A DNA stretch of 64,000 nt from Litorivivens lipolytica (GTDB lineage: Bacteria; Pseudomonadota; Gammaproteobacteria; Pseudomonadales; Spongiibacteraceae): NCBI RefSeq assembly GCF_014191715.1, contig NZ_JACHWY010000001.1:620001-684000 (forward strand), read 5' to 3'. A model generated the notes under the pieces. That model saw nothing but the letters and a program-made list of their open reading frames with translations, had not been told where the DNA came from and searched no databases. How positions within the stretch are numbered: position 1 is the first letter of the stretch; every line of letters starts with the position of its first letter. A program made the position numbers and the translations under genes. This document shows positions 1 to 64,000 of this stretch, piece by piece.

Positions 1-1301
1 GCCACCGGAATGGATTTGGCGTTTGCCAGGGCACAGTAATCACCGCCGGGGCAGCAGATCATATCGTTCAGGGTGCCGATAACCGGTGAAGCCAGGCGCA
101 GGGCATCCAGTTTTTGCCACAAAGCAAACAGATCGCTCTTGCGGACATCCGGCAGTACCAGATTCTGCTCGTGGGTACTGCGCAGTTCACCGAAACCAAA
201 TTCCTCTGCGAGATCGGCAACCGCTTCCATTTGCTCGGCGGTAATATCGCCAGGAGCCACGCCCGTTTCTTTCAACGAGACATTCACCGCAGCATAGCCG
301 GGCTGCTTGTGGGCAACCACGTTATGGCTAAGCCAGGCCGCAAAGCGGGGCTCTGCCAGGCGCTTGTCATCCAGTGCAGACTGAGCGCCGGCGGCATCAA
401 CTTGCTCATAAGCAGGCGGTTGGAAGAAGCTGAAGGCGTGGTCGATGGCATCCTGTGTCAGGGTCATCGGGCCATCCTTGATGGCTTGCCACTCTTCTTC
501 AACTTTTTGTTTGAAGGCTTCGGCGCCCATGGCCTTCACCAGAATCTTGATGCGCGCCTTGTACTTGTTGTCGCGACGGCCCAGCTGGTTATAAACCCGC
601 AGGATGGCGTCGAGGTAGGAGATCACATGCTCTTTCGGCAGGCTGTCGTGAATCAGTGAGCCGATTACCGGGGTGCGGCCCAGACCGCCGCCCACAAACA
701 CCTTAAAAGCAGTCTCACCCTGGGCGTCTTTAATGATTTCCAGGCCAATGTCATGGAAGGCCACCGCAGCGCGGTCGCGCTTAGAGCCACAGATAGCAAT
801 CTTGAATTTGCGAGGCAGGAAGGCAAATTCCGGGTGGAAGGTTGACCACTGGCGCAGGATTTCACACCAAGGGCGGGCATCTTCAACCTCGTCCTGAGCA
901 ACGCCAGAGAACTGATCCGCGGTGAAGTTACGAATACAATTACCACTGGTCTGGTTGGCGTGCATTTCCACTGTTGCCAGATCAGCCAGAATATCGGGCA
1001 CTTCTTCCAGCTTCGGCCAGTTCAGCTGGATATTCTGGCGAGTGCTGAAGTGAGCATAACCCTTGTCGTACTTGCGGCTGATTTCCGCGAGTTTGCGCAG
1101 CTGGGTTGCGTTCAGCGTACCGTAGGGGATACAGATGCGGAGCATCGGCGCCAGGCGCTGAATATAGAGGCCGTTCTGAAGGCGCAGGGGAAGAAACTGC
1201 TCGTCAGTGATTTCACCGGCCAGATAACGCTCGGTCTGATCCCGAAACTGGGCGACACGCTCGTTGATGATCTGACGGTCGAATTGATCGTAAATGTACA
1301 T
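1..1301 (-). CDS. cysI: Nitrite/sulfite reductase, siroheme hemoprotein (5' part, runs off the left edge)
   Basis: Assimilatory siroheme/4Fe-4S reductase that would reduce sulfite to sulfide (or nitrite to ammonia) in the cytoplasm. About 433 residues are visible, beginning MYIYDQFDRQ; the C-terminus lies outside the window. The N-terminal ferredoxin-like half-domain has the substrate-pocket stretches YAHFSTRQNIQLNW and ANQTSGNCIRN. Near the window edge the first pair of cluster cysteines is visible in ICCPGGDYCALA. This is the short Pseudomonas-type CysI rather than the E. coli type. The start ATG has only a weak ribosome site. Substrate preference cannot be decided from the visible part. 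Confidence 0.9.
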   Translation of the reverse strand, partial: MYIYDQFDRQIINERVAQFRDQTERYLAGEITDEQFLPLRLQNGLYIQRLAPMLRICIPYGTLNATQLRKLAEISRKYDKGYAHFSTRQNIQLNWPKLEEVPDILADLATVEMHANQTSGNCIRNFTADQFSGVAQDEVEDARPWCEILRQWSTFHPEFAFLPRKFKIAICGSKRDRAAVAFHDIGLEIIKDAQGETAFKVFVGGGLGRTPVIGSLIHDSLPKEHVISYLDAILRVYNQLGRRDNKYKARIKILVKAMGAEAFKQKVEEEWQAIKDGPMTLTQDAIDHAFSFFQPPAYEQVDAAGAQSALDDKRLAEPRFAAWLSHNVVAHKQPGYAAVNVSLKETGVAPGDITAEQMEAVADLAEEFGFGELRSTHEQNLVLPDVRKSDLFALWQKLDALRLASPVIGTLNDMICCPGGDYCALANAKSIPV

Positions 1302-1520
1302 CGTAGTCCCAATCGTAGTTCGATTTTAGCCTCGGAAAGCGGCGAAAAGTGCTCCGGGGCCTACTTTGAAGGCGCGTAATTTTACACTAAAACCCTGTGC
1401 TAGCGCGAGCTTACGCCGCTTTAGCCTAGATCGGGCGCTATGTTACGGATTACGGCGGAGTAGGGGAAAGATTGGTTTTTCATATGCTTAGGACAAAGCG
1501 TCATTGTTGGTCTCTGGCGC

Positions 1521-1549
1521 TTGGTCGTCTGCAGGGAATCCGCTACAAT
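1521..1549 (+). promoter_or_regulatory. sigma-70 type promoter of the 36-residue ORF
   Basis: A -35 box TTGGTC (1521-1526) and a -10 box TACAAT (1544-1549) are separated by exactly 17 bp. They lie 35 bp before a small ORF that has its own ribosome site. No competing gene explains them. Confidence 0.6.
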
Positions 1550-1583
1550 GCGGCCCGAATCAAACCACGCTGAGGAATTTCTG

Positions 1584-1694
1584 ATGTCTGATGAAGCCCG
1601 TCAAGACGCCCTGGCCGATGCCTTTGCCAGCATTGCGATCATCGCGCTGGTGGTTGGCACCGTTACTTTCTGGCTGGCGAGCATGCCCAAGTAA
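1584..1694 (+). CDS. Small single-span membrane protein, 36 residues
   Basis: Reads MSDEARQDALADAFAS, then a hydrophobic stretch IAIIALVVGTVTFWLA, then SMPK. This is one transmembrane helix of about 16-18 residues after an acidic amphipathic N-terminus. It is preceded by a good Shine-Dalgarno (TGAGGA, 8 nt from ATG) and a sigma-70-like promoter, and followed by a rho-independent terminator, so it forms a complete one-gene unit. It lies between the divergent cysI and the convergent metH. I do not recognise a family, and no function should be assigned. Confidence 0.6.
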   Translation: MSDEARQDALADAFASIAIIALVVGTVTFWLASMPK

Positions 1695-1723
1695 GTTTGG
1701 CTGCCAAGCCCGCAAGAAAGCAT

Positions 1724-1752
1724 AAAAAAAGCCTCGATTGAGGCTTTTTTTA
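1724..1752. terminator. Bidirectional rho-independent terminator
   Basis: The stem GCCTC-GATT-GAGGC is flanked by an A-run on the left and a T-run on the right. It can therefore stop the small ORF on the plus strand and metH on the minus strand, which end head-to-head here. Confidence 0.85.
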
Positions 1753-1785
1753 TGGGCGGGTGTTTTTCACCCTCAGCGAGCTATT

Positions 1786-4700
1786 TTAAGGATCATAGTC
1801 CAGTACCGGTGACAGCCAGCGCTCCATTTCCTTAAGCGATTTGCCCTTGCGCTCCGCGATGCTCTGAACTTGATCCTTGGCGATCTTGCCCACCGCGAAG
1901 TAGCGTGACTGCGGGTGCGAGTAGTAAAACCCGCTGACCGAGGCCGCTGGGGTCATCGCAAAGTGCTCGGTCAGCTCCACGCCGGTTTCGGCTGCGGCGT
2001 TGAGGATGTTGAACAGGGTCGGTTTTTCCGTGTGATCCGGGCAGGCCGGGTAACCGGGCGCCGGACGGATACCCTGATACTTCTCTTTGATCAGCTCCTC
2101 ATTGCTGAAGCTTTCTGCATCGACATAGCCCCAGTACTCGGTGCGCACCAGCTGGTGCATATGCTCGGCGAAAGATTCGGCTAATCGGTCTGCCAGTGCC
2201 TTCACCATGATGGCGCTGTAGTCGTCATTTTTGGCTTCATACTCAGCCGCCAACGCTTCCGCGCCAATGCCGGCGGTGACCACAAAGCCACCCACGTAAT
2301 CTTTCACGCCGCTACTTTTCGGGGCCACGTAGTCGGCCAGACTCATGTAGGGCTTGCTGTCGTCCGGCTTCTCGGTTTGTTGGCGCAGGTGGTGGAGGGT
2401 AGCGAGCTCGCTGCCGTCCTCGTTGTAAAGCGCCACATCGTCACCTTCGCTGGCTGCCGGCCAGAAGCCGATCACTCCGGAGGCTTTCAGCAGCTTTTCA
2501 TCAATAATGCGATCCAGCATTGCCTGTGCATCCTTGAACAGGTTGCGCGCTGCTTCACCGACTTTCTCGTCCTCGAGAATCTTGGGGTATTTGCCGGCCA
2601 GACTCCAGGTGATGAAGAAGGGCGTCCAGTCGATGGTTTCTCGCAGCTTTTCCAGCGGATAATCGTCGAAGGTCTTGGTGCCGATAAAGCTAGGCGCGGG
2701 CGGAGTGTAAGTCGCCCAGTCGGTTTTAAAGCCTTTTTCCAGCACATCGGTGTAGGGCAGGCGACGGCCGCGATTTTCGCTGCCCGCACGGCGCTCGCGA
2801 ATACGCTCGTATTCATCACGGCGTTCGGCAACGAACTTTTCTTTCTGGGTTTCGCTGATTAGCTGCGTGGCCACACCGACGCTACGCGACGCATCCGCTA
2901 CATAAATCACCGCATCGTTTTTGTACTTGGGCTCGATTTTGACGGCCGTGTGCGCCTTGGATGTGGTCGCACCGCCGATCATCAAGGGTAAGTTGTAATC
3001 CAGGCGCTGCATCTCGGCGGCAACATGCACCATTTCATCCAGTGATGGCGTGATCAGGCCGCTGAGGCCGATAATATCGACGTTTTCTTTTTTGGCGGTT
3101 TCAAGAATTTTGTCGCAGGGCACCATAACGCCGAGGTCAATCACCTCGAAGTTATTACACTGCAGCACCACGCCAACAATATTCTTGCCGATATCGTGTA
3201 CATCGCCTTTAACGGTAGCCATCAGAATCTTACCGTTGGGTTTGGCGCCTTCCTCTTTTTCGGCCTCGATGTAAGGCTGGAGGTAGGCGACGGCCTGCTT
3301 CATGACGCGAGCGGATTTAACAACCTGCGGCAGGAACATTTTGCCCGCGCCGAACAGATCGCCAACCACATTCATACCGTCCATCAGCGGGCCTTCGATA
3401 ACCTCAATGGGCTTGTTGGCTTCCTGACGGGCGGCTTCGGCATCTTCTTCAATGTAGGTGGTAATGCCTTTAACCAGAGCATGCTCAATGCGCTTGGAAA
3501 CCGACAGCTCGCGCCAGCTCAAGTCCTCTTGCTTGGACGCAGTGCTGCCGTCACCGCGGTATTTTTCGGCGATTTCCAGCAGGCGCTCGGTGCCGTCGTC
3601 GCGACGGTTGAGAATCACGTCTTCAACGTGTTCGCGCAGTTCTTCCGGCAGATCGTCGTAAACCGCCAGCTGACCGGCGTTGACGATGCCCATATCCATA
3701 CCGGCCTTGATGGCGTGATAGAGGAAGACCGAGTGAATCGCTTCACGCACCGGGTTGTTGCCGCGGAACGAGAACGACACGTTGGAAACACCGCCGGAAA
3801 CGAGTGCGTGGGGCAGCTCGCTCTTGATGAATTTCACCGACTCGATGAAATCCACCGCGTAATTGTTGTGCTCGTCGATACCCGTGGCCACGGCGAAGAT
3901 ATTCGGGTCGAAGATAATGTCCTGGGGCGGGAAGCCGACCTTGTTCACCAGAATGTCGTAGGACTTGGAGCAGATTTCTTTGCGACGTTCGATATTGTCG
4001 GCCTGACCATCTTCGTCAAAGGCCATGACCACCACAGCCGCGCCAAAGCGGCGGCAGATGCGGGCCTTTTCGATAAACTCTGCTTCGCCTTCCTTCAGGG
4101 AGATGGAGTTCACCACCGCTTTGCCCTGAATGCATTTCAGGCCGGCTTCGATAACATCCCACTTGGAGGAGTCGACCATGATCGGCACCTTGGAGATCTC
4201 TGGCTCCGAGGCGATCAGGTTGAGGAATTTGACGATGGCGGCATGGGCATCCAGCATGCCTTCGTCCATATTCACGTCGATAATCTGGGCACCGTTTTCA
4301 ACCTGCTCACGGGCAATGGCCAAGGCGGTGTCGTAATCGCCCTCCAGAATCAGGCGCTTGAATTTAGCTGAACCAGTGACGTTACAGCGCTCACCTACGT
4401 TCACAAAGAGTGAGTCCGGTGTGATAGTGAAGGGCTCAAGGCCACTCAGGCGACAGGCGACTTCCTTTTTAGGAATTTCGCGCGGTTTTACATCGGCAAT
4501 GGATGCGCCGATTTTCTCAATATGCGCAGGCGTGGTGCCACAGCAGCCACCGACCAGGTTCAGATAGCCGCGCTCACCCAGTTCACGCAGTTCGCGACCC
4601 ATATCGTCGGGGGTTTCATCGTACTCACCGAATTCGTTCGGCAGGCCGGCATTGAAATGGCCGCTGACGTAGCATTCGGCTGCATCCGCGAGCTCTTCAA

Positions 4701-5481
4701 AGAAGGGGCGGATTTCCGAGATACGGCGACCACAGTTGGTGCCGACGATCAGCGGCTTGGCGTGGGCAATGGAGTTCCAAAAGGCAGTCGGCGTCTGACC
4801 CGACAGGGTGCGGCCGCTCACATCCGGGAAGGTGACGGATACCATGATCGGAATTTCTTCGCCGCTTTCCTCAAAATACTGAAGAATGGCGTAAACCGCG
4901 GCTTTGGCGTTGAGGCTGTCGAAAATGGTCTCGATCAGCAGCAGGTCGACATCGCTTTCAACCAGCGCTTTGGTCGCCATGTAATAGTCGTCGACTAGCT
5001 GGTCAAAGGTGATATTGCGCGCACCGGGGTCGTTTACATCCGGTGAAATCGAGGCTGTTTTCGGTGTCGGGCCGAGAATGCCTGCAACAAAGCGCGGCTT
5101 GTCAGGGTTAAGGGCGGTCTGGGCGTCGGCTACCTCGCGGGCTACCTTGGCGCCAGCCCGGTTCAGCTCCTCGGCCACAAAACCCATTTCGTAGTCGCCC
5201 TGGGCCACTTGAGTCGAGTTAAAGGTATTGGTACCGATAATATCCGCGCCGGAATCCAGATAGGCCTGATGTATTTCCTTGATTACGTCGGGGCGGGTAA
5301 TCGACAGAAGGTCGTTGTTACCCTTGATATCAAGGTGGTAGTCCGCAAAACGCTCGCCACGGTAATCGGCTTCTTCGAGCTTGTAAGACTGGATCAGGCT
5401 GCCCATAGCGCCGTCGATCACCAGGATGCGATCTTTGAGAGCGTCTTTAAGTGCCTGAATACGTTGTGCTCGATTGGCCAT
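1786..5481 (-). CDS. metH: Cobalamin-dependent methionine synthase
   Basis: Transfers a methyl group from 5-methyltetrahydrofolate to homocysteine through methylcobalamin in the cytoplasm. At 1231 residues it is full length (E. coli about 1227). Domains in order: homocysteine-binding Zn domain (about 1-340, Cys ligands in GTNCG and GGCCGTTP), pterin-binding domain (about 350-640), cobalamin cap and Rossmann domains (about 650-900, with the cobalt-ligand motif DxHxxG in GDVHDIGKN, His at about 762), and the C-terminal SAM-binding reactivation domain ([12 protein letters not shown]). The start ATG is preceded by AAGGA. The gene is monocistronic and divergent from nfuA. I saw no obvious cobalamin riboswitch in the 180-bp upstream spacer. 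Confidence 0.97.
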
Positions 5482-5663
5482 TGTGCTGCTAAATCCTTAC
5501 AAACTCTATGGGATTAAACCCTTGAAAAGGCGAATAAAAGGCCCCACAAACGGTTATCCGCTTATGTGAAAATTGGCCTTCGTGCTAAACTGGCGGATTC
5601 TATCAGACTACGCCTGCGAATTCCCGATTTGTGCACCGCAGGCAGCAAAGCAAAGAGGTATAT

Positions 5664-6290
5664 ATGTCGGAAGGTCAAACGGTTGCCGCAACTGACGGCA
5701 CTGAAGTCAAAATGACCATCACCGAATCTGCTCAGGAATACCTGGCAGAATTGTTGGCCAAGCAGGGTGATGACGTGCTTGGCGTGCGTGTTTTCATTAC
5801 CCAGCCGGGTACCCCCAAAGCGGAAACTTGCATTGCCTACTGCCGTGATGGCGATGCTAAAGAAGATGATATTCAGATTCCTTACCCGAAACTGACCATC
5901 TACGTTGAAACGCGCAGTGTGCCGTTTCTGGAAGATGCGACGGTGGATTACGCCAAGGATCGCATGGGTGGTCAGCTGACCATCAAAGCCCCGAACTCAC
6001 GTTTGCCACGTGTTAACGAGAACAGCCCGCTGGAAGATCGGGTGAACTATATTCTCTACAACGAGGTGAATCCTTCGCTGGCGGCCCACGGTGGTGAAGT
6101 ATCGCTGGTTGAAATCACTGAAGAGAAGTTCGCTATTTTGAAGTTTGGTGGTGGCTGTCAGGGCTGTGGCATGGTGGATGTGACCCTGAAAGAGGGCGTT
6201 GAGAAATCCTTGATTGAGCAAATTCCTGAGCTGGCGGGTGTTCGGGATATGACGGATCACACCAACACGGAGAACGCCTACTTTAAGTAA
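5664..6290 (+). CDS. nfuA: Fe-S biogenesis protein NfuA
   Basis: Carrier that delivers 4Fe-4S clusters to apo-proteins. An upstream in-frame ATG exists at 5631, but the start here has a strong site (AAAGAGGT, 4-5 nt upstream) and gives 208 residues, close to the family's ~190-195. The N-terminal A-type-like domain includes AETCIAYC. The C-terminal Nfu domain has the CxxC cluster motif in [17 protein letters not shown]. It is followed directly by a strong terminator and forms a single-gene unit divergent from metH. Confidence 0.96.
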
Positions 6291-6309
6291 GTGCTTTGTT
6301 GGTTTCGAG

Positions 6310-6346
6310 AAAGGCGCCTTGGGTAACTTTGGCGCCTTTTTTGTTT
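6310..6346 (+). terminator. Rho-independent terminator of nfuA
   Basis: The 9-bp stem AAAGGCGCC/GGCGCCTTT encloses a 12-base loop and is followed by a T-rich tail. It lies 20 bp after the nfuA stop codon. Confidence 0.9.
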
Positions 6347-6391
6347 GTGTTGGGGGGCGGAGTGCTAAATCCGGCTCGGCGGCTCTTCTAG

Positions 6392-6478
6392 CGTCATTGC
6401 GAGGAGCGCAGCGACGCGACAATCTCTAGGGTCAGATGCCACTCTGATTGAGATTGCTTCGCTTCGCTCGCAATGACG
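6392..6478. repeat. Imperfect inverted repeat, MITE/REP-like element
   Basis: The two ends are inverted copies beginning CGTCATTGCGAG, and the arms match over about 29-35 bases with a few mismatches and one small length difference. The arms enclose a short unrelated centre, and the whole 87-bp unit can fold into one long hairpin. Elements with this CGTCATTGCGAG end are widespread intergenic repeats in bacteria. It carries no ORF. Confidence 0.75.
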
Positions 6479-6517
6479 GTAATGGTCTATCGCCAATGTG
6501 AGGGCGGAAGGGGGAGT

Positions 6518-6665
6518 GCTTTTCGAATCAGTCAGGGCATGCAGTCACCCAGCCAAAAACGTCAGAGCCAATATTTTCGAAAGAACAGGCGAGGACTGTC
6601 TGAGCGCACAGCGCGAGTTCCGTAGCGCTGGCGTTTTTGGCTGGGTGATGCCCGATTCGAAAAGC
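6518..6665. repeat. Second large inverted repeat
   Basis: The left arm (6518-6561) starts GCTTTTCGAATC and ends CACCCAGCCAAAAACG. The right arm (6632-6665) is its reverse complement, except that two 5-base insertions interrupt the left arm. The arms enclose about 70 bp containing a GC-rich segment with no credible ORF. It sits 40 bp after the first repeat and ends just before the convergent MFS gene. It could be a non-autonomous mobile element or a structured intergenic repeat; the type is unknown to me. Confidence 0.65.
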
Positions 6666-6704
6666 GCTACCGCTTCCGCTCGAGTTGTGGCACCCAATTC
6701 GAAT

Positions 6705-8024
6705 CTACTGAGCCTCTATCCGGCGGTTTATGTACAGCGCCAGCAGCGTGCCAATCGCACCCGAAATCAGATACAGGCTTACGGCCTCCAATCCAAACTG
6801 CACTGACAATCCCAATGCAATCAGCGGAGCAAAGGCGGCACCAAACAGCCAGGCAAAATCAGAAGTTAAGGCAGCGCCGGTGTAGCGGAAGCGGCGTTTA
6901 AAGTTTGCGGTTACTGTGCCTTGAGACTGGCCGTAGGAAACTCCCAGCAGGGCAAAGCCCAGCAGAATAAACACATTCTGCAATGCCGGTGTGCCGCTCA
7001 TCAGGTAGGGAGCGAACAGGGCGAAAATACCAATCAAAGCGGCCATCCAGCCGACGGTGCGGCGTTTGCCGATTTTGCCGGCGAGGACGCCTGAGGCAAT
7101 TGTGGCAACAATACCAATCAGTGCGCCGAACACCTGAATAATCAGTACGTCATTGATAGTCTGCGAGCCGTTCAACAGAATCCACGACAGCGGAAAGATG
7201 GTCACAATGTGGAAGAGGGCGTAGCTGGCCAAGGCTGCAAATGCGCCGAGGAAAATGGTCGGGCCTTCTTCATCCAGCATTTCCTGAGTGCTGATGGGCT
7301 CCAGTGCACTTTCTTCCATAGCGAGGGTGTATTCCTCAGTCAGCACTAAACGCAAGCGTGCGAAAAGGGCAACGACGTTTATCGCAAAGGCTACAAAGAA
7401 GGGATAACGCCACGCCCACGCCTGAAAATCTTCCGCGCTGACGTTCAGGATCAGATAAAGGAAGAGTGAGTTAGCCAACAGGAAGCCAATCGGTGCGCCG
7501 AGCTGACCAAACATGGTGAACCAATTGCGGCGTGCGCGAGGTGCGTTCAGTGCCAGCAGAGAAGGTAGGCCATCCCAAGAACCGCCAAGGGCAAAACCCT
7601 GAAGAATACGGAACATAGCCAGCAGAAATATCGCCGTACCACCAAGCGTTGCATAGCCCGGCAGAAAGGCGATTCCTGCCGTTGCTGTACCTAACAGAAA
7701 CAGTGAGGCGGTCAATTTGACGCTACGGCCCCAGCGGCGCTGGATGCTCATAAACAGCGCGGTACCAAAGGGACGTGAAACAAAGGCCATACCGAAGATG
7801 GCAAAGCCGTAGAGCATGCCCTGAAGCGTGTCGGCAAAAGGGAAAAACACCTGCGGAAAGACCAGTACACAGGCCATTCCGAATACAAAGAAGTCAAAGT
7901 GTTCTGATGCGCGGCCGATGATTACACCGACCGCGATCTCGCCCGGAGCGACCGGCGAATGGCCTTCTGGCGTCTGAAAATCTGATGCTGGAGCAGTAGT
8001 CGTATTAGCGTTAACTGTGGCCAT
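6705..8024 (-). CDS. MFS transporter, metabolite:H+ symporter (MHS) type
   Basis: Inner-membrane secondary transporter of about 439 residues with 12 predicted hydrophobic segments. MHS-like features are the N-terminal GRASEHFDFFVFGMA, the loop after TM2 with FVSRPFGTALF, and FRILQGFALGGSWDG. The substrate is unknown; relatives take up dicarboxylates, shikimate or compatible solutes. An in-frame TTG lies 13 codons upstream, but the ATG is the more likely start. It is divergent from cyoA, with about 150 bp between them. The downstream side abuts the inverted repeats. Confidence 0.8.
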   Translation of the reverse strand: MATVNANTTTAPASDFQTPEGHSPVAPGEIAVGVIIGRASEHFDFFVFGMACVLVFPQVFFPFADTLQGMLYGFAIFGMAFVSRPFGTALFMSIQRRWGRSVKLTASLFLLGTATAGIAFLPGYATLGGTAIFLLAMFRILQGFALGGSWDGLPSLLALNAPRARRNWFTMFGQLGAPIGFLLANSLFLYLILNVSAEDFQAWAWRYPFFVAFAINVVALFARLRLVLTEEYTLAMEESALEPISTQEMLDEEGPTIFLGAFAALASYALFHIVTIFPLSWILLNGSQTINDVLIIQVFGALIGIVATIASGVLAGKIGKRRTVGWMAALIGIFALFAPYLMSGTPALQNVFILLGFALLGVSYGQSQGTVTANFKRRFRYTGAALTSDFAWLFGAAFAPLIALGLSVQFGLEAVSLYLISGAIGTLLALYINRRIEAQ

Positions 8025-8094
8025 AGTCAGGCAAATCCCGGTGATTTCACTCGATCTGGGCAAAGACTACCGCTTTTGCCGGGGGGCAGCCATA

Positions 8095-8107
8095 GGACAA
8101 ATTGTCC
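8095..8107. promoter_or_regulatory. Perfect dyad between the MFS gene and cyoA
   Basis: GGACAA-A-TTGTCC is a 13-bp perfect palindrome in the 150-bp spacer between two divergent genes. Its placement would suit an operator acting on either gene. The cognate regulator is unknown. Confidence 0.35.
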
Positions 8108-8175
8108 AATTCACCCTCCCAGTTGATTGCCGTAAAGTTTGCCCCCGTTACCAGCAGCCGGATCGAAATGTGGCA

Positions 8176-9150
8176 ATGTTCAAACTCACAAATCTCAGTA
8201 AAGCGCTGATAATCGCTGCCTTGGTGCCGGCTCTATCCGGCTGTAACTGGGTGGTGATGTCACCCTCCGGTGACATTGCGTCCCAGCAGGCTGACCTGAT
8301 CATCTGGGCTACCATCCTGATGCTGATCATCGTGGTGCCGGTCATCGCGCTGACCTTCTGGTTTGCGTGGCGCTATCGTGCCTCAAATCGCGACGCCAAA
8401 TATAGCCCCGATTGGGATCACTCTACTCACCTGGAACTGGTGATCTGGGCCGCGCCGCTGGCCATCATTATCGCACTGGGCGCCATGACCTGGGTTAGCA
8501 CCCATCAGCTGGATCCTTATCGCCCCCTGTCCCGTCTTGACGAAGGCAAACCGATCCCCGAAGGCGTCGAACCGCTTGTGGTTGAAGTCGTGGCAATGGA
8601 CTGGAAGTGGCTGTTTTTCTACCCCGAGTACGACATGGCGGTTGTTAATGAGTTGGCTGCGCCACTGGATCGCCCGATCAAATTCAAAATTACTGCCACC
8701 ACGATGATGAACTCATTTTTCATCCCGGCGCTGGCTGGCCAGATTTACGCCATGGGCGGTATGGAAACCAAACTTCATGCGGTGATTAATGAAGTCGGCG
8801 TCTACGACGGTTTTTCAGCCAATTATTCCGGCGCTGGCTTTAACGGCATGCGTTTCAAATTCCACGGCATGGAAGAGGCTGACTTTGAACAATGGGTCAG
8901 TAAGGTTAAAGGGGAGGGCGACGCCTTAACCCGTTCGGTTTACAAAGAACTGGAAAAACCTAGTGAAAGAGAGCCTGTGCGTTACTACAGCACGGTGATG
9001 CCTGATCTCTATCACAAGATTCTTAACCGTTGCGTTGATCCCGGCACGCTCTGCATGGAAGACATGATGAGTGGCCATAAGCATGCGGCTCATAAGCGAG
9101 AGAGCAAACAAGAGAGTATGCCAGCCGTAGCCGGGCATCATGAGCACTGA
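8176..9150 (+). CDS. cyoA: Cytochrome bo ubiquinol oxidase subunit II
   Basis: Subunit II of the proton-pumping quinol oxidase. It starts MFKLTNLSK; longer in-frame starts exist upstream but would hide the signal sequence. A type-II signal peptide ends in lipobox ALSGC (Cys23), followed by two transmembrane helices (about 40-65 and 85-105) and a periplasmic cupredoxin domain. The copper-A cysteine/histidine motif of cytochrome c oxidases is absent: the equivalent region reads IYAMGGMETKLHAVINEVG..YSGAGFNGMRF, as in E. coli CyoA, which marks it as a quinol oxidase. The His-rich C-tail (HKHAAHKRE..GHHEH) is an unusual extra. First gene of cyoABCD-SURF1-regBA. Confidence 0.95.
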   Translation: MFKLTNLSKALIIAALVPALSGCNWVVMSPSGDIASQQADLIIWATILMLIIVVPVIALTFWFAWRYRASNRDAKYSPDWDHSTHLELVIWAAPLAIIIALGAMTWVSTHQLDPYRPLSRLDEGKPIPEGVEPLVVEVVAMDWKWLFFYPEYDMAVVNELAAPLDRPIKFKITATTMMNSFFIPALAGQIYAMGGMETKLHAVINEVGVYDGFSANYSGAGFNGMRFKFHGMEEADFEQWVSKVKGEGDALTRSVYKELEKPSEREPVRYYSTVMPDLYHKILNRCVDPGTLCMEDMMSGHKHAAHKRESKQESMPAVAGHHEH

Positions 9151-9207
9151 ATATACGGTTGTTGAAACACGCAGCCAATCCGAATTACTCAGCGAGCGTA
9201 GTTGAAA

Positions 9208-11202
9208 ATGTCTGATCAGTTGGACCTCGGTAAACTTATTTTCGGGCGACTTACCTGGGAGTCGTTTCCTTTTCACGACCCGATTATTGTCGCGACCTTT
9301 ATCATGGTCGCCCTTGGCGGTATCGCGCTGGTAGTAGCGGTTACGCGCGCGGGGTTGTGGGGCTATTTATGGCGCGAGTGGTTTACCAGTATTGACCACA
9401 AGCGCATCGGTGTGATGTACATGATTCTCGGCATTGTGATGCTGCTGCGCGGCTTTGCCGACGCCATCATGATGCGGATTCAGCAAGCCATCGCCTTTGG
9501 CGATTCCATGGGCTATCTGCCGCCAGATCACTACGACCAGATTTTTACCGCCCACGGTGTAATCATGATCTTCTTTGTGGCTATGCCGTTTGTGGTCGGC
9601 CTCATGAACTACATCGTTCCGTTGCAGATTGGCGCGCGCGATGTCGCCTTTCCTTTCCTGAATAACTTCAGTTTCTGGATGACCGCTTCTGGCGCCATTC
9701 TGGTGATGGTGTCTCTGTTTGTGGGTGAGTTTGCCAAATCCGGCTGGCTGGCTTATCCGCCGTTAACCGGGATATTACAAAGTCCCGGGGTCGGGGTGGA
9801 TTACTATATCTGGGCCCTGCAGATAGCCGGGGTCGGTACACTGCTATCGGGCGTGAACTTTGTTGTGACCATCGTTAAGATGCGCGCGCCCGGCATGACC
9901 CTGATGAAAATGCCGGTGTTTGTGTGGACCGCGCTGTGCACTAACATTCTGATCGTCGCGGCGTTCCCGATTCTGACGGCGGTACTTGGCCTGCTGTCGC
10001 TCGACCGCTACCTCGATATGAATTTCTTCACCAATGATCTTGGCGGCAACGCCATGATGTACGTGAACCTGATCTGGATCTGGGGTCACCCGGAAGTTTA
10101 TATCCTGATTCTGCCGGTCTTTGGTGTGTTTTCGGAAATCGTTGCGACCTACAGTGGCAAGCGCCTGTTTGGATACTCCTCGATGGTTTACGCCACCGTG
10201 GTCATCACAATCCTGTCGTATCTGGTGTGGCTGCATCACTTCTTTACCATGGGTTCCGGTGCGACGGTGAACAGCTTCTTCGGCATCACCACGATGATCA
10301 TTTCGATCCCGACGGGTGCCAAGGTGTTTAACTGGCTGTTTACCATGTACCGCGGCCGCATTCGCTTTGATGTGCCGATGCTGTGGACTGTCGGTTTTAT
10401 GGTGACCTTCGTTATCGGTGGTATGACTGGCGTATTGCTGGCCGTTCCCCCGGCTGACTTTGTGCTGCACAACAGCCTGTTCCTGATTGCCCACTTCCAC
10501 AACGTGATTATTGGCGGGGTGGTGTTTGGTGTGTTTGCCGCGATTACCTACTGGTACCCGAAAGTCACCGGTTACAAGATCGATGAGTTCTGGGGCAAGC
10601 TAACCTTCTGGTTCTGGTTGATTGGTTTCTATCTGGCCTTTATGCCGCTATACGTGCTCGGTCTGATGGGCGTCACCCGTCGTATGAGCCAGTTCGATGA
10701 CCCCTCACTGCAGATCTGGTTCCAGATCGCACTGGTTGGCGCCATCCTGATTGGTATCGGCATTATTTGCTTCCTGCTGCAGTTCTATGTGAGCTACAAG
10801 AAGCGAGATCAATTGCGCGACGAGACTGGCGACCCGTGGGATGGCCGCACACTGGAGTGGTCCACCACCTCACCGCCGCCCCAGTACAACTTTGCCTTTA
10901 CACCGCGTGTGCACGACAACGACGCCTGGTGGCAGATGAAGGCCAACGGCTATCAGCATCCGAAGAGCGGTTTTGAGCCAATTCATATGCCGAAAAACAC
11001 CGCCGCCGGTGTGGTAATCGCTGGTATCAGTACGGTGCTGGGTTTTGCCTTGATCTGGCATATGTGGCTGCTGGCGGGTGTGTCCTTCGCCGGTTTGCTG
11101 GGCGCGATCATTGTTCACACCTTTAACTACAAGCGCGACTACTACATTCCCGTTGAGGAAGTAGAAAAAGTCGAGCTGCAACGCGGGGAGGTGATTGCCT
11201 GA
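9208..11202 (+). CDS. cyoB: Cytochrome bo ubiquinol oxidase subunit I
   Basis: Catalytic subunit carrying heme b, the high-spin heme and CuB; it reduces O2 to water and pumps protons. It is 664 residues from ATG (a TTG lies two codons upstream), full length for the family. Hallmarks include [36 protein letters not shown] (the CuB/Tyr region), WLHHFFTMG and [16 protein letters not shown] (heme and CuB histidines). The quinol-oxidase-type long C-terminal region [22 protein letters not shown] matches CyoB rather than CoxA. The stop codon overlaps the cyoC start in TGATG. Confidence 0.97.
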
Positions 11203-11816
11203 TGTCTCAGTCTGTTGCTGCCAATACTAACCTGAACTTTATCGCCCGCGATCATCACGCGCCGAACGGCACCCTGTTCGGCTTCTGGCTCTACTTAATG
11301 AGCGACTGCCTGATTTTCGCGGCCCTGTTTGCTACCTATGGCGTACTGAGCCAGAGCTATGCAGGAGGCCCGACCGGCGCAGAGCTCTTTGATCTGCCCT
11401 TAGTGGCGTTGAATACGGCGTTTCTGCTGTTTTCGTCGATCACCTACGGCTTCGCCATGCTGCAAATGCAGCAGGGCAAGAGGCAGGGCACCATGATCTG
11501 GCTGGCTATTACCGGCTTGCTCGGGGCGGCCTTTCTGGCGGTAGAGCTGTATGAGTTCTCACACCTGCTGCATGTGGGCGCCGGGCCGCAACGCAGTGCC
11601 TATTGGTCAGCCTTCTTTACGCTGGTTGGCACCCACGGCCTGCACGTGACCATCGGTCTGATCTGGCTGGTAACGCTGCTGGTTCAATTGAAAAAGCACG
11701 GTCTGATTCCCGAGAATCGCCGTCGCCTGTTCTGCCTGTCCATGTTCTGGCACTTTCTTGATGTGATCTGGATTGGCGTTTTCACCTTTGTTTATCTGAT
11801 GGGGTCCATGGCATGA
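11202..11816 (+). CDS. cyoC: Cytochrome bo ubiquinol oxidase subunit III
   Basis: 204 residues with five predicted membrane helices, typical of quinol oxidase subunit III; it stabilises the catalytic core. Conserved segments are LFGFWLYLMSDCLIFAALFATY, GTHGLHVTIGLIWL and the final FWHFLDVIWIGVFTFVYL. It is translationally coupled on both sides: it overlaps cyoB by one base and cyoD by four (ATGA). Confidence 0.96.
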   Translation: MSQSVAANTNLNFIARDHHAPNGTLFGFWLYLMSDCLIFAALFATYGVLSQSYAGGPTGAELFDLPLVALNTAFLLFSSITYGFAMLQMQQGKRQGTMIWLAITGLLGAAFLAVELYEFSHLLHVGAGPQRSAYWSAFFTLVGTHGLHVTIGLIWLVTLLVQLKKHGLIPENRRRLFCLSMFWHFLDVIWIGVFTFVYLMGSMA

Positions 11817-12157
11817 GCGAACATCACGATCACCACCAGGACGATACGCCGCACGCGTCTTTCAGCGGTTATATGATCGGCTTTCTGCTGTCGGTTTTTC
11901 TCACGGCAATTCCCTTCTGGCTGGTTATGGGCGGGGTATTTGAATCCAAGGGAACCACCGCGGTGATTATTCTCGCCTTTGCGGCAGTACAGGTCGTGGT
12001 GCATATGATCTACTTCCTGCACATGAACTTTCATTCGGAAGGCGGCTGGAACATGCTCTCGCTGTTGTTTACCGCCGTGCTGTTGTTTATCACCCTGTTT
12101 GGCTCGCTATGGGTGATGTACAACATGAATGTGCTCATGATGCCGGGCATGATGTAG
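11813..12157 (+). CDS. cyoD: Cytochrome bo ubiquinol oxidase subunit IV
   Basis: 114-residue accessory subunit with three membrane helices. The N-terminus is His/Asp rich (EHHDHHQDD), as is common in CyoD, followed by the family stretch FAAVQVVVHMIYFLHMNFHSEGGWN. It overlaps cyoC by four bases. The heme O synthase gene cyoE, which often follows in enterobacteria, is not here; a SURF1 gene takes its place. Confidence 0.94.
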   Translation: MSEHHDHHQDDTPHASFSGYMIGFLLSVFLTAIPFWLVMGGVFESKGTTAVIILAFAAVQVVVHMIYFLHMNFHSEGGWNMLSLLFTAVLLFITLFGSLWVMYNMNVLMMPGMM

Positions 12158-12164
12158 CGCTCTC

Positions 12165-12863
12165 ATGAACTGGCGCTGGGTATTTTCTGCATTATTGCTG
12201 CTGGCCGGCGCCGGGTTTATTGCCCTGGGTAATTGGCAACTTGATCGGCTCGACTGGAAAGTTGCACTCATTGACCGCGTTGAATCCCGGGTTCATGCAG
12301 ACGCGGCGCCTGCGCCGCTGCCGGCAGAATGGCCGGATATTCGCGTCGACTCGCATGAATACCGTCATATCTTTCTCAAAGGCACTTTCCTGCAGAATCG
12401 CGATACCCGTGTGCTCGCGGTTTCCGAGGAAGGCAGCGGCTATTGGGTGATGACACCACTGCAGACGGCTGAGCGAGGCACGGTTTTAATTAACCGGGGC
12501 TTTGTGGGGCAGGGCACTGAGCCTGCCACGCCACCCTCTGGTACGGTGACACTTCGCGGCTTGCTGCGACTTTCTGAGCCCAAAGGCGGCTTTCTACGAG
12601 AGAACCTGCCAGCAGCGAATCGCTGGTATTCCCGCGATGTGGCGGCCATCGGTGAATATCACGGCGTCAAACTCGCACCTTATTTTGTCGATGCTGCGGC
12701 AGATCAGCCGGGCAGCCCCGGCGGCGATGGCCCCATCGGTGGCCTGACCGTTATTCAATTCAGCAATACCCATAGGGTCTATGCGCTCACTTGGTATACC
12801 CTAGCCCTGATGGCGGCTGGGGCGGCCTTTTTCGTTTTGAAATCTCGTCGATCCCAGCCCTGA
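12165..12863 (+). CDS. SURF1-family oxidase assembly protein
   Basis: Inner-membrane factor needed for maturation of heme-copper oxidases. It is 232 residues with the classic layout: an N-terminal helix (VFSALLLLAGAGFIALGNWQLDRLDWK, the GxWQxxRxxWK signature), a periplasmic domain (about 40-205) and a C-terminal helix (about 205-225) after NTHRVYALTWY. It lies 7 bp after cyoD and is evidently cotranscribed, so its client is probably this bo oxidase. Confidence 0.9.
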   Translation: MNWRWVFSALLLLAGAGFIALGNWQLDRLDWKVALIDRVESRVHADAAPAPLPAEWPDIRVDSHEYRHIFLKGTFLQNRDTRVLAVSEEGSGYWVMTPLQTAERGTVLINRGFVGQGTEPATPPSGTVTLRGLLRLSEPKGGFLRENLPAANRWYSRDVAAIGEYHGVKLAPYFVDAAADQPGSPGGDGPIGGLTVIQFSNTHRVYALTWYTLALMAAGAAFFVLKSRRSQP

Positions 12864-12888
12864 ACCGGCTGATGGAACATCAACGACT

Positions 12889-14199
12889 ATGTTGAGAGCG
12901 ATCACGCGTCTGCGCAGCTACAACACTAAGCAGCACAGCGACGACACCCTGAGCAAACAAATGCGGCAGCTGGTTCAGCTCCGCTGGATGGCAGTGCTTG
13001 GCCAATTGCTCACCATTCTGGTCGCCCACTATAGTTTTGGGGTGAGTTTGCCGCTGGGGCAAATGTTTGGCGTGCTGGCCGGATTGGTCGTATTTAACGG
13101 TCTTTATGAAATTAGTCTGCGGGTAGGGCGCCCGATTCATACGGCTGAGCTCTTTGTGGGCTTGTTAGTCGATATCACCACGTTGACCTTTCAGCTCTAT
13201 TTAAGTGGCGGCGCAACTAATCCATTTGTATTTCTTTACGTGCTTCAGGTAGGCCTGGCCGCAGTGTTAATGGCGGCACCTCTCGCCTGGGCGCTTCTCG
13301 GCGTGGCGACGCTTTGCTTTCTCTGGCTGGCAGAAAAGGCAAAGCCCCTCGACTTGCCGCTGGACTACCACCTGGGTTTCGAGAGTTTTTACGTGCAGGG
13401 CATGTTTATTTGCCTCCTGCTCAATGCGGCTTTGCTCGTAATTTTTGTTAACCGGATTACCCAAACCCATCGCGAGCGCGATGCGCGACTGGCGGAGCTT
13501 CGACAGCGCGCTGCCGAGGAAGAACATATTTTGCGTATGGGTTTGTTGGCCTCCGGTGCGGCCCATGAACTCGGTACCCCGTTGGCCACGATTGCGGTGC
13601 TGTTGGGTGATTGGCGCCACATGCCCGAGCTTAAGGATAATCCTGATCTGAATCAGGATATCGAGGAGATGCAGGCACAGGTTCGGCGCTGTAAATCCAT
13701 CGTCAGCGGCATTCTAATGTCAGCGGGGGAAACACGCGGCGAGGCCTCGGGTGAAACCACGGTCAACGAGTTTTTTGATGAGTTGATCGCCGAGTGGCTG
13801 GATACCCGTAAAAGTCAGGAACTGCATTTCGAAAACCGCTTTGGCGAAGATGTGGATATCGCCTCGGATTCGGTACTGAAGCAGACGATCTGCAACCTGT
13901 TGGATAATGCGCTGGAAGCATCGCCCCTGTGGGTGGGTATGGAAGTGTCACGTGATGCTGATGACCTGATAATCCGCGTATTCGACCGGGGGCCCGGCTT
14001 TGACGGCGAAGTCTTTAAGCATCTTGGGCAGCCTTATCAATCTACCAAAGGCAGGCCAGGCAGTGGTTTAGGACTGTTTCTGGTGTTTAACGTGGTGCGT
14101 ACACTGGGCGGCGAGGTGCAGACCAAAAACCTGCCGGGTGAGGGCGCAGAAGTTATACTGCGCTTACCCCTCGAATCTTTGGTGTTGAAGGAGGACTGA
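12889..14199 (+). CDS. RegB/PrrB-type redox sensor histidine kinase
   Basis: 436 residues. Six membrane helices occupy about residues 35-190 and contain the quinone-site motif GGATNPF (107-113), the RegB-family signature. The H-box is GAAHELGTPLAT (His226), and a cysteine in QAQVRRCKS (Cys268) corresponds to the redox-active Cys of RegB. The catalytic domain has N, G1 and G2 boxes (NLLDNALEA, FDRGPGF, GSGLGLF). By family knowledge it senses quinone pool and redox state and phosphorylates the RegA-type regulator encoded 3 bp downstream. Its location after cyoABCD-SURF1 suggests it controls this oxidase. The gene name regB/prrB is by analogy. Confidence 0.88.
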   Translation: MLRAITRLRSYNTKQHSDDTLSKQMRQLVQLRWMAVLGQLLTILVAHYSFGVSLPLGQMFGVLAGLVVFNGLYEISLRVGRPIHTAELFVGLLVDITTLTFQLYLSGGATNPFVFLYVLQVGLAAVLMAAPLAWALLGVATLCFLWLAEKAKPLDLPLDYHLGFESFYVQGMFICLLLNAALLVIFVNRITQTHRERDARLAELRQRAAEEEHILRMGLLASGAAHELGTPLATIAVLLGDWRHMPELKDNPDLNQDIEEMQAQVRRCKSIVSGILMSAGETRGEASGETTVNEFFDELIAEWLDTRKSQELHFENRFGEDVDIASDSVLKQTICNLLDNALEASPLWVGMEVSRDADDLIIRVFDRGPGFDGEVFKHLGQPYQSTKGRPGSGLGLFLVFNVVRTLGGEVQTKNLPGEGAEVILRLPLESLVLKED

Positions 14200-14202
14200 G
14201 CC

Positions 14203-14742
14203 ATGACAGACAGTGACAAGACCTTGCTGCTGGTGGAAGACGATGCCGCCTTTGCCCGCACACTGGGTCGCTCCTTTGAACGCCGGGGTTACACCGTGGT
14301 GAATGCCAGTAGTCTGGAAACCACCGTTGAGGCACTGAAAGAATGTCACCCCACACACGCGGTCGTTGACCTCAAGTTGGATGGCGAAGCCTCTGGTTTG
14401 GCCTGCGTGCAGGCGTTGCATGAACACGATCCCGATACCCTAATCGTTGTGCTGACAGGTTACGCGAGCATTGCCACTGCGGTCGAAGCCGTAAAACTCG
14501 GTGCCTGTCACTACCTGGCCAAGCCCTCCAATACCGATGACATCGAAGCGGCGTTTAACAGCGCCGAGGGCAATGCCGAAGTTGAAATCAAAGGGCGCGC
14601 AACGTCGATTAAAACCCTGGAGTGGGAGCGAATTCACCAAACGCTCGCAGAGACCGACTTTAATATTTCAGAAACCGCGAGGCGGCTGGGTATGCATCGA
14701 CGTACGCTGGCCCGGAAACTCGCCAAACAGCAGGTTAAATAA
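14203..14742 (+). CDS. RegA/PrrA-type response regulator
   Basis: 179 residues: a receiver domain (about 5-120, acidic pocket in VEDD, phospho-acceptor Asp56 in AVVDLKLDG, Thr85 and Lys107) and a C-terminal Fis-type helix-turn-helix (NISETARRLGMHRRTLARKL). This matches the RegA/PrrA/ActR architecture. RegA proteins are global activators and repressors of respiration genes in response to redox. It is 3 bp after the kinase and clearly coexpressed. All key phosphorylation residues are present, unlike in the FleR homologue elsewhere in this window. Confidence 0.9.
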   Translation: MTDSDKTLLLVEDDAAFARTLGRSFERRGYTVVNASSLETTVEALKECHPTHAVVDLKLDGEASGLACVQALHEHDPDTLIVVLTGYASIATAVEAVKLGACHYLAKPSNTDDIEAAFNSAEGNAEVEIKGRATSIKTLEWERIHQTLAETDFNISETARRLGMHRRTLARKLAKQQVK

Positions 14743-14746
14743 CCGT

Positions 14747-14974
14747 ATGAACGATTCTGAGAAAAAACAGAAATCGCTGGGTTTCCTCGAAGCCATTACC
14801 CAGGCGGTTTCGCTGATCTTTGCCGTACAAAACCATGCGGGCCGCAAGCGCCTGATGGATTTGGCCGAAACCAACCCGCTGCCAGTGATTGTGGCAGGGC
14901 TGGTATCGACCGTTCTTTTCTTTTCCTTCTGCTTTATTACCTCCCAGTTTTTTATTTATCTACTGACCAAATGA
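14747..14974 (+). CDS. DUF2970 membrane protein
   Basis: 75 residues: a short polar N-terminus, then SLIFAVQNHAGRKRLMDLAETNPLPVIVAGLVSTVLFFSFCFI, which matches the DUF2970 pattern of an amphipathic segment, a basic loop and one strong transmembrane helix (about 48-70). The start lies 4 bp after the response regulator stop, so it is probably the last gene of the cyo operon. DUF2970 genes often sit near respiratory oxidase genes; the function is unknown. Confidence 0.8.
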   Translation: MNDSEKKQKSLGFLEAITQAVSLIFAVQNHAGRKRLMDLAETNPLPVIVAGLVSTVLFFSFCFITSQFFIYLLTK

Positions 14975-14993
14975 TGTTTCTCTCAAAACTGCG

Positions 14994-16643
14994 TTATTGA
15001 TATACCCAATACACGCCGCTTTCCGCTTCGCTATTAATCGTCGCACTGTAAAAGGCTTCGATCTTGTCGCGCTTCAGCTTCATGGTGGGCGTCAGCAGAT
15101 CGTTCTCGACGTCCCAGGTTGTTTCCGAAATCGCTATGCGATCCAGGCGCGCATGAGATTCCAATTGTTCATTGGTCTCATTCAGTGTCTGCTCGAGATT
15201 GGCCTTGATCTGGTCTTTGCTCAGGCCCTGATCGTTAAGCACAACAATCGCCATTGGCGCCGGGCGGCCAGCACCCAGCACACACACTTGCTCAATCAGC
15301 GAGTTTGTGGCCAGTCGACTTTCAATGGGAACGGGAGCTACATATTTCCCTTTGGCGGTTTTGAACTGTTCCTTCACACGCCCGGTGATGCGGTAAGCGC
15401 CGTTTTCGTCTTTAACGCCTTTGTCGCCAGTCCGGAACCAGCCATCAATAAAGGATTCCGCCGTTGCTTCCGGGTTTTTGTAGTACTCGGTAAAGATGGC
15501 ATCACCGCGAATCAAGACTTCACCCTCGTCAGAGAGCTTCATTTCGTTGCAGGCGAGGGGAGTGCCAATGGTGCCCATACCCTCAACTGTGAAAGGTTGG
15601 TTGGAGCAGGCGAGGCCGGATGTTTCGGTCATACCCCAGCCTTCAGCAATATCCACGCCTATGCGATGGAACCATTCGAGCAGAGCAGGGGAGATGGGGG
15701 CAGAGCCCGAACCGTAAGTGCTGCATGAGCCAAAGCCAAGCTTGTCACGGATAGCGGCTGCTACTGCATCGCCACCCTCACCGGCCAGCATTTCCTGTAG
15801 CTGGTCATCCGGGATTTGCGCCAGCACTTTTGCCTGAAATTTGGCCCAAAGCCGCGGTACAGAAATAAAGTCGGTGGGTTGGCAGTGATGTAGCTCTTCA
15901 ACAAAGGTTTCCAAACCTTCGGAGAAGAACAATTCCACCTTGCCATAGATGGATGTCATGGCGACTACAGAGCGTTCGGTGATATGAGCCAGCGGCAGGT
16001 AGGACATCATGCGGTGCAATTCCTCACCACCTACCATGCGGTTTTTGGTTTCTACCGCAGCGGCGCCCAGATTGCCATGGGTCAACACCACACCCTTGGG
16101 TTTGCCTGTGCTTCCGGAGGTGTAAACGATAGTCGCCATATCATCAGCTTTTGGCGTGTGGTAGCTCGCCAGTGGCGCTGAGGAGTCGAGGATACTCTGC
16201 CAGGATTGCGCGCCCTGATAGTTACCGTTCGAATCCGGAAAGGTAATAACCGGAATATTGGTGAGGCTTTTTTCTGCCGCACTGCAGTCATCCAGTTTGC
16301 CAACAAAGCAGAGTTTGGCGCCGCTGTGCTCAATAACGTACTCAATAGTGTCAGAGGATGCAGTGGAATAGATTGGCACAGGGATAATGCCGGCCAGCAT
16401 CATACCGACGTCGGCGGCCATCCACGCATAGCTGTTCTTAGCGAGAATAGCGACCCGGTCACCGGGCTCAATGCCCTGGTTCAAAAGCGCATTCGCAACG
16501 CGACTTGCTTCATCAACGACCTGTGCAACGGTGTAACTTTTCCATTCGCCATTAGTAGGTTGATGTAGCCAGAGGTCATTGGGCTTGGTTTTAAGATTGG
16601 CTTTCAGCTGCTCAACGGGCAGAACATAAGAACTATTTGTCAT
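14994..16643 (-). CDS. AMP-dependent acyl-CoA synthetase (long-chain fatty acid--CoA ligase type)
   Basis: 549 residues from ATG, which has a clear site (CAGGAAG, 10 nt upstream); a TTG two codons earlier is less likely. It activates a fatty acid to acyl-AMP and then acyl-CoA. Signatures are the P-loop IVYTSGSTGKPKGVVLTHGN (about 180), GWGMTETSG (A5), the GDKGVKDENGAYRITGR region (A7/A8) and a C-terminal Lys in LTPTMKLKRDKI. The substrate chain length cannot be read from sequence. It is convergent with the cyo operon, with only 19 bp between stops. Confidence 0.9.
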   Translation of the reverse strand: MTNSSYVLPVEQLKANLKTKPNDLWLHQPTNGEWKSYTVAQVVDEASRVANALLNQGIEPGDRVAILAKNSYAWMAADVGMMLAGIIPVPIYSTASSDTIEYVIEHSGAKLCFVGKLDDCSAAEKSLTNIPVITFPDSNGNYQGAQSWQSILDSSAPLASYHTPKADDMATIVYTSGSTGKPKGVVLTHGNLGAAAVETKNRMVGGEELHRMMSYLPLAHITERSVVAMTSIYGKVELFFSEGLETFVEELHHCQPTDFISVPRLWAKFQAKVLAQIPDDQLQEMLAGEGGDAVAAAIRDKLGFGSCSTYGSGSAPISPALLEWFHRIGVDIAEGWGMTETSGLACSNQPFTVEGMGTIGTPLACNEMKLSDEGEVLIRGDAIFTEYYKNPEATAESFIDGWFRTGDKGVKDENGAYRITGRVKEQFKTAKGKYVAPVPIESRLATNSLIEQVCVLGAGRPAPMAIVVLNDQGLSKDQIKANLEQTLNETNEQLESHARLDRIAISETTWDVENDLLTPTMKLKRDKIEAFYSATINSEAESGVYWVYQ

Positions 16644-16875
16644 TGGCAAAAAACTTCCTGTTGTTATTGATTCGAATTCAGTTGCTTCAAGTATTCCACA
16701 CGAACGCCTGTCTGTGTGCGGGACAATTGCTCAATAATAACGAGTAGCCAAGTTGTGGACTGTAAACTTCGTTACATTCGGGGATGGGTACTTGTATGAC
16801 CAATTAGGCAACTGCCTTTCCCAGTGACCAATCTATAATTACGCATAATGTATATTATGTTAAATTAAGGATATT
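16644..16875. other. Intergenic region between acyl-CoA synthetase and secreted protein gene
   Basis: No ORF is supported. It should hold the promoter of the minus-strand acyl-CoA synthetase gene. An AT-rich dyad CATAAT-GTAT-ATTATG lies at about 16844-16859. It could be an operator, but could equally be chance in AT-rich sequence. Confidence 0.4.
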
Positions 16876-16901
16876 AAAAAAGCCCCCTATACCAGGGGGC
16901 T
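16876..16901 (-). terminator. Rho-independent terminator of the secreted protein gene
   Basis: Read on the minus strand, AGCCCCCT and AGGGGGCT form an 8-bp stem with a 5-base loop, followed by a run of six T. It begins 15 bp after the stop codon. Confidence 0.88.
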
Positions 16902-16915
16902 CGAAATTCCGGGAA

Positions 16916-18076
16916 TCAATCTGATCCCGGGGTGATCGTAATATCGCCGTACTCCAGTGGTCCTTGCGAGTCATAGCTCTCGCAATCCAATATAGCGCTT
17001 TCATTAGTTCCATCGGCAGCGCCACTATCGGTGCCCGTCACGAGACAGGTTTCCGTTGTAGTCGCGCCACCCGCGTTTGCTGTTACGTTGGAGTCCTCGA
17101 ATGTGCATCTGCGCGTTAGCGGAAACGAGGTTGAGCCATCCGGGTTGACGAATTCGGTTACGCTCCACCAGTTCTGAACTTCGACACCATTTTCGCTATT
17201 GTCGAACAGGTACAGATTGCCGGCCACCTCTCCCTCGGCATCGATAGCGCACCAGTAGCAGAAAAACGCTTCAGTGCCATCCGGCCACCGAATCGCACCT
17301 TTACCCTCCATTCGCTCGCCAGGTTTCGGTGTCACTTTTGGGGGGCAGGAGCTAATGTCGGACTTTGATCTGGAGAGTTTGACATCCATGAACGGCTCGC
17401 TTTCCATGACAATGTGCAAGGCGGTGATCTCAATACTATCACCAGTGACAACCTGCTCGTTGGCAATGACTCTAACAACACCGGGTAATTCGAAAATCGT
17501 CGTGTTCGGCGGCGCATCAATCGTGACCGGGCCTCCGGTAACCGACATTCCATTCAACTGGAGATCGAGATTGCCGATGAGAGCTCCACCACTTACCGTA
17601 ATACTCGGATCGCTGGGAATACATTCTGCCCGACTGTTAGACAGAATTATGTCAGCATTAACCGTGAGCGCTGGCGACATTGCGGAGTCAGGAGATATCT
17701 GAAAATCACTCAAATTGGTGATCACCGCCATGGAGGTGGCGACGTTCTCCATCAGCGTGCCACCCTCGGTCATCGCAAAGATCTCCCCTGCTCCTCCAGA
17801 AGCCATATTGTTCGTGGAATCAGGGAAAGGTCCAATGGTTTGATTAGAGTGTTGCTGCGTTTCGCTAAAGCTCTCTTCGTCTGAATATTCCTGCGTCTTG
17901 GCGAAGTTGATATTGCCGCCAGCCACTGGAGGTGAATTTACATTGATATCAATACCCGTGGCAGATCCGCTATAAGTAGTCTGTGGGGGTGGTTCATGGG
18001 CCCCGCTCCCGTACGCCAAGAGCATCAGTACGAGCCCTGCCCCAAGCGTCGTCAATACTCGTCTGCTGGTTTTCAT
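16916..18076 (-). CDS. Secreted protein resembling the choice-of-anchor P family
   Basis: 386 residues from the ATG with a strong site (GAGGGGG, 8 nt upstream). MKTSRRVLTTLGAGLVLMLLAYGSGA is a Sec signal peptide. The mature part begins with TTYSGSATGIDINVN and has a region (about 150-270) reading ALTVNADIILSNSRAEC..ITVSGGALIGNLDLQLNGMSVTGGPVTIDAPPNTTI..RVIANEQ..ITALHIVM. This resembles choice-of-anchor P proteins, a family I associate mainly with Actinobacteria; the assignment is from memory of the pattern. It has seven cysteines, two of them in CYWC, so disulfides are likely. No C-terminal anchor or sorting signal is visible. Function is unknown. It is a single-gene unit with its own terminator. 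Confidence 0.6.
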   Translation of the reverse strand: MKTSRRVLTTLGAGLVLMLLAYGSGAHEPPPQTTYSGSATGIDINVNSPPVAGGNINFAKTQEYSDEESFSETQQHSNQTIGPFPDSTNNMASGGAGEIFAMTEGGTLMENVATSMAVITNLSDFQISPDSAMSPALTVNADIILSNSRAECIPSDPSITVSGGALIGNLDLQLNGMSVTGGPVTIDAPPNTTIFELPGVVRVIANEQVVTGDSIEITALHIVMESEPFMDVKLSRSKSDISSCPPKVTPKPGERMEGKGAIRWPDGTEAFFCYWCAIDAEGEVAGNLYLFDNSENGVEVQNWWSVTEFVNPDGSTSFPLTRRCTFEDSNVTANAGGATTTETCLVTGTDSGAADGTNESAILDCESYDSQGPLEYGDITITPGSD

Positions 18077-18510
18077 TTCCGCTACCCCCTCGTGATCCAT
18101 AGGTTGTTTTGCACTTTGTTCGATTGTTGTTGCATACACGCCGCGAAACTCATGACGCATTGCACGCCACGATCGTCCAGCTTAGTCATGAGGTGAGATT
18201 TGCAGCAATCGCGGAATCCTATGAGCTGGCTGCAGGAATAACCCGATAATTACCAAATTTAGCCTTTAGTGCTTGTCAGCTGATGTTTGGGGTTTGTAAC
18301 GAATTTGTGACGTTGCGCGCTTAAATTGCTAATCTAAGTGAAGAAACTTCGGGGCTATCAACTCGGTGCGGAGGGGGGAGAACCTTACACTGATGCGTCG
18401 AGAATTGCGTGCACTCTGAGATGGGGGTGGGAGCAAATTGCTCCCTTGATTGAGAAAGTACGGCGGAGTTTAGCCCCACTGCCTACCTATACTGTTAAAA
18501 CAGAGTGACA
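18077..18510. other. 434-bp intergenic region
   Basis: No ORF is supported. It contains the upstream region of the secreted protein gene and one hairpin at 18429-18445 (GGGAGC-AAATT-GCTCCC), which could be an operator or a weak terminator; no T-run follows on either strand. No repeat end, tRNA or att-like sequence was recognised. Confidence 0.4.
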
Positions 18511-18996
18511 CTAGGCAGCCTCTCCCCGTTTAGATGCCCAATACACACCTTTGAGATTTTTGATTCCAGCTTCCCGTGCCGCGATCGCAAGCTGTTTGGC
18601 CTTTTCCTCTCCGTAATGCTTTACGCTGAAGGTTGCTTTTGCACTGCCGCCTTCCTGGGTGGGCCAGGTCGTTTCCCAATACCAGAGCTTGCGCTCTTTG
18701 CCATCAGCGAGCGTGTAAGGTTTTGCGTAGCGGTAGACTCCGGGAATGCCAGACGTGTTATGCCGACGCAGGGTCGAGCAGAACTGCTGACGCGTGGTCG
18801 GCGGGTATTTTTCAAGTATTTCGTCGCGGAAGGCTTTGGCCGCGGCGAGTGCCTTGCGCTTGCCGCCGTGACGCTTGTCGGTGAAGTTTTTGACAATCAT
18901 CTTGTTCTGCCGACGCAGGCTTACGCGCCAGGCGTAAGTGCGATAAACCGGGTCGTCGATTCGAGAAATACCGTAAAGTGTTTTTGAGCGAGACAT
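18511..18996 (-). CDS. Tandem AP2-domain DNA-binding-like protein
   Basis: 161 residues made of two AP2/ERF-like units: about 7-60 (YGISRIDDPVYRTYAWRVSLRRQNKMIVKNFTDKRHGGKRKALAAAKAFRDE) and about 82-150 (SGIPGVYRY..WYWETTWPTQEGGSAKATFSVKHYGEEKAKQLAIAARE). Each has three strands with alternating aromatic/basic residues followed by a helix containing KA..A/AA. Bacterial AP2 modules are often attached to HNH homing nucleases; no nuclease is present here. The protein is basic, consistent with DNA binding. It starts at ATG with CAGGA close upstream. It stands alone, and its function and targets are unknown. Confidence 0.65.
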   Translation of the reverse strand: MSRSKTLYGISRIDDPVYRTYAWRVSLRRQNKMIVKNFTDKRHGGKRKALAAAKAFRDEILEKYPPTTRQQFCSTLRRHNTSGIPGVYRYAKPYTLADGKERKLWYWETTWPTQEGGSAKATFSVKHYGEEKAKQLAIAAREAGIKNLKGVYWASKRGEAA

Positions 18997-19128
18997 GAGA
19001 TCCTGGATAAAATTTATTCAATCAAATTGATCAAAAAAGCATAGAGTTTTAATCATTCAGCACAAATCGTGCCTACTTTGCGTAATGCTTAGTCAAAGAC
19101 CGGTTCGCAAAGTTCCAAAGAGCGCATT

Positions 19129-20331
19129 CTAGCGTGAATTTGCACTCGATGCCTTGGCAATCCATGCGCCCTCCCCGTGTTTTTCAGCCAATCCCAGCCG
19201 TTCCAGCTTGTTCAGCGCGTCATCAACTTCAAAATCCAGCGTGCACTGCCAGCGCTCCTGAAACCAACTTTCTATTGTTTCATCCAGCGCTTCAGCAGAA
19301 AGTGGCTCACCTGCCCGCAACAGAAAGTAATACGCTAGCGTGCTTTCTTTGCACTCGGACTCTTCCGCGTCATCGAGTATCCGGTGTATTACGCCTGCAT
19401 TATTGTCGAGTAGTTTGAAATACAGGTTGCGGGTAAGCGCCTGAGTAAACCGCAGCTTTCTATTGCGAAAATTCGAAAATTGCTTCCACAGGTAGCCGCC
19501 CAGGGCACCGAGACCAGCCGCCAGTGCCAGCACGGCATTGCGATCAAGCGTTACGGGCTCGTTCTTTAAACCAAGCCAGAACCCGAACAACGAACCTAGC
19601 AATAACAGCGTGGCCCCGACTTTGGTGGTCAACACAACGCCGCCACTGATCAAAGCCGGGATGCCAATCAAGAGCTTGTCGCGAAAACGCATGCCAATTC
19701 GCGTATTGGGGAACAGCATTTCCAGATCCGCTTCGGGCACATCTTTGAACAGTTTGAGCATGGTGGCTCCAGGCCGGCAGCCTCCCAGCGTACTGTTTTC
19801 ATCGATATCGCTTTTAAAGCGGATATACAAAACAACGCGATCAAAATTTCTGAAGGTCACTGTACGGGAAAACAATCCCAGTGGACCACTCAGCGTTTCC
19901 GTGCGCTCACTGACGCCCCGGGTATACAGCAGCACATCGTCAAAATCGTTCAGGTCGACGAAAAGGCGAATATTAAATAAGGAGGCCGATTCAAAGGCCG
20001 CATTAAGGCCTTCCTCGGTTACTTTTTCATAGTTGCCGCGATTCAGCACCGATGCCAGAGTCTGGGAAAGCTCATCCGGATTTTGCGCAGCAACGGCGGT
20101 GCAGCGAGTATCGGCATCCGGATCTAGAGGCGCATAGGCATCTTTCAGCCGCTGCTTGATAGCGTGAAAATCCCGCTGGAAAAAGTCTTCTATCAGCGCA
20201 TTGGCCTGACGAAATTGCTCAGCCTGCTCCTCTGAAAGGCCTCCCTCCTGCTCGCACATTGTCACAATGTCGCGACGACGGAAGGGGATAAAACGCAGTA
20301 TCGGCAGAGCGTTAGTGGGTGTGTCAGTCAA
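19129..20331 (-). CDS. DUF3754 (TMEM143-like) membrane protein
   Basis: 400 residues. The N-terminal half is soluble and contains RFIPFRRRDIV and a beta-rich domain ending FRNFDRVVLYIRFK. The family core reads LKLFKDVPEADLEMLFPNTRIGMRFRDKLLIGIPALISGG. Three hydrophobic segments follow (about 225-245, 247-260 and 272-292), then a soluble C-terminal tail. DUF3754 proteins have no established role. Divergent from modA. The start ATG is the first in frame. Confidence 0.75.
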   Translation of the reverse strand: MTDTPTNALPILRFIPFRRRDIVTMCEQEGGLSEEQAEQFRQANALIEDFFQRDFHAIKQRLKDAYAPLDPDADTRCTAVAAQNPDELSQTLASVLNRGNYEKVTEEGLNAAFESASLFNIRLFVDLNDFDDVLLYTRGVSERTETLSGPLGLFSRTVTFRNFDRVVLYIRFKSDIDENSTLGGCRPGATMLKLFKDVPEADLEMLFPNTRIGMRFRDKLLIGIPALISGGVVLTTKVGATLLLLGSLFGFWLGLKNEPVTLDRNAVLALAAGLGALGGYLWKQFSNFRNRKLRFTQALTRNLYFKLLDNNAGVIHRILDDAEESECKESTLAYYFLLRAGEPLSAEALDETIESWFQERWQCTLDFEVDDALNKLERLGLAEKHGEGAWIAKASSANSR

Positions 20332-20429
20332 AAAATGGCCTCCGTTGGTGAATCGCGATGGATGGTATTGCTGTGATTATCGCGCCTATAATCGTAGACC
20401 AAGCCACCAACGTCCACCTACCTTGAGAT

Positions 20430-21191
20430 TTGAACGTCCTCGTGCGCCGTTTTCGCAATGTCTTTTTACTGTGCTGGCTTCTTGGCAACCTCCCTGCTTC
20501 ATTAGCAGGTGAAACCTTGCTGGTGGCGGTCGCGTCCAATTTTATGGGGCCAATGCGCGAGATCGGAGCTGCTTTCGAACGGGAGACCGGTCATCGGGTA
20601 ACACTGGCGTCCGGCTCATCCGGCAAACTGTATGCGCAGATTCGCTATGGCGCGCCCTTCGATGTGTTTTTGTCTGCTGACCGCGAAAAACCCCAAGCCC
20701 TGATCGATGCGGGGCATGCCCTGCCAGACTCGCGAATTACCTATGCCTTGGGTACGCTCGTCTTGTGGTCTCCGGGTGCGGATGATCCGCTCGCCTTGCT
20801 AAACACCGACTTCAATCGACTGGCCTTGGCCAACCCGCGCCTCGCCCCCTATGGTCAAGCCGCCGAAGCCACACTGGATAAGCTGAACCTTCTTAATGCG
20901 ACCCGTCCGCGTTGGGTACAAGGCGAAAATATTGCGCAAGCCTTTCAGTTTGTGGCATCGGGGAATGCTCAGCTCGGCTTTGTGGCGCTTTCACAACTGC
21001 GGGAGCACCCGGTATCCGGTGGTTTATGGGAGGTGCCGGCAGAGCTTCATCCGCCTATTCGCCAGGATGGCGTCATTCTTAATAGATCAAAAAATATCAA
21101 TATTTCCAAAGCCTTGATAGGCTTTTTTAACTCAGATTCTGTCAGAGAAATTCTGTCCCGTTACGGTTATCGACAGCCGGAATCAGGCTAA
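20430..21191 (+). CDS. modA: Molybdate/substrate-binding protein, ModA family (orphan)
   Basis: Periplasmic binding protein of a molybdate-type ABC importer, about 250 residues. A signal peptide ends near LPASLAGE, and the mature start is TLLVAVASNFMGPMREIGAAFERETGHRV. The oxyanion-binding serines lie in ASGSSGKLYAQI and GAPFDVFLSAD. Translation could start at TTG 20430 or at the in-frame GTG 20442; no ATG is available. No modB or modC lies nearby: the next gene is a flagellar fliK paralogue. The permease must be elsewhere, or the protein binds another oxyanion (for example tungstate). Confidence 0.82.
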   Translation: MNVLVRRFRNVFLLCWLLGNLPASLAGETLLVAVASNFMGPMREIGAAFERETGHRVTLASGSSGKLYAQIRYGAPFDVFLSADREKPQALIDAGHALPDSRITYALGTLVLWSPGADDPLALLNTDFNRLALANPRLAPYGQAAEATLDKLNLLNATRPRWVQGENIAQAFQFVASGNAQLGFVALSQLREHPVSGGLWEVPAELHPPIRQDGVILNRSKNINISKALIGFFNSDSVREILSRYGYRQPESG

Positions 21192-21216
21192 AGTTTTTCC
21201 GCCTGCACGCCGATAC
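21189..21216 (+). promoter_or_regulatory. Probable sigma-28 promoter of the second fliK-like gene
   Basis: TAAAGTTT and GCCGATAC are near-perfect FliA boxes, but they are 12 bp apart rather than the usual 11. The element overlaps the modA stop and ends 27 bp before the GTG start of the next gene, which is flagellar. Confidence 0.5.
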
Positions 21217-21243
21217 CATAGAAAAGCCCCGGAGCCTTTCGGC

Positions 21244-22722
21244 GTGAACTTCGATAAGCCCCTCTATATTACCGGCACCACCCTTGCGGGCGTTTCGGGT
21301 GCCCGGCAGACGACGCTGAATTTTCGCGTGGGCGCTATTTTGGATGTCATGGTGGCACGCCAGAATGATGCGTCGAGTTACACCCTCAATCTGGGGCGGC
21401 ATCAACTGAATGCCACCAGCGAATTGCCCCTCACCGTCGGTAAACGCGCCCATCTTCAGGTCATGGGCAGCGATGCGCAGGGGCGCCCCGCTCTTCGGCC
21501 ACTGAGCGAGCAGCAGGGGCAGGTCGCGGTGCAACTTCAGCAGCGAGTGGCCTCACAACAATCGGCACCTCTGCGTCAGGCTCTGCAAATACCAACAACG
21601 AATACCTTTGCAAAACAGGCTCTGGAGCCTTTACTGGCGGTTCTCCCACAGCGTGAAGATGTAATGAATGCGGGCAAATTGCGGCAGACGCTGTTGCGTA
21701 GCGGCTTATTTCTCGAAGCCTTGCTGGCACGAGGGCAATTGCCGCAGGGAACAGATCTGAAAGCCTTGTTGGTACGCCTTGCCGGGCAGCATACGCCTCA
21801 ACCTGCACAGACCGCCCAAACCGTGAGTGCGCCACCCCCAAACCCGAACTCTTCTCAGGTTCAATCAGGCTCTGCCCTCCCCCAGCAGAACGCCAGCGCA
21901 TCACCGCAACAGGCGAGCGCTTCGCAAGGCCAACAGCCACCGGCGAAACCGACTTATGACGCGCCCCAGCGCCCTTCGGCCAGTACGCCGCAACCGCCGG
22001 CAGCACCAAGGAATCCAAATAATCCGCAACCTGCGCTGCCCACTGGCATGCAACCGCGCCCCTTCCCTGCGGCGCAGTCGGCCACTTTGTCTAACACCAC
22101 ACCCCAGATGTCAGCAGCCAATCTTACCAGCCCCCTGGGCGCAGGTAAGGGTGTGCAAGTCAGCCAGGCCTATCAGCAAGCCGCACCCTCGCCAGCAAGT
22201 TTGAAGAGCCTGCAACTGGGACAATTTCTAGCCACGATGGAAAGCCGGCTGGATACCCTGCCCCAACTCCTCAGAGTGCTGGAGAGCAGCGTAAACCGGA
22301 TTGAATCCCAGCAACTGGCTTCATTGCAGGCACGGGAACAGGGTCAGGCACAGTGGCTGCTCGATCTCCCGGTTCGTAACGGCGAGGATATCGACTATTG
22401 GCAATTCTTTATGCGACAGGAGAACGCCGGCCGCACTGATAAACAGCAGAAGGAAAAGCGCTGGCTAGTTACTTTAAGCGTCGAACTTTGGGCAGTCGGT
22501 AAACTCGCCATCCATATTGACCACGGCGATAGTCGGACGGCTATCCGGCTGTTCAGTGAAAATCCCGAGGTCTTGGACTGGGTGGCAAAGAAAAGCCCTG
22601 TATTGCAGGCAAAGCTTTCTAAGGCTGGCATTGAAAACAGTGAGGTAGAGGGGCATTTTGGGGCGCTTCCCGATTCACTACAGCCTCAGGTAGACCTGCC
22701 GGGTTTAAGTGCCACCGCATGA
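21244..22722 (+). CDS. Second FliK-like hook-length-control domain protein
   Basis: 492 residues from GTG (GGAG 9 nt upstream). N-terminal part about 1-180; a low-complexity Pro/Gln/Ser/Ala linker about 180-310; C-terminal Flg_hook-like domain about 330-480, with QWLLDLPVRNGEDIDYWQFF.RQENAG and KRWLVTLSVELWAVGKLAIHI. The canonical FliK is encoded separately at 33.6-34.8 kb. It overlaps by 4 bp (ATGA) a gene for an FlhB C-terminal paralogue, so the two products probably act together in substrate switching. A sigma-28-like element precedes it. Confidence 0.75.
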   Translation: MNFDKPLYITGTTLAGVSGARQTTLNFRVGAILDVMVARQNDASSYTLNLGRHQLNATSELPLTVGKRAHLQVMGSDAQGRPALRPLSEQQGQVAVQLQQRVASQQSAPLRQALQIPTTNTFAKQALEPLLAVLPQREDVMNAGKLRQTLLRSGLFLEALLARGQLPQGTDLKALLVRLAGQHTPQPAQTAQTVSAPPPNPNSSQVQSGSALPQQNASASPQQASASQGQQPPAKPTYDAPQRPSASTPQPPAAPRNPNNPQPALPTGMQPRPFPAAQSATLSNTTPQMSAANLTSPLGAGKGVQVSQAYQQAAPSPASLKSLQLGQFLATMESRLDTLPQLLRVLESSVNRIESQQLASLQAREQGQAQWLLDLPVRNGEDIDYWQFFMRQENAGRTDKQQKEKRWLVTLSVELWAVGKLAIHIDHGDSRTAIRLFSENPEVLDWVAKKSPVLQAKLSKAGIENSEVEGHFGALPDSLQPQVDLPGLSATA

Positions 22723-23000
22723 AAAAAACGAATCCTCCAAGAACCGCAACAGCCCTTGAGTACGATGGCTATAGGGCCCCCAGAGTCACCGCGCAGGGCG
22801 AAGATGCACTGGCGGATAAAATTCTGAAGTTGGCTGATGAACACGATATTCCCATTCGCCGCGACCCGAAACTGGCGGCACTCCTGTCTCAGGTCGATAT
22901 CGGCGACGAAATTCCGGCGTTGTTATATGTTGCGGTGGCTGAAGCGCTCGCCTTTGCCTATACCCTGCAAGACGAGCTGAATTGGATAGAGCCTGAGTAG
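22719..23000 (+). CDS. FlhB C-terminal-domain paralogue (FlhX-like export switch protein)
   Basis: 93 residues. TATALEYDGYRAPRVTAQGEDALADKILKLADEHDIPIRRDPKLAALLSQVDIGDEIPALLYVAVAEALAFAY aligns along the whole cytoplasmic CC fragment of FlhB. It starts where FlhB is cleaved (the residues equivalent to PTHYSVALKYD) and has no transmembrane part. It lacks the NPTH tetrapeptide itself, so it mimics already cleaved FlhB. It is translationally coupled to the fliK-like gene upstream. Similar stand-alone fragments are known (FlhX in Campylobacter), where they can substitute for the cleaved domain. Confidence 0.85.
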   Translation: MKKTNPPRTATALEYDGYRAPRVTAQGEDALADKILKLADEHDIPIRRDPKLAALLSQVDIGDEIPALLYVAVAEALAFAYTLQDELNWIEPE

Positions 23001-23003
23001 CAC

Positions 23004-23447
23004 TCAGGACGATGCAGCAGGTCCGCGATACAGGCGGGCAATCAGCTTGGCTTCGCTGGGGCTAACGCCGGCACGAGAACTTAACTCAATATCATCGGCA
23101 CAGCGCCCGGCTATGCCGATGGCGTCGTCCAAACGCTGACGGCGCTGGCTGGCAGAGTCCAGCACACGTTGCTGGTGTGCGTTCAGCCTGTCGACATAAC
23201 TCTCAAGGCTCTGCAGGCGGCTTTGCAGAAAACTGACTTCCTGGCGTTGATTTTCTACCAAGCGACAAACCGCTTGAAACTTCTCAATCTCGCGCTTCTG
23301 CAACTGTTTGCGGGCCTGACTGCGTCGCGCAATCCACAACAGGCCAATACCTGCGGCTGCGGCGCCCAACAAAAACAGAAACAGGGCTTCTGGCGGCAGT
23401 GCCACCAATTGATTGAGGAGCTGATTGACTTGCTCATTGTTTGGCAT
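23004..23447 (-). CDS. DUF2802 membrane-anchored protein
   Basis: 147 residues from the ATG with GGGAG upstream; a longer in-frame ORF would overlap fliA. One transmembrane helix (about 22-42, ALFLFLLGAAAAGIGLLWIA), then a long coiled coil (about 45-110), then the DUF2802 tail SSRAGVSPSEAKLIARLYR. In Pseudomonas this family sits after cheW at the end of the flagellar/chemotaxis block. Here it follows fliA directly, with 14 bp between them. It is convergent with the FlhB paralogue; their stops are 3 bp apart. Function unknown. Confidence 0.78.
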   Translation of the reverse strand: MPNNEQVNQLLNQLVALPPEALFLFLLGAAAAGIGLLWIARRSQARKQLQKREIEKFQAVCRLVENQRQEVSFLQSRLQSLESYVDRLNAHQQRVLDSASQRRQRLDDAIGIAGRCADDIELSSRAGVSPSEAKLIARLYRGPAASS

Positions 23448-23461
23448 AACGTGACTCCCGC

Positions 23462-24196
23462 CTACTGGGGGCTGATCCAATCCGACAGCCGTTGCTTCAG
23501 GCGCAAGATGGCCTGACCGTGAATCTGGCAAACGCGGGACTCTGATACCTCCAGTACCGCGCCAATTTCTTTAAGATTTAGCCCGCCGTCATAATAGAGC
23601 GACATAACCAGCTTTTCTTTTCCCGGTAGCTGGTCAATGTGACTGGCGAGCGTTGTTTGAAAGTTGTCTGAGGCGACTTTGTCGAAGGTTTCTTCCGGCG
23701 TTTCCGAGGCATCACCGAATACCTCACCCTCGTCGTTGCTTACCTGCTCCAGCGAGCAAATCTGGATGGTGTTGGCATCCTTGAGTAATTGATGGTACTC
23801 ATCCGTGGATACACCCATTTCAGCCGCGATCTCCTGCCCGCTGGCCTCCCTCCCCAGCCGGTTTTCTACTCGCTGAATAGCGCCGGCGAGGTCGCGAAGC
23901 TGGCGCGACACCGCACGCGGTGTCCAACCGCTGCTGCGCAGCTGGTCAATCATCGCGCCACGAATACGCATACTGGCAAAGGTCTCAAAGCTGGCCCCGC
24001 CATCAGCACGAAAATGGCTGGCCGCTTCCAGCATACCGATCATGCCGGCTTGAATCAGATCATCGACATCGACGCTGTCGGGTAGTCGCGCCACCAGGTG
24101 GTAAGCAATCTTTTTCACTAAATCGGCGTGCTGCAAGACCAGGGCATTGCGATCGCCTTGCTGGACTTCACTGTAAGCTGCGTAACCTGTTGCCAT
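23462..24196 (-). CDS. fliA: Flagellar sigma factor sigma-28
   Basis: 244 residues with sigma regions 2 (LVKKIAYHLVARLPDSVDVDDLIQAGMIGMLEAA..FETFASMRIRGAMIDQLR), 3 (RQLRDLAGAIQRVENRLGREASGQEIAAEMGV) and 4 (ETPEETFDK..LPGKEKLVMSLYYDGGLNLKEIGAVLEVSESRVCQIHGQAILRLK). It transcribes late flagellar genes and is held back by FlgM. Matching sigma-28 promoters are visible at fliC and flgM in this window. It follows fleN by 4 bp. Confidence 0.97.
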   Translation of the reverse strand: MATGYAAYSEVQQGDRNALVLQHADLVKKIAYHLVARLPDSVDVDDLIQAGMIGMLEAASHFRADGGASFETFASMRIRGAMIDQLRSSGWTPRAVSRQLRDLAGAIQRVENRLGREASGQEIAAEMGVSTDEYHQLLKDANTIQICSLEQVSNDEGEVFGDASETPEETFDKVASDNFQTTLASHIDQLPGKEKLVMSLYYDGGLNLKEIGAVLEVSESRVCQIHGQAILRLKQRLSDWISPQ

Positions 24197-24200
24197 AAAC

Positions 24201-25001
24201 CTAGCTGCTCATCCGGTCCACGAAGAATTCAAGCCCGCCGTGCGGTGTCACCGGCGTATCCCAGCTGTCGGTTTTGTCAGCAAAGGTTTTGAAGGCCTTG
24301 GCGGAGGGCGAAGACGGAAAGGCTTCGGAAACACAACGCTGGCGCGATACGGCCTTTGCCACAAAGGGGTCATCGGGAATGTAGCCCGCGTATTCGAGCT
24401 GCACGTTCAAAAAGCGATTGGCGGTTTCCTCCAAACGCTTGAAACCCGCACGCGCTTCCAGGTCATTCGGCAGCCGGTTGCGCAGAACCTTGAAACGTTC
24501 AATGCCCGCATCTCGACTAAGCACCTTGATCAGCGCATAGGCATCTGCCATTGAGGTAGGTTCATCAGAACATACCACTGTCACGTGATGACTGGCCTGA
24601 CTGAAAGTGACCACGCTGTCGCTGATACCAGCGGCGGTGTCCACGATCATCACATCAAAATCCTGGTCCAGCTCGCTCATCGCCATCACGATGCCTGCGT
24701 GCTGACTTTTCGCCATTTCAGCCATGCCCTTCTTCCCAGAGGCTGCAGGTATCACCGTAAAACCACCGGGTGCAGTCACCAGAATGTCTTTCAGGCTGCA
24801 GTGCCCTTCCAGCACATCGGATAGGTTCCGCTTCGGCTTCAGGTTCAGCAGAATATCCACGTTAGCCAAACCGAGATCCGCGTCGAGCAGCAAGACTTTG
24901 CGCCCGGCGCGGGACAACTGATAGGCGAGATTGACGGAGACATTGGTTTTACCAACGCCGCCCTTACCACTGGCTACCGCAATAACTTTTACTCGACTCA
25001 C
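24201..25001 (-). CDS. fleN: Flagellar number regulator FleN/FlhG, MinD-like ATPase
   Basis: 266 residues. The deviant Walker A is ASGKGGVGKTNVSVNLA near the N-terminus, the switch regions are LLLDADLGLANVD and VDTAAGIS, and the C-terminal membrane-targeting helix is at GLEFFVDRMSS. It limits flagellar number and, by family knowledge, binds FleQ. The start is GTG with GGAGG 8 nt upstream and overlaps the flhF stop by 4 bp. It lacks an N-terminal DQAxxLR-type helix, as in Pseudomonas FleN. Confidence 0.95.
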   Translation of the reverse strand: MSRVKVIAVASGKGGVGKTNVSVNLAYQLSRAGRKVLLLDADLGLANVDILLNLKPKRNLSDVLEGHCSLKDILVTAPGGFTVIPAASGKKGMAEMAKSQHAGIVMAMSELDQDFDVMIVDTAAGISDSVVTFSQASHHVTVVCSDEPTSMADAYALIKVLSRDAGIERFKVLRNRLPNDLEARAGFKRLEETANRFLNVQLEYAGYIPDDPFVAKAVSRQRCVSEAFPSSPSAKAFKTFADKTDSWDTPVTPHGGLEFFVDRMSS

Positions 25002-26080
25002 GCTACCGCCTCCCTGCGCGATCCAAAATCTGAGTCTCCCATCGGCTGACTGCGTTTGAATTCACGCGCCAGGCGGATGGCTTCAGCAATGATCCATTTG
25101 CTTTCAGCTGCTTTTAGATTGCCGGGAATACGAGTCCCATCACTGAACCAGACTGCGGGCAGGCGGCTCTGGATAAGGACGGACATCAGCGCGCCCAGAC
25201 GCACGCACTGATCGAGGTTCGTGGCCACAATACCGTTCAGCGGCAGGGCTTGACGGAAGCGCTGGGTAATTTCCCACTGGGTGTGCTGATCGCGATCCGC
25301 CGGCAGGGTCAAAAACACATCCATATCCGGCAAGGCGCCAAACAGGCTTTGCAGTCGCTCGAGGCCAGCGGTGTCGCGAATACCAACACCTTCCGTATCG
25401 ATCAGCAGGTAGCGCTTGTTAGACAGCATATTGATCAAGTGAGCCGCCTCATGAGCATTGCTTGCGGCATGCACCGGTACCCGGAAAATATTGCCGTAGA
25501 TACGCAGTTGTTCCTCGGCCGCAATGCGGGTGGTGTCCGTTGTAATCAATGCTATATCATCCGCCTTGCCATTGCGGACAAAATCTGCGGTGATTTTGGC
25601 GATACTGCTGGTTTTACCGGCGCCCGCCGGCCCAACCAGAGCAGTCACACCCTCCCGGGGTACTGGCAGTGTGCGCAGCGCCCGTCTCAGCATGCTGTGC
25701 AGCATTTCCTGCTGTACATCCATCCGCTCGCCCTGGGGAATCTGGCGCAACAGCGCGGCGGCTATGCGCGGCTCAATATCCAGCGCTTTCAGAAACTCGA
25801 CGAGTTTTCGGCTCGACGGATTTTTGGCGCGTTCGCTAGCCCACTCCGAGGTCCGTGCGTACTGATTGAGTTCCCGCCGAGTCTGATGCAGTTCTTCACG
25901 CAACTTCTGGCGTGGGTTTTGGTAAGAAGGGGCTACGGCTTCGGCCTCCACCCCAACGATGATTTCGACGCCGTTGCTCACCCGGCGACAGGACAGCAGC
26001 GTGACGTCATCGCCCAGCGCGTCTTTGACCTTGCGCATGGCCTGAGTGCTGTCGGCGCCAATAAACGTTTTGGTTTTCAT
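24998..26080 (-). CDS. flhF: Flagellar SRP-like GTPase FlhF (divergent, short)
   Basis: SRP-type GTPase that places the polar flagellum; 360 residues, shorter than most polar-flagellate homologues. The B domain is reduced (about 1-85), followed by the N domain (about 90-140) and G domain. G1 is VGPAGAGKT (149-157) and G2-like is TTDTTRIAAEEQL. G3 reads DTEG (228-231) where FlhF proteins usually have DTxGxSQRD, and G4 reads TNLD (287-290) in place of TKLD. GTP binding may be altered. The gene lies 14 bp after flhA and overlaps fleN. Confidence 0.92.
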   Translation of the reverse strand: MKTKTFIGADSTQAMRKVKDALGDDVTLLSCRRVSNGVEIIVGVEAEAVAPSYQNPRQKLREELHQTRRELNQYARTSEWASERAKNPSSRKLVEFLKALDIEPRIAAALLRQIPQGERMDVQQEMLHSMLRRALRTLPVPREGVTALVGPAGAGKTSSIAKITADFVRNGKADDIALITTDTTRIAAEEQLRIYGNIFRVPVHAASNAHEAAHLINMLSNKRYLLIDTEGVGIRDTAGLERLQSLFGALPDMDVFLTLPADRDQHTQWEITQRFRQALPLNGIVATNLDQCVRLGALMSVLIQSRLPAVWFSDGTRIPGNLKAAESKWIIAEAIRLAREFKRSQPMGDSDFGSRREAVA

Positions 26081-26094
26081 CGACTTACTCGTCC

Positions 26095-28230
26095 TTACGC
26101 GTTGCTTTGATCAACCTCCAGCGCACGCTGGTGGTTGAGAGTGGAAACCAGACGTACCTGCTTGGTATCCGGTACTTCGTTGTAAGCAAGAATGTGCATG
26201 TTCGGCAAACTCCGGCGGATAAACCGCGACAGCCAGTTTCGAATGGGTGGGGCTACCAGTACCACGGCTGGCTGACCTGAAGCTTCCTGACCACGCGAAA
26301 ACTCAGCGAGATCTTCCTGAAGCTGCTGGGCCAGGCCGGGTTCCAGGCCACCACCACTGCCACGCACTACATCGTGCAATATGTGTTCCAAATCTGCATC
26401 GAATGCCGCTACTGGAAGCTCCTCCGATAAGCCATTGATTTCCTGAACAATCATTCGACCAAGCGCCTGGCGGACACCTTGCAAAAGTTCGTCAGGTTCC
26501 TTGGATCGAGGCGCCTGCTCCGCCAAAGATTCGGCAATCAGCCGGATACTGCGGATCGAAACGTTCTCTTTCAGCAGGTTCTGCAGCACTTTCACAACGA
26601 TACTGAGGGGGAGCTGTTTCGGTACCAAGCTCTCTACCAGTTTAGGATCAGTTTTGCCCAGACGCTCTAGCAATTGCTGTACTTCTTCGTGCCCAAGCAG
26701 CTCGTGGGCATGAGCTTTGATCACCTGGCTCAGGTGAGTCGCGATCACGGTGCTACTGTCTACCACGGTATAACCGAGGGTCTGCGCCTGATCCCGGCTG
26801 GCGGGTTCAATCCACAGGGCATCCATGCCAAACGCCGGATCCTTGGTAGGTGTACCGCGCAGGTTGCCCTGAGCACCGCCGGGATTAATGGCGAGGTCCA
26901 TACCGGGCATGATGTCGCCGGTGGCAATCGTGTCGCCGAGCAGGGTTATCCGGTAAGCCGCCGGTGAAAGCTCGAGATTGTCGCGGATATGGACTTGCTG
27001 GATCAGGAAACCGAGATCCTTCGACAGTTTCTTGCGAACACCGGTAATTCGGGAAATCAGCTCTCCGCCCTGCTGACGGTCAACCAGCGGAATCAGGCGG
27101 TACCCAACTTCAAGCCCCACCACGTCGAGGTTGGTCACATCATCCCAATCAAGCTCGGAAGGCGTCGCCGGCGCACTGCCCTCGGCCGCTGCCTGTTTGT
27201 CGTCTTCGTCCACCACTTCCGGCGTCGTCGCCCGTTTCTTGTCGAGCACCCTTGCCGCCGCGATACAGGCGATACCCAGTGTCAGGAAAACCAGATTGGG
27301 CATGCCGGGAATAACGCCGAGGCCGGTCAAAATACACCCGGCAAGAATTAACACATGGGTGTTGGCCAGCATCTGCCCTTTTAATTGTTGCCCCAGGTTT
27401 TGAGAGCGGGAAATGCGGGTCACAATGATGGCAACGGCTGTCGACAACAGCAGCGCCGGGATTTGCGCAACGAGGCCGTCACCGATGGTCAGCAGCACAT
27501 AGTTTTCAGTGGCCTGACCAACACTCAGGTCGTGTTGGAATACGCCAATGCAGAGGCCGCCGAGAATATTGATAAACAGAATCACGATACCGGCGATCGC
27601 GTCACCGCGTACAAATTTGCTGGCACCATCCATCGCGCCATAGAAATCGGATTCAGTTCTAATCTCTTCGCGGCGCTCACGTGCCTGATCCGCGGTCAGC
27701 AAACCGGCACTCAAATCCGAGTCAATTGCCATCTGTTTGCCGGGCATGGCATCCAGGGTGAAACGGGCCGTTACTTCCGAAACCCGGCCTGCGCCCTTGG
27801 TTACTACCACAAAGTTGATGATGACCAGGATGATGAACACCACGATACCGACCGCATAGTTACCGCCAATAACGAAGTCGCCAAAAGACTCAATAACGCG
27901 ACCGGCCGCGCCGGGGCCGGTATGGCCTTCAAGCAATACCACGCGCGTGGAGGCCACATTCAGTGCCAGACGCAGCATGGTGCCAAGCAGCAGTACCGTG
28001 GGGAAAATACTGAAATCGACCGGCCGTTCCACGTAGATAACTGCCAGCAAGATCACCAGTGACAGCGTGATATTGAAGGTGAAAAACAAGTCCAGTGCGA
28101 ACGGCGGCATCGGCAACACCAGCATCGCAAACAGGGACATCAACAGCAGCAATACGCCCATTCCGCTCGCCAGGAAGCTTTCCATCCACGGGGGAATCAG
28201 GTTTGAGGATTTTGTTGTTCCGTCAGCCAT
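26095..28230 (-). CDS. flhA: Flagellar export gate protein FlhA
   Basis: 711 residues, normal length. Eight transmembrane helices occupy about residues 15-325, with the FHIPEP-family cytoplasmic stretch VVTKGAGRVSEVTARFTLDAMPGKQMAIDSDLSAG. The large cytoplasmic domain (about 360-700) docks chaperone-substrate complexes; it contains ELGYRLIPLVD-like and LLEREVSIR-like elements (LLKENVSIRSIRLIAE). Starts 10 bp after the flhB stop. Confidence 0.97.
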   Translation of the reverse strand: MADGTTKSSNLIPPWMESFLASGMGVLLLLMSLFAMLVLPMPPFALDLFFTFNITLSLVILLAVIYVERPVDFSIFPTVLLLGTMLRLALNVASTRVVLLEGHTGPGAAGRVIESFGDFVIGGNYAVGIVVFIILVIINFVVVTKGAGRVSEVTARFTLDAMPGKQMAIDSDLSAGLLTADQARERREEIRTESDFYGAMDGASKFVRGDAIAGIVILFINILGGLCIGVFQHDLSVGQATENYVLLTIGDGLVAQIPALLLSTAVAIIVTRISRSQNLGQQLKGQMLANTHVLILAGCILTGLGVIPGMPNLVFLTLGIACIAAARVLDKKRATTPEVVDEDDKQAAAEGSAPATPSELDWDDVTNLDVVGLEVGYRLIPLVDRQQGGELISRITGVRKKLSKDLGFLIQQVHIRDNLELSPAAYRITLLGDTIATGDIMPGMDLAINPGGAQGNLRGTPTKDPAFGMDALWIEPASRDQAQTLGYTVVDSSTVIATHLSQVIKAHAHELLGHEEVQQLLERLGKTDPKLVESLVPKQLPLSIVVKVLQNLLKENVSIRSIRLIAESLAEQAPRSKEPDELLQGVRQALGRMIVQEINGLSEELPVAAFDADLEHILHDVVRGSGGGLEPGLAQQLQEDLAEFSRGQEASGQPAVVLVAPPIRNWLSRFIRRSLPNMHILAYNEVPDTKQVRLVSTLNHQRALEVDQSNA

Positions 28231-28240
28231 AGCGTTTCAC

Positions 28241-29377
28241 TCACTCTGCCTGCGGCTGCAAGCCGCGCAAATATTCATCGTCGACCGTAGGCTCAGGTTG
28301 CTCGGGCGCATCGCCGCCCACTGCCTGCCAGTCGCGTAATTGATAGACGTAAGCCAGAATCTGAGCCACAGCCAGATACAAGCCCGCTGGAATCTCTCCG
28401 CCGATATCCGTAGTGGCGTAAACCGCCCGCGCCAGACGCGGGGACTCGACAATCGGTACGTCACTGTCGCCGGCCACTTCTCGGATTTTCGCAGCAACCA
28501 AATCGACGCCCTTCGCAACCACGCGCGGCGCGCCGCCGCTGACCTCATCGTATTTAAGGGCAACCGAGTAATGGGTCGGGTTGGTAATAACCACATCGGC
28601 CTGAGGAATGTCTTCCATCATGCGGCGGCGAGCGGCGGCCTGCTGCATTTCTCGCAGCTTGCTTTTCACTTCCGGGCGGCCATCGGTTTCTTTCATTTCG
28701 TCGCGGATTTCCTGCTTGGTCATCCGCAGTTCTTTACCGTGGTTCCACTTTTGAAAAGGAACATCAATGCCTGCAATTAATATGAGCGGCAGGCTGGAAA
28801 TAAGGAAAAACAGGCTGAGAATACCCAGTGCATCGCGAATCGCCTTATCCGGAGCGTGGTTTACCAGGCTGATAATCTGATCCTGCATAAGCACTGCACC
28901 CAACACGGCGGCTATGCCGACCAGAAACAGTTTGCCCATGGCTTTCAGCAGCTCTACCAAACTCTTGAGCGATACCATGCGGGCAATACCAGACACCGGG
29001 TTCCAGCGTTCGGGCTTGAATTGCAGAGAGAAGGTCCAGCCACCCAGCGCGATTGATGACACGGCGGCGGCAATAAACAGGACCGCAAACAGCGGGATGC
29101 ACAGCATCAGCGCTTCAACCCAGAATTGGAAAAACAGGGTCGGCATGGCGTTAATATCTTTGATTGTCAGGTAATCAGCACTAAAGGATTGGGCAAACAG
29201 TTTCAGCGTGCCCTCGCCCAGCCCCTGACTGGCAAAGGCCAGCATGCAGGCGCCAGACAGCGTGACCAGTGTGGTCGCCAGCTCTTTTGAACGAGGTACC
29301 TGACCTTTGCGACGCGCGTCGTCACGCTTTTTCTGCGTCGCCTCTTCTGTGCGTTCCTGACCGCTGTCTTCAGCCAT
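28241..29377 (-). CDS. flhB: Flagellar export switch protein FlhB
   Basis: 378 residues from the ATG with a perfect GGAGG 6 nt upstream; the longer frame would invade fliR. N-terminal EDSGQERTEEATQKKRDDARRKGQVPRSKEL is the family signature. Four membrane helices are followed by a cytoplasmic domain with the self-cleavage motif NPTH (Asn266-Pro267) in VVITNPTHYSVALKYDE. It switches export from rod/hook to filament substrates. It overlaps the fliR end by 8 bp. A paralogue of its CC fragment is encoded at 22.7 kb. Confidence 0.97.
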   Translation of the reverse strand: MAEDSGQERTEEATQKKRDDARRKGQVPRSKELATTLVTLSGACMLAFASQGLGEGTLKLFAQSFSADYLTIKDINAMPTLFFQFWVEALMLCIPLFAVLFIAAAVSSIALGGWTFSLQFKPERWNPVSGIARMVSLKSLVELLKAMGKLFLVGIAAVLGAVLMQDQIISLVNHAPDKAIRDALGILSLFFLISSLPLILIAGIDVPFQKWNHGKELRMTKQEIRDEMKETDGRPEVKSKLREMQQAAARRRMMEDIPQADVVITNPTHYSVALKYDEVSGGAPRVVAKGVDLVAAKIREVAGDSDVPIVESPRLARAVYATTDIGGEIPAGLYLAVAQILAYVYQLRDWQAVGGDAPEQPEPTVDDEYLRGLQPQAE

Positions 29378-30155
29378 TGCTGCCTCCTTCAAGGAGTACG
29401 CGCGTCGTCTCAAAGGCGGGCGCGAGCAGAGAATCCAATGCCGGAATAAACAGCGGCATCATCTGATACAACACCAGATAGCCCACCAGAATTGCGATCG
29501 GGAAACCCACCGCAAACAGGTTGAGGGTCGGCGCCGCACGGCTGATAACCCCTACTCCAATCTGTACGACCAGTAGCGCTATTACCGCGGGCAAAGCAAC
29601 GCGAATCGCACCACCAAAGATCTCGCCGCTCCACTCGATTACCAAGCCAAGGGTATCGACGCTGACCATCGCGACACCAACAGGCCAGATCGCAAAGCTA
29701 CCAGCAACGAGTTCCAAAAAGGCCAGATGTCCATCGAGGGCAAGAAAAATAAGCAGCGTTATCAAGAGGAAAAACTGACTAAGTATGGGCACCGAATTAC
29801 CGCGCTGGGGGTCAACCATCATCGCAAAGCCTAAGCCCATTCCCATGGAAATGGTCTGCCCGGCAAAGACAATGGCTTCAAAAACCAGCTGCACCAGAAA
29901 GCCGATGCAGATACCGATGACAATCTCATTGGCCGCTATTACTACAGCTTCAAGACTGAGGGCACTCACGGCTGGCGCCTGCGGAATCACTGGTGCCACC
30001 GCGAGGGCGGTAAAAAGCGCTACCGCAATGCGCGAGCGAATCGGTACGTAGGAAGAACCAAACAGCGGTGCTGCCATCATCGCACCGGTTACCCGCAGAA
30101 AGGGCAACCAGAGAGAGGCAATCCAGGCGCTGATTTGAGCTTCCTCAAAAACCAT
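29370..30155 (-). CDS. fliR: Flagellar export apparatus protein FliR
   Basis: 261 residues starting MVFEEAQISAWIAS; longer in-frame starts would overlap fliQ. It has multiple membrane helices and conserved stretches LRVTGAMMAAPLFGSSYVPIRSRIAVAL, EIVIGICIGFLVQLVFEAIVFAGQTISMGMGLGFAMMVDPQRG and NLFAVGFPIAILVGYLVL. It forms the FliPQR export pore. Its start lies 4 bp after the fliQ stop. Confidence 0.95.
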   Translation of the reverse strand: MVFEEAQISAWIASLWLPFLRVTGAMMAAPLFGSSYVPIRSRIAVALFTALAVAPVIPQAPAVSALSLEAVVIAANEIVIGICIGFLVQLVFEAIVFAGQTISMGMGLGFAMMVDPQRGNSVPILSQFFLLITLLIFLALDGHLAFLELVAGSFAIWPVGVAMVSVDTLGLVIEWSGEIFGGAIRVALPAVIALLVVQIGVGVISRAAPTLNLFAVGFPIAILVGYLVLYQMMPLFIPALDSLLAPAFETTRVLLEGGSNG

Positions 30156-30159
30156 AACG

Positions 30160-30429
30160 CTACCCAATGACAACCGGAATGGTTTCGAACATGCGATGGG
30201 TAAAATCAATCGCCAGCCGCAGCATCCACGGACCGGCAATACCCAGCGCAATCACAAACACCACCAGCTTAGGAATGAAACTCAAGGTCATATCCTGAAT
30301 CTGGGTGGCTGCCTGAAACATACCGATCAGCACACCGGCAGCCAGGGCTGCCAGCAGCAGCGGAGCGGCGAGCAAGACCGATAGGGTCATGGCTTGACGG
30401 CCTACTTCAATGACGTCTTCAGGAGTCAT
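30160..30429 (-). CDS. fliQ: Flagellar export apparatus protein FliQ
   Basis: 89 residues, two membrane helices, with the family core MTPEDVIEVGRQAMTLSVLLAAPLLLAALAAGVLIGMFQAATQIQDMTLSFIPKL. Full length. GAGG lies just upstream of the ATG. Between fliP and fliR. Confidence 0.96.
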   Translation of the reverse strand: MTPEDVIEVGRQAMTLSVLLAAPLLLAALAAGVLIGMFQAATQIQDMTLSFIPKLVVFVIALGIAGPWMLRLAIDFTHRMFETIPVVIG

Positions 30430-30435
30430 AAAACC

Positions 30436-31173
30436 TCACGTTGCAAAGCTGGCCGCCAGGGAACCCATCAGGAGCACCCAACCGTCGACCAGCACAAACA
30501 GCATAATTTTGAAAGGCAGTGAAACCAGCATGGGAGACAGCATCATCATGCCGAGCGACATCAGAATGCTGGCAACAACCAGATCGATGACCACAAAGGG
30601 AACAAACAGCAAAAATCCGATTTGAAAGGCTGTCTTCAACTCGCTGGTCAGGAAGGAGGCCATCAGCACTGCGAAGGGAATGTCCTCCGGTGATTCGATG
30701 GACTGTACGCCTGCGATACCGGAAAACATGGCGATATCGGACTCACGAGTCTGGGCCAGCATAAATTCGCGAATCGGCGCGAATCCGGTTTTTACCGCAT
30801 CGGCAAAGGCCATATCGCCAGCGAGGTAAGGTGTGATGGCGTCTGCGTGTACGGTTTGGAACACCGGATACATGATAAACAGGGTTAAAAATAGCGCGAT
30901 GCTAAGCAGTACCTGATTCGACGGTGCCTGCCCGGTACCCAGCGCCTGACGCAAAATACCGAGAACAATGATGATGCGCGTGAACGCTGTCATGCCCAGC
31001 AGCAATGCGGGCAGCAGGGTCAGCACGGTCATCAGTGCCAGCAATTGAATCGACAGGGTATATTCGCCGCTGCCATCGGCAGCTGTTTCCAGCGTCACTG
31101 CCGGCAGCCCAGCATTTTGCGCCAGAGCTGAAAGTGGCAGAATCAGTACTAGTGCAAGCGCAAGACGCTTCAT
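30436..31173 (-). CDS. fliP: Flagellar export apparatus protein FliP
   Basis: 245 residues with a cleavable signal peptide (MKRLALALVLILPLSALAQ). The family segments are LTLLPALLLGMTAFTRIIIVLGILRQALGTGQAPSNQVLLSIALFLTLFIM and TAFQIGFLLFVPFVVIDLVVASILMSLGMMMLSP. The start overlaps the fliO stop by 4 bp (ATGA), with a CGGAG site. Confidence 0.97.
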   Translation of the reverse strand: MKRLALALVLILPLSALAQNAGLPAVTLETAADGSGEYTLSIQLLALMTVLTLLPALLLGMTAFTRIIIVLGILRQALGTGQAPSNQVLLSIALFLTLFIMYPVFQTVHADAITPYLAGDMAFADAVKTGFAPIREFMLAQTRESDIAMFSGIAGVQSIESPEDIPFAVLMASFLTSELKTAFQIGFLLFVPFVVIDLVVASILMSLGMMMLSPMLVSLPFKIMLFVLVDGWVLLMGSLAASFAT

Positions 31174-31589
31174 TTGTCGCTCCGGTTTGCGCGCAGTCGT
31201 GACAGATAGTCAGCGAAATTTTGGGGAGGCTGATCCGTGACTTCGATATCTGCGGGAATATCACCATGCCATGCATGTAAGGCTTGGAGACCGCCGCCGG
31301 AATAACCCACCAGCACATTCTCCTCACCCACTCGCAGCAGCAGCACCTTTTCTCGTACACCCACGGGCAGCTGGGAAATCACAGCGATTTTCTGACTGCC
31401 GTTGCCCAATACCCCTTTGTTGCGGCGCATCAGCCAGGCCAGTGCGAACAGCAAGGCCACAACCATCGCCAGCCCGGTAACCACACTCAGGGCATTGCCG
31501 TAAGAAATGGGCTCCGCCGCGCGCGCTGCGCTCTGCGCAATCGCCGGTGATATCTGGCTGGACAAAAAAAGTGCTGACATAAAACGCAT
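31170..31589 (-). CDS. fliO: Flagellar export protein FliO
   Basis: 139 residues: a signal-like N-terminus (ALFLSSQISPAIAQ), one membrane helix (about 33-52, ALSVVTGLAMVVALLFALAWLM) after a short periplasmic part, and a cytoplasmic domain with IAVISQLPVGVREKVLLLRVGEENVLVGYS. It helps FliP assemble. GAGG lies upstream of the ATG; it follows fliN by 9 bp. Confidence 0.92.
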   Translation of the reverse strand: MRFMSALFLSSQISPAIAQSAARAAEPISYGNALSVVTGLAMVVALLFALAWLMRRNKGVLGNGSQKIAVISQLPVGVREKVLLLRVGEENVLVGYSGGGLQALHAWHGDIPADIEVTDQPPQNFADYLSRLRANRSDK

Positions 31590-31598
31590 GCAAAGACC

Positions 31599-31934
31599 TC
31601 AGTTCAGGCGGCGAACGCGCTCTTCAGGGCTGACCACTTCGGTGAGTTTGACGCCGAACTTTTCCTTAACAACGACGATTTCACCGCGTGCTACCAGTGT
31701 GCCGTTAACGAGTACATCCAGTGCTTCGCCCGCCATTCGGTCGAGATTAACCACAGAGCCCTGATTCAGGCGAAGCAGGTCACGGATGCTCATTTCCGAG
31801 CGGCCGAGTTCGATAGCAAGTGACACGTTGACGTCTAGCAACATATCCAGGTTGATGTCTCCGCCGGCACCACCGGCGTTGTCCTGAAGCTCCGCCATTT
31901 CCGGTGCCGCAGCCTGTGAATTTTCTTCGCTCAT
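31599..31934 (-). CDS. fliN: Flagellar motor switch protein FliN
   Basis: 111 residues from the ATG with GAGGAC 6 nt upstream; the longer frame would overlap fliM. It has a short acidic N-terminus, then the SpoA-type domain LDVNVSLAIELGRSEMSIRDLLRLNQGSVVNLDRMAGEALDVLVNGTLVARGEIVVVKEKFGVKLTEVVSPEER. Part of the C-ring. Confidence 0.97.
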   Translation of the reverse strand: MSEENSQAAAPEMAELQDNAGGAGGDINLDMLLDVNVSLAIELGRSEMSIRDLLRLNQGSVVNLDRMAGEALDVLVNGTLVARGEIVVVKEKFGVKLTEVVSPEERVRRLN

Positions 31935-31944
31935 GGGGTGTCCT

Positions 31945-32970
31945 CTATTTCTGACGGTTGGCCATGGGGCTGCGCAAGATTTCGAGAACCTGCGCGGCCA
32001 TATTTCCTTCGTGGGTACCAAAATGGGCTCGCATCAAACGTACGCAACCGACTTTGATATCCACTTCTTTCGGATCGTTAATTGCAATGACATCGCCCTT
32101 CTTCAATTGCATGGCATGCTTCAATTTGATCTTTTGCTCGGATAACACGGCAACGAGCTCGACACTGGCTTCTTCCAGGCCTTCAACAAATTTCGGCTGC
32201 CAATTTGGGTCGGTATTGGGCAAGGCGAGGTTGTCAGCGGTTTTCAGCTGGCCGCGCAAGGGTTCAAGTCCGTGCCAGGGCACTACCACCCAAATACCAC
32301 CCTCACCATTATCGAAATTCACTTTAAAGCGCGTAGCGATCAGTGCTTCTTTTTCGTCCAAGGCGTCTACTGAACGGGGATCGAACTCCCAACCGCTAAT
32401 GGTCGGCGCGATATCTAACAAGGGCTGCCACGCGGGGGCGAGCTCGGTCACCATGTCTTCTACCAGGAGTTCACTGAGCTTCATCTCGGTTGAAGAAAAT
32501 TTTTCGCTCAAGCGGGTCTTGCGCAGGCTGTTACCGCCGCCGAAATAACGGTTAACAATGTCGAACACGAGATCGGACTCTATGGCGAGCAAAACCGGGC
32601 TGGCGATAGGCTTGGCAGTAATAATGGCAAGGCGACACGGTGTGTCTATGCGTGGGCTGAGCTCATCCAGATCGGTAACGGTCAATTCGTCGATCTCTAC
32701 CTTGTTGACCGACGAGGAAAGCTTGCCGATCTTTTCCTGCAGCGCTTCCGCGTAGTTGCTGTGTACTTCCCGGATTTTTGGCAACAGCCGATGCAGCGCG
32801 TAGTGATGCTTGCTGTAGTCGAAGCTTTTGGCTTTGCCGCCGGTAGATGCTTCCGTGACTGCAGTTTCGGATTCGACCCCAACCGCTTCCTGCTCCCCGG
32901 TTTCAAGTTCGCCGGTTTCCAAGCCGCCCATCAGCGCATCAATTTCTTCCTGATCGAGTACACCAGCCAC
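31945..32970 (-). CDS. fliM: Flagellar motor switch protein FliM
   Basis: 341 residues starting at GTG (GAGG 8 nt upstream). The N-terminal peptide LDQEEIDALMGG keeps the CheY-P-binding EIDAL motif. The middle domain has HYALHRLLPKIREVHSNYAEAL and FGGGNSLRKTR, and the C-terminal SpoA domain is LVAVLSEQKIKLKHAMQLKKGDVIAIN. C-ring component linking FliG and FliN. The intact CheY-binding peptide implies a CheY is encoded elsewhere, since none is in this block. Confidence 0.97.
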   Translation of the reverse strand: MAGVLDQEEIDALMGGLETGELETGEQEAVGVESETAVTEASTGGKAKSFDYSKHHYALHRLLPKIREVHSNYAEALQEKIGKLSSSVNKVEIDELTVTDLDELSPRIDTPCRLAIITAKPIASPVLLAIESDLVFDIVNRYFGGGNSLRKTRLSEKFSSTEMKLSELLVEDMVTELAPAWQPLLDIAPTISGWEFDPRSVDALDEKEALIATRFKVNFDNGEGGIWVVVPWHGLEPLRGQLKTADNLALPNTDPNWQPKFVEGLEEASVELVAVLSEQKIKLKHAMQLKKGDVIAINDPKEVDIKVGCVRLMRAHFGTHEGNMAAQVLEILRSPMANRQK

Positions 32971-32980
32971 GATTAAGACC

Positions 32981-33448
32981 TCACTGCACGACGAATTTTG
33001 TGAAGTACACGGCCTCTATGGCCTCTTCAATCTCCGCCTCATCCAGCAAGACGTTGTTGATCGCTACGCGTGCTCTTTCTTGAAGATTGGTTTTCCCTTC
33101 GGTCTGACGGATGTCATCCATGGTCAGACCATCAAAGGTCAAAATGAGGTCGTTTCTTACGCGCGTGTAGTGCTTATCCATCAGCTCTTCTACATCTGAA
33201 TTGCGGCTCATGACTTCGAGCTGCATTTGCAGAAAACGCATTTTCCCCCGGTCTTCCATATTGACGACAAAGGCAGGATCAACAGAGATGTAGATAGGAT
33301 CGGCTTTAACGGGTGCGGCAAGTTCACCGCCCTCGCCAGCCACTGCCGGGGCAGCCGGCTGGGTTGATTGAAACATGAACCAAGTGCCCACAACGGTTAG
33401 TGCAACTAAAACCGTCTGGGCTGCCGCGATAATCAGAATATTTTTCAT
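32981..33448 (-). CDS. fliL: Flagellar basal body-associated protein FliL
   Basis: 155 residues from ATG (a TTG lies two codons upstream). N-terminal membrane helix about 5-25, an Ala/Gly-rich linker, and the periplasmic stomatin-like domain ending with the family C-terminus EEAIEAVYFTKFVVQ. It interacts with the stator. It has its own sigma-54 element about 65 bp upstream. Confidence 0.94.
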   Translation of the reverse strand: MKNILIIAAAQTVLVALTVVGTWFMFQSTQPAAPAVAGEGGELAAPVKADPIYISVDPAFVVNMEDRGKMRFLQMQLEVMSRNSDVEELMDKHYTRVRNDLILTFDGLTMDDIRQTEGKTNLQERARVAINNVLLDEAEIEEAIEAVYFTKFVVQ

Positions 33449-33513
33449 AGCCAAATCTGCTCCACTCTTCCTTGCGCCAAAAATCAGGCGCTATTGGGTA
33501 CTACCCAGAGTGA

Positions 33514-33529
33514 TAGCAAACGCTATGCC
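33514..33529 (-). promoter_or_regulatory. sigma-54 promoter of fliL
   Basis: Read on the minus strand: TGGCATA-N4-TTGCT, with the invariant GG and GC dinucleotides separated by 10 bp. It lies in the 149-bp spacer between fliK and fliL, pointing at fliL. Confidence 0.8.
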
Positions 33530-33597
33530 AGTATTTAACCTTCTGATTTCACTATATTTTTATTGCTCTAAAAGCGAGACGCCAAAATCCTGACGCG

Positions 33598-34839
33598 TCA
33601 GGCGTAGTAATCGACACGGCCCGCTTCGCTACCCGAGAGTTCCGTTATGATGGCGCCACCAGAGTCTGCTTCGGTATCCCCTGATTCGGAGGTTTGTTGA
33701 GGGGTGTTATTCTGATTGGTTTTCGCCTGACTGGAGCGCTCTTCACCAGATTCTGCAAACAGTGCATTGGCATTGAGTTTAAGCTCGTCCACTTTCACGC
33801 CCTGCTGTTCGAGTGCGCTTTGAAGGCGAGGCAGCAAGGTTTCCAGCATTTCGCCGGTATCAGCGTTCTGAGCATGAATTTCGACCTGAGCCGTGTTTTC
33901 GATCATCGTGACACGAATCTGGAGAGCACCCAGTTCAGCAGGGTGTAGTTGCAGATTAGCGCGCTGCGCGCCCTGCCCTGTCATCCATACGACTTTCTCG
34001 GTAAAGGCATCGGCTACCGCCTTCTCGGTAAAGCCCTGAGGGCTTGCCGATTCAAGCACCGGGGTAGCACTACTGGTGCGACTCAGATTCAGCGCTGACA
34101 GGCCTTCCAGGGTCCGGTGTACATTGCCGGTCCCGTCTTCCTGGCGGGTAATCTTTTTGGGAAGCTCCACCGGGAGGGCTGTCTTCAGCGTCTCGCTCGG
34201 TTCAGGCTGAGGTTTTGCGGCCAGATCAGAAACCGCCGTTTGCGATGGATTCAACTCCCGATCCCGCCAAATGGCATTGGACGACTCAGCACTACCCGGT
34301 TTCGGCTCAGCCGGTGACTGGCCTTCAAGTTTTGGCTGTGAGGTAGATCCCTGCTCCTGACTACCGCGCGACATCTGTTCTGACTGTGGACTGTCGGGAA
34401 TACCACCCAATTGGGCGCTGGCTTGTCTTGCAAGAGCGGCCTGCTCCGATGGCAGCGATTGTTGCGCAGTCAGGGCTACACTATGGCCAAAATCTTGTGG
34501 GAGGCCATCGACAACAGACAATTTTTCGGTTGCGACTTGCCGCACTAGCGGCAAGTCTTTGCCGCTATCCCCCTCCGTCACCAATCCGAACGAGGCGTTG
34601 GCAAAAGAGGCCGGGGCCGTTTCCTGTATCGGCTGCACAAGTGCTGTCTCGGTCGCAGTCTGGGCCACGTTAAGGGGCTGATCAGCGCCGTGGAGCTGAC
34701 TCATGATCTTGCCGAAAGCCACACCATCACTGGGATTCGCGCTGGCTGAAAGGGGCAACTGAGAGGGATTTCCTGCCTGCAGAGGCAGCTGCAGCAGCGC
34801 TGCAAGATCACCAAGATTGTTGGATTGGCTAATTTCCAT
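33598..34839 (-). CDS. fliK: Flagellar hook-length control protein FliK
   Basis: 413 residues from ATG (a TTG two codons earlier is possible). A long low-complexity N-terminal ruler region (about 1-270) is rich in Gln, Ser and Pro. The C-terminal Flg_hook domain (about 275-360) has VWMTGQGAQRANLQLHPAELGALQIRVTMIENTAQVEIHAQNADTGEMLETLLPRLQSALEQQGVKVDELKL, the classic substrate-switch core. It interacts with FlhB. A sigma-54 promoter lies upstream. Part of the coding region (34537-34565) carries a phased DNA motif, translated as DSGKDLPLVRQ. Confidence 0.94.
   Translation of the reverse strand: MEISQSNNLGDLAALLQLPLQAGNPSQLPLSASANPSDGVAFGKIMSQLHGADQPLNVAQTATETALVQPIQETAPASFANASFGLVTEGDSGKDLPLVRQVATEKLSVVDGLPQDFGHSVALTAQQSLPSEQAALARQASAQLGGIPDSPQSEQMSRGSQEQGSTSQPKLEGQSPAEPKPGSAESSNAIWRDRELNPSQTAVSDLAAKPQPEPSETLKTALPVELPKKITRQEDGTGNVHRTLEGLSALNLSRTSSATPVLESASPQGFTEKAVADAFTEKVVWMTGQGAQRANLQLHPAELGALQIRVTMIENTAQVEIHAQNADTGEMLETLLPRLQSALEQQGVKVDELKLNANALFAESGEERSSQAKTNQNNTPQQTSESGDTEADSGGAIITELSGSEAGRVDYYA
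34537..34565. promoter_or_regulatory. Candidate flagellar enhancer array (three phased half-sites) inside fliK
   Basis: TTGCCGC (34537-34543), GCGGCAA (34548-34554) and TTGCCGC (34559-34565) alternate in orientation with 4-bp gaps, so half-sites repeat every 11 bp. The same architecture is found between the flgB and flgA promoters. It lies about 340 bp downstream of the likely fliK transcription start. Confidence 0.6.
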
Positions 34840-34860
34840 TAACAAAATATCTCACGGCAG

Positions 34861-34885
34861 AGAGCGCTTAAAAGGGATGCGCTCT
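34861..34885. other. Hairpin in the fliJ-fliK spacer
   Basis: AGAGCGC and GCGCTCT form a 7-bp stem around an 11-base loop, located in the transcribed leader between the fliK sigma-54 element and the fliK start. No T-run follows on the minus strand. It could be an mRNA structure in the fliK leader. Confidence 0.35.
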
Positions 34886-34914
34886 ATTGAATTCAGCTTG
34901 ACGGTATTTAAGAG

Positions 34915-34930
34915 AGCAAATGGCGTGCCA
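34915..34930 (-). promoter_or_regulatory. sigma-54 promoter of fliK
   Basis: Read on the minus strand: TGGCACG-N4-TTGCT, a full match to the -24/-12 consensus. It lies just after the fliJ stop and about 75 bp before fliK. Confidence 0.88.
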
Positions 34931-34936
34931 GACATG

Positions 34937-35392
34937 TCACTGTGCAGACTGTTGACGCTGCATCCAGCTAAAACGAAGCACATTCAGGTCGTCGCTGTTC
35001 AGTTGCTCTCTTCTGGCAAGTTCAGCGTGCTCTTCTTTGCGGTAGTTGTGCGCGAGGCGATCGAGGGAAGTGGTTTTCTGCTTTTTCTCAAGCCAGTGCT
35101 GACGCGCCTTTTCCAGCTGCAACTCGCTCTGGTTGACGACAGATTTCTGAATGGTGATCACTTCGCTCAGTTTGCGCAAAAAAGCACGCGTATCCTGCAA
35201 GCTGGATAAATTGAGGTTCCCTGCTGCAGGCTTGGAGCGTTGTGAGTATTCCGCGTGGTACTCAGCCAGTTCGGTTAATTTGTTGTTAGCGTTCTGATAA
35301 TTGCTAAGCGCATTCTGGAACTTCTCGGCGGCGATTTTTTCTTCGCGTTCAGCGATTTCCGCCACTTTAGTGATTCGTTTTGAGCGCTGCAT
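34937..35392 (-). CDS. fliJ: Flagellar export protein FliJ
   Basis: 151 residues, almost entirely helical/coiled coil (KRITKVAEIAEREEKIAAEKFQNALSNYQNANNKLTELAEYHAEY..), as expected for the FliJ stalk of the FliI ATPase, which also ferries chaperones. It is the last gene of the fleR-fliEFGHIJ run, separated from fliI by an 88-bp spacer. Confidence 0.88.
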   Translation of the reverse strand: MQRSKRITKVAEIAEREEKIAAEKFQNALSNYQNANNKLTELAEYHAEYSQRSKPAAGNLNLSSLQDTRAFLRKLSEVITIQKSVVNQSELQLEKARQHWLEKKQKTTSLDRLAHNYRKEEHAELARREQLNSDDLNVLRFSWMQRQQSAQ

Positions 35393-35423
35393 TCCGCTTA
35401 TTCCCCGTAATTAGGTAATCAAT

Positions 35424-35471
35424 CCCGTCTTCCTTCACTGTGCTCGAGCTCACCGCTCGTGGTATGACGGG
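35424..35471. repeat. Palindromic hairpin element in the fliI-fliJ spacer
   Basis: The ends CCCGTC and GACGGG are complementary, and an inner CGAGC/GCTCG stem is also visible. The 48-bp unit could fold as a branched hairpin between fliI and fliJ mRNA. It resembles an intergenic REP-type repeat, but no second copy was found in the window. Confidence 0.4.
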
Positions 35472-35480
35472 TACTGCTCG

Positions 35481-36836
35481 TCAGTTACCGCCGATTGCAA
35501 ACAAACTGTCCAGACTGGCATCAAAGCCTACTGATTCCCGCACATCCTGTTGTAGAAAACGGTTAATCTTGGGCCACAGCCTCACGGCTTCATCCAGTCT
35601 CGGGTCACTGCCTTTCTGATAGGCGCCGATCGTGATGAGGTCCCGGTTCTGCTGATATAATCCGTAGTTCTGCCGCAGAAATCGCACCATATCCAGGTGA
35701 CTTTTGTCTGCTATGTCGTTCATCACCCGACTGACAGACTGTTCAATATCAATCGCCGGGTAGTGTCCGGCTTCTGCCAGTTTTCTCGACAACACGATAT
35801 GGCCATCGAGAATAGCTCTTGCTGAATCGACAATCGGGTCGTTTTGGTCATCGCCCTCAGCCAGCACGGTATAAAAAGCCGTAATTGAACCACCACCGAG
35901 TGCACCGTTACCCGCTCGCTCTACCAATTGCGGCAATCGTGCAAAAACGGAGGGTGGGTAGCCCTTAGTCGCCGGTGGTTCACCGACAGCAAGAGCGATT
36001 TCACGCTGCGCCTGAGCAAATCTTGTCAGAGAGTCCATCAGAAGCAATACGTTTTTTCCCTGATCGCGAAAGTGTTCAGCCACGGCGGTTGCCAGCCAGG
36101 CACCGCGCAAACGCATGAGTGGCGGGTGATCCGCCGGTGTAGCGATAACTACTGACCGGGACATGCCCTCGCTACCCAATATCGAATCGACGAACTCCTT
36201 AACTTCTCGGCCCCGCTCACCAATAAGGCCCACGACAATCACATCGGCATTGGTGAACTTGGTCATCATGCCAAGCAGCACACTCTTACCGACGCCGCTG
36301 CCGGCAAATAAGCCAATCCGTTGGCCGCGCCCAACGGTCAACATACCGTTGATGGCTTTCACGCCGACGTCCAGCGGCTCGCGAATTGGGTTGCGCGACA
36401 GGGGGTTAATAGGCGTTGATTGGATTGATCGGGTTTCAGTGCAGTTCAGCGGGCCGCGGCCATCCAGAGCTCGCCCAGAGGCATCAATAATTCGCCCTTG
36501 CAACTGATCGCCAACCAGTAACTCGCCACCGCCGGGTGAGGGAACAACTCGCGCATTGGGCATAACCCCACGCAACTCCCCGGTCGGCATTAGCAGGGTT
36601 CTATCGCCAGCAAAGCCTACGACTTCCGTTTCCAGCCATCCACCGTCGGCAGTAGCGACGCGGCAATAGCCGCCAATGGGCACTGAACAACCTTCGGCTT
36701 CCAGGGTGGTTCCCACAACACGCTTCAACTTACCTTCAACCAGAAGGGGTTCTGTTTTTTCCAGGTTGCTGGTCAGCCCCTGTAAGGCGCCATGCCAACG
36801 CTGGTTTCGCTGTAGCTGTCTGGTATCAGCCCTCAT
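35481..36836 (-). CDS. fliI: Flagellar type III export ATPase FliI
   Basis: 451 residues, full length. Walker A is GLFAGSGVGKSVLLGMM and Walker B is NVLLLMDSLTR. The family also shows GYPPSVFARLPQLVERAGNG and GGGSITAFYTVLAEGDDQNDPI. It hydrolyses ATP at the export gate, with FliH and FliJ. The start overlaps the fliH stop by 4 bp. Confidence 0.97.
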   Translation of the reverse strand: MRADTRQLQRNQRWHGALQGLTSNLEKTEPLLVEGKLKRVVGTTLEAEGCSVPIGGYCRVATADGGWLETEVVGFAGDRTLLMPTGELRGVMPNARVVPSPGGGELLVGDQLQGRIIDASGRALDGRGPLNCTETRSIQSTPINPLSRNPIREPLDVGVKAINGMLTVGRGQRIGLFAGSGVGKSVLLGMMTKFTNADVIVVGLIGERGREVKEFVDSILGSEGMSRSVVIATPADHPPLMRLRGAWLATAVAEHFRDQGKNVLLLMDSLTRFAQAQREIALAVGEPPATKGYPPSVFARLPQLVERAGNGALGGGSITAFYTVLAEGDDQNDPIVDSARAILDGHIVLSRKLAEAGHYPAIDIEQSVSRVMNDIADKSHLDMVRFLRQNYGLYQQNRDLITIGAYQKGSDPRLDEAVRLWPKINRFLQQDVRESVGFDASLDSLFAIGGN

Positions 36837-37462
36837 TCGCCCTCCTCCGGGAAGTCGGCGCCTTCGCCCAAGACCTTATTCACCACTTGCTTGAGCCGCG
36901 CTGCCACGCTGCGATCTATCGTGGAACTGCCTGCCAGCAGCAGGCAGCCGCCACGCGCCACAGCCGGGTCTTCAATGATTTCAATGCGATGGTCCACGGT
37001 ATCGGCCTCTCGGAGAATGGCGGCATCAGCGTGGTGAACCTTGATTCTGGCGGGCTCGGCGCTAACCGGTAGCAGCTCGAGTCCGGCTTTAACTACAGCG
37101 ACGATATCGTCGGGATGATGCTCCAGGCGATGCTGCGCCAATTGCTGGCCAATTCCCAGCGCCAGTTGTGCCAGTTGTTGCTCTACCAGCTCGTCCAACG
37201 CGTCCAGAGGACTGGCCAAGGCTTGAATCAGCTGCTGAACTTCAGCAATTTTCTGCTGATATTCACGTAAACCTTCCGCGCGCCCCATCTCCAGGCCTTC
37301 TTGACGGGCCTCCTCAATCAAGGCAAGAATCTGCTGTTCTTCATTTTCAGCCTGTGACGTAGCTGCCGTGGCACTCGCCACGCTAGGCGGGGTCCAGCCC
37401 TGTGCATCGCCGTCATTAAGCAAGCGCAGGTCGTAGGCGTCTTCGTTCAGATTCGCGCTCAT
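36833..37462 (-). CDS. fliH: Flagellar export ATPase regulator FliH
   Basis: 209 residues from ATG (TTG one codon earlier). The central coiled coil has the FliH-type AxxxG spacing (EEARQEGLEMGRAEGLREYQQKIAEVQQLIQAL). The C-terminal domain, LGIGQQLAQHRLEHHPDDIVAVVKAGLELLP..ARIKVHHADAAIL, resembles V-ATPase subunit E. It binds FliI and the C-ring. Confidence 0.92.
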   Translation of the reverse strand: MSANLNEDAYDLRLLNDGDAQGWTPPSVASATAATSQAENEEQQILALIEEARQEGLEMGRAEGLREYQQKIAEVQQLIQALASPLDALDELVEQQLAQLALGIGQQLAQHRLEHHPDDIVAVVKAGLELLPVSAEPARIKVHHADAAILREADTVDHRIEIIEDPAVARGGCLLLAGSSTIDRSVAARLKQVVNKVLGEGADFPEEGE

Positions 37463-37484
37463 CAATGGCTATTCCACCAACCCC

Positions 37485-38489
37485 TTAAACATAGTCGTCG
37501 GAAGAGCTGCCGAGGTTAATTTTGCCATCCTCAGCCAGTTGCCTCGCCACGGCGAGGATAGCTTTTTGTGCATCTTCCACATCACTGAGCTTGGTCGGGC
37601 CACGGCTTTCCATATCGTCCACCAACAGTTCCTTGGCGCGCTTGGACATATTGCTGAAGACCTTGTCACGAACCAGTTCGTCGGCGCCCTTCAGTGCAAC
37701 AGACAGCTGTTCGCTGGTCACTTCACGCAGCAGCAACTGCATACCCTTATTGTCCAGCTCAGCCAAATTGCCAAACACGAACATGAGATCCTCAAGCCGC
37801 TGCCGCATGGTTTCATCGGTTTTAGCCAAAGTTTCCAGAATCCTGGCCTCAGTGTCGCCATCAAGACCATTTAGAATGCCGGCGGCAGTTGTAGCACCAT
37901 CCACAGTTTTGGTTTTGAAGCTAGAAGACAAATCCAGCTTGGTTTTCAGGGTCGACTGCAGCTGTTTCATCGCAGATTCAGGGATTTTGTCCATCGTCGC
38001 AATTCTGAACAGAACATCTTCCTGTAAGCCTTCTTCCAACTTTGCGACGACACGCGAAGACAAACTCTGGTCGAGATGCGCCAAGGTAATAGCAATAATT
38101 TGGGGATGTTCGTCCTGCAAAATATGCAGAATCGTGTCTGGATCCATCCAGCGCAGCGAATCCAGCTCCCGCGGGCTGTCGTCACCAAGCAAGCGATCTG
38201 CCAGGGTGCTGCCCGTTTGCTCACCCATAGTGTTAACCAACAGGTTTCTTACGTAACCCGGCACACCGATACCCAAGGGGGTATGACTGTTGAGATCTTC
38301 GCGAAATTGATTGCAGACAGAGTGAGCACGGTTAGAATCGACCTGTTTGATGCCAGCCATCGCCGCACCGATTTTTTCTACGGCTTCGTAGTCGACATGC
38401 TGCAGAATCTTGGCTGCACGTTCCTCACCCATCATCAGCAATAGGACAGCGGCCTGCTCGCTACCACTGATTTCCACACTATTTTCCAT
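37485..38489 (-). CDS. fliG: Flagellar motor switch protein FliG
   Basis: 334 residues. N-terminal FliF-binding domain, middle domain with EHPQIIAITLAHLDQ (the EHPQ motif), and C-terminal torque domain with MFVFGNLAELDNKGMQLLLREVTSEQLSVALKGADELVRDKVFSNMSKRAKELLVDDMESRGP. It rotates against the stator. It overlaps the fliF end by 11 bp. Confidence 0.97.
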   Translation of the reverse strand: MENSVEISGSEQAAVLLLMMGEERAAKILQHVDYEAVEKIGAAMAGIKQVDSNRAHSVCNQFREDLNSHTPLGIGVPGYVRNLLVNTMGEQTGSTLADRLLGDDSPRELDSLRWMDPDTILHILQDEHPQIIAITLAHLDQSLSSRVVAKLEEGLQEDVLFRIATMDKIPESAMKQLQSTLKTKLDLSSSFKTKTVDGATTAAGILNGLDGDTEARILETLAKTDETMRQRLEDLMFVFGNLAELDNKGMQLLLREVTSEQLSVALKGADELVRDKVFSNMSKRAKELLVDDMESRGPTKLSDVEDAQKAILAVARQLAEDGKINLGSSSDDYV

Positions 38490-40095
38490 CGCGTGCCACC
38501 CAGTTTTTAACCACTTGCGCTACCAATTTTGGATCCTGATCCGCTACTTCTCGTATCGCATCGAGGCCCTCTTCCACTTTCTGTACACTGCCCGGTGCCG
38601 CCAACGCGGCAATGGCCGGGCTCAACTCTGCACCGCCTCCATGGCCGGAGTTCGCCGCAGGAGCCAGATCCTTGGCACCCGTTTGTGCTTGCATGAGCGA
38701 TTTGATGCTCGGGCGAATCACACTGAACACGATAAGAATGACCGCAATACCGGTCAGCACTTGCTTCAACAGGCCAACAAACCAGGGCTGCTCCCACAGC
38801 GGCGGTGCCTCAGGCTCACCCTCTTCAATCATCGCGGGGCGGAAACTGGTAGCGATCACACTCACCCGGTCACCGCGTGCCTCGTCAAAACCAATCGCAT
38901 CACGCACCAGACCAGACAGTTGCGCCAATTGATCGGCGGTATAGGCAGCTTTCGTTGCGCCCTCACCTTCGCCATCAGGCGTGGGCTCTGCGACCGCATC
39001 ATCGAGGACCACCGCCACGGAAATGCGTTGAATGTCACCCGCCGGTCGAGCTGTATAGTTAAGCACCCTCTCGATTTCATAGTTTCGGGTGATTGAGCTG
39101 CTTTCCGTTGTTTCATTTTCCCCGCCATTGGCGTCGGCTCGGCCAACCGGCTGATTTGCCAAGGCCCCGGGCACACCGCCCGCACCGGCAGCGCCGCCAC
39201 GGCGATTGGTGTTCACCTGTTCACTGCGGAGTACCTGCGCCTCAGGGTTCCAGCTCTCGCGGCTCTCTTCCATACGAGAAAAATCCAGCTCAACCGCTGC
39301 CTGAACCTTAACCTTGCCCAGCCCGGCTATCGGCGTGAGCAGGTTGGTAATACGATTCTCGTATTCCTTCTCAATCTTTTTCCGGTACTCAAACTGTTTC
39401 GCACTGACCTCTAAGCCGGTCTCTTCTTCCAGAGAAGACAGCAGATTGCCAGTCTGATCCACGACGGTGACTGACGTTGCGTCCAATTCCGGTACGCTGC
39501 CGCTCACCATGTTGATAATGGCGCGCACCTGCTGTCGATCCAGCGTACTGCCGGCGTAGATATCCAGCATGACCGAGGCACTGGCGCTGCGTTGATCGCG
39601 AACGAATACGGTTTGCTTCGGTATTGCCAGATGAACCCGTGCCTTGCGAACCTGATGCATGCTTTCAATCGTGCGGGCCAGTTCGGTTTCCAGCGCGTGC
39701 TCGTATTTCTTGGATTGCATGAAATCGCTGACGCCGAAGCCTTTTTCTTCGCGCAGCATTTCCAGGCCGGAACCGTCATTGATCACGCCGGAACCGGCGA
39801 GCTGAATACGCGCATCGTGCAATCGATCCGCAGGCACCAGAATCGCACCGGTTTGCTGTTGTAATCTATAGGGAATTCCCGAAGAGGACAGTGCATCCAG
39901 AACAGAGGCAGAGCGCTCCGGCGGCATGGAGCCGTAAAGTGTTCGGTATTCGGGCTCCTGTGACCACATGACCGCCGCGACACCAACCGCAACGCTGGCG
40001 GCAATACCCACCATCATCATGATCTGGCGCAACCAGGGTTTACTTTCTATGGTTTGCCGTAAGGTACCGGCATTCATTACTGCAGCCTCAGCCAT
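38479..40095 (-). CDS. fliF: Flagellar MS-ring protein FliF
   Basis: 538 residues. TM1 lies at about 25-44 and TM2 at about 450-470, with YscJ-like ring domains (EPEYRTLYGSMPPERSASVLDALSSSGIPYRL..., KARVHLAIPKQTVFVRDQRSASASVMLDI) and a beta-collar region between them. The C-terminal cytoplasmic tail binds FliG (VAQVVKNWVARDGK). It has a good ribosome site, GGGAG. Confidence 0.96.
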   Translation of the reverse strand: MAEAAVMNAGTLRQTIESKPWLRQIMMMVGIAASVAVGVAAVMWSQEPEYRTLYGSMPPERSASVLDALSSSGIPYRLQQQTGAILVPADRLHDARIQLAGSGVINDGSGLEMLREEKGFGVSDFMQSKKYEHALETELARTIESMHQVRKARVHLAIPKQTVFVRDQRSASASVMLDIYAGSTLDRQQVRAIINMVSGSVPELDATSVTVVDQTGNLLSSLEEETGLEVSAKQFEYRKKIEKEYENRITNLLTPIAGLGKVKVQAAVELDFSRMEESRESWNPEAQVLRSEQVNTNRRGGAAGAGGVPGALANQPVGRADANGGENETTESSSITRNYEIERVLNYTARPAGDIQRISVAVVLDDAVAEPTPDGEGEGATKAAYTADQLAQLSGLVRDAIGFDEARGDRVSVIATSFRPAMIEEGEPEAPPLWEQPWFVGLLKQVLTGIAVILIVFSVIRPSIKSLMQAQTGAKDLAPAANSGHGGGAELSPAIAALAAPGSVQKVEEGLDAIREVADQDPKLVAQVVKNWVARDGK

Positions 40096-40112
40096 TTAGG
40101 CGCACTCCCTCA

Positions 40113-40451
40113 TCACACCGACATGCGCATCACTTCCTGATACGCGTCAATCATTTTGTTGCGGACTTCTACCATCGCGGTAAAAGAAACATTGGCTTTT
40201 TGGGAAGCGACCATCACTTCTGCCAGGCTCACATTCTTGTCGCCACGCTCGAAGGCCTGCGCCAGATCTGAGGCGCTTTTTTGGGTATCGCTGACGGCAT
40301 TCACGGAATCTGTCAGCATTTTGGCAAAACTATCCTGGGCGGGCTGCGCTTCCTTGACCGGGTTCAGCCCTTCTATCGCGGCCGGTTTCGCTTCATTGCG
40401 AATGGCGCGGATCTGGCTGAGGATGCTGTCTACACGCATATTGTCAGACAT
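40113..40451 (-). CDS. fliE: Flagellar hook-basal body protein FliE
   Basis: 112 residues with the conserved C-terminal half DSVNAVSDTQKSASDLAQAFERGDKNVSLAEVMVASQKANVSFTAMVEVRNKMIDAYQEVMRMSV. It joins the MS ring to the rod. GAGGG lies upstream of the ATG. Only 14 bp separate it from fleR, and I found no convincing sigma-54 element of its own, so it is probably transcribed with fleR. Confidence 0.95.
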   Translation of the reverse strand: MSDNMRVDSILSQIRAIRNEAKPAAIEGLNPVKEAQPAQDSFAKMLTDSVNAVSDTQKSASDLAQAFERGDKNVSLAEVMVASQKANVSFTAMVEVRNKMIDAYQEVMRMSV

Positions 40452-40465
40452 AATTTAGCCCTCAC

Positions 40466-41794
40466 TCAATTTGCGTACTGCGCTTCGCGCAGTCGTTGCA
40501 GTTTGTAGCGCAGCGTGCGCGGACTGATGCCCAGAATGGCCGCAGCTTCTTTTTTGCTGCCACCCTGTCGAATAGCATTCTCGATCTGCCGATGCTCCTG
40601 AGTGCGCATCCAGTCGTTCAAACTGCCGGCGCCTGATGGCTCAACGCACTCCGCCTGAGTGGCAGTTTGAAGCCCAAAACTTTCAAACTGGATATCCTCC
40701 GCATCAATAGTGCGGCGGGACTGGAGAATCAAGGCGCGCTGAATCACGTTGTCGAGCTCGCGCACGTTCCCCGGCCAGTGGTAGTCCTTCAACTTCTGCT
40801 CAGCTGCCACTGACAGGCGGCTGACCTGGTCAGCATCGCGATCGATAGTCACAAAATGTCTGGCCAGCGGAATAATGTCTTCTGGGCGGGCACGCAGTGA
40901 CGGGATAGCGAGAGGGAAAACATTCAAGCGGTAAAACAGGTCTTCCCGAAATTCACCGCGCGCTACGGTCTCTCGCAGATCGCGGTTAGTCGTGGCCAGT
41001 ACACGCACATTCAGACGGATGGTGCGTTTGCCGCCCAGCCGTTCGAGCTCTTTCTCTTGCAAGACGCGCAGCAGCTTCGCCTGCAGCGACAAATCCATCT
41101 CGCTGATTTCATCCAGAAGCAGTGTTCCACCCTGGGCCTGCTCAAATTTGCCGATATGGTTGTTCACAGCACCGGTGTAGGCGCCCTTTTCATAGCCGAA
41201 GAGCATGGCTTCCAGCATATTCTCAGGAATCGCAGCGCAGTTCAGGGCGATAAAGGGTTGATCCGTGCGTGAGGATTGGCTGTGGATATAGCGTGCGAAA
41301 ACTTCCTTGCCGACCCCGCTGGGGCCACTGATCAGGACTGTGGCATCGGTAGCGGCAACCCGAGAAGCCAAGTCGCAGATTTTCAAGGTAGAGGGATCAG
41401 CGGCAATCAGATTATTTGAGGATTCCTCTGGCACATATTCTGCTACCACCTTAACCAGCATGGCTGGATCAATTGGCTTTGACAGAAAATCGGCAGCGCC
41501 GCTCTTTACGGCCTCTACGACCGCATTGACGGTCTGTGTGTCTGCGGTAACCAGCACCGGCACCTGCACTGACAGGCCGCGAATGGCATTGAGAATCTCG
41601 CCCGACTCGTAGAACGGTTTTTCGCAGAGTACCAAGCTGTAACGTGCGCTGTGCAGGGCAGTAAGGGCTTCCTGCTCAGAGTGACCGCAGTCGACTTCAT
41701 AACCTGCATGCAGCAACGCTCGCTTCATCGACGCCGCGGTTGCAGGCGTTGAATCGATGATCAGCAGTCGGGCGTTTCGGGGTTTCAGGCTCAT
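40466..41794 (-). CDS. fleR: FleR/FlrC-type sigma-54 activator with degenerate receiver domain
   Basis: 442 residues: receiver-like domain (about 8-125), AAA+ domain (GPSGVGKE about 157-164, sigma-54-contact GAYTGA 204-209, GGTLLLDEISEM) and a C-terminal Fis-type HTH (GSKKEAAAILGISPRTLRYKLQRLRE). Activates middle flagellar genes with RpoN. The receiver's phospho-acceptor Asp is Glu58 (SLVLCEKPF), and the acidic pair reads Asp14-Ser15, although Lys106 (LSKP) remains. It should not be phosphorylatable by a kinase. The cognate fleS gene, which normally lies between fleQ and fleR, is absent. A perfect sigma-54 promoter lies 39 bp upstream. Confidence 0.93.
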   Translation of the reverse strand: MSLKPRNARLLIIDSTPATAASMKRALLHAGYEVDCGHSEQEALTALHSARYSLVLCEKPFYESGEILNAIRGLSVQVPVLVTADTQTVNAVVEAVKSGAADFLSKPIDPAMLVKVVAEYVPEESSNNLIAADPSTLKICDLASRVAATDATVLISGPSGVGKEVFARYIHSQSSRTDQPFIALNCAAIPENMLEAMLFGYEKGAYTGAVNNHIGKFEQAQGGTLLLDEISEMDLSLQAKLLRVLQEKELERLGGKRTIRLNVRVLATTNRDLRETVARGEFREDLFYRLNVFPLAIPSLRARPEDIIPLARHFVTIDRDADQVSRLSVAAEQKLKDYHWPGNVRELDNVIQRALILQSRRTIDAEDIQFESFGLQTATQAECVEPSGAGSLNDWMRTQEHRQIENAIRQGGSKKEAAAILGISPRTLRYKLQRLREAQYAN

Positions 41795-41832
41795 GGCACC
41801 AGGGCTCTCAAGGTTTCTGTTAACCTTGTTAC

Positions 41833-41848
41833 TGCAAACGCCGTGCCA
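41833..41848 (-). promoter_or_regulatory. sigma-54 promoter of fleR-fliEFGHIJ
   Basis: Read on the minus strand: TGGCACG-N4-TTGCA, a perfect -24/-12 match in the 222-bp spacer between fleQ and fleR. FleQ is the expected activator. Confidence 0.9.
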
Positions 41849-41963
41849 TTGCTTTTTATCTTTTTATTTCAGTACCTTACAGAGAGCACAAGTGCCGACG
41901 ACATTTTTTTGACGCCGGTTTATTGGCGGCACTTCTAACAGCAAAAATCTTTTACCCCCAACA

Positions 41964-41993
41964 TAAAAAACGGCGACACAAGGTCGCCGTTTC
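41964..41993 (-). terminator. Rho-independent terminator of fleQ
   Basis: On the minus strand, a CGGCGAC/GTCGCCG 7-bp stem is followed by a six-T run, 25 bp after the fleQ stop. It isolates fleQ from the fleR promoter downstream. Confidence 0.85.
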
Positions 41994-42016
41994 TACTCAA
42001 TAAATTCTTCCGCTAA

Positions 42017-43081
42017 TCAGGTCATTTGCAGCTTCTTCATTTTTTCCGCCAGCGTAGTGCGCTGCAGGCCCAGCAGCTTCGCCGCCTGGGTGACTGTGCC
42101 ATTGGCGCGCTCCAGCGCCTGCACAATAAACTGTTTTTCCAGTGCCTGAATATGTGCTTTCAGGTCGAAGCCCTCTTCCGGCAAATCGAGAACCGGGTCG
42201 GAAGCTTCGTTCTCAAGCACTTCCTCGTCTTCGTCATTGCTATTGCCCAGCAGAAAACTGATTTCCTCTGCCGTTTCCTCACTCGCCAGAGGAGAACCGA
42301 TCGGACAAGGCAAGTCGCGCGCACTGACCAGACGGCCACCGTGAGTAATAGACAGTCGCTCAAGAATGTTTTCCAGCTCCCGAACATTACCTGGCCAGTG
42401 ATAGCCCTGCAGGGCTTCCAGAGCAGTCTTGGTGAAACGCGGTGTCACCATGCCCTTTTCTTTAAAGCGATCGAGAAAATGGGTTACCAGCTCCGGCAGG
42501 TCGGACAGATGCTCGCGCAGTGGCGGAACCGTGATGGGAAAGACATTCAGCCGGTAAAACAGATCGTGACGGAATGTCCCCGCCTCGATCATTGCGCCCA
42601 GATCCCGGTGCGTTGCGGCCAGAATGCGCACGTTGCACTGAATGGTCTGGTTGCTGCCGACGCGCTCAAAACATCGCTCCTGCAACACACGCAGCAGTTT
42701 TACCTGCATGTTGAAGCTCATGTCCCCGATCTCGTCGAGGAACAGCGTACCGCCCTCAGCCATTTCAAAGCGGCCTTTGCGGGCGGTGATTGCGCCGGTA
42801 AACGCCCCCTTCTCATGCCCGAACAGCTCGGATTCGAGCAAGTCGGGCGGAATCGCACCGCAGTTTACGGGCACGAAGGGCTTGTCTTTGCGATTCGAGG
42901 TATTGTGAATGGATCGAGCAACCACTTCCTTGCCGCTGCCAGACTCACCCTGAATAAGCACCAGGGTATCAAACGCGGCTACCTGATCGATGAGTTCGCG
43001 AACACTGCGCTGGGCTTCGGAACGACCCAGCGGACCGCGATCGGCATGAATGTAGGACACCTTGACCGTTGAACCTGCCAT
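42017..43081 (-). CDS. fleQ: FleQ/FlrA-type master flagellar activator lacking the receiver-like domain
   Basis: 354 residues against about 490 for Pseudomonas FleQ. An in-frame stop codon lies two codons before the ATG, so the short N-terminus is real in this sequence. It has only the AAA+ domain (Walker A GESGSGKE 45-52, GAFTGA 92-97, GGTLFLDEIGDM from 110, arginine-rich VPPLREHLSDLPEL) and a C-terminal HTH (GTVTQAAKLLGLQRTTLAEKMKKLQM) that closely matches FleQ. The linker motif LFRS, used by Pseudomonas FleQ to bind c-di-GMP, is replaced by ADRG (about 13-16), keeping one Arg. An acidic segment (NSNDEDEEVLENE) precedes the HTH. Monocistronic, with its own terminator. Confidence 0.9.
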   Translation of the reverse strand: MAGSTVKVSYIHADRGPLGRSEAQRSVRELIDQVAAFDTLVLIQGESGSGKEVVARSIHNTSNRKDKPFVPVNCGAIPPDLLESELFGHEKGAFTGAITARKGRFEMAEGGTLFLDEIGDMSFNMQVKLLRVLQERCFERVGSNQTIQCNVRILAATHRDLGAMIEAGTFRHDLFYRLNVFPITVPPLREHLSDLPELVTHFLDRFKEKGMVTPRFTKTALEALQGYHWPGNVRELENILERLSITHGGRLVSARDLPCPIGSPLASEETAEEISFLLGNSNDEDEEVLENEASDPVLDLPEEGFDLKAHIQALEKQFIVQALERANGTVTQAAKLLGLQRTTLAEKMKKLQMT

Positions 43082-43194
43082 CGTTTATCTCGCCACGTTA
43101 TTGATTAGTGTTGGCTCAAAGCGCTGAAGGAATTGCTAGCCCCAGATTTCTGCCTTTGAACGCTGCGTCTACTGCGAGCGCGATTTTACGCTGC

Positions 43195-43221
43195 CAGACT
43201 GATTCAAACTGTCTCAGTCTG
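43195..43221. promoter_or_regulatory. Dyad upstream of fleQ
   Basis: CAGACTGA and TCAGTCTG are perfect 8-bp inverted arms separated by 11 bp, 114-140 bp before the fleQ start and after the fliT stop. There is no T-run, so an operator is more likely than a terminator. Confidence 0.35.
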
Positions 43222-43311
43222 ACTACAGCTTAGGAGTAACGAAGGGAGGAAGGTATACGCAGATACCCGCATAAATACCCCCCTTAATCATCGCACTGGC
43301 GGGGGAATGTA

Positions 43312-43677
43312 CTATGAGGATTGGTTGAGATAGGCCTGAGCCGCAAGGCTGTTGCGCTGTTTCAGGGCCGCTTCTTCTTGTAGCGAGGTTTTACCCTTGC
43401 AGGCGAGATCTGTCACTTTGGCATCTACAGCCAGTATTTCACGAATACCAGCGGCGATCATTTCAGCAACTTCTTGAGGCAGATCATCACCTTGCGCGTA
43501 GAACGCAGTCAGCTCGGTACTCCGAAATCGCTGCCGCGCGAGCGCCAGTTCCCAGTCGCCCTCTTCAGCAGCGTCGAGTATCGCCTCGCTGATCGCGCGA
43601 ATCCGGTCCAGCTTTTCACTGCATTCGGCCAGAGCCCGGCTCTGGATCGAGACAACGTTATCCATAAGTGTGGTCAC
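43312..43677 (-). CDS. fliT: FliT-like flagellar chaperone
   Basis: 121 residues from a GTG that overlaps the fliS stop (GTGA); an in-frame ATG four codons later (43665) is an alternative start. All-helical protein (IQSRALAECSEKLDRIRAISEAILDAAEEGDWELALARQRFRSTELTAFYA...), with size and position fitting FliT, the FliD chaperone. Sequence conservation in this family is low, so the call rests mainly on synteny after fliDS. Confidence 0.65.
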   Translation of the reverse strand: MTTLMDNVVSIQSRALAECSEKLDRIRAISEAILDAAEEGDWELALARQRFRSTELTAFYAQGDDLPQEVAEMIAAGIREILAVDAKVTDLACKGKTSLQEEAALKQRNSLAAQAYLNQSS

Positions 43678-44093
43678 TCTACAGCTGCAATGGCGGGTTT
43701 CGTTTCCTGATCTCCAATGGCCGTCCAGGCTTCATGGAGCTCGCGCAGCAAATCGCTGACTTCGTCCAGCACCGCAGCATCGGATTTAAGATTGGCATAC
43801 AACAAACGTCGCCCCATGTAGCTGTAGAGCTCGTCCAGATTGGTGGTGATTTCGTTCTTCACCGAATGATCGAGGCTCATGCGCAGGCCTTCAACGATCG
43901 ACATGGCGCGGCCAATAGACTGAGCCTTGGCGGTCACTTCATTGCGCTGAATATGACCTTTCGCAACGGCGATTTTTTCCAGCGCACCATCAAGCAAAAG
44001 GCTGATGAGACGGTGCGGGCTGGCGGATTCGATCCGGCTGTTTACACCCACTGTGTTGTAGGCATTAACGGCGCGTCCGTTGGAATAACTCAT
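43674..44093 (-). CDS. fliS: Flagellin export chaperone FliS
   Basis: 139 residues with the family start AVNAYNTVGVNSRIESASPHRLISLLLDGALEKIAVAKGHI and LDELYSYMGRRLLYANLKSDAAVLDEVSDLLRELHEAW. It keeps FliC unpolymerised before export. Lies between fliD and fliT. Confidence 0.95.
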   Translation of the reverse strand: MSYSNGRAVNAYNTVGVNSRIESASPHRLISLLLDGALEKIAVAKGHIQRNEVTAKAQSIGRAMSIVEGLRMSLDHSVKNEITTNLDELYSYMGRRLLYANLKSDAAVLDEVSDLLRELHEAWTAIGDQETKPAIAAVE

Positions 44094-44179
44094 AACCTCG
44101 TCCTCATCTGCGTTGGCCTGTGCTACTCAGGATATCGACCAAAACACGGCCATCTTTAGGTATTGGTGGTAAATACCTA

Positions 44180-45583
44180 TTAATCCTTTTTCGTGAAACC
44201 AGGCAGATTATCGAGCTGGGATGTCAGGAAACTGCTGGTCTGATTCAGCTCACCAAGTAGCGTGTCCAATGCGTTAAACTGCTGCAGATAGCGGGCTTCT
44301 ACACTGGCCAGACGCCTAGCCAAACTTTCTCTTTGGTCGGTAATTCGATCAATCTCACCCTGCAAGCCATTGCTCAGGGTATCCAGTGTGCCTTCAAATT
44401 TCGTGTATTGATCAGCCAGGCCATCCAATCTCGATGCCAATCCGTTGTCGCCAGCAAACAGCGACACAAAATCATCGAAGCGTTCGTCCACGAGACTGTC
44501 GAGCATATCCTTGTCGACTTTCAAAGTCCCGTTTTCGAAGTTCGTAGTTATACCTATTTCAGCCAAGGTATCGAGGTCAGCGTCGGCCCCCGAGACCGTG
44601 TCACTGATCGCTTGTCGCAGCTGGCTGGATAAGCGATTGGTTGCACTATCACCCTGAAGAAGTCCTGCTGCACCTGTGTCAGGATCATAGGCTTTCAGCG
44701 TATTGATGTTGTCTCTCAGCGTATTGTAGGCCTGCACAAATTGGTTGATCGCTTTTTTAACCGCGGATTTGTCGAGAGCAATGTCCAGGCTTTCTTTCTG
44801 CCCCGCTTCGCTGTCCTTCAAGTTGATCGAAACGTCGTCAATCACATTATCAAATGTGTTGGTCGCACTTTTGGCGGTAAACCCGTCAATGATCAGCGTT
44901 GCATCCAGAGCTTCCTGTTGTTCCGTCATTGGGTTGTTCGCAGGTATTGCGTTGGGGTCAAAATTCAGCTGGGTCAGGTCGCCGGTATCTGTACCGGTTG
45001 TCGTCGCACTGATGGTGATAGCGTTGTCGGCACCCGTTTCATCCGCTGTGAAGATCAGATGGCTACCGTTTTCATCCCGAATGATCGAGGCTTTAACACC
45101 AACGTTGTCACTGGCATCGTTAACGGCATCGCGAATCGCAGAGAGGGAATCGCTGCCACTGCTAATTTCGAGATCAAAGCTCTCACCGCTGATAGTGAAG
45201 GTAAGCGTTCCTGTACCCACAGAAGTATCGTCATCTGCGAAGGCTGTTGAGGCCAGCTTGTGACGACTAGCCAAATTTTCGGCCTGAATGGTGTAATTGC
45301 CGACCGAGGCGGTATCCCCGGCGCTGACAGTGAACAGATCTTTGTTGGAAACGGTACTGGTGCGCCCTTGATAAAGCTCACTGTTCTGCAACGCGGTCAA
45401 CGCACTCTGAAAACTGCTCAGTGAGGATTTCAACGTGCCGTACGCGGACAACCGGGATTGGGCTTTTATTTCCTTGGTATTCAAGCGGTTTTCTACGGGG
45501 GCACGCTCTGCCTGTACCAGCTGCGACACTAAGCCCGAGACATCGAGCCCCGAACCGATTCCGCTGGAGATAATCTGTGCCAT
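44180..45583 (-). CDS. fliD: Flagellar filament cap protein FliD
   Basis: 467 residues. The N-terminal helical region SSGIGSGLDVSGLVSQLVQAERAPVENRLNTKEIKAQSRLSAYGTLKSSLSSFQSAL is typical. The middle has two immunoglobulin-like domains, and the C-terminal coiled coil includes GLASRLDGLADQYTKFEGTLDTLSNGLQGEIDRITDQ. It caps the filament and folds flagellin. A sigma-54-like element lies about 50 bp upstream. Confidence 0.95.
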   Translation of the reverse strand: MAQIISSGIGSGLDVSGLVSQLVQAERAPVENRLNTKEIKAQSRLSAYGTLKSSLSSFQSALTALQNSELYQGRTSTVSNKDLFTVSAGDTASVGNYTIQAENLASRHKLASTAFADDDTSVGTGTLTFTISGESFDLEISSGSDSLSAIRDAVNDASDNVGVKASIIRDENGSHLIFTADETGADNAITISATTTGTDTGDLTQLNFDPNAIPANNPMTEQQEALDATLIIDGFTAKSATNTFDNVIDDVSINLKDSEAGQKESLDIALDKSAVKKAINQFVQAYNTLRDNINTLKAYDPDTGAAGLLQGDSATNRLSSQLRQAISDTVSGADADLDTLAEIGITTNFENGTLKVDKDMLDSLVDERFDDFVSLFAGDNGLASRLDGLADQYTKFEGTLDTLSNGLQGEIDRITDQRESLARRLASVEARYLQQFNALDTLLGELNQTSSFLTSQLDNLPGFTKKD

Positions 45584-45628
45584 GCGCTACCCCTGAGTTA
45601 AAAAACACAGTACTTCACTGTAAAGCAA

Positions 45629-45644
45629 TGCAAACCTTGGGCCA
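45629..45644 (-). promoter_or_regulatory. sigma-54-like promoter of fliDST
   Basis: Read on the minus strand: TGGCCCA-N4-TTGCA. GG and GC are correctly spaced (10 bp) and the -12 box is perfect; the -24 box has C where A is usual. It occupies the short flaG-fliD spacer and points at fliD. Confidence 0.65.
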
Positions 45645-45645
45645 A

Positions 45646-46041
45646 TCAAGCGAATTCTTCCACTAAGCTGCCGGTACCCTTGGTAAAGGCGTCTGCAAAA
45701 CGCAGCACAACCTCCGGTGGCAATTGCCGAATTACTTCTCCGCTTTCCTTGTGAATCACCCGGACAACGATGTGCCCGCTGTCTTCATCGACCGAGAACT
45801 CCAGCTCCCGAGCTCTTTCCTGCAGCACCTTGTTCAGGCGCTCAACGGTTTCACTGGACATTTTAAGCTCGGGTGGCGGCGATGCCGATTTACCGCCCTC
45901 GAGGACCACCGCGGCCTGGCCGCTATTGCCTTTCGACACCGGTAAAACCGGCAATGTCTTGCCGCTATCCGGGTTAGGCGAGCTTCTGGTTGCCGCATCC
46001 GCTGTGGCCACGCCCTGACTTTTGTTGACATTGATATCCAT
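45646..46041 (-). CDS. flaG: FlaG-family flagellar protein
   Basis: 131 residues from the third possible ATG, which sits at ideal distance from GAGGTGA (two upstream ATGs are in frame). It has a variable N-terminus and a C-terminal FlaG domain SSETVERLNKVLQERARELEFSVDEDSGHIVVRVIHKESGEVIRQLPPEVVLRFADAF. FlaG proteins influence filament length. It lies between fliC and fliD. The coding region at 45948-45965 carries the GCGGCAA-type DNA motif, read as DSGKTLP in the protein. Confidence 0.88.
   Translation of the reverse strand: MDINVNKSQGVATADAATRSSPNPDSGKTLPVLPVSKGNSGQAAVVLEGGKSASPPPELKMSSETVERLNKVLQERARELEFSVDEDSGHIVVRVIHKESGEVIRQLPPEVVLRFADAFTKGTGSLVEEFA
45926..45965. promoter_or_regulatory. 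Candidate flagellar enhancer sites inside flaG
   Basis: CCGGCAA (45948-45954) and TTGCCGC (45959-45965) form the same inverted pair, with a 4-bp gap, as in the arrays at fliK and flgA/flgB. A partial site TTGCCTT (45926-45932) is in 11-bp phase. It lies about 300 bp upstream of the fliD sigma-54 element. Confidence 0.5.
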
Positions 46042-46084
46042 CATTTCACCTCGCATTCCACGCGGCTACTGAAATCGAAACGCG

Positions 46085-46116
46085 AAAAGGGGCATGGCCA
46101 CTAAGGCCATCCCCCC
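46085..46116 (-). terminator. Rho-independent terminator of fliC
   Basis: On the minus strand, a stem GGGG..ATGGCC pairs with GGCCAT..CCCC around a short loop and is followed by TTTT. It is about 45 bp after the flagellin stop. Confidence 0.8.
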
Positions 46117-46160
46117 GATCACTGGACTCCGCTGGGTTAGCCCGGCGGGTCAGCTGCGAC

Positions 46161-47591
46161 TTACTGCAGCAGGGACAATACACTTTGCGGTGCCGAGTTG
46201 GCCTGAGCCAGGATGGAGATACCAGCCTGTTGCAGGATCTGCGCGCGAGTCAGCTTGGCTGTCTCGGCCGCGAAATCCGCATCCTGAATCCGGCTGCGCG
46301 AGGCAGACAGGTTTTCAGAGATGGTTTGCAGGTTGGTGATGGTGGACTCGAAGCGGTTTTGAACCGCACCGAAGTCACCGCGCAGTGTGCTCACAGACTC
46401 AAGCGCCGCGTCCACACGCTGGATAGCGGTGTTGGAGTTCGCTACGGTCGTTACCGATGCACTAGAAACCGTAGCAGTATCCAGCGCTATGGTACCGGCC
46501 GAAAAGCCAGCTGTAGATGGATCGCCCGCAAGAGTAATGGTATCTGACGCTGACAGTGTCAGTGAACCGTAGTTGGTGGAGTCACCTACCCCGCCAGCAG
46601 TATCGCCGCCCAAAGTCTCGTCAATCTGCACTGTGCGACCATCCGCAGCAGTGAGGACGATATCAGTACCATCAACTTCGGCCGTTACACCGGTTGAAGC
46701 GGAGTTCTGGTTGATAGCTGCAGCAACATCGTCGATGTCCAGAGTGGCGGATACAACGGTGCCATCGTAGATCATTGTATCGTTGATCTGCAGTGAGTAG
46801 GTACCAGCACCACCAGCGCTAGTTACGTCCGTAAAGGCGATGGTCGCAGAGGTGGTTGCGGTAGCACTCAGACCAGAAATACCCGCCGAGTTGATTGCTT
46901 CTGCCTTGGCAAAAGCACTTGAAGCTGCCTGCCCACCTTCGGTCAGTGTCGCATCAATGCCCTCGCTGCCCGCGGTTGAGGCGCCGACGTTAACTGCGTC
47001 GTTGGAGCCTACGGCGATGCTGAAGTCATTGGCCGCAAAAGCACCGGTAGTGACGGTATTGGTGCCGCTCGCGATTTGACCGATTTGAGTGGCTTTTACG
47101 CCAGTAGCCAAGTTGACCGAAATGGTCTCGCCCACGTTGGCGCCCACTTGGAACTGAGCAGTACCAAAGCTGCCGTCCAGGATTTTCTGACCATTGAAGC
47201 TTGTTTGGCCAGCGATACGGTTGATCTCAGCCAGACGCTGCTGAACTTCTTCGTCCAGAGCCTGACGGTCAGACGCAGAGTTCGTGGCGTTAGCAGACTG
47301 AACTGCCAGCTCGCGGATGCGCTGCAGGTTGTTGGTAATTTCATCCAACGCAGCCTCACCAGTCTGGGCCAGCGAGATGCCGTCATTGGCGTTTCGCACA
47401 GCCTGGTTCAGACCGTTGATCTGCGTGGTGAAACGGGTTGAGATGGCGAGACCTGCCGCATCGTCTTTGGCGCTGTTGATACGCAGGCCAGTAGACAGGC
47501 GTTGCAGGGCCGTGTTGAGGTCACCTTGCGAACGGTCAACGTTACGCTGAGCGTTCAGTGATGCAACGTTTGTGTTGATAACCAGAGACAT
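46161..47591 (-). CDS. fliC: Flagellin
   Basis: 476 residues. Conserved D0/D1 N-terminus (MSLVINTNVASLNAQRNVDRSQ, RINSAKDDAAGLAISTRF, LQRIRELAVQSANATNS, which includes the TLR5-recognised helix) and C-terminus (FESTITNLQTISENLSASRSRIQDADFAAETAKLTRAQILQQAGISILAQANSAPQSVLSLL). The central hypervariable part (about 175-390) is Ser/Thr/Ala-rich. Only one flagellin gene is in the window. It has GGAG upstream, a sigma-28 promoter and a terminator, so it is expressed as a single unit. Confidence 0.97.
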   Translation of the reverse strand: MSLVINTNVASLNAQRNVDRSQGDLNTALQRLSTGLRINSAKDDAAGLAISTRFTTQINGLNQAVRNANDGISLAQTGEAALDEITNNLQRIRELAVQSANATNSASDRQALDEEVQQRLAEINRIAGQTSFNGQKILDGSFGTAQFQVGANVGETISVNLATGVKATQIGQIASGTNTVTTGAFAANDFSIAVGSNDAVNVGASTAGSEGIDATLTEGGQAASSAFAKAEAINSAGISGLSATATTSATIAFTDVTSAGGAGTYSLQINDTMIYDGTVVSATLDIDDVAAAINQNSASTGVTAEVDGTDIVLTAADGRTVQIDETLGGDTAGGVGDSTNYGSLTLSASDTITLAGDPSTAGFSAGTIALDTATVSSASVTTVANSNTAIQRVDAALESVSTLRGDFGAVQNRFESTITNLQTISENLSASRSRIQDADFAAETAKLTRAQILQQAGISILAQANSAPQSVLSLLQ

Positions 47592-47669
47592 GGTTGTACT
47601 CCTTCAATGAGTATGAGTCTTGCTCGTTTCGGGACATCAGCCATGCAGGCCTCGTCGCGTTCACTCATC

Positions 47670-47696
47670 TTATCGGCGTATTTTTGGGGATCTTTA
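47670..47696 (-). promoter_or_regulatory. sigma-28 promoter of fliC
   Basis: Read on the minus strand: TAAAGATC, 11 bp, GCCGATAA. The -10 is perfect and the spacing is canonical for FliA. It is about 80 bp before the flagellin start. Confidence 0.92.
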
Positions 47697-47814
47697 CACT
47701 TTTTTTGTAGGTGGATGTACGTAGGTGGGATGCGTATAACCGCGTCGTTGGGCGCCGGAGCGCACCCCATGCGGTGTTTTAGCTGCGCAATGACGTGAGA
47801 TTAAGGCTCAGGGG

Positions 47815-49008
47815 TTACAGTACGTTAAACAGCGATAGCTGCTGAACGCGGGCAAAGGCCTGCTGCGCAGCCTGCAGGCTTATGAGTGTTTGGTTAAAGC
47901 GTGTGGCAGCTTCAACAATATCGGCGTCGCGAATGCCGGACAGGGTTCCCTGCAATTGCACATTCACGTTCTCATTGAGATTTTCTTCCTGATCGACCAC
48001 ATTCAGCCGCGCGCCGATACTGGTCTGGACCTCCACTAGGTGATCGATCGCTCGACTGATATCGCTCAGCGCCACGTTCAATCCATTACTTTGGGCGGCG
48101 CGCTCACCACTGGTGTTTGCGGTTGTTTCCAGTGTCTGCGCTAGCTGCTCGACAATCGACATAACATCGCTGCGTTCACTGGCGCGAACCGTAAAACGGT
48201 CGCCGGCTGCGGCAGGGCCGCTTAGGCCAACGCTGACACCGGCCAACTCAATGGTATCGCCTTCGTTATATGTTCCACTGCTTATCACCGTGGACGTGTC
48301 ATCCACGATGTCGTAATTCGTAGGGCTGGTGAACACAATTTCATAGGTGCGCTCATCCCATGCCGTTTTATCGGTCACCGAACCAACACTGACCACCGCT
48401 GAACCGGTATTGGCGGAATTCGCCAGTGCTTCAAAGTCGCCGTTACCTTTACGGATACCGGCAAAAACCTGCGACCCTGGATCAGCATCCGCAACGCTGC
48501 GCCCCGGCCCCAGTTGTATGTCGCGCCGTCCATCGTCGCCGTGGTAGGTCAATGTGCCATTGCTAAAACTAAAGGGTTGAACTTTCTCCTGATAACCGGA
48601 GAACAGGTAATTGCCATCGCCCATGGCGGTATTGGCAATCCCTAACAGGTTGTCAAGCTGCTCGCGAACTTCTCGACCAATGGCAGCTCGGGATTCGTTA
48701 CTTTGACTGGCGTTATTGGCCTGCAAGGTCAGGTCGCGCAGACGCTGCAACACATTGATTGCATTATCGACCGCACTTTCTTCCGCGGCCAGTCGGGTTC
48801 GTGCAAACCCGGCGTTTTTGACGTATTGCTCACCTCGTACAATGGCTGCATCCAGACCTGCCGCGCGCACGGCGCCAACGGGATCATCGGCTGCCGTTGC
48901 GATGCGCTGACCGCTACTGATTTCCAATTGGGTACGGCTCAGGGTCGACTGCTTGTCGATCATGGCACTGAGACCTTGCTGGAAAAGCTGGTTAGATGAA
49001 ATTCTCAT
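47815..49008 (-). CDS. flgL: Flagellar hook-filament junction protein FlgL (HAP3)
   Basis: 397 residues. Flagellin-like N-terminus MRISSNQLFQQGLSAMIDKQSTLSRTQLEISSGQRIATAADDPVGAVRAAGLD and C-terminus LQGTLSGIRDADIVEAATRFNQTLISLQAAQQAFARVQQLSLFNVL. Last gene of the flgB operon, 10 bp after flgK. Confidence 0.95.
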   Translation of the reverse strand: MRISSNQLFQQGLSAMIDKQSTLSRTQLEISSGQRIATAADDPVGAVRAAGLDAAIVRGEQYVKNAGFARTRLAAEESAVDNAINVLQRLRDLTLQANNASQSNESRAAIGREVREQLDNLLGIANTAMGDGNYLFSGYQEKVQPFSFSNGTLTYHGDDGRRDIQLGPGRSVADADPGSQVFAGIRKGNGDFEALANSANTGSAVVSVGSVTDKTAWDERTYEIVFTSPTNYDIVDDTSTVISSGTYNEGDTIELAGVSVGLSGPAAAGDRFTVRASERSDVMSIVEQLAQTLETTANTSGERAAQSNGLNVALSDISRAIDHLVEVQTSIGARLNVVDQEENLNENVNVQLQGTLSGIRDADIVEAATRFNQTLISLQAAQQAFARVQQLSLFNVL

Positions 49009-49018
49009 CGTCGTCTCA

Positions 49019-50908
49019 CTATCGGAAGGCGTTAATCAGCGTCTGAAACAGGGAGTTCGAAGTACTGACGGCTTGTGACGCTGCCTGATAGGCCTGCTGA
49101 AAACGCAGCATATTGGCCGCTTCTTCCTCCAGATTTACCCCGGAAACCGATTCGCGCCGCGCCACACTCTGTTCAAGCAGAGATAACTGCGATGAGGCCT
49201 GTACCGAGGAAGCGCGTGTTGCCACGGCTACATCGCCCAGCAGGGTTGTCGCTGAATCCATAACCGAGGTGTTGCCGCCTTCAAACAGCCCGCGATCCTG
49301 CAGGTTGGCCAAGGCCAAGGCGTTACGGTTGTCACCCACCCCGCCACTATTCGATGACAGCGTAAAGCGATCACCCGCCGCCGGTGTACCATCCAGAGTC
49401 AATCGACTGCCGTTAATATCAATTGCCGTACCCGGGGTATAAGTGAAACTGCCCGCACCGTTGATCTGGTAGGTCGTCGGGCTCAGAAATTCGAGGGTGG
49501 CCGTTGTTAATAACTGCGGATCGGTTGCGTCAATCACAGAGCTTGAGACCAAGGCCGCATCGCCCCGATTCGTGCTTGCCGCGCTAACGCGGGTTGCGGC
49601 CGCAGCGGCAAGGTCATCGGGACGGCTAATCGCGAGTTCCAGGCTGCCACTCATATTGGAAGTGGGCTTAATCAGAAAACGGTCACCGGTTGCAGGCGTA
49701 GTGCTGAGTGAAATACTCATTCCCGCGGCCAATAATGGATCAGCGGCAGTGCCTGTGCCCGTAGTGGGTTCAGCAGCACCGGTGCGGGCGTTAAAGAGCT
49801 GATACGACGTGCCGTTGTATTGCAGCAGGTAATTGTCTGTCGTCAAATCGCCGGTGTCCGTGATACCGACTGTAACGAGCGCGCCCCCGGTGTTATTGCG
49901 TGAGGCAACGCCTTCCGGCGAAGCGATAGAAAACAGGTCTCCACCAAGTTCGCCATTCAGGGTCATACCGGCACGGTGCTGGGAATTTGCAGCTTCCGCC
50001 AGGCCATAACTCATGCGACCGAGCTGGGCCAGGGCCGGATCCATCAGTTCTTCCCGGAAATTCAATACGCCGCCGAGACTGCCGCCACGGATCAAGCCAC
50101 TGATTTCACGGGTGCCGCTGTCGCTTTCCAGAGTTATCTCCAAGCGGGTGGGATCAAATTCACTGCCGGTTACGCCAAGCGCCATACTGCGGTTATTCAG
50201 TACAATGGATTCACCGGTACTAGTAAACACATTCATGGTATCGCCATCCTGCTTGACGACTTTAATGTCCATAAAACTCGACAGTTCAAGCAAAGCCTGA
50301 TCGCGCTGATCGAGCAAATCATTGGGCTCATTGCCTCCCGTTTGAGCCCGGGCGCGAGTAATGGCTTCATTCAATTCGGCAATGTGTGATGACAGGCCAT
50401 TGATTTCCTCGACAGAGGAGCGCATCCGCGTATTGATTTCCTGACTAATGCCGCTGAATTGCCCCGCAACGGAGGCCAAGCGACTCGTCAGATTATCCGC
50501 TTCGGCCAATACGCCTTGGCGCGCAGGAATGGAACTCGGATCATCCGAAAGCTGTTGCATAGAATTAAAGAAGCTGGACAGCGCAGACGATATACCGCTG
50601 TTCGGATCGGATAGCAGTCGATCAACCTGTGCCGCGAGATCTGTATAGGCCTGCGCCTGATGGTAGGAACTGCTGGAATTGCGCATCTGATCAACAACAA
50701 ACTGATCGAATTGACGCTCAATCGTGCTGACTCTCACGCCACTGCCGATTGCTCCAAAGCCAAAATTCTGAGGGACATTGGTGCTTAGCGAAACACTTTG
50801 CCGGCTGTAGCCTTCGGTATTCACATTGGCAATGTTGTGACTGGTCGTCGCCAGTGCGCGCTGGTAACTAACGATGGCAGACAACGCCGAATTCATCATA
50901 TCAGCCAT
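49019..50908 (-). CDS. flgK: Flagellar hook-associated protein FlgK (HAP1)
   Basis: 629 residues. N-terminal rod/hook signature ALSAIVSYQRALATTSHNIANVNTEGYSRQSVSL and C-terminus VSGVNLEEEAANMLRFQQAYQAASQAVSTSNSLFQTLINAFR. Two internal Ig-like repeats have the phrase GDRFLIKP/GDRFTLSS. Strong ribosome site AAGGAGAT. Confidence 0.96.
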   Translation of the reverse strand: MADMMNSALSAIVSYQRALATTSHNIANVNTEGYSRQSVSLSTNVPQNFGFGAIGSGVRVSTIERQFDQFVVDQMRNSSSSYHQAQAYTDLAAQVDRLLSDPNSGISSALSSFFNSMQQLSDDPSSIPARQGVLAEADNLTSRLASVAGQFSGISQEINTRMRSSVEEINGLSSHIAELNEAITRARAQTGGNEPNDLLDQRDQALLELSSFMDIKVVKQDGDTMNVFTSTGESIVLNNRSMALGVTGSEFDPTRLEITLESDSGTREISGLIRGGSLGGVLNFREELMDPALAQLGRMSYGLAEAANSQHRAGMTLNGELGGDLFSIASPEGVASRNNTGGALVTVGITDTGDLTTDNYLLQYNGTSYQLFNARTGAAEPTTGTGTAADPLLAAGMSISLSTTPATGDRFLIKPTSNMSGSLELAISRPDDLAAAAATRVSAASTNRGDAALVSSSVIDATDPQLLTTATLEFLSPTTYQINGAGSFTYTPGTAIDINGSRLTLDGTPAAGDRFTLSSNSGGVGDNRNALALANLQDRGLFEGGNTSVMDSATTLLGDVAVATRASSVQASSQLSLLEQSVARRESVSGVNLEEEAANMLRFQQAYQAASQAVSTSNSLFQTLINAFR

Positions 50909-50928
50909 GACAGATCTCCTTGCCTGTT

Positions 50929-51291
50929 TCAGCCGTCATGTTTGGCCTCCTCTGGCTTTTCTACCAGCGACGCACGCAGTGCATCTGCTTCCGGTGTAAT
51001 TGTCAGCTGACGCTCAATGATTTTTGACAGCCCGATGCCATCGCCCGCAACCAGTGACTGTGACAGTTCCTTGTCCATCATGTCCTGATAGAAGCGCAGC
51101 GACTGATCGTTAAACAGGCCACCTTCGGGAAGGGAATCCCGCATTTCTTTGAGCATCATCTGTACGAACAGGGACTCAAACTGTTTCGCAGCAGCCTTGG
51201 CCCCCTCCCCGTTCGGGTTTTGAGCCTCGCGCCGCATTTCGGCAAAACCGCCGAAATCGTGGTAATTGAAATGCTGTTTGCCAATGTCCAT
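50929..51291 (-). CDS. flgJ: Rod cap protein FlgJ, single-domain form without muramidase
   Basis: 120 residues starting MDIGKQHFNYHDFGG; a longer in-frame start would overlap flgI. Contains only the N-terminal rod-binding domain (AAKQFESLFVQMMLKEMRDSLPEGGLFNDQSLRFYQDMMDKELSQSLVAGDGIGLSKIIERQL). The C-terminal peptidoglycan hydrolase domain, found in the ~300-residue FlgJ of Pseudomonas, Vibrio and enterics, is missing. flgK starts 20 bp after its stop, so the domain is not merely frameshifted. Another hydrolase must open the cell wall for the rod. Confidence 0.92.
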   Translation of the reverse strand: MDIGKQHFNYHDFGGFAEMRREAQNPNGEGAKAAAKQFESLFVQMMLKEMRDSLPEGGLFNDQSLRFYQDMMDKELSQSLVAGDGIGLSKIIERQLTITPEADALRASLVEKPEEAKHDG

Positions 51292-51304
51292 CAGCGCACG
51301 CTCA

Positions 51305-52405
51305 TTAGATGACAACCAGTTCGGCGCGCAGTGCACCGGCCTGACTCAAGGCTTCAAGTATGGCCACCAGATCACCTGGGGCCGCGCCCACGTTGTTGAT
51401 CGCTTTAACAATTTCTTCCAAGGTCACTCCTGTTTCCAGCAAAAACATCCTTGATTCTGCCTGGTCGACCTCGATGCCGGAATCAGGAATAACCACAGTC
51501 TCCCCGCCCGAGAACGCCCCCGGCTGGCTGACAGTTGCCCCTTCGGCAATGGAGACGGTGAGCGAACCGTGACTGACCGCTGCGGGCATGACCCGAACGT
51601 TGCCGCCAATGACCACCGTACCTGATCGCGAGTTGACCACGACTCTGGCGGGCGCTTCACCTGGAGTGACTTCGAGGTTTTCCAGCATCGCAATAAAGGT
51701 CACATACTGGGATTTTTGTTTCGGGCCAGCGACGCGGATAGACGTTGCATCAATGGCTTCAGCGGCCATAGGGCCATAAGCCTCATTGATCTGCTCGGCC
51801 AATCGATGCGCGGTCGTGAAATCGGGAATCTTCAGATTCAGCCAGATAGTGCCATCTGCGGTCATGCTACTCGGTGCCGGGCGCTCCACAGTAGCCCCGT
51901 TAGGGATGCGGCCTGCGCTTGGAATATTGACCGAAACCCGAGAGCCGTCTTGCCCCTGAACACCAAGCCCGCCGACCAGAAGGCTGCCTTGAGCCATGGC
52001 GTAGACCTGGCCATCAGCACCCATTAACGGCGCCATTAACAAACTGCCACCGCGTAGACTGGCGGCGTTACCAATAGATGAGACCGTGACATCAATCGCC
52101 TGGCCGGGTTTCGCAAAGGGCGGCAATGAGGCGTGTAGTGATACCGCCGCAACGTTTTTTAACTGGGGATTAACGTTGTCCGGCACCCGCACGCCGAAAT
52201 TCGACAGCATGTTCTTGATGCTCTGAATGGTAAAGGGCGCCTGACTGGTCTGGTCACCGGTTCCGTTCAGACCTACAACCAGTCCATAACCGACCAGCTG
52301 GTTGGATCGAACACCCGCGACGTCCACCAGATCCTTTACACGTTCGGCGAAAACATCAGCCGATAAAATCAGACTGAACAGTGCGATAAACAGTGACTTC
52401 TTCAT
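51305..52405 (-). CDS. flgI: Flagellar P-ring protein FlgI
   Basis: 366 residues from ATG (an in-frame GTG lies three codons upstream). Signal peptide [20 protein letters not shown]; the mature protein begins [55 protein letters not shown], which is diagnostic. The C-terminus [38 protein letters not shown] is complete. Confidence 0.97.
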
Positions 52406-52417
52406 AGTATTCACACT

Positions 52418-53089
52418 CTAAAAAGGTGACAGAACTGACTGGAAGAATCGGCCGAGCCAGCCCATGCGGTTGGCATCGGCAATCGCGCCTTTACCACTGT
52501 AGGTAATGCGGGCGTCCGCCAATTTAAATGAGGGAACCGAGTTGTCTGCACCGATATCTTCAGGCCGCACAACACCGGTCACGCGAATAAATTCTTCACC
52601 TTGGTTAATCGTGACCCACTTTTCACCGCGCACTAACAGGTTGCCATTTGGCAGCACTTCGGCCACGGTAACCGTCACACTGCCCTTTAGGCTGTTGCTC
52701 TGCGATGAAGAGCCTTGACCGGCAAATTCCTGATCGGCTTCGATAGATGTTTCCAGTATCGGGATGCCATCTTTGGTCACACCCCGTCCAAACAGAGTCA
52801 CACCGGGGATCGAGTTGGACTGTTCTTTCGCGGTAGAGGTACTGGACTGCTTCGATGCATCGGTTTGCTCAAGCAGGGTGACCGTAATGGAATCGCCAAC
52901 CTGGCGTGCACGACGATCGAGAAACAGACTCAGACCGCGCGAAGGCATATAAATAGAACCCAGACTTTCGGCACCGCGCTGCTTAACACCGCCCATGATT
53001 TCGGCGTTGTCGGCGATCTGCTCTTTTTCAGGTGCGCTACCGCAGGCTGTGAGCAACAGCACTGCAAAGATCGCTATGACACGGTGCAT
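52418..53089 (-). CDS. flgH: Flagellar L-ring lipoprotein FlgH
   Basis: 223 residues. Lipobox LLTAC (Cys16) after a short signal peptide. Conserved parts are RRARQVGDSITVTLLEQTDASKQSSTS and LPNGNLLVRGEKWVTINQGEEFIRVTGVVRPEDI..NSVPSFKLADARITYSGKG. Outer-membrane bushing with FlgI. AGGAGAG is its ribosome site. Confidence 0.97.
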   Translation of the reverse strand: MHRVIAIFAVLLLTACGSAPEKEQIADNAEIMGGVKQRGAESLGSIYMPSRGLSLFLDRRARQVGDSITVTLLEQTDASKQSSTSTAKEQSNSIPGVTLFGRGVTKDGIPILETSIEADQEFAGQGSSSQSNSLKGSVTVTVAEVLPNGNLLVRGEKWVTINQGEEFIRVTGVVRPEDIGADNSVPSFKLADARITYSGKGAIADANRMGWLGRFFQSVLSPF

Positions 53090-53101
53090 TAGCCGACTCT
53101 C

Positions 53102-53887
53102 CTACAGATTGTTATTCAGGTACTGCATCATTTGATCGCTGGTGGAAATCGCTTTCGAGTTCATCTCGTAGGCGCGCTGGGTTTCGATCATATTGACCAG
53201 CTCTTCCACCACGTTCACATTTGAGGTTTCCAGCGCACCCTGCATAATGGTTCCCAGACCGCCAAGACCCGGCGTGCCGGCGGTTGCCGTACCACTTGAC
53301 GCAGATTCCAGATACAGGTTTTCACCCATCGGCTCGAGGCCTTCCGGGTTCACGAAATCCACAAGCTGGAAAGTACCGATCTGAACAGGCGCACTGCCAC
53401 CGGAGAGCTGAGCCGTTACCGTGCCATCCGAACCAATAGCAACAGCCTGTGCGCCCTGCGGAACTGTGATGCCCGGTTCAACCACATGGCCCGCAGGTGT
53501 CACCACCTGCCCCTGGTCGTCCAGCTGGAATTCGCCAGTCCGAGTATAGGCCGGCGTGCCATCGGGTAAGGTAATCTGGAAAAAACCACGACCATCGATC
53601 GCCATATCCAGTGAATTCCCGGTTTGGGAAACACTGCCCTGGCTAAAGACTTTTTCAGTCGAGACGACTCTGACACCGGTACCGAGATGCAAACCTGTGG
53701 CCGAACGTGTTTGCTGGGAGGTTTGGCTCCCCACTTGCCTCACGTTTTGATAGAGCAAGTCCTCAAACGAGGCTCGGCCCTTTTTAAAACCGACGGTATT
53801 CGCATTGGCGAGGTTGTGGCTCACCACTTGCATCCGCGTCTGTTGTGCATCAAGACCGGTTTTTGCTACCCAGAGTGATGGATTCAC
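53102..53887 (-). CDS. flgG: Flagellar distal rod protein FlgG
   Basis: 261 residues, starting at GTG with GAGGAGA 8 nt upstream. Signatures are SLWVAKTGLDAQQTRMQVVSHNLANANTVGFKKGRASFEDLLYQNVRQVG and the C-terminal ALETSNVNVVEELVNMIETQRAYEMNSKAISTSDQMMQYLNNNL. Normal length. Confidence 0.97.
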   Translation of the reverse strand: MNPSLWVAKTGLDAQQTRMQVVSHNLANANTVGFKKGRASFEDLLYQNVRQVGSQTSQQTRSATGLHLGTGVRVVSTEKVFSQGSVSQTGNSLDMAIDGRGFFQITLPDGTPAYTRTGEFQLDDQGQVVTPAGHVVEPGITVPQGAQAVAIGSDGTVTAQLSGGSAPVQIGTFQLVDFVNPEGLEPMGENLYLESASSGTATAGTPGLGGLGTIMQGALETSNVNVVEELVNMIETQRAYEMNSKAISTSDQMMQYLNNNL

Positions 53888-53902
53888 GATAATTCTCCTC
53901 TA

Positions 53903-54643
53903 TTAACTCATACGCATCAGGCTGGCGCCGGTATCGGCCATCTCGCCCGCGGTGCTCATAATCTTCACGTCCATTTCATAGCGTCGCGCGAGATGAATCA
54001 TGCGCACCATGGCATCGACGGCATTCACGTTGGACGATTCAAGGGCGCCGGATACGACTTTCAGGCTTGCATCGGGAACGCCCTCTGCACCATTGCGCTG
54101 GCGAATCAGGCCATCTTCGCCTTTCACCAATTGTGATTCATCTAGGGCAACCACCCGAATGCGGTCAATCACGATCTGAGTATCGGGTCCCTGCCCTAAC
54201 GGCACGACCGAGATACTGCCATCGCCGCCAATGCTGAGACTGCTGTGTTCGGGAATCGCAATGGGGCCACCTTCTCCCAGCAGGTTATGACCCTGCGCGG
54301 TGAGCAGCTGACCATCCGAGGTCAACTGCAGATCGCCGCGGCGGGTATAGGCTTCGCGCCCTTCCGGTGTCTGCACCGCAAACCAGCCTTCGCCACCAAC
54401 TGCCACATCCAATGTGCGGCCTGTGTGCTGCAGCGATCCCGAGTTGGTATCGATGCCGTTTTCGGCGAGCACTGAGTTGCTGCGGCTTGGCAGGCCCGCG
54501 CCGGCAATCTGTTCGGCGAACAGACTGTGAAAGTCAGCGCGGTAACCGGTGGTGGAGACGTTTGCCAAATTATTGGCATTGGTCGCCTGCGCCAGCGAAG
54601 TCTGCTTGGCGCCGGTCATTCCCAAATACAATAATTTATCCAT
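53903..54643 (-). CDS. flgF: Flagellar proximal rod protein FlgF
   Basis: 246 residues. N-terminus MDKLLYLGMTGAKQTSLAQATNANNLANVSTTGYRADF and C-terminus GALESSNVNAVDAMVRMIHLARRYEMDVKIMSTAGEMADTGASLMRM match FlgF. Between flgE and flgG. Confidence 0.95.
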   Translation of the reverse strand: MDKLLYLGMTGAKQTSLAQATNANNLANVSTTGYRADFHSLFAEQIAGAGLPSRSNSVLAENGIDTNSGSLQHTGRTLDVAVGGEGWFAVQTPEGREAYTRRGDLQLTSDGQLLTAQGHNLLGEGGPIAIPEHSSLSIGGDGSISVVPLGQGPDTQIVIDRIRVVALDESQLVKGEDGLIRQRNGAEGVPDASLKVVSGALESSNVNAVDAMVRMIHLARRYEMDVKIMSTAGEMADTGASLMRMS

Positions 54644-54662
54644 TGCGTTTACTCACTTCCGC

Positions 54663-55883
54663 TTAGCGGATGTTCAGAATGGCCTGAGTAATCTGATCAG
54701 CGGTCGAGATTACCTGGGCGTTGGCCTGGAAGTTGCGTTGTGCAGTGACCATCTCAACCAGCTCGGCTGACAGATCGACGTTGGAACTTTCCAGCGCACT
54801 GGACTGAATCAGACCGAAGTTTGAGGTTCCAGGCTCACCGAGGCGGCCTGCGCCAGCTGTAAACGTTTCGGTCCAGGTGTTGTTACCGATCTGCTGCAAA
54901 CCCTGGGGGTTGTTAAACAGCGTTACGGCGACTTTGCCGAGCTGCTCAGAGGCCTGATTTGAATAACGCGCTGAAACAACTCCATTAGCATCGATTTCCA
55001 CGCCGCTGAGAATGCCCGCTTCAAAACCATCCTGAGACAGACTGTTCACCACAAAATCGGTACCAAACTGCGTGGAGTTACCAAAGTCCGCAGTCAGGTT
55101 AATGTCGCTCGCGCCATTGGTGGGCGTGTATGCGGGATAGGTGATCGTTCCGCTCGCCGGCGATAGAAGAACACCAGCACCGTCAAAGGTCAGGTTATTC
55201 GCACCGCCTACAGCTGTACCGTCAATGTAGAGATACTGGCTCCAGCTGTTGGGAGCGGCGTCTTTGACGTAGTACATGGCGGCCGAGTGAGAAGATCCTT
55301 GGGAATCGTATATCGTCATGGACGACGAGTGATTGAAGGTATTCAGATTGCTCGGATCGAACGGTGATGCCACCGGTACACTTGCGCCAGAGGGCAGATT
55401 CAGGCCTATGTTGGCCTGTGTAGTCGCCTGCGGTGCGAATGTAGAGTTTTCGAGCTGCAGGTCAATCAGCGAACCACTGGCGTAGGAGCCGTTACCCGTT
55501 GACGGGAAGATCTGCAGGCGATTCAAATTGCTGTTTACCACATAACCGTCTTTGTCGAGGCTAAATTCACCAGCACGCGTGTAGACCAGGCCTTTATCAA
55601 CGCTGCTGAGCGTAAAAAACCCATCGCCGTTAATGGCCAAGTCCAGATTATTGTTGGTCAGGGAAATATTGCCTTGAGAAAACTGCTGGGCAATCTTCGC
55701 CAATTTGACGCCGGAACCCGTTTGCGTGGCAGCGGTATCGGTTATTGAACTGGCAAACACGTCCGAAAAAACCGCTTTGGAACGCTTAAAGCCGTTGGTG
55801 CCGACATTGGCTATGTTGTTGGCGGTGGTATCGAGAAGTTTTGACGCGGCGTTAAGGCCGGTAACTGCTATATCAAAGCTCAT
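54663..55883 (-). CDS. flgE: Flagellar hook protein FlgE
   Basis: 406 residues from the ATG preceded by AGGAGAG; a longer in-frame ORF overlaps flgD. N-terminus MSFDIAVTGLNAASKLLDTTANNIANVGTNGFKRSKAVFSDVFA and C-terminus ALESSNVDLSAELVEMVTAQRNFQANAQVISTADQITQAILNIR. The intervening D1/D2 domains include the LSSVDKGLVYTRAGEFSLDKDGYVV motif. Confidence 0.96.
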   Translation of the reverse strand: MSFDIAVTGLNAASKLLDTTANNIANVGTNGFKRSKAVFSDVFASSITDTAATQTGSGVKLAKIAQQFSQGNISLTNNNLDLAINGDGFFTLSSVDKGLVYTRAGEFSLDKDGYVVNSNLNRLQIFPSTGNGSYASGSLIDLQLENSTFAPQATTQANIGLNLPSGASVPVASPFDPSNLNTFNHSSSMTIYDSQGSSHSAAMYYVKDAAPNSWSQYLYIDGTAVGGANNLTFDGAGVLLSPASGTITYPAYTPTNGASDINLTADFGNSTQFGTDFVVNSLSQDGFEAGILSGVEIDANGVVSARYSNQASEQLGKVAVTLFNNPQGLQQIGNNTWTETFTAGAGRLGEPGTSNFGLIQSSALESSNVDLSAELVEMVTAQRNFQANAQVISTADQITQAILNIR

Positions 55884-55896
55884 ATGCGCTCTCCTG

Positions 55897-56559
55897 CTAG
55901 CTGATGCTTTTGACGTCAGAGAGCTGGTACTGGCCCAACCCTTTGAGTTCGACATTGGCGCTGCCGCCCTGCGAGGGCAGACTAACGCTCATGATCTGTG
56001 CGTGAATATGATTCTCCAGCGCTTCTTGCTGGTTGCCGGAAAAGTAGCTGACCTTCAGCTGGTATTCCCCGGCGGGGACTGCATTACCAGAGCTGTTGCG
56101 GCCATCCCATGCGTAGTCCACGGCACCGGCAGCTTGCGGGCCGAGTGACATACGGCGAACCACTTCACCGTTACTGCCCACAACCTCTACTTGCACACCG
56201 GAAGTTGACGATGGCAATTCGACGCGCCCGGTGACCGGTGTTGCGCCATCAAAAGCTGCTGTTGGTGACGCAACCAATGCGTGCTTGTCGACCAGCGATG
56301 CCGCATTCAACATTTGGGAAGATTTCAGCGAATCTGCCAGTGAGGCCATGGAGGTATTGATTTCCGAGATGCCACTAACGGTGCTGAACTGGGCCATCTG
56401 GCCGAGAAATTCAGCGTTGTCCATCGGGCTAAAAGGATCCTGATTTTGCATCTGCGCCAGCATCAACTTCATAAAGTCGTTCTGCCCCAGATTTTCCTTA
56501 CCCAGATTACCGTTTTTTCCCTGCAGGGCCTGGATGTCACTGATCGTTCTCAATTCCAT
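55897..56559 (-). CDS. flgD: Hook assembly scaffold protein FlgD
   Basis: 220 residues. N-terminal LGQNDFMKLMLAQMQNQDPFSPMDNAEFLGQMAQFSTVSGI is the hook-cap signature. The C-terminal part has an FlgD Ig-like region (VEVVGSNGEVVRRMSLGPQAAGAVDYAWDGRNSSGNAVPAGEYQLKVSY). Confidence 0.96.
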   Translation of the reverse strand: MELRTISDIQALQGKNGNLGKENLGQNDFMKLMLAQMQNQDPFSPMDNAEFLGQMAQFSTVSGISEINTSMASLADSLKSSQMLNAASLVDKHALVASPTAAFDGATPVTGRVELPSSTSGVQVEVVGSNGEVVRRMSLGPQAAGAVDYAWDGRNSSGNAVPAGEYQLKVSYFSGNQQEALENHIHAQIMSVSLPSQGGSANVELKGLGQYQLSDVKSIS

Positions 56560-56569
56560 GGGTTAATCC

Positions 56570-56968
56570 TCAACGGCCCAGCTGCAGAGTGCGCAGCATC
56601 AAATCTTTAGAGGTGTTGAACACCTCTGAATTGTTCTGGAAGGAACGAGAGGCGGAAATCATGTTGGCCATCTCCTCCACTTCATTCACGTTAGAACCAA
56701 AGACGTAGCCGTCGGCGTCTGCCATGGGGTTACCCGGCTCGTAACGCTTGATGACGGGCGCTTCGCTTTCCACAATCCCGGTGACCTGCACACCAGCGGC
56801 ATTGGCCGTTTCCTGAAGCAGTGCCGCAAATACAGGCTGTTTGGCGCGGTAGGCTTCAGCTTCTGTAGTGGCCACGGAATCGGCGTTCGCCATATTGCTG
56901 GCAGTAGTATTAAGCCGGACCATCTGCGCATTCATGGCAGAGCCGGCAATATCAAGGACCTTGAACAT
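56570..56968 (-). CDS. flgC: Flagellar proximal rod protein FlgC
   Basis: 132 residues. N-terminus VLDIAGSAMNAQMVRLNTTASNMANADSVATTEAEAYRAKQPVF and C-terminus YVFGSNVNEVEEMANMISASRSFQNNSEVFNTSKDLMLRTLQLGR. GGAGG is 9 nt upstream; it follows flgB with no gap (2 bp). Confidence 0.96.
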   Translation of the reverse strand: MFKVLDIAGSAMNAQMVRLNTTASNMANADSVATTEAEAYRAKQPVFAALLQETANAAGVQVTGIVESEAPVIKRYEPGNPMADADGYVFGSNVNEVEEMANMISASRSFQNNSEVFNTSKDLMLRTLQLGR

Positions 56969-56970
56969 GC

Positions 56971-57375
56971 TTATCGACCTCCGGTAATGGCATTTTTCAG
57001 CCCGCTGAATTTGCTGCCCAAAAAGGTCAGCGTGGCTTGATAGCGAACCGCGTTGTCAGCAAACTGCGCCTGTTCCACATGCAGTTCGACGGTATTGCCA
57101 TCAAGACTTGGCTGGTTAGGGACGCGGTATTTCAGTTGCGCCTCTAGAGCAGCGGCGCCGCCATCAGGCTGAATATGGTTGCTGCGCGTGCGGCTGACAC
57201 TCAGGTTCTGCCCCTGCGCGGCCTGATTCATCGCCTCGCGAAAATCGATATCACGAGCCTGGTATCCTGGGGTATCCACATTAGCCATATTTGCACCCAG
57301 TACCTCGGTGCGCTGGGACCGGGTATAAAGGGCGCGTTCGTGAACGCCCAAGGCTGAGTCAAAATTCAAAGGCAT
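56971..57375 (-). CDS. flgB: Flagellar proximal rod protein FlgB
   Basis: 134 residues starting MPLNFDSALGVHERALYTRSQRTEVLGANMANVDTPGYQARDIDF. A longer ORF runs upstream, but it spans the sigma-54 promoter, so the ATG with AGGA 9 nt upstream is the start. First gene of flgBCDEFGHIJKL. In Pseudomonas and Vibrio cheV and cheR separate it from flgA; here they are absent. Confidence 0.95.
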   Translation of the reverse strand: MPLNFDSALGVHERALYTRSQRTEVLGANMANVDTPGYQARDIDFREAMNQAAQGQNLSVSRTRSNHIQPDGGAAALEAQLKYRVPNQPSLDGNTVELHVEQAQFADNAVRYQATLTFLGSKFSGLKNAITGGR

Positions 57376-57468
57376 ACCATTTCGTCCTAAAGTTCTGTTC
57401 GTGAGTGCCGATACGGTGAACAAGCGTTCCTGTCTACGGATGACGGCAATCTGCTCTACCGCTGTCAC

Positions 57469-57484
57469 TGCAACAGCCGTGCCA
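57469..57484 (-). promoter_or_regulatory. sigma-54 promoter of the flgB operon
   Basis: Read on the minus strand: TGGCACG-N4-TTGCA, a perfect -24/-12 element about 95 bp before flgB. It supports the downstream ATG as the flgB start. Confidence 0.9.
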
Positions 57485-57556
57485 GTTTACAAACCCCATA
57501 TATTTCAATTAGATAGCGCTACGCGCCAAAATCCCGACTGATGCAGAATTAGGTCA

Positions 57557-57585
57557 GCGGCAAGCCTTTGCCGCCTCAGCGGCAA
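57557..57585. promoter_or_regulatory. Candidate enhancer array (three phased half-sites) between flgB and flgA promoters
   Basis: GCGGCAA (57557-57563), TTGCCGC (57568-57574) and GCGGCAA (57579-57585) alternate with 4-bp gaps, i.e. an 11-bp period. It lies in non-coding DNA between two divergent sigma-54 promoters, about 60-110 bp upstream of each, the usual place for an RpoN-activator site. Confidence 0.7.
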
Positions 57586-57646
57586 CTTTCTGTTCACCGC
57601 TTTGTGCTTCTCTTTATAAGTTTCCAGGATGCGAGTCGTTTAAGGC

Positions 57647-57662
57647 TGGCACGCTAATTGCT
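57647..57662 (+). promoter_or_regulatory. sigma-54 promoter of flgA
   Basis: TGGCACG-N4-TTGCT is a perfect -24/-12 match, about 70 bp before the flgA start and divergent from the flgB promoter. Confidence 0.9.
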
Positions 57663-57733
57663 GCTACCGTGATGAGACGACAGATTTTTGACATCACCTA
57701 GAAAGCCCTGATGTTTGTAAAGAGGAGAAAGGC

Positions 57734-58459
57734 ATGACTGGAGACCGCAAACCGCAACGCAGCGCGCATCGCGTCCTCGCCTGCCTGCTCGCCACGCTGG
57801 TGACCTCTCCTCTCGCCTTGGCAAGCAATCTGCAAAGCGAAAGCAGTATCCGCCGCGCCGCAGAGCGCTTTATCGCTGACCGCAATCCCTGGCGTGATCA
57901 CGAACACCGTATTGAAGCGGGTCGGCTGGACAGTCGCAGCCGCCTGCCCCGCTGCGCCGGCGCCGTTAAGGCATTTCTGCCCTCACGCGCCCAAATCAAA
58001 CGCCGCACTACCGTGGGTGTGCGCTGTGAACAGGGCGCCAGCTGGACGGTCTATTTGCCCGTGAATATCACGGCCTATGCCAAGGCCTTGGTGGCCATTC
58101 GGCCCCTGCCGGCCGGCACTGTGCTCGGTCCGAATGACGTAAAGTCGGTAAAACGCGAAGTGTCCGCCATGGGCTACGGCTATATCAGCAGCCTGAATCA
58201 GCACGGCGGCTACCGAGTCAGCCGGGCAATCGCCCAGGGCGCCGTTATCAGCCCCAACATGGTGGAGTCGGCTGTCATGATTAAACGTGGTCAGTCGGTG
58301 CGGATTTTGGCTCGCAGCGGCGCCGTCGGCGTCACCATGTCAGGAGTCGCAACGAGTAAGGCCAGCCTTGGCGAACGTATTACAGTGAAGAATGTAAACT
58401 CGGGGCGGGTGGTAGAAGGTATCGTGCGCTCCGGTGAGACGGTCGAAATCATACTCTAG
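57734..58459 (+). CDS. flgA: P-ring assembly chaperone FlgA
   Basis: 241 residues. N-terminal signal peptide (HRVLACLLATLVTSPLALA). A SAF-type domain (about 125-190) and the C-terminal hallmark VMIKRGQSVRILARSGAVGVTMSGVATSKASLGERITVKNVNSGRVVEGIVRSGETVEI. Periplasmic. It has a strong ribosome site (AGGAG) and starts the flgA-flgM-flgN group. Confidence 0.94.
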   Translation: MTGDRKPQRSAHRVLACLLATLVTSPLALASNLQSESSIRRAAERFIADRNPWRDHEHRIEAGRLDSRSRLPRCAGAVKAFLPSRAQIKRRTTVGVRCEQGASWTVYLPVNITAYAKALVAIRPLPAGTVLGPNDVKSVKREVSAMGYGYISSLNQHGGYRVSRAIAQGAVISPNMVESAVMIKRGQSVRILARSGAVGVTMSGVATSKASLGERITVKNVNSGRVVEGIVRSGETVEIIL

Positions 58460-58461
58460 AC

Positions 58462-58488
58462 TAAAGAATTTCCGACACGTGCCGATAA
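58462..58488 (+). promoter_or_regulatory. sigma-28 promoter of flgMN
   Basis: TAAAGAAT, 11 bp, GCCGATAA; the -10 is perfect and the spacing canonical. It lies between flgA and flgM. This would let FliA boost its own antagonist FlgM. Confidence 0.9.
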
Positions 58489-58526
58489 GTGTTTAGACGG
58501 CGCGAAACAGACAGGCGGTCAGGACA

Positions 58527-58832
58527 ATGGTAGACAAAATAGACAACTCGGGAATGAACCAGCCACGCAAGCTGGATTCGGCCAACAACCGCTCCACAGC
58601 GGTCTCTGGCGGCGATCAAGCGGAGCAGCAAGCGATTGCAGCGCCGGTGGACGCGGGCACCCGAAATGTCTCAACTTTCGAGCAATTGCAGGCCAAAATC
58701 GGCGAAACCGGTGATATCGACCGCGAAAAAGTCGATCGCATCAAAGCTGCAATTGAAAGTGGTGATTATTCCGTCAATGCACAGCGCGTCGCTCGCGCCG
58801 TAATTGATCTGGAACACCTGCTACAAGCCTGA
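58527..58832 (+). CDS. flgM: Anti-sigma-28 factor FlgM
   Basis: 101 residues. A disordered, Ser/Asn/Ala-rich N-terminal half and the FliA-binding C-terminal half DIDREKVDRIKAAIESGDYSVNAQRVARAVIDLEHLL. Binds FliA until it is exported through the finished hook. AGGA is just upstream of the ATG. Confidence 0.93.
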   Translation: MVDKIDNSGMNQPRKLDSANNRSTAVSGGDQAEQQAIAAPVDAGTRNVSTFEQLQAKIGETGDIDREKVDRIKAAIESGDYSVNAQRVARAVIDLEHLLQA

Positions 58833-58899
58833 ACCAAAACCTGAACGACAGACATTAACTGACACGGTCGATGGATTGACGAGAGAGAGGAAGAGTCCC

Positions 58900-59373
58900 G
58901 TGACGCGCACAACCGATCTGATAAGCATTACTCGTGATGTCATCGCCGCCATCCACCAGTTTAAGGGCGTTCTCGCCGAAGAAACTGAAGCCCTGGCCCA
59001 GCGGGACCGGACGCTGCTGCTGGAAATAGCTGAGCGCAAGATTCGCTATGCCGACTACCTCGACCAACTGGTTCGCAGCCGTTCCCGGATGTTTACCCAA
59101 GTGGGCGTCAACGAGCGCGATCAGAAGGCGGTCGAAGATCTGTTTCAGAATTACGGGCAGCGCCGTCTGGTCGACGAGGACTGGCGCAACGCGATGACCC
59201 TATTGGCAGAATGCCATGCGATGAACCAGCAAGCCGGCGCGAATATTCAAGCACAAGTGCAGTTCGTAAATCGCGGCCTGGAAATTCTGCATGGCAAACC
59301 TCAACACGCGACCTACGGTGAGCATGGCACCGTTGTGAATGAAGGATACGCCAAGGAAATTGGCACGGCCTGA
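58900..59373 (+). CDS. flgN: Flagellar chaperone FlgN
   Basis: 157 residues from GTG preceded by GAGAGAGGAAGAG; an in-frame ATG at 58804 would overlap flgM and give a longer N-terminus without family similarity. All helical: ITRDVIAAIHQFKGVLAEETEALAQRDRTLLLEIAERKIRYADYLDQL..., as in FlgN, the chaperone for FlgK and FlgL. Follows flgM. Confidence 0.85.
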   Translation: MTRTTDLISITRDVIAAIHQFKGVLAEETEALAQRDRTLLLEIAERKIRYADYLDQLVRSRSRMFTQVGVNERDQKAVEDLFQNYGQRRLVDEDWRNAMTLLAECHAMNQQAGANIQAQVQFVNRGLEILHGKPQHATYGEHGTVVNEGYAKEIGTA

Positions 59374-59433
59374 GCCCTAAAAATAAGCTAGACTTCAAGG
59401 GTTTGCCACGGAATTCTCAAGGCGGAATTAGGC

Positions 59434-62400
59434 TTGGCTCAGATACAGCCCCCGAACAAAACAACAAATTACCTCCTGCCTGTGCGCGTTATTGCACTCG
59501 CACTCGCCTATTACCTTCTAGCGAAAATCGGACTGATTTTCGCTATTCCTCCCGGCTATGCTACGGCAATCTGGCCTCCCTCCGGGCTGGCTCTGGCCTC
59601 GGTGATGCTGTGGGGTTGGCCGATGGCTTTCGGTGTCTTGCTCGGATCTTTTCTGGCCAATGCAGATATTGGTAACCCTGCATCGCTGCTTATCCCTTTT
59701 TTAATTGCCAGCGGCTCCGCGCTACAGGCCGTCGTTGGGGCTCGGTTGGTATTGGCGAGAAGTGATCCCCCCTGGACCCTGAATACACTTAAACAGGCGG
59801 GTGTGCTGATTGTGGTCGGCGGCCCAATTGCCTCGCTAGTCTCTGCCTCTGTGGGGAATGCGACCCTGTACCTTTTTGGTGGGCTGGCCCCCAGCGGCAT
59901 TCCTGCAAACTGGCTAAACTGGTGGCTTGGCGATTCTCTCGGCGTATTGGTGTTCGCACCGATCTTGCTGGTTGTCATGCAAAAAACCGATCTGATTAGT
60001 ATGCGCCGGAAGCTGCTGATTGCCATTCCAGCCCTGTCGATGTTTCTGTTCCTCACCCTCGTTTATATCTCTGGCAAACAGCAGATTGAATCCGAGCTGA
60101 GATCCAATCTGGCGGTCAGAAGCCAGCTTGGCTACAACGCTCTCAGCGATCACTTGACCAATAAAATAAATCTTCTCAACTATATAGCTGGCCTATTTAA
60201 TGTTTCAGGTAAGGTTTCGAGAGAAGAGTTCCACGACTTTTATAAGGCGATCACCGCGTCCATGTCGTCGCCCCCCACCCTGACCTGGGCGCCGAGGGTG
60301 GCCCACGACGATAAATCAGACATCATCGCGAAAGCCCGAGCGGAAGGGCTTGAGGATTACGAGATTTTTGAAGCTTCCCCGGAGGGCCCCCGCCCCGTCG
60401 AACCGCGCCCCTTTTATCAACCCTTGTTCTATATAGAACCGCACGATCGGCACCCCAATGCCTTTGGTTTTGATCTACGCTCTGAATCGAGACGGCGCGA
60501 GGCGATAGATCGAGCCTTTTCGACGAACACCACCACCTCAGCAGGCCCCCTGAAAATCGTTGGTTCGGAGCGCCCGACGCTAATTTATGTGCTGGTATCG
60601 CCCCTCACGCCCCTCAGTGCCGGAAACGCAGTACTGAGCATTGTCTGGATAGAGCAAATGGTGGCGCCATTGGCGGAGTTGGCGATGCAGTCCGAGGTCG
60701 GCTACCGACTGACCGACCGGCGCAGCGGCACAGTGCTGTTTACCTCGGAATCAGACATACCACCGAGCGGCTTTAGCCAAACCAAGGACCTGAAATATCT
60801 GGATTACGACCTGTCACTGGAAAGCTGGCTCGCAGCCCAATCGATCTCAACCCAAATGACTGCGCGGCTTGCGCCTCTGGTTTTCGGGGGGTTCATCATT
60901 ATCGGCGCCGTCAGCCTTCTGATTATCAGCTCGACAGGCGCACATCAATCGGCGCAATTACTGGTGCACTACAAAACCCGCGAGCTCAGGCAGGAGCGTG
61001 AGTTTCTGGAGAGCATGATCGATAATCTGCCGATGCTGCTCTATATCAAGGATGCCGCGACCCGCCGCTTTCTCCGCGCCAACCATGCCAGCCTTGCCGC
61101 AGTAAAAGATGATGCCCCACAAATGATCGGCCGAACCCAGGAGGAGGTTTTCGGCGAGCGCAGTCTGGATACTGACAACCGCAGCGACGACAAGGTCGTC
61201 TTTGAGGGGGAGATTGTTAACGAAGAAGCGTACATGGAGCTCGGCGGCGAAATCCGCTGGTTTCAAAACACCAAGGTACCGGTGCTTGACCCGGAAACTC
61301 GCGAGGTGAAATACATCCTCGGCCTGGCAGAAGACATTACCCACAAGAAACTGTTTGAGAGGGAGATCAAGGACAGTCGCCAGCGGGTAAGCCGCATTCT
61401 GGAAAATGTGGGCGAAGGTATCTACGGCCTCGATGAGAGCGGCAATATAACCTTTGTCAATCCAGCCGCAACTGATCTACTGGGGTTTTCGGAAGAAGCG
61501 TTACTGGGTCAGAACGCCCACGAGCTATTTCATCACCATCATCAGGACGGCCGCGAGTTCGACGCGAAGGACTCCCCTATTTATGACACGCTGACCCGCG
61601 GTGAAACCCACCGGGTGGATGATCAGGTATTCTGGCATCGCGATGGCAGCGCACTGCCGGTTGAGTATCTAAGCACCGCCATTGTAGAAAACGAAAAGGT
61701 GATTGGTGCGGTGGTCGTATTCAGCGATATTTCCAAGCGCCTGGTCATGGACCGACTGCAGCGCGAGCAGACGGAGCGAATCCAGCAGATCAACGAGGAC
61801 CTCGAGGAGTTCTCCTACGTCGCCAGCCACGATTTACAGGAGCCCCTACGCACGCTGATCTGCTTTTGCGAGTTTCTGGAAGACGACCTTGGGCCCGACC
61901 TTCCCGACGATGCGGCTACTGATCTCGAGTATATCAAGCAAGCTGCACGGCGTATGACCAAGCTGATCAATGATATGCTTGATTACTCTCGAGCAGGCAG
62001 TTCCGAGCTGGAACTGGCACCGCAGGATCTCAATGACTGCGTAGATCAGATTCAACACGATCTTCTGGCAATGATTCGTGACCATGACGCAGAAATCACC
62101 GTCGATCCCCTACCCACTGTCCTCGGCGACCGCAATGGGCTGCTGCGGGTTTTTCAGAACCTGATTCAAAACGCGATCCGCTATCGCTCGGAACGCAAAC
62201 CGCAAATCAGGGTCTATGAACACAGTAACGATGGCCAAATGACCACCATCGCGGTGAAGGACAACGGCATCGGTATCGAAGCGCAATATCTGGAACAGAT
62301 CTTCGGTGCCTTCCGCCGGGTGCAGAGTTCCGACGATACTGAGGGCTCGGGCATCGGTCTGGCAGTGGTCAAGAAACTGGTGGAGCGGCATCGAGGGGCC

Positions 62401-62466
62401 GTTAGCGTCGACTCTGAGCCAGGGGTCGGAAGCACTTTTTACGTTACATTAAAACTCAACTACTAA
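59434..62466 (+). CDS. MASE1-CHASE-PAS-PAS sensor histidine kinase (orphan)
   Basis: 1010 residues from TTG (AGGCGG upstream; no ATG is available near the domain start). MASE1 integral membrane sensor about 15-215 (eight hydrophobic segments, with GYATAIWPPSGLALA). Another membrane helix precedes a periplasmic CHASE domain (about 240-470, LRSNLAVRSQLGYNALSDHLTNKINLLNYIAGLFNVS). Two PAS domains follow (about 530-650, 655-780), then a HisKA domain with His799 in FSYVASHDLQEPLRTL, the bacteriophytochrome-like H-box, and an HATPase with NLIQNAIRY, DNGIGIE and GSGIGLAVV. No receiver domain or response regulator gene is adjacent. The ligand is unknown. Confidence 0.88.
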   Translation: MAQIQPPNKTTNYLLPVRVIALALAYYLLAKIGLIFAIPPGYATAIWPPSGLALASVMLWGWPMAFGVLLGSFLANADIGNPASLLIPFLIASGSALQAVVGARLVLARSDPPWTLNTLKQAGVLIVVGGPIASLVSASVGNATLYLFGGLAPSGIPANWLNWWLGDSLGVLVFAPILLVVMQKTDLISMRRKLLIAIPALSMFLFLTLVYISGKQQIESELRSNLAVRSQLGYNALSDHLTNKINLLNYIAGLFNVSGKVSREEFHDFYKAITASMSSPPTLTWAPRVAHDDKSDIIAKARAEGLEDYEIFEASPEGPRPVEPRPFYQPLFYIEPHDRHPNAFGFDLRSESRRREAIDRAFSTNTTTSAGPLKIVGSERPTLIYVLVSPLTPLSAGNAVLSIVWIEQMVAPLAELAMQSEVGYRLTDRRSGTVLFTSESDIPPSGFSQTKDLKYLDYDLSLESWLAAQSISTQMTARLAPLVFGGFIIIGAVSLLIISSTGAHQSAQLLVHYKTRELRQEREFLESMIDNLPMLLYIKDAATRRFLRANHASLAAVKDDAPQMIGRTQEEVFGERSLDTDNRSDDKVVFEGEIVNEEAYMELGGEIRWFQNTKVPVLDPETREVKYILGLAEDITHKKLFEREIKDSRQRVSRILENVGEGIYGLDESGNITFVNPAATDLLGFSEEALLGQNAHELFHHHHQDGREFDAKDSPIYDTLTRGETHRVDDQVFWHRDGSALPVEYLSTAIVENEKVIGAVVVFSDISKRLVMDRLQREQTERIQQINEDLEEFSYVASHDLQEPLRTLICFCEFLEDDLGPDLPDDAATDLEYIKQAARRMTKLINDMLDYSRAGSSELELAPQDLNDCVDQIQHDLLAMIRDHDAEITVDPLPTVLGDRNGLLRVFQNLIQNAIRYRSERKPQIRVYEHSNDGQMTTIAVKDNGIGIEAQYLEQIFGAFRRVQSSDDTEGSGIGLAVVKKLVERHRGAVSVDSEPGVGSTFYVTLKLNY

Positions 62467-62651
62467 CTAATATTCAGTTAGTTACCGAAGTTTATTAATG
62501 TGGTGGATACCTTGCTGCGCTAAGCCCTAAGCTGACAAGGACTTTCGGAAGTATTGCCGCTTTTGTGACCCACCATAAAAGCAACGGGTGACCCGCCCCT
62601 GTCGGGGCGCTACTATAGCTGGTAAGCAACGAAGTCAGATAACAGAAGCCT
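62467..62651. other. Spacer between the sensor kinase and the prc gene
   Basis: No ORF. A GC-rich hairpin GCCCC-TGTC-GGGGC (about 62598-62611) lies in it without a T-run, so terminator function is doubtful. The prc promoter is probably here, but no clear -35/-10 pair was identified. Confidence 0.35.
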
Positions 62652-64000
62652 ATGAGATTGAAGTCCCTCCCGCGTTTCGCCCTACTCGCAACCGCATTCA
62701 CTCTGGCAGCCTCGCTGTGCACCGCCGCAGTTGAGGTGGTATCACCACTGCAACCCACGGCAGTGCAGGCCCAGACTGCAAAAATGATCGTCAAACAGCT
62801 TGAACAGGAGCACTACGTCAACCTCAAGCTGGACGACAACACCTCCGCCATGTTGCTCGATGCCTTTATCAAAACGCTGGATCCGGGAAAGGTTTTCTTT
62901 CTGCAGTCGGACATCAACGAATTTCAGCGCCTGCGCAGCCAGTTGGACGACGAGCTAAAAAAAGGCGAGCTTAGTGGCGGCTTTGCCATTTACAACCGCT
63001 ATCACAAACGCCTTACTGAGCGCCTCCAGAAAACCATAGGCGAACTGCCAGCGATGGTCAGAAACTTTGATTTCACGGAGGACGAGGAGCTAGAACTGGA
63101 TCGCGAGAACTCTCCCTGGCCCGCCAATGCCAAGGCCGCGGACGACCTGTGGCGCAAGCAGATCAAGAATCGCGTACTTTCGCTGAAACTGACGGGCAAG
63201 GAAGAAAAAGACACGCTGGAGTTGCTGCTAAAGCGCTACAGCAACCAGTTGTCGCGTGTGGAACAGTCCACCAGCGAGGACGTGTTTCAGTACTACATGA
63301 ACGCCCTGTCGTCAGTCTACGACCCGCATACTGACTATTTCTCGCCGCGCATCTCTGAAAACTTCCAGATCAATATGAGCTTGAAACTGGAAGGTATCGG
63401 CGCCGTGCTTCAGTCCGACGATGAGTACACCAAGGTTGTGCGACTGGTCCCCGCCGGGCCTGCGGACAAGAACGGCCAGTTGCACCCCGCTGATCGCATC
63501 ATCGCGGTAGCTGAAGGTAAAAACGGGGAGTTCAAGGATGTCATTGGCTGGCGACTGGATGACGTCGTCGACCTGATTCGCGGGCCCAAAGGCACCCACG
63601 TGCGCTTGCAGGTCATTCCTGCCGAATCCCAGAGTGAAGAGGTTCGAAAAACCATCACGATTGAGCGCAACGAGGTCAAGCTAGAGGAACAAAGTGCCCA
63701 GAAGGAAATGATTCAGGTTTACCGGGATGGCCGTGTCGTCAAAGTCGGTGTCATCAGCATTCCCGCCTTCTATCTCGACTTTGAGGCCCTTCGCCGTGGC
63801 GACCCCGACTTTCGAAGCTCGACCCGCGATACCCAGCGCCTGCTGAACGAGCTGCTGGCCGACGGTGCTGAAGGAATTATCATTGACCTGCGAGACAATG
63901 GCGGTGGTTCGCTGGCCGAAGCCAATGCCCTGACCGGACTGTTTATCGAATCCGGACCGACCGTTCAGATTCGCTTTGCCAACGCCTGGGTTAAGCGCGA
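62652..64000 (+). CDS. prc: Carboxy-terminal processing protease Prc/Tsp (5' part, runs off the right edge)
   Basis: 449 codons are visible. Signal peptide MRLKSLPRFALLATAFTLAASLCTA, the N-terminal helical domain of Tsp-type proteases, SSVYDPHTDYFSPRISENFQINMSLKLEGIGAVLQ, a PDZ domain (about 235-330, KVVRLVPAGPADKNGQLHPADRIIAV) and the start of the S41 peptidase domain (DLRDNGGGSLAEANALTGLFI). The catalytic Ser and Lys lie beyond the edge. Periplasmic protease that trims or degrades proteins by C-terminal recognition. Confidence 0.95.
   Translation, partial: MRLKSLPRFALLATAFTLAASLCTAAVEVVSPLQPTAVQAQTAKMIVKQLEQEHYVNLKLDDNTSAMLLDAFIKTLDPGKVFFLQSDINEFQRLRSQLDDELKKGELSGGFAIYNRYHKRLTERLQKTIGELPAMVRNFDFTEDEELELDRENSPWPANAKAADDLWRKQIKNRVLSLKLTGKEEKDTLELLLKRYSNQLSRVEQSTSEDVFQYYMNALSSVYDPHTDYFSPRISENFQINMSLKLEGIGAVLQSDDEYTKVVRLVPAGPADKNGQLHPADRIIAVAEGKNGEFKDVIGWRLDDVVDLIRGPKGTHVRLQVIPAESQSEEVRKTITIERNEVKLEEQSAQKEMIQVYRDGRVVKVGVISIPAFYLDFEALRRGDPDFRSSTRDTQRLLNELLADGAEGIIIDLRDNGGGSLAEANALTGLFIESGPTVQIRFANAWVKR

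Follow-up and report, generated by a model that had tools for sequence, protein, structure and literature searches.

The 64-kb stretch of DNA analysed here, which we call the window, holds three copies of the palindrome CGGCAA-N4-TTGCCG: one between flgB and flgA and two within the coding sequences of fliK and flaG. Their sequence, promoter setting and recurrence in relatives make it likely that these palindrome arrays are enhancers for class III sigma-54 promoters, bound by FleR, an activator of the FlrC/FlbD type.

Palindromes and sigma-54 promoters in the window

None of the putative enhancer sites is assigned to a strand. The array between flgB and flgA (57557..57585), identified from its sequence and its conservation in this and other families, consists of a strong palindrome, GCGGCAAGCCTTTGCCGC (57557-57574), and a second half-site, GCGGCAA (57579-57585), 22 bp on. 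In the putative intragenic array of fliK (34537..34565), the palindrome GCGGCAAGTCTTTGCCGC (34548-34565) is accompanied by the half-site TTGCCGC (34537-34543). This array is identified from sequence, conservation and a synonymous-codon test, and sequence, family conservation and the same test also mark a putative intragenic enhancer palindrome in flaG, CGGCAATGTCTTGCCGC (45949..45965). All three copies had been named in an earlier, sequence-only reading; they are exact and lie where it placed them, and the 11-bp spacing that it gave for the three half-sites is correct.

There is no further exact CGGCAA-N4-TTGCCG in the window. A whole-genome pattern search found four exact copies in 3.49 Mb, three of them within the flagellar cluster. 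The fourth lies at the 3' end of the rsgA coding sequence and has no flagellar link, so the many copies far from flagellar genes for which the sequence-only reading had proposed a search come down to one in four. Among Spongiibacteraceae relatives, exact copies outside the flagellar genes number about two per genome, mostly at coding places. We considered these recurrent copies and the one in rsgA as functional sites and judged them incidental coding matches. With the family's ~2 non-flagellar copies per genome as background, the probability of three copies in 64 kb is ~8e-6; with this genome's own single non-flagellar copy it is ~1e-6. The excess beyond chance claimed earlier thus holds, and only the exact copies are special. 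Allowing two mismatches gives nine matches in the window against 5.65 expected, which is ordinary, and a two-mismatch scan of the genome was likewise uninformative. Because of this ordinary count, the argument is built on the exact copies together with their conservation.

Strong sigma-54 elements, identified by sequence, are located upstream of flgB (CTGGCACGGCTGTTGCA, 57469..57485, minus strand), flgA (CTGGCACGCTAATTGCT, 57646..57662, plus strand), fliK (CTGGCACGCCATTTGCT, 34915..34931, minus strand, the best in the window), fleR (41833-41849, minus strand), fliL (33515-33531, minus strand) and fliD (TTGGCCCAAGGTTTGCA, 45629..45645, minus strand). The sequence-only reading had described the sigma-54 setting of the palindromes. 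The elements that it placed at flgB, flgA and fliD are all present, but it left the strong fliK element unmentioned. Each of the two divergent -24 elements has its GG 83 bp from the centre of the flgB-flgA dimer site, and ~313 bp separate the flaG copy from the fliD element, which it precedes. Since fliK has its own sigma-54 promoter ~370 bp upstream of the fliK copy, this copy is probably a downstream enhancer.

The class III (FlrC) genes of Vibrio cholerae include the rod and hook genes, the fliK operon, fliD and flaG, and the FlrC sites there, typically located beyond the transcription start, work as true enhancers (PMC6504787). The palindromes described here similarly lie at or near sigma-54 elements that serve the flgB, fliK and fliD units. 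A position downstream of the start is seen both in the fliK copy and in a fliK leader site of Spongiibacter pelagi. The likeness to V. cholerae is one of position and gene set, with promoters of the same tier. Unlike the FlrC sites, the fliK copy is intragenic, ~350 bp into the transcript, and the flaG copy would serve the next gene. A gene for a large histidine kinase (MASE1, CHASE and PAS domains; 59434-62466, plus strand) adjoins the flgA-flgM end of the flagellar cluster.

Conservation and helical phasing

We compared 21 Spongiibacteraceae genomes, including Zhongshania and Spongiibacter, which are not independent because of their kinship. The palindrome recurs in most of them in the flgB-flgA gap and in the 5' portions of fliK and flaG, and not every genome carries all three sites. 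The flgB-flgA palindrome is exact or has one mismatch in 12 of the 21. Together with its presence in several other families, this bears out the conservation of the non-coding copy, which the sequence-only reading had proposed checking. In the clade of G004, G005, G007, G008, G009, G012 and G016, the intergenic palindrome has eroded to half-sites 11 bp apart, and the flaG copy persists in several members. Neither a fliK nor a flaG site was present within the stretches read of G015 and G018.

In 11 genomes the strong site is accompanied by a second, perfect CGGCAA at a distance of 21, 22 or 33 bp, and doubled fliK palindromes in the family are 21 bp apart. These distances of two or three helical turns support the earlier claim that the sites are phased on one face of the helix. 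In some relatives (the flgB-flgA gap of loci L034 and L033, and L019), a further full or near-full dimer site lies exactly 33 bp away rather than 21-22 bp, and G020 has half-sites at +33 and +54.

The wider comparison covered 20 genomes from other families of the order, in which each locus was read. Between flgB and flgA, G060, G086 and G081 have a strong site (scores 23-25), and G073 and G085 a weaker one. Exact fliK coding sites occur in G073, G066 and G105, and near matches in G071, G096, G040 and G064. The flaG coding site was seen in G096 only, among the 20 genomes, while G080 and G039 have a non-coding site ~70 bp before fliD. Every clear fliK copy from these families uses TTG for Leu, compared with a TTG share of 38% among the Leu-before-Pro codons there, and residue 2 of the encoded peptide varies between Lys, Asn and Met.

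Probable DNA sites within coding sequence

Read in frame, the site is GGC AAN NNN TTG CCG, which encodes G(K/N)xLP. Across the family, FliK and FlaG share the pattern GxxLP, in many cases as two copies with a period of seven residues, and the coding copies are always in the same single frame. We scored the codons with a matrix derived from the non-coding flgB-flgA sites only and recoded each fliK and flaG gene synonymously 500 times. For 14 of the 34 genes, no more than 1.2% of the recodings fitted the matrix as well as the native codons (fraction ≤0.012). Of the control gene segments (n = 214), 4% reached ≤0.01; the test is mildly liberal, with 10% of controls at ≤0.05, and its G014 (S. pelagi) fliK entry spans the leader site. 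The freedom of synonymous codons, a check put forward in the sequence-only reading, is thus restricted in fliK and flaG relative to control genes. The codon use of fliK and flaG indicates that both copies are kept as DNA sites.

In S. pelagi, GxxLP is absent from FliK and FlaG at these places. Its fliK leader instead carries a non-coding site, AGCGACAAAATCTTGCCGCT (L112:13380-13395), 39 bp beyond the point where the sigma-54 element starts, and its flaG-fliD gap carries another, AGCGACAATTTTTTGCCGTT (L112:2076-2091, the fliD site). This species has lost the peptide and kept the sites in non-coding DNA, in agreement with the earlier preference for DNA over peptide. By its sequence, this is a natural relocation of the putative enhancer, in which the site tracks the promoter and not the protein.

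Conversely, the fliK and flaG copies could be a GxxLP peptide motif that both exported proteins require, with the DNA match arising from favoured codons and only the flgB-flgA copy acting as a DNA site. The single constant frame and the heptad spacing of the peptide copies (GKDLPLVGKDLPL, GQPLPLIGQPLP) favour this, as does the retention of the peptide with other codons, such as GGA AAA CTG CTG CCG in G008 and GGA AAA ATG GTG CCG in G007. We nevertheless regard it as improbable, given that the synonymous codons favour a matrix built from non-coding sites, that TTG is used in every clear copy from other families, and that S. pelagi has DNA sites at non-coding positions without the peptide. Residue 2 can also be K, N, Q, E or M, so the constant part is largely DNA. 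The self-complementary sequence could alternatively form an RNA hairpin (7-bp stem, 4-base loop) acting, for example, in mRNA stability or attenuation. This is very unlikely: both sigma-54 elements lie downstream of the flgB-flgA copy, so neither of their transcripts includes it, and the 21/22/33-bp phasing and the position relative to promoters are properties of DNA. Chance could in principle place three copies here, as the exact copies at unrelated, mostly coding places in each genome illustrate, yet with P ~1e-5 in the window, and with relatives carrying the site at matching positions, it is the least credible explanation of all.

For the DNA sites, the sequence-only reading had suggested that the shared peptide is the shadow of the site. 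The constrained codons and the S. pelagi case uphold this in part, but FliK GxxLP persists with a poor DNA match in G004, G007, G008, G009, G016 and G020. The shadow reading is therefore likely, yet not absolute. This persistence may reflect either decay of the site or a secondary use of the peptide, and the peptide itself may have a weaker role. A more elaborate reading, which we hold only tentatively and think rather doubtful, is that the same bases in the same frame carry two messages, a FleR enhancer and a functional heptad peptide, GxxLPxxGxxLP, common to both exported proteins, FliK and FlaG. The peptide would have started as a by-product of the enhancer and later been kept for itself, and this would account for lineages in which it survives although the DNA match has not.

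FleR and the FleQ-like activator

The proposed binder is encoded by fleR (40466..41794, minus strand), a sigma-54 activator with a degenerate receiver, an AAA+ domain and a Fis-type HTH (GISPRTLRYKLQRLRE). Its best NCBIfam match is FlbD, at a score below the model cut-off. The recognition helix is conserved across the family, in a comparison of the HTH that also drew on distant loci from a FliG scan. The phospho-acceptor position of the receiver is Glu (SLVLCEKPF) rather than Asp, and no kinase partner gene, fleS, lies beside fleR at this locus. FleR frames in Zhongshania and Spongiibacter, at ~316-374 aa, are too short to include a receiver (loci L090-L115). In these features FleR appears to depart from activators of the FleR/FlrC class, in which a partner kinase (FleS/FlrB) exerts control through a receiver Asp.

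We propose that each half-site CGGCAA, with a 4-bp spacer and its inverted partner, would form a FleR dimer site, and that paired sites would constitute the enhancer. FleR dimers would bind the paired sites through the Fis-type HTH and form the AAA+ ring there, and the bound FleR would contact the sigma-54 polymerase via DNA looping. Its predicted reach would be ~83 bp from upstream at flgB and flgA, ~370 bp from downstream inside fliK, and ~313 bp from upstream, within flaG, for fliD. FliK and FlaG would be forced to carry G(K/N)xLP because the site is read in their frame, and they could tolerate the imposed peptide because those parts of the proteins vary greatly between relatives.

Some features of known systems support this assignment. 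The homologue of FlbD in Desulfovibrio vulgaris (DVU1063) binds GGCAxxxxTGCC and the Caulobacter crescentus FlbD motif is CCCGGCAxxxxxTGCCGGG (PMC3333781). The present palindrome shares with that DVU1063 motif and the Caulobacter ftr sites a GGCA half-site with an inverted partner and a flagellar sigma-54 regulon, and FleR shares with FlbD and DVU1063 an atypical receiver that may not need phosphorylation (PMC3333781). The GGCA-TGCC spacing is 6 bp here against the published 5 bp of FlbD and 4 bp of DVU1063, which counts against a FleR enhancer; these proteins come from different phyla or classes. Intragenic copies are not described for the ftr and DVU1063 sites in the source text consulted. 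The orthologous FleR of Pseudomonas aeruginosa is reported to recognise the flgBCDE, flgFGHIJKL and fliC promoters (PMC8335546). The present FleR differs in having no adjacent fleS and a degenerate or missing receiver. We found no published FleR consensus.

The window also encodes a FleQ-like sigma-54 activator (42017..43081, minus strand), which appears without its N-terminal domain here and throughout the family. A sister palindrome, CGHCAAN4TTGDCG, is present with one mismatch upstream of the sigma-54 promoters of fleR (CGTCAAAAAAATGTCG, 41899..41914) and fliL (CGTCAGGATTTTGGCG, 33580..33595), neither assigned to a strand, and also occurs in the flgA leader (57678-57693). Exact copies are found at the fliL place in eight family genomes, and the sister palindrome is kept near the fliL, fleR and flgA promoters in the family (loci L093, L098, L102, L106 and L115). 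In Pseudomonas, fliL and fleSR are FleQ targets (PMC6120874). The sister palindrome is probably a FleQ box, and the FleQ-like protein its probable binder. The simplest scheme, we infer, would be that a single half-site base distinguishes the sites of FleR from those of the FleQ-like protein.

The arrays might instead be bound by the FleQ-like activator or another regulator. FleQ ChIP-seq peaks in Pseudomonas fluorescens are indeed assigned to flgB, fliK, flaG and fliD as well (PMC6120874), and the P. aeruginosa FleQ box, GTCaNTAAAtTGAC, resembles the present palindrome in its short inverted half-sites and 4-bp spacer. However, the FleQ half-sites are GTCAA and the present ones CGGCAA, which sets our palindrome apart from a FleQ box. 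The sister palindrome, without G at half-site position 3, fits the FleQ consensus better and, in these genomes, marks fliL, fleR and flgA, while GGCA is the half-site of FlbD-type proteins. A binder other than FleR is thus unlikely, if somewhat less so than the peptide motif. FleR, which the sequence-only reading had also named, remains the putative binder and is well supported by circumstance.

FlrC/FlbD-type enhancers are already known, and the present finding is new in degree, in combining conserved, putative enhancers deep inside genes with a FleR whose receiver is degenerate or missing. It offers a concrete, predicted recognition code for FleR, one half-site base apart from the FleQ-like box. 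The FleR lineage seems to have kept its putative sites although its receiver has degenerated or been lost. The coding copies make a clear bacterial case, supported by the natural relocation, of likely enhancers in coding DNA whose conservation extends across families and which shape the peptide encoded there.
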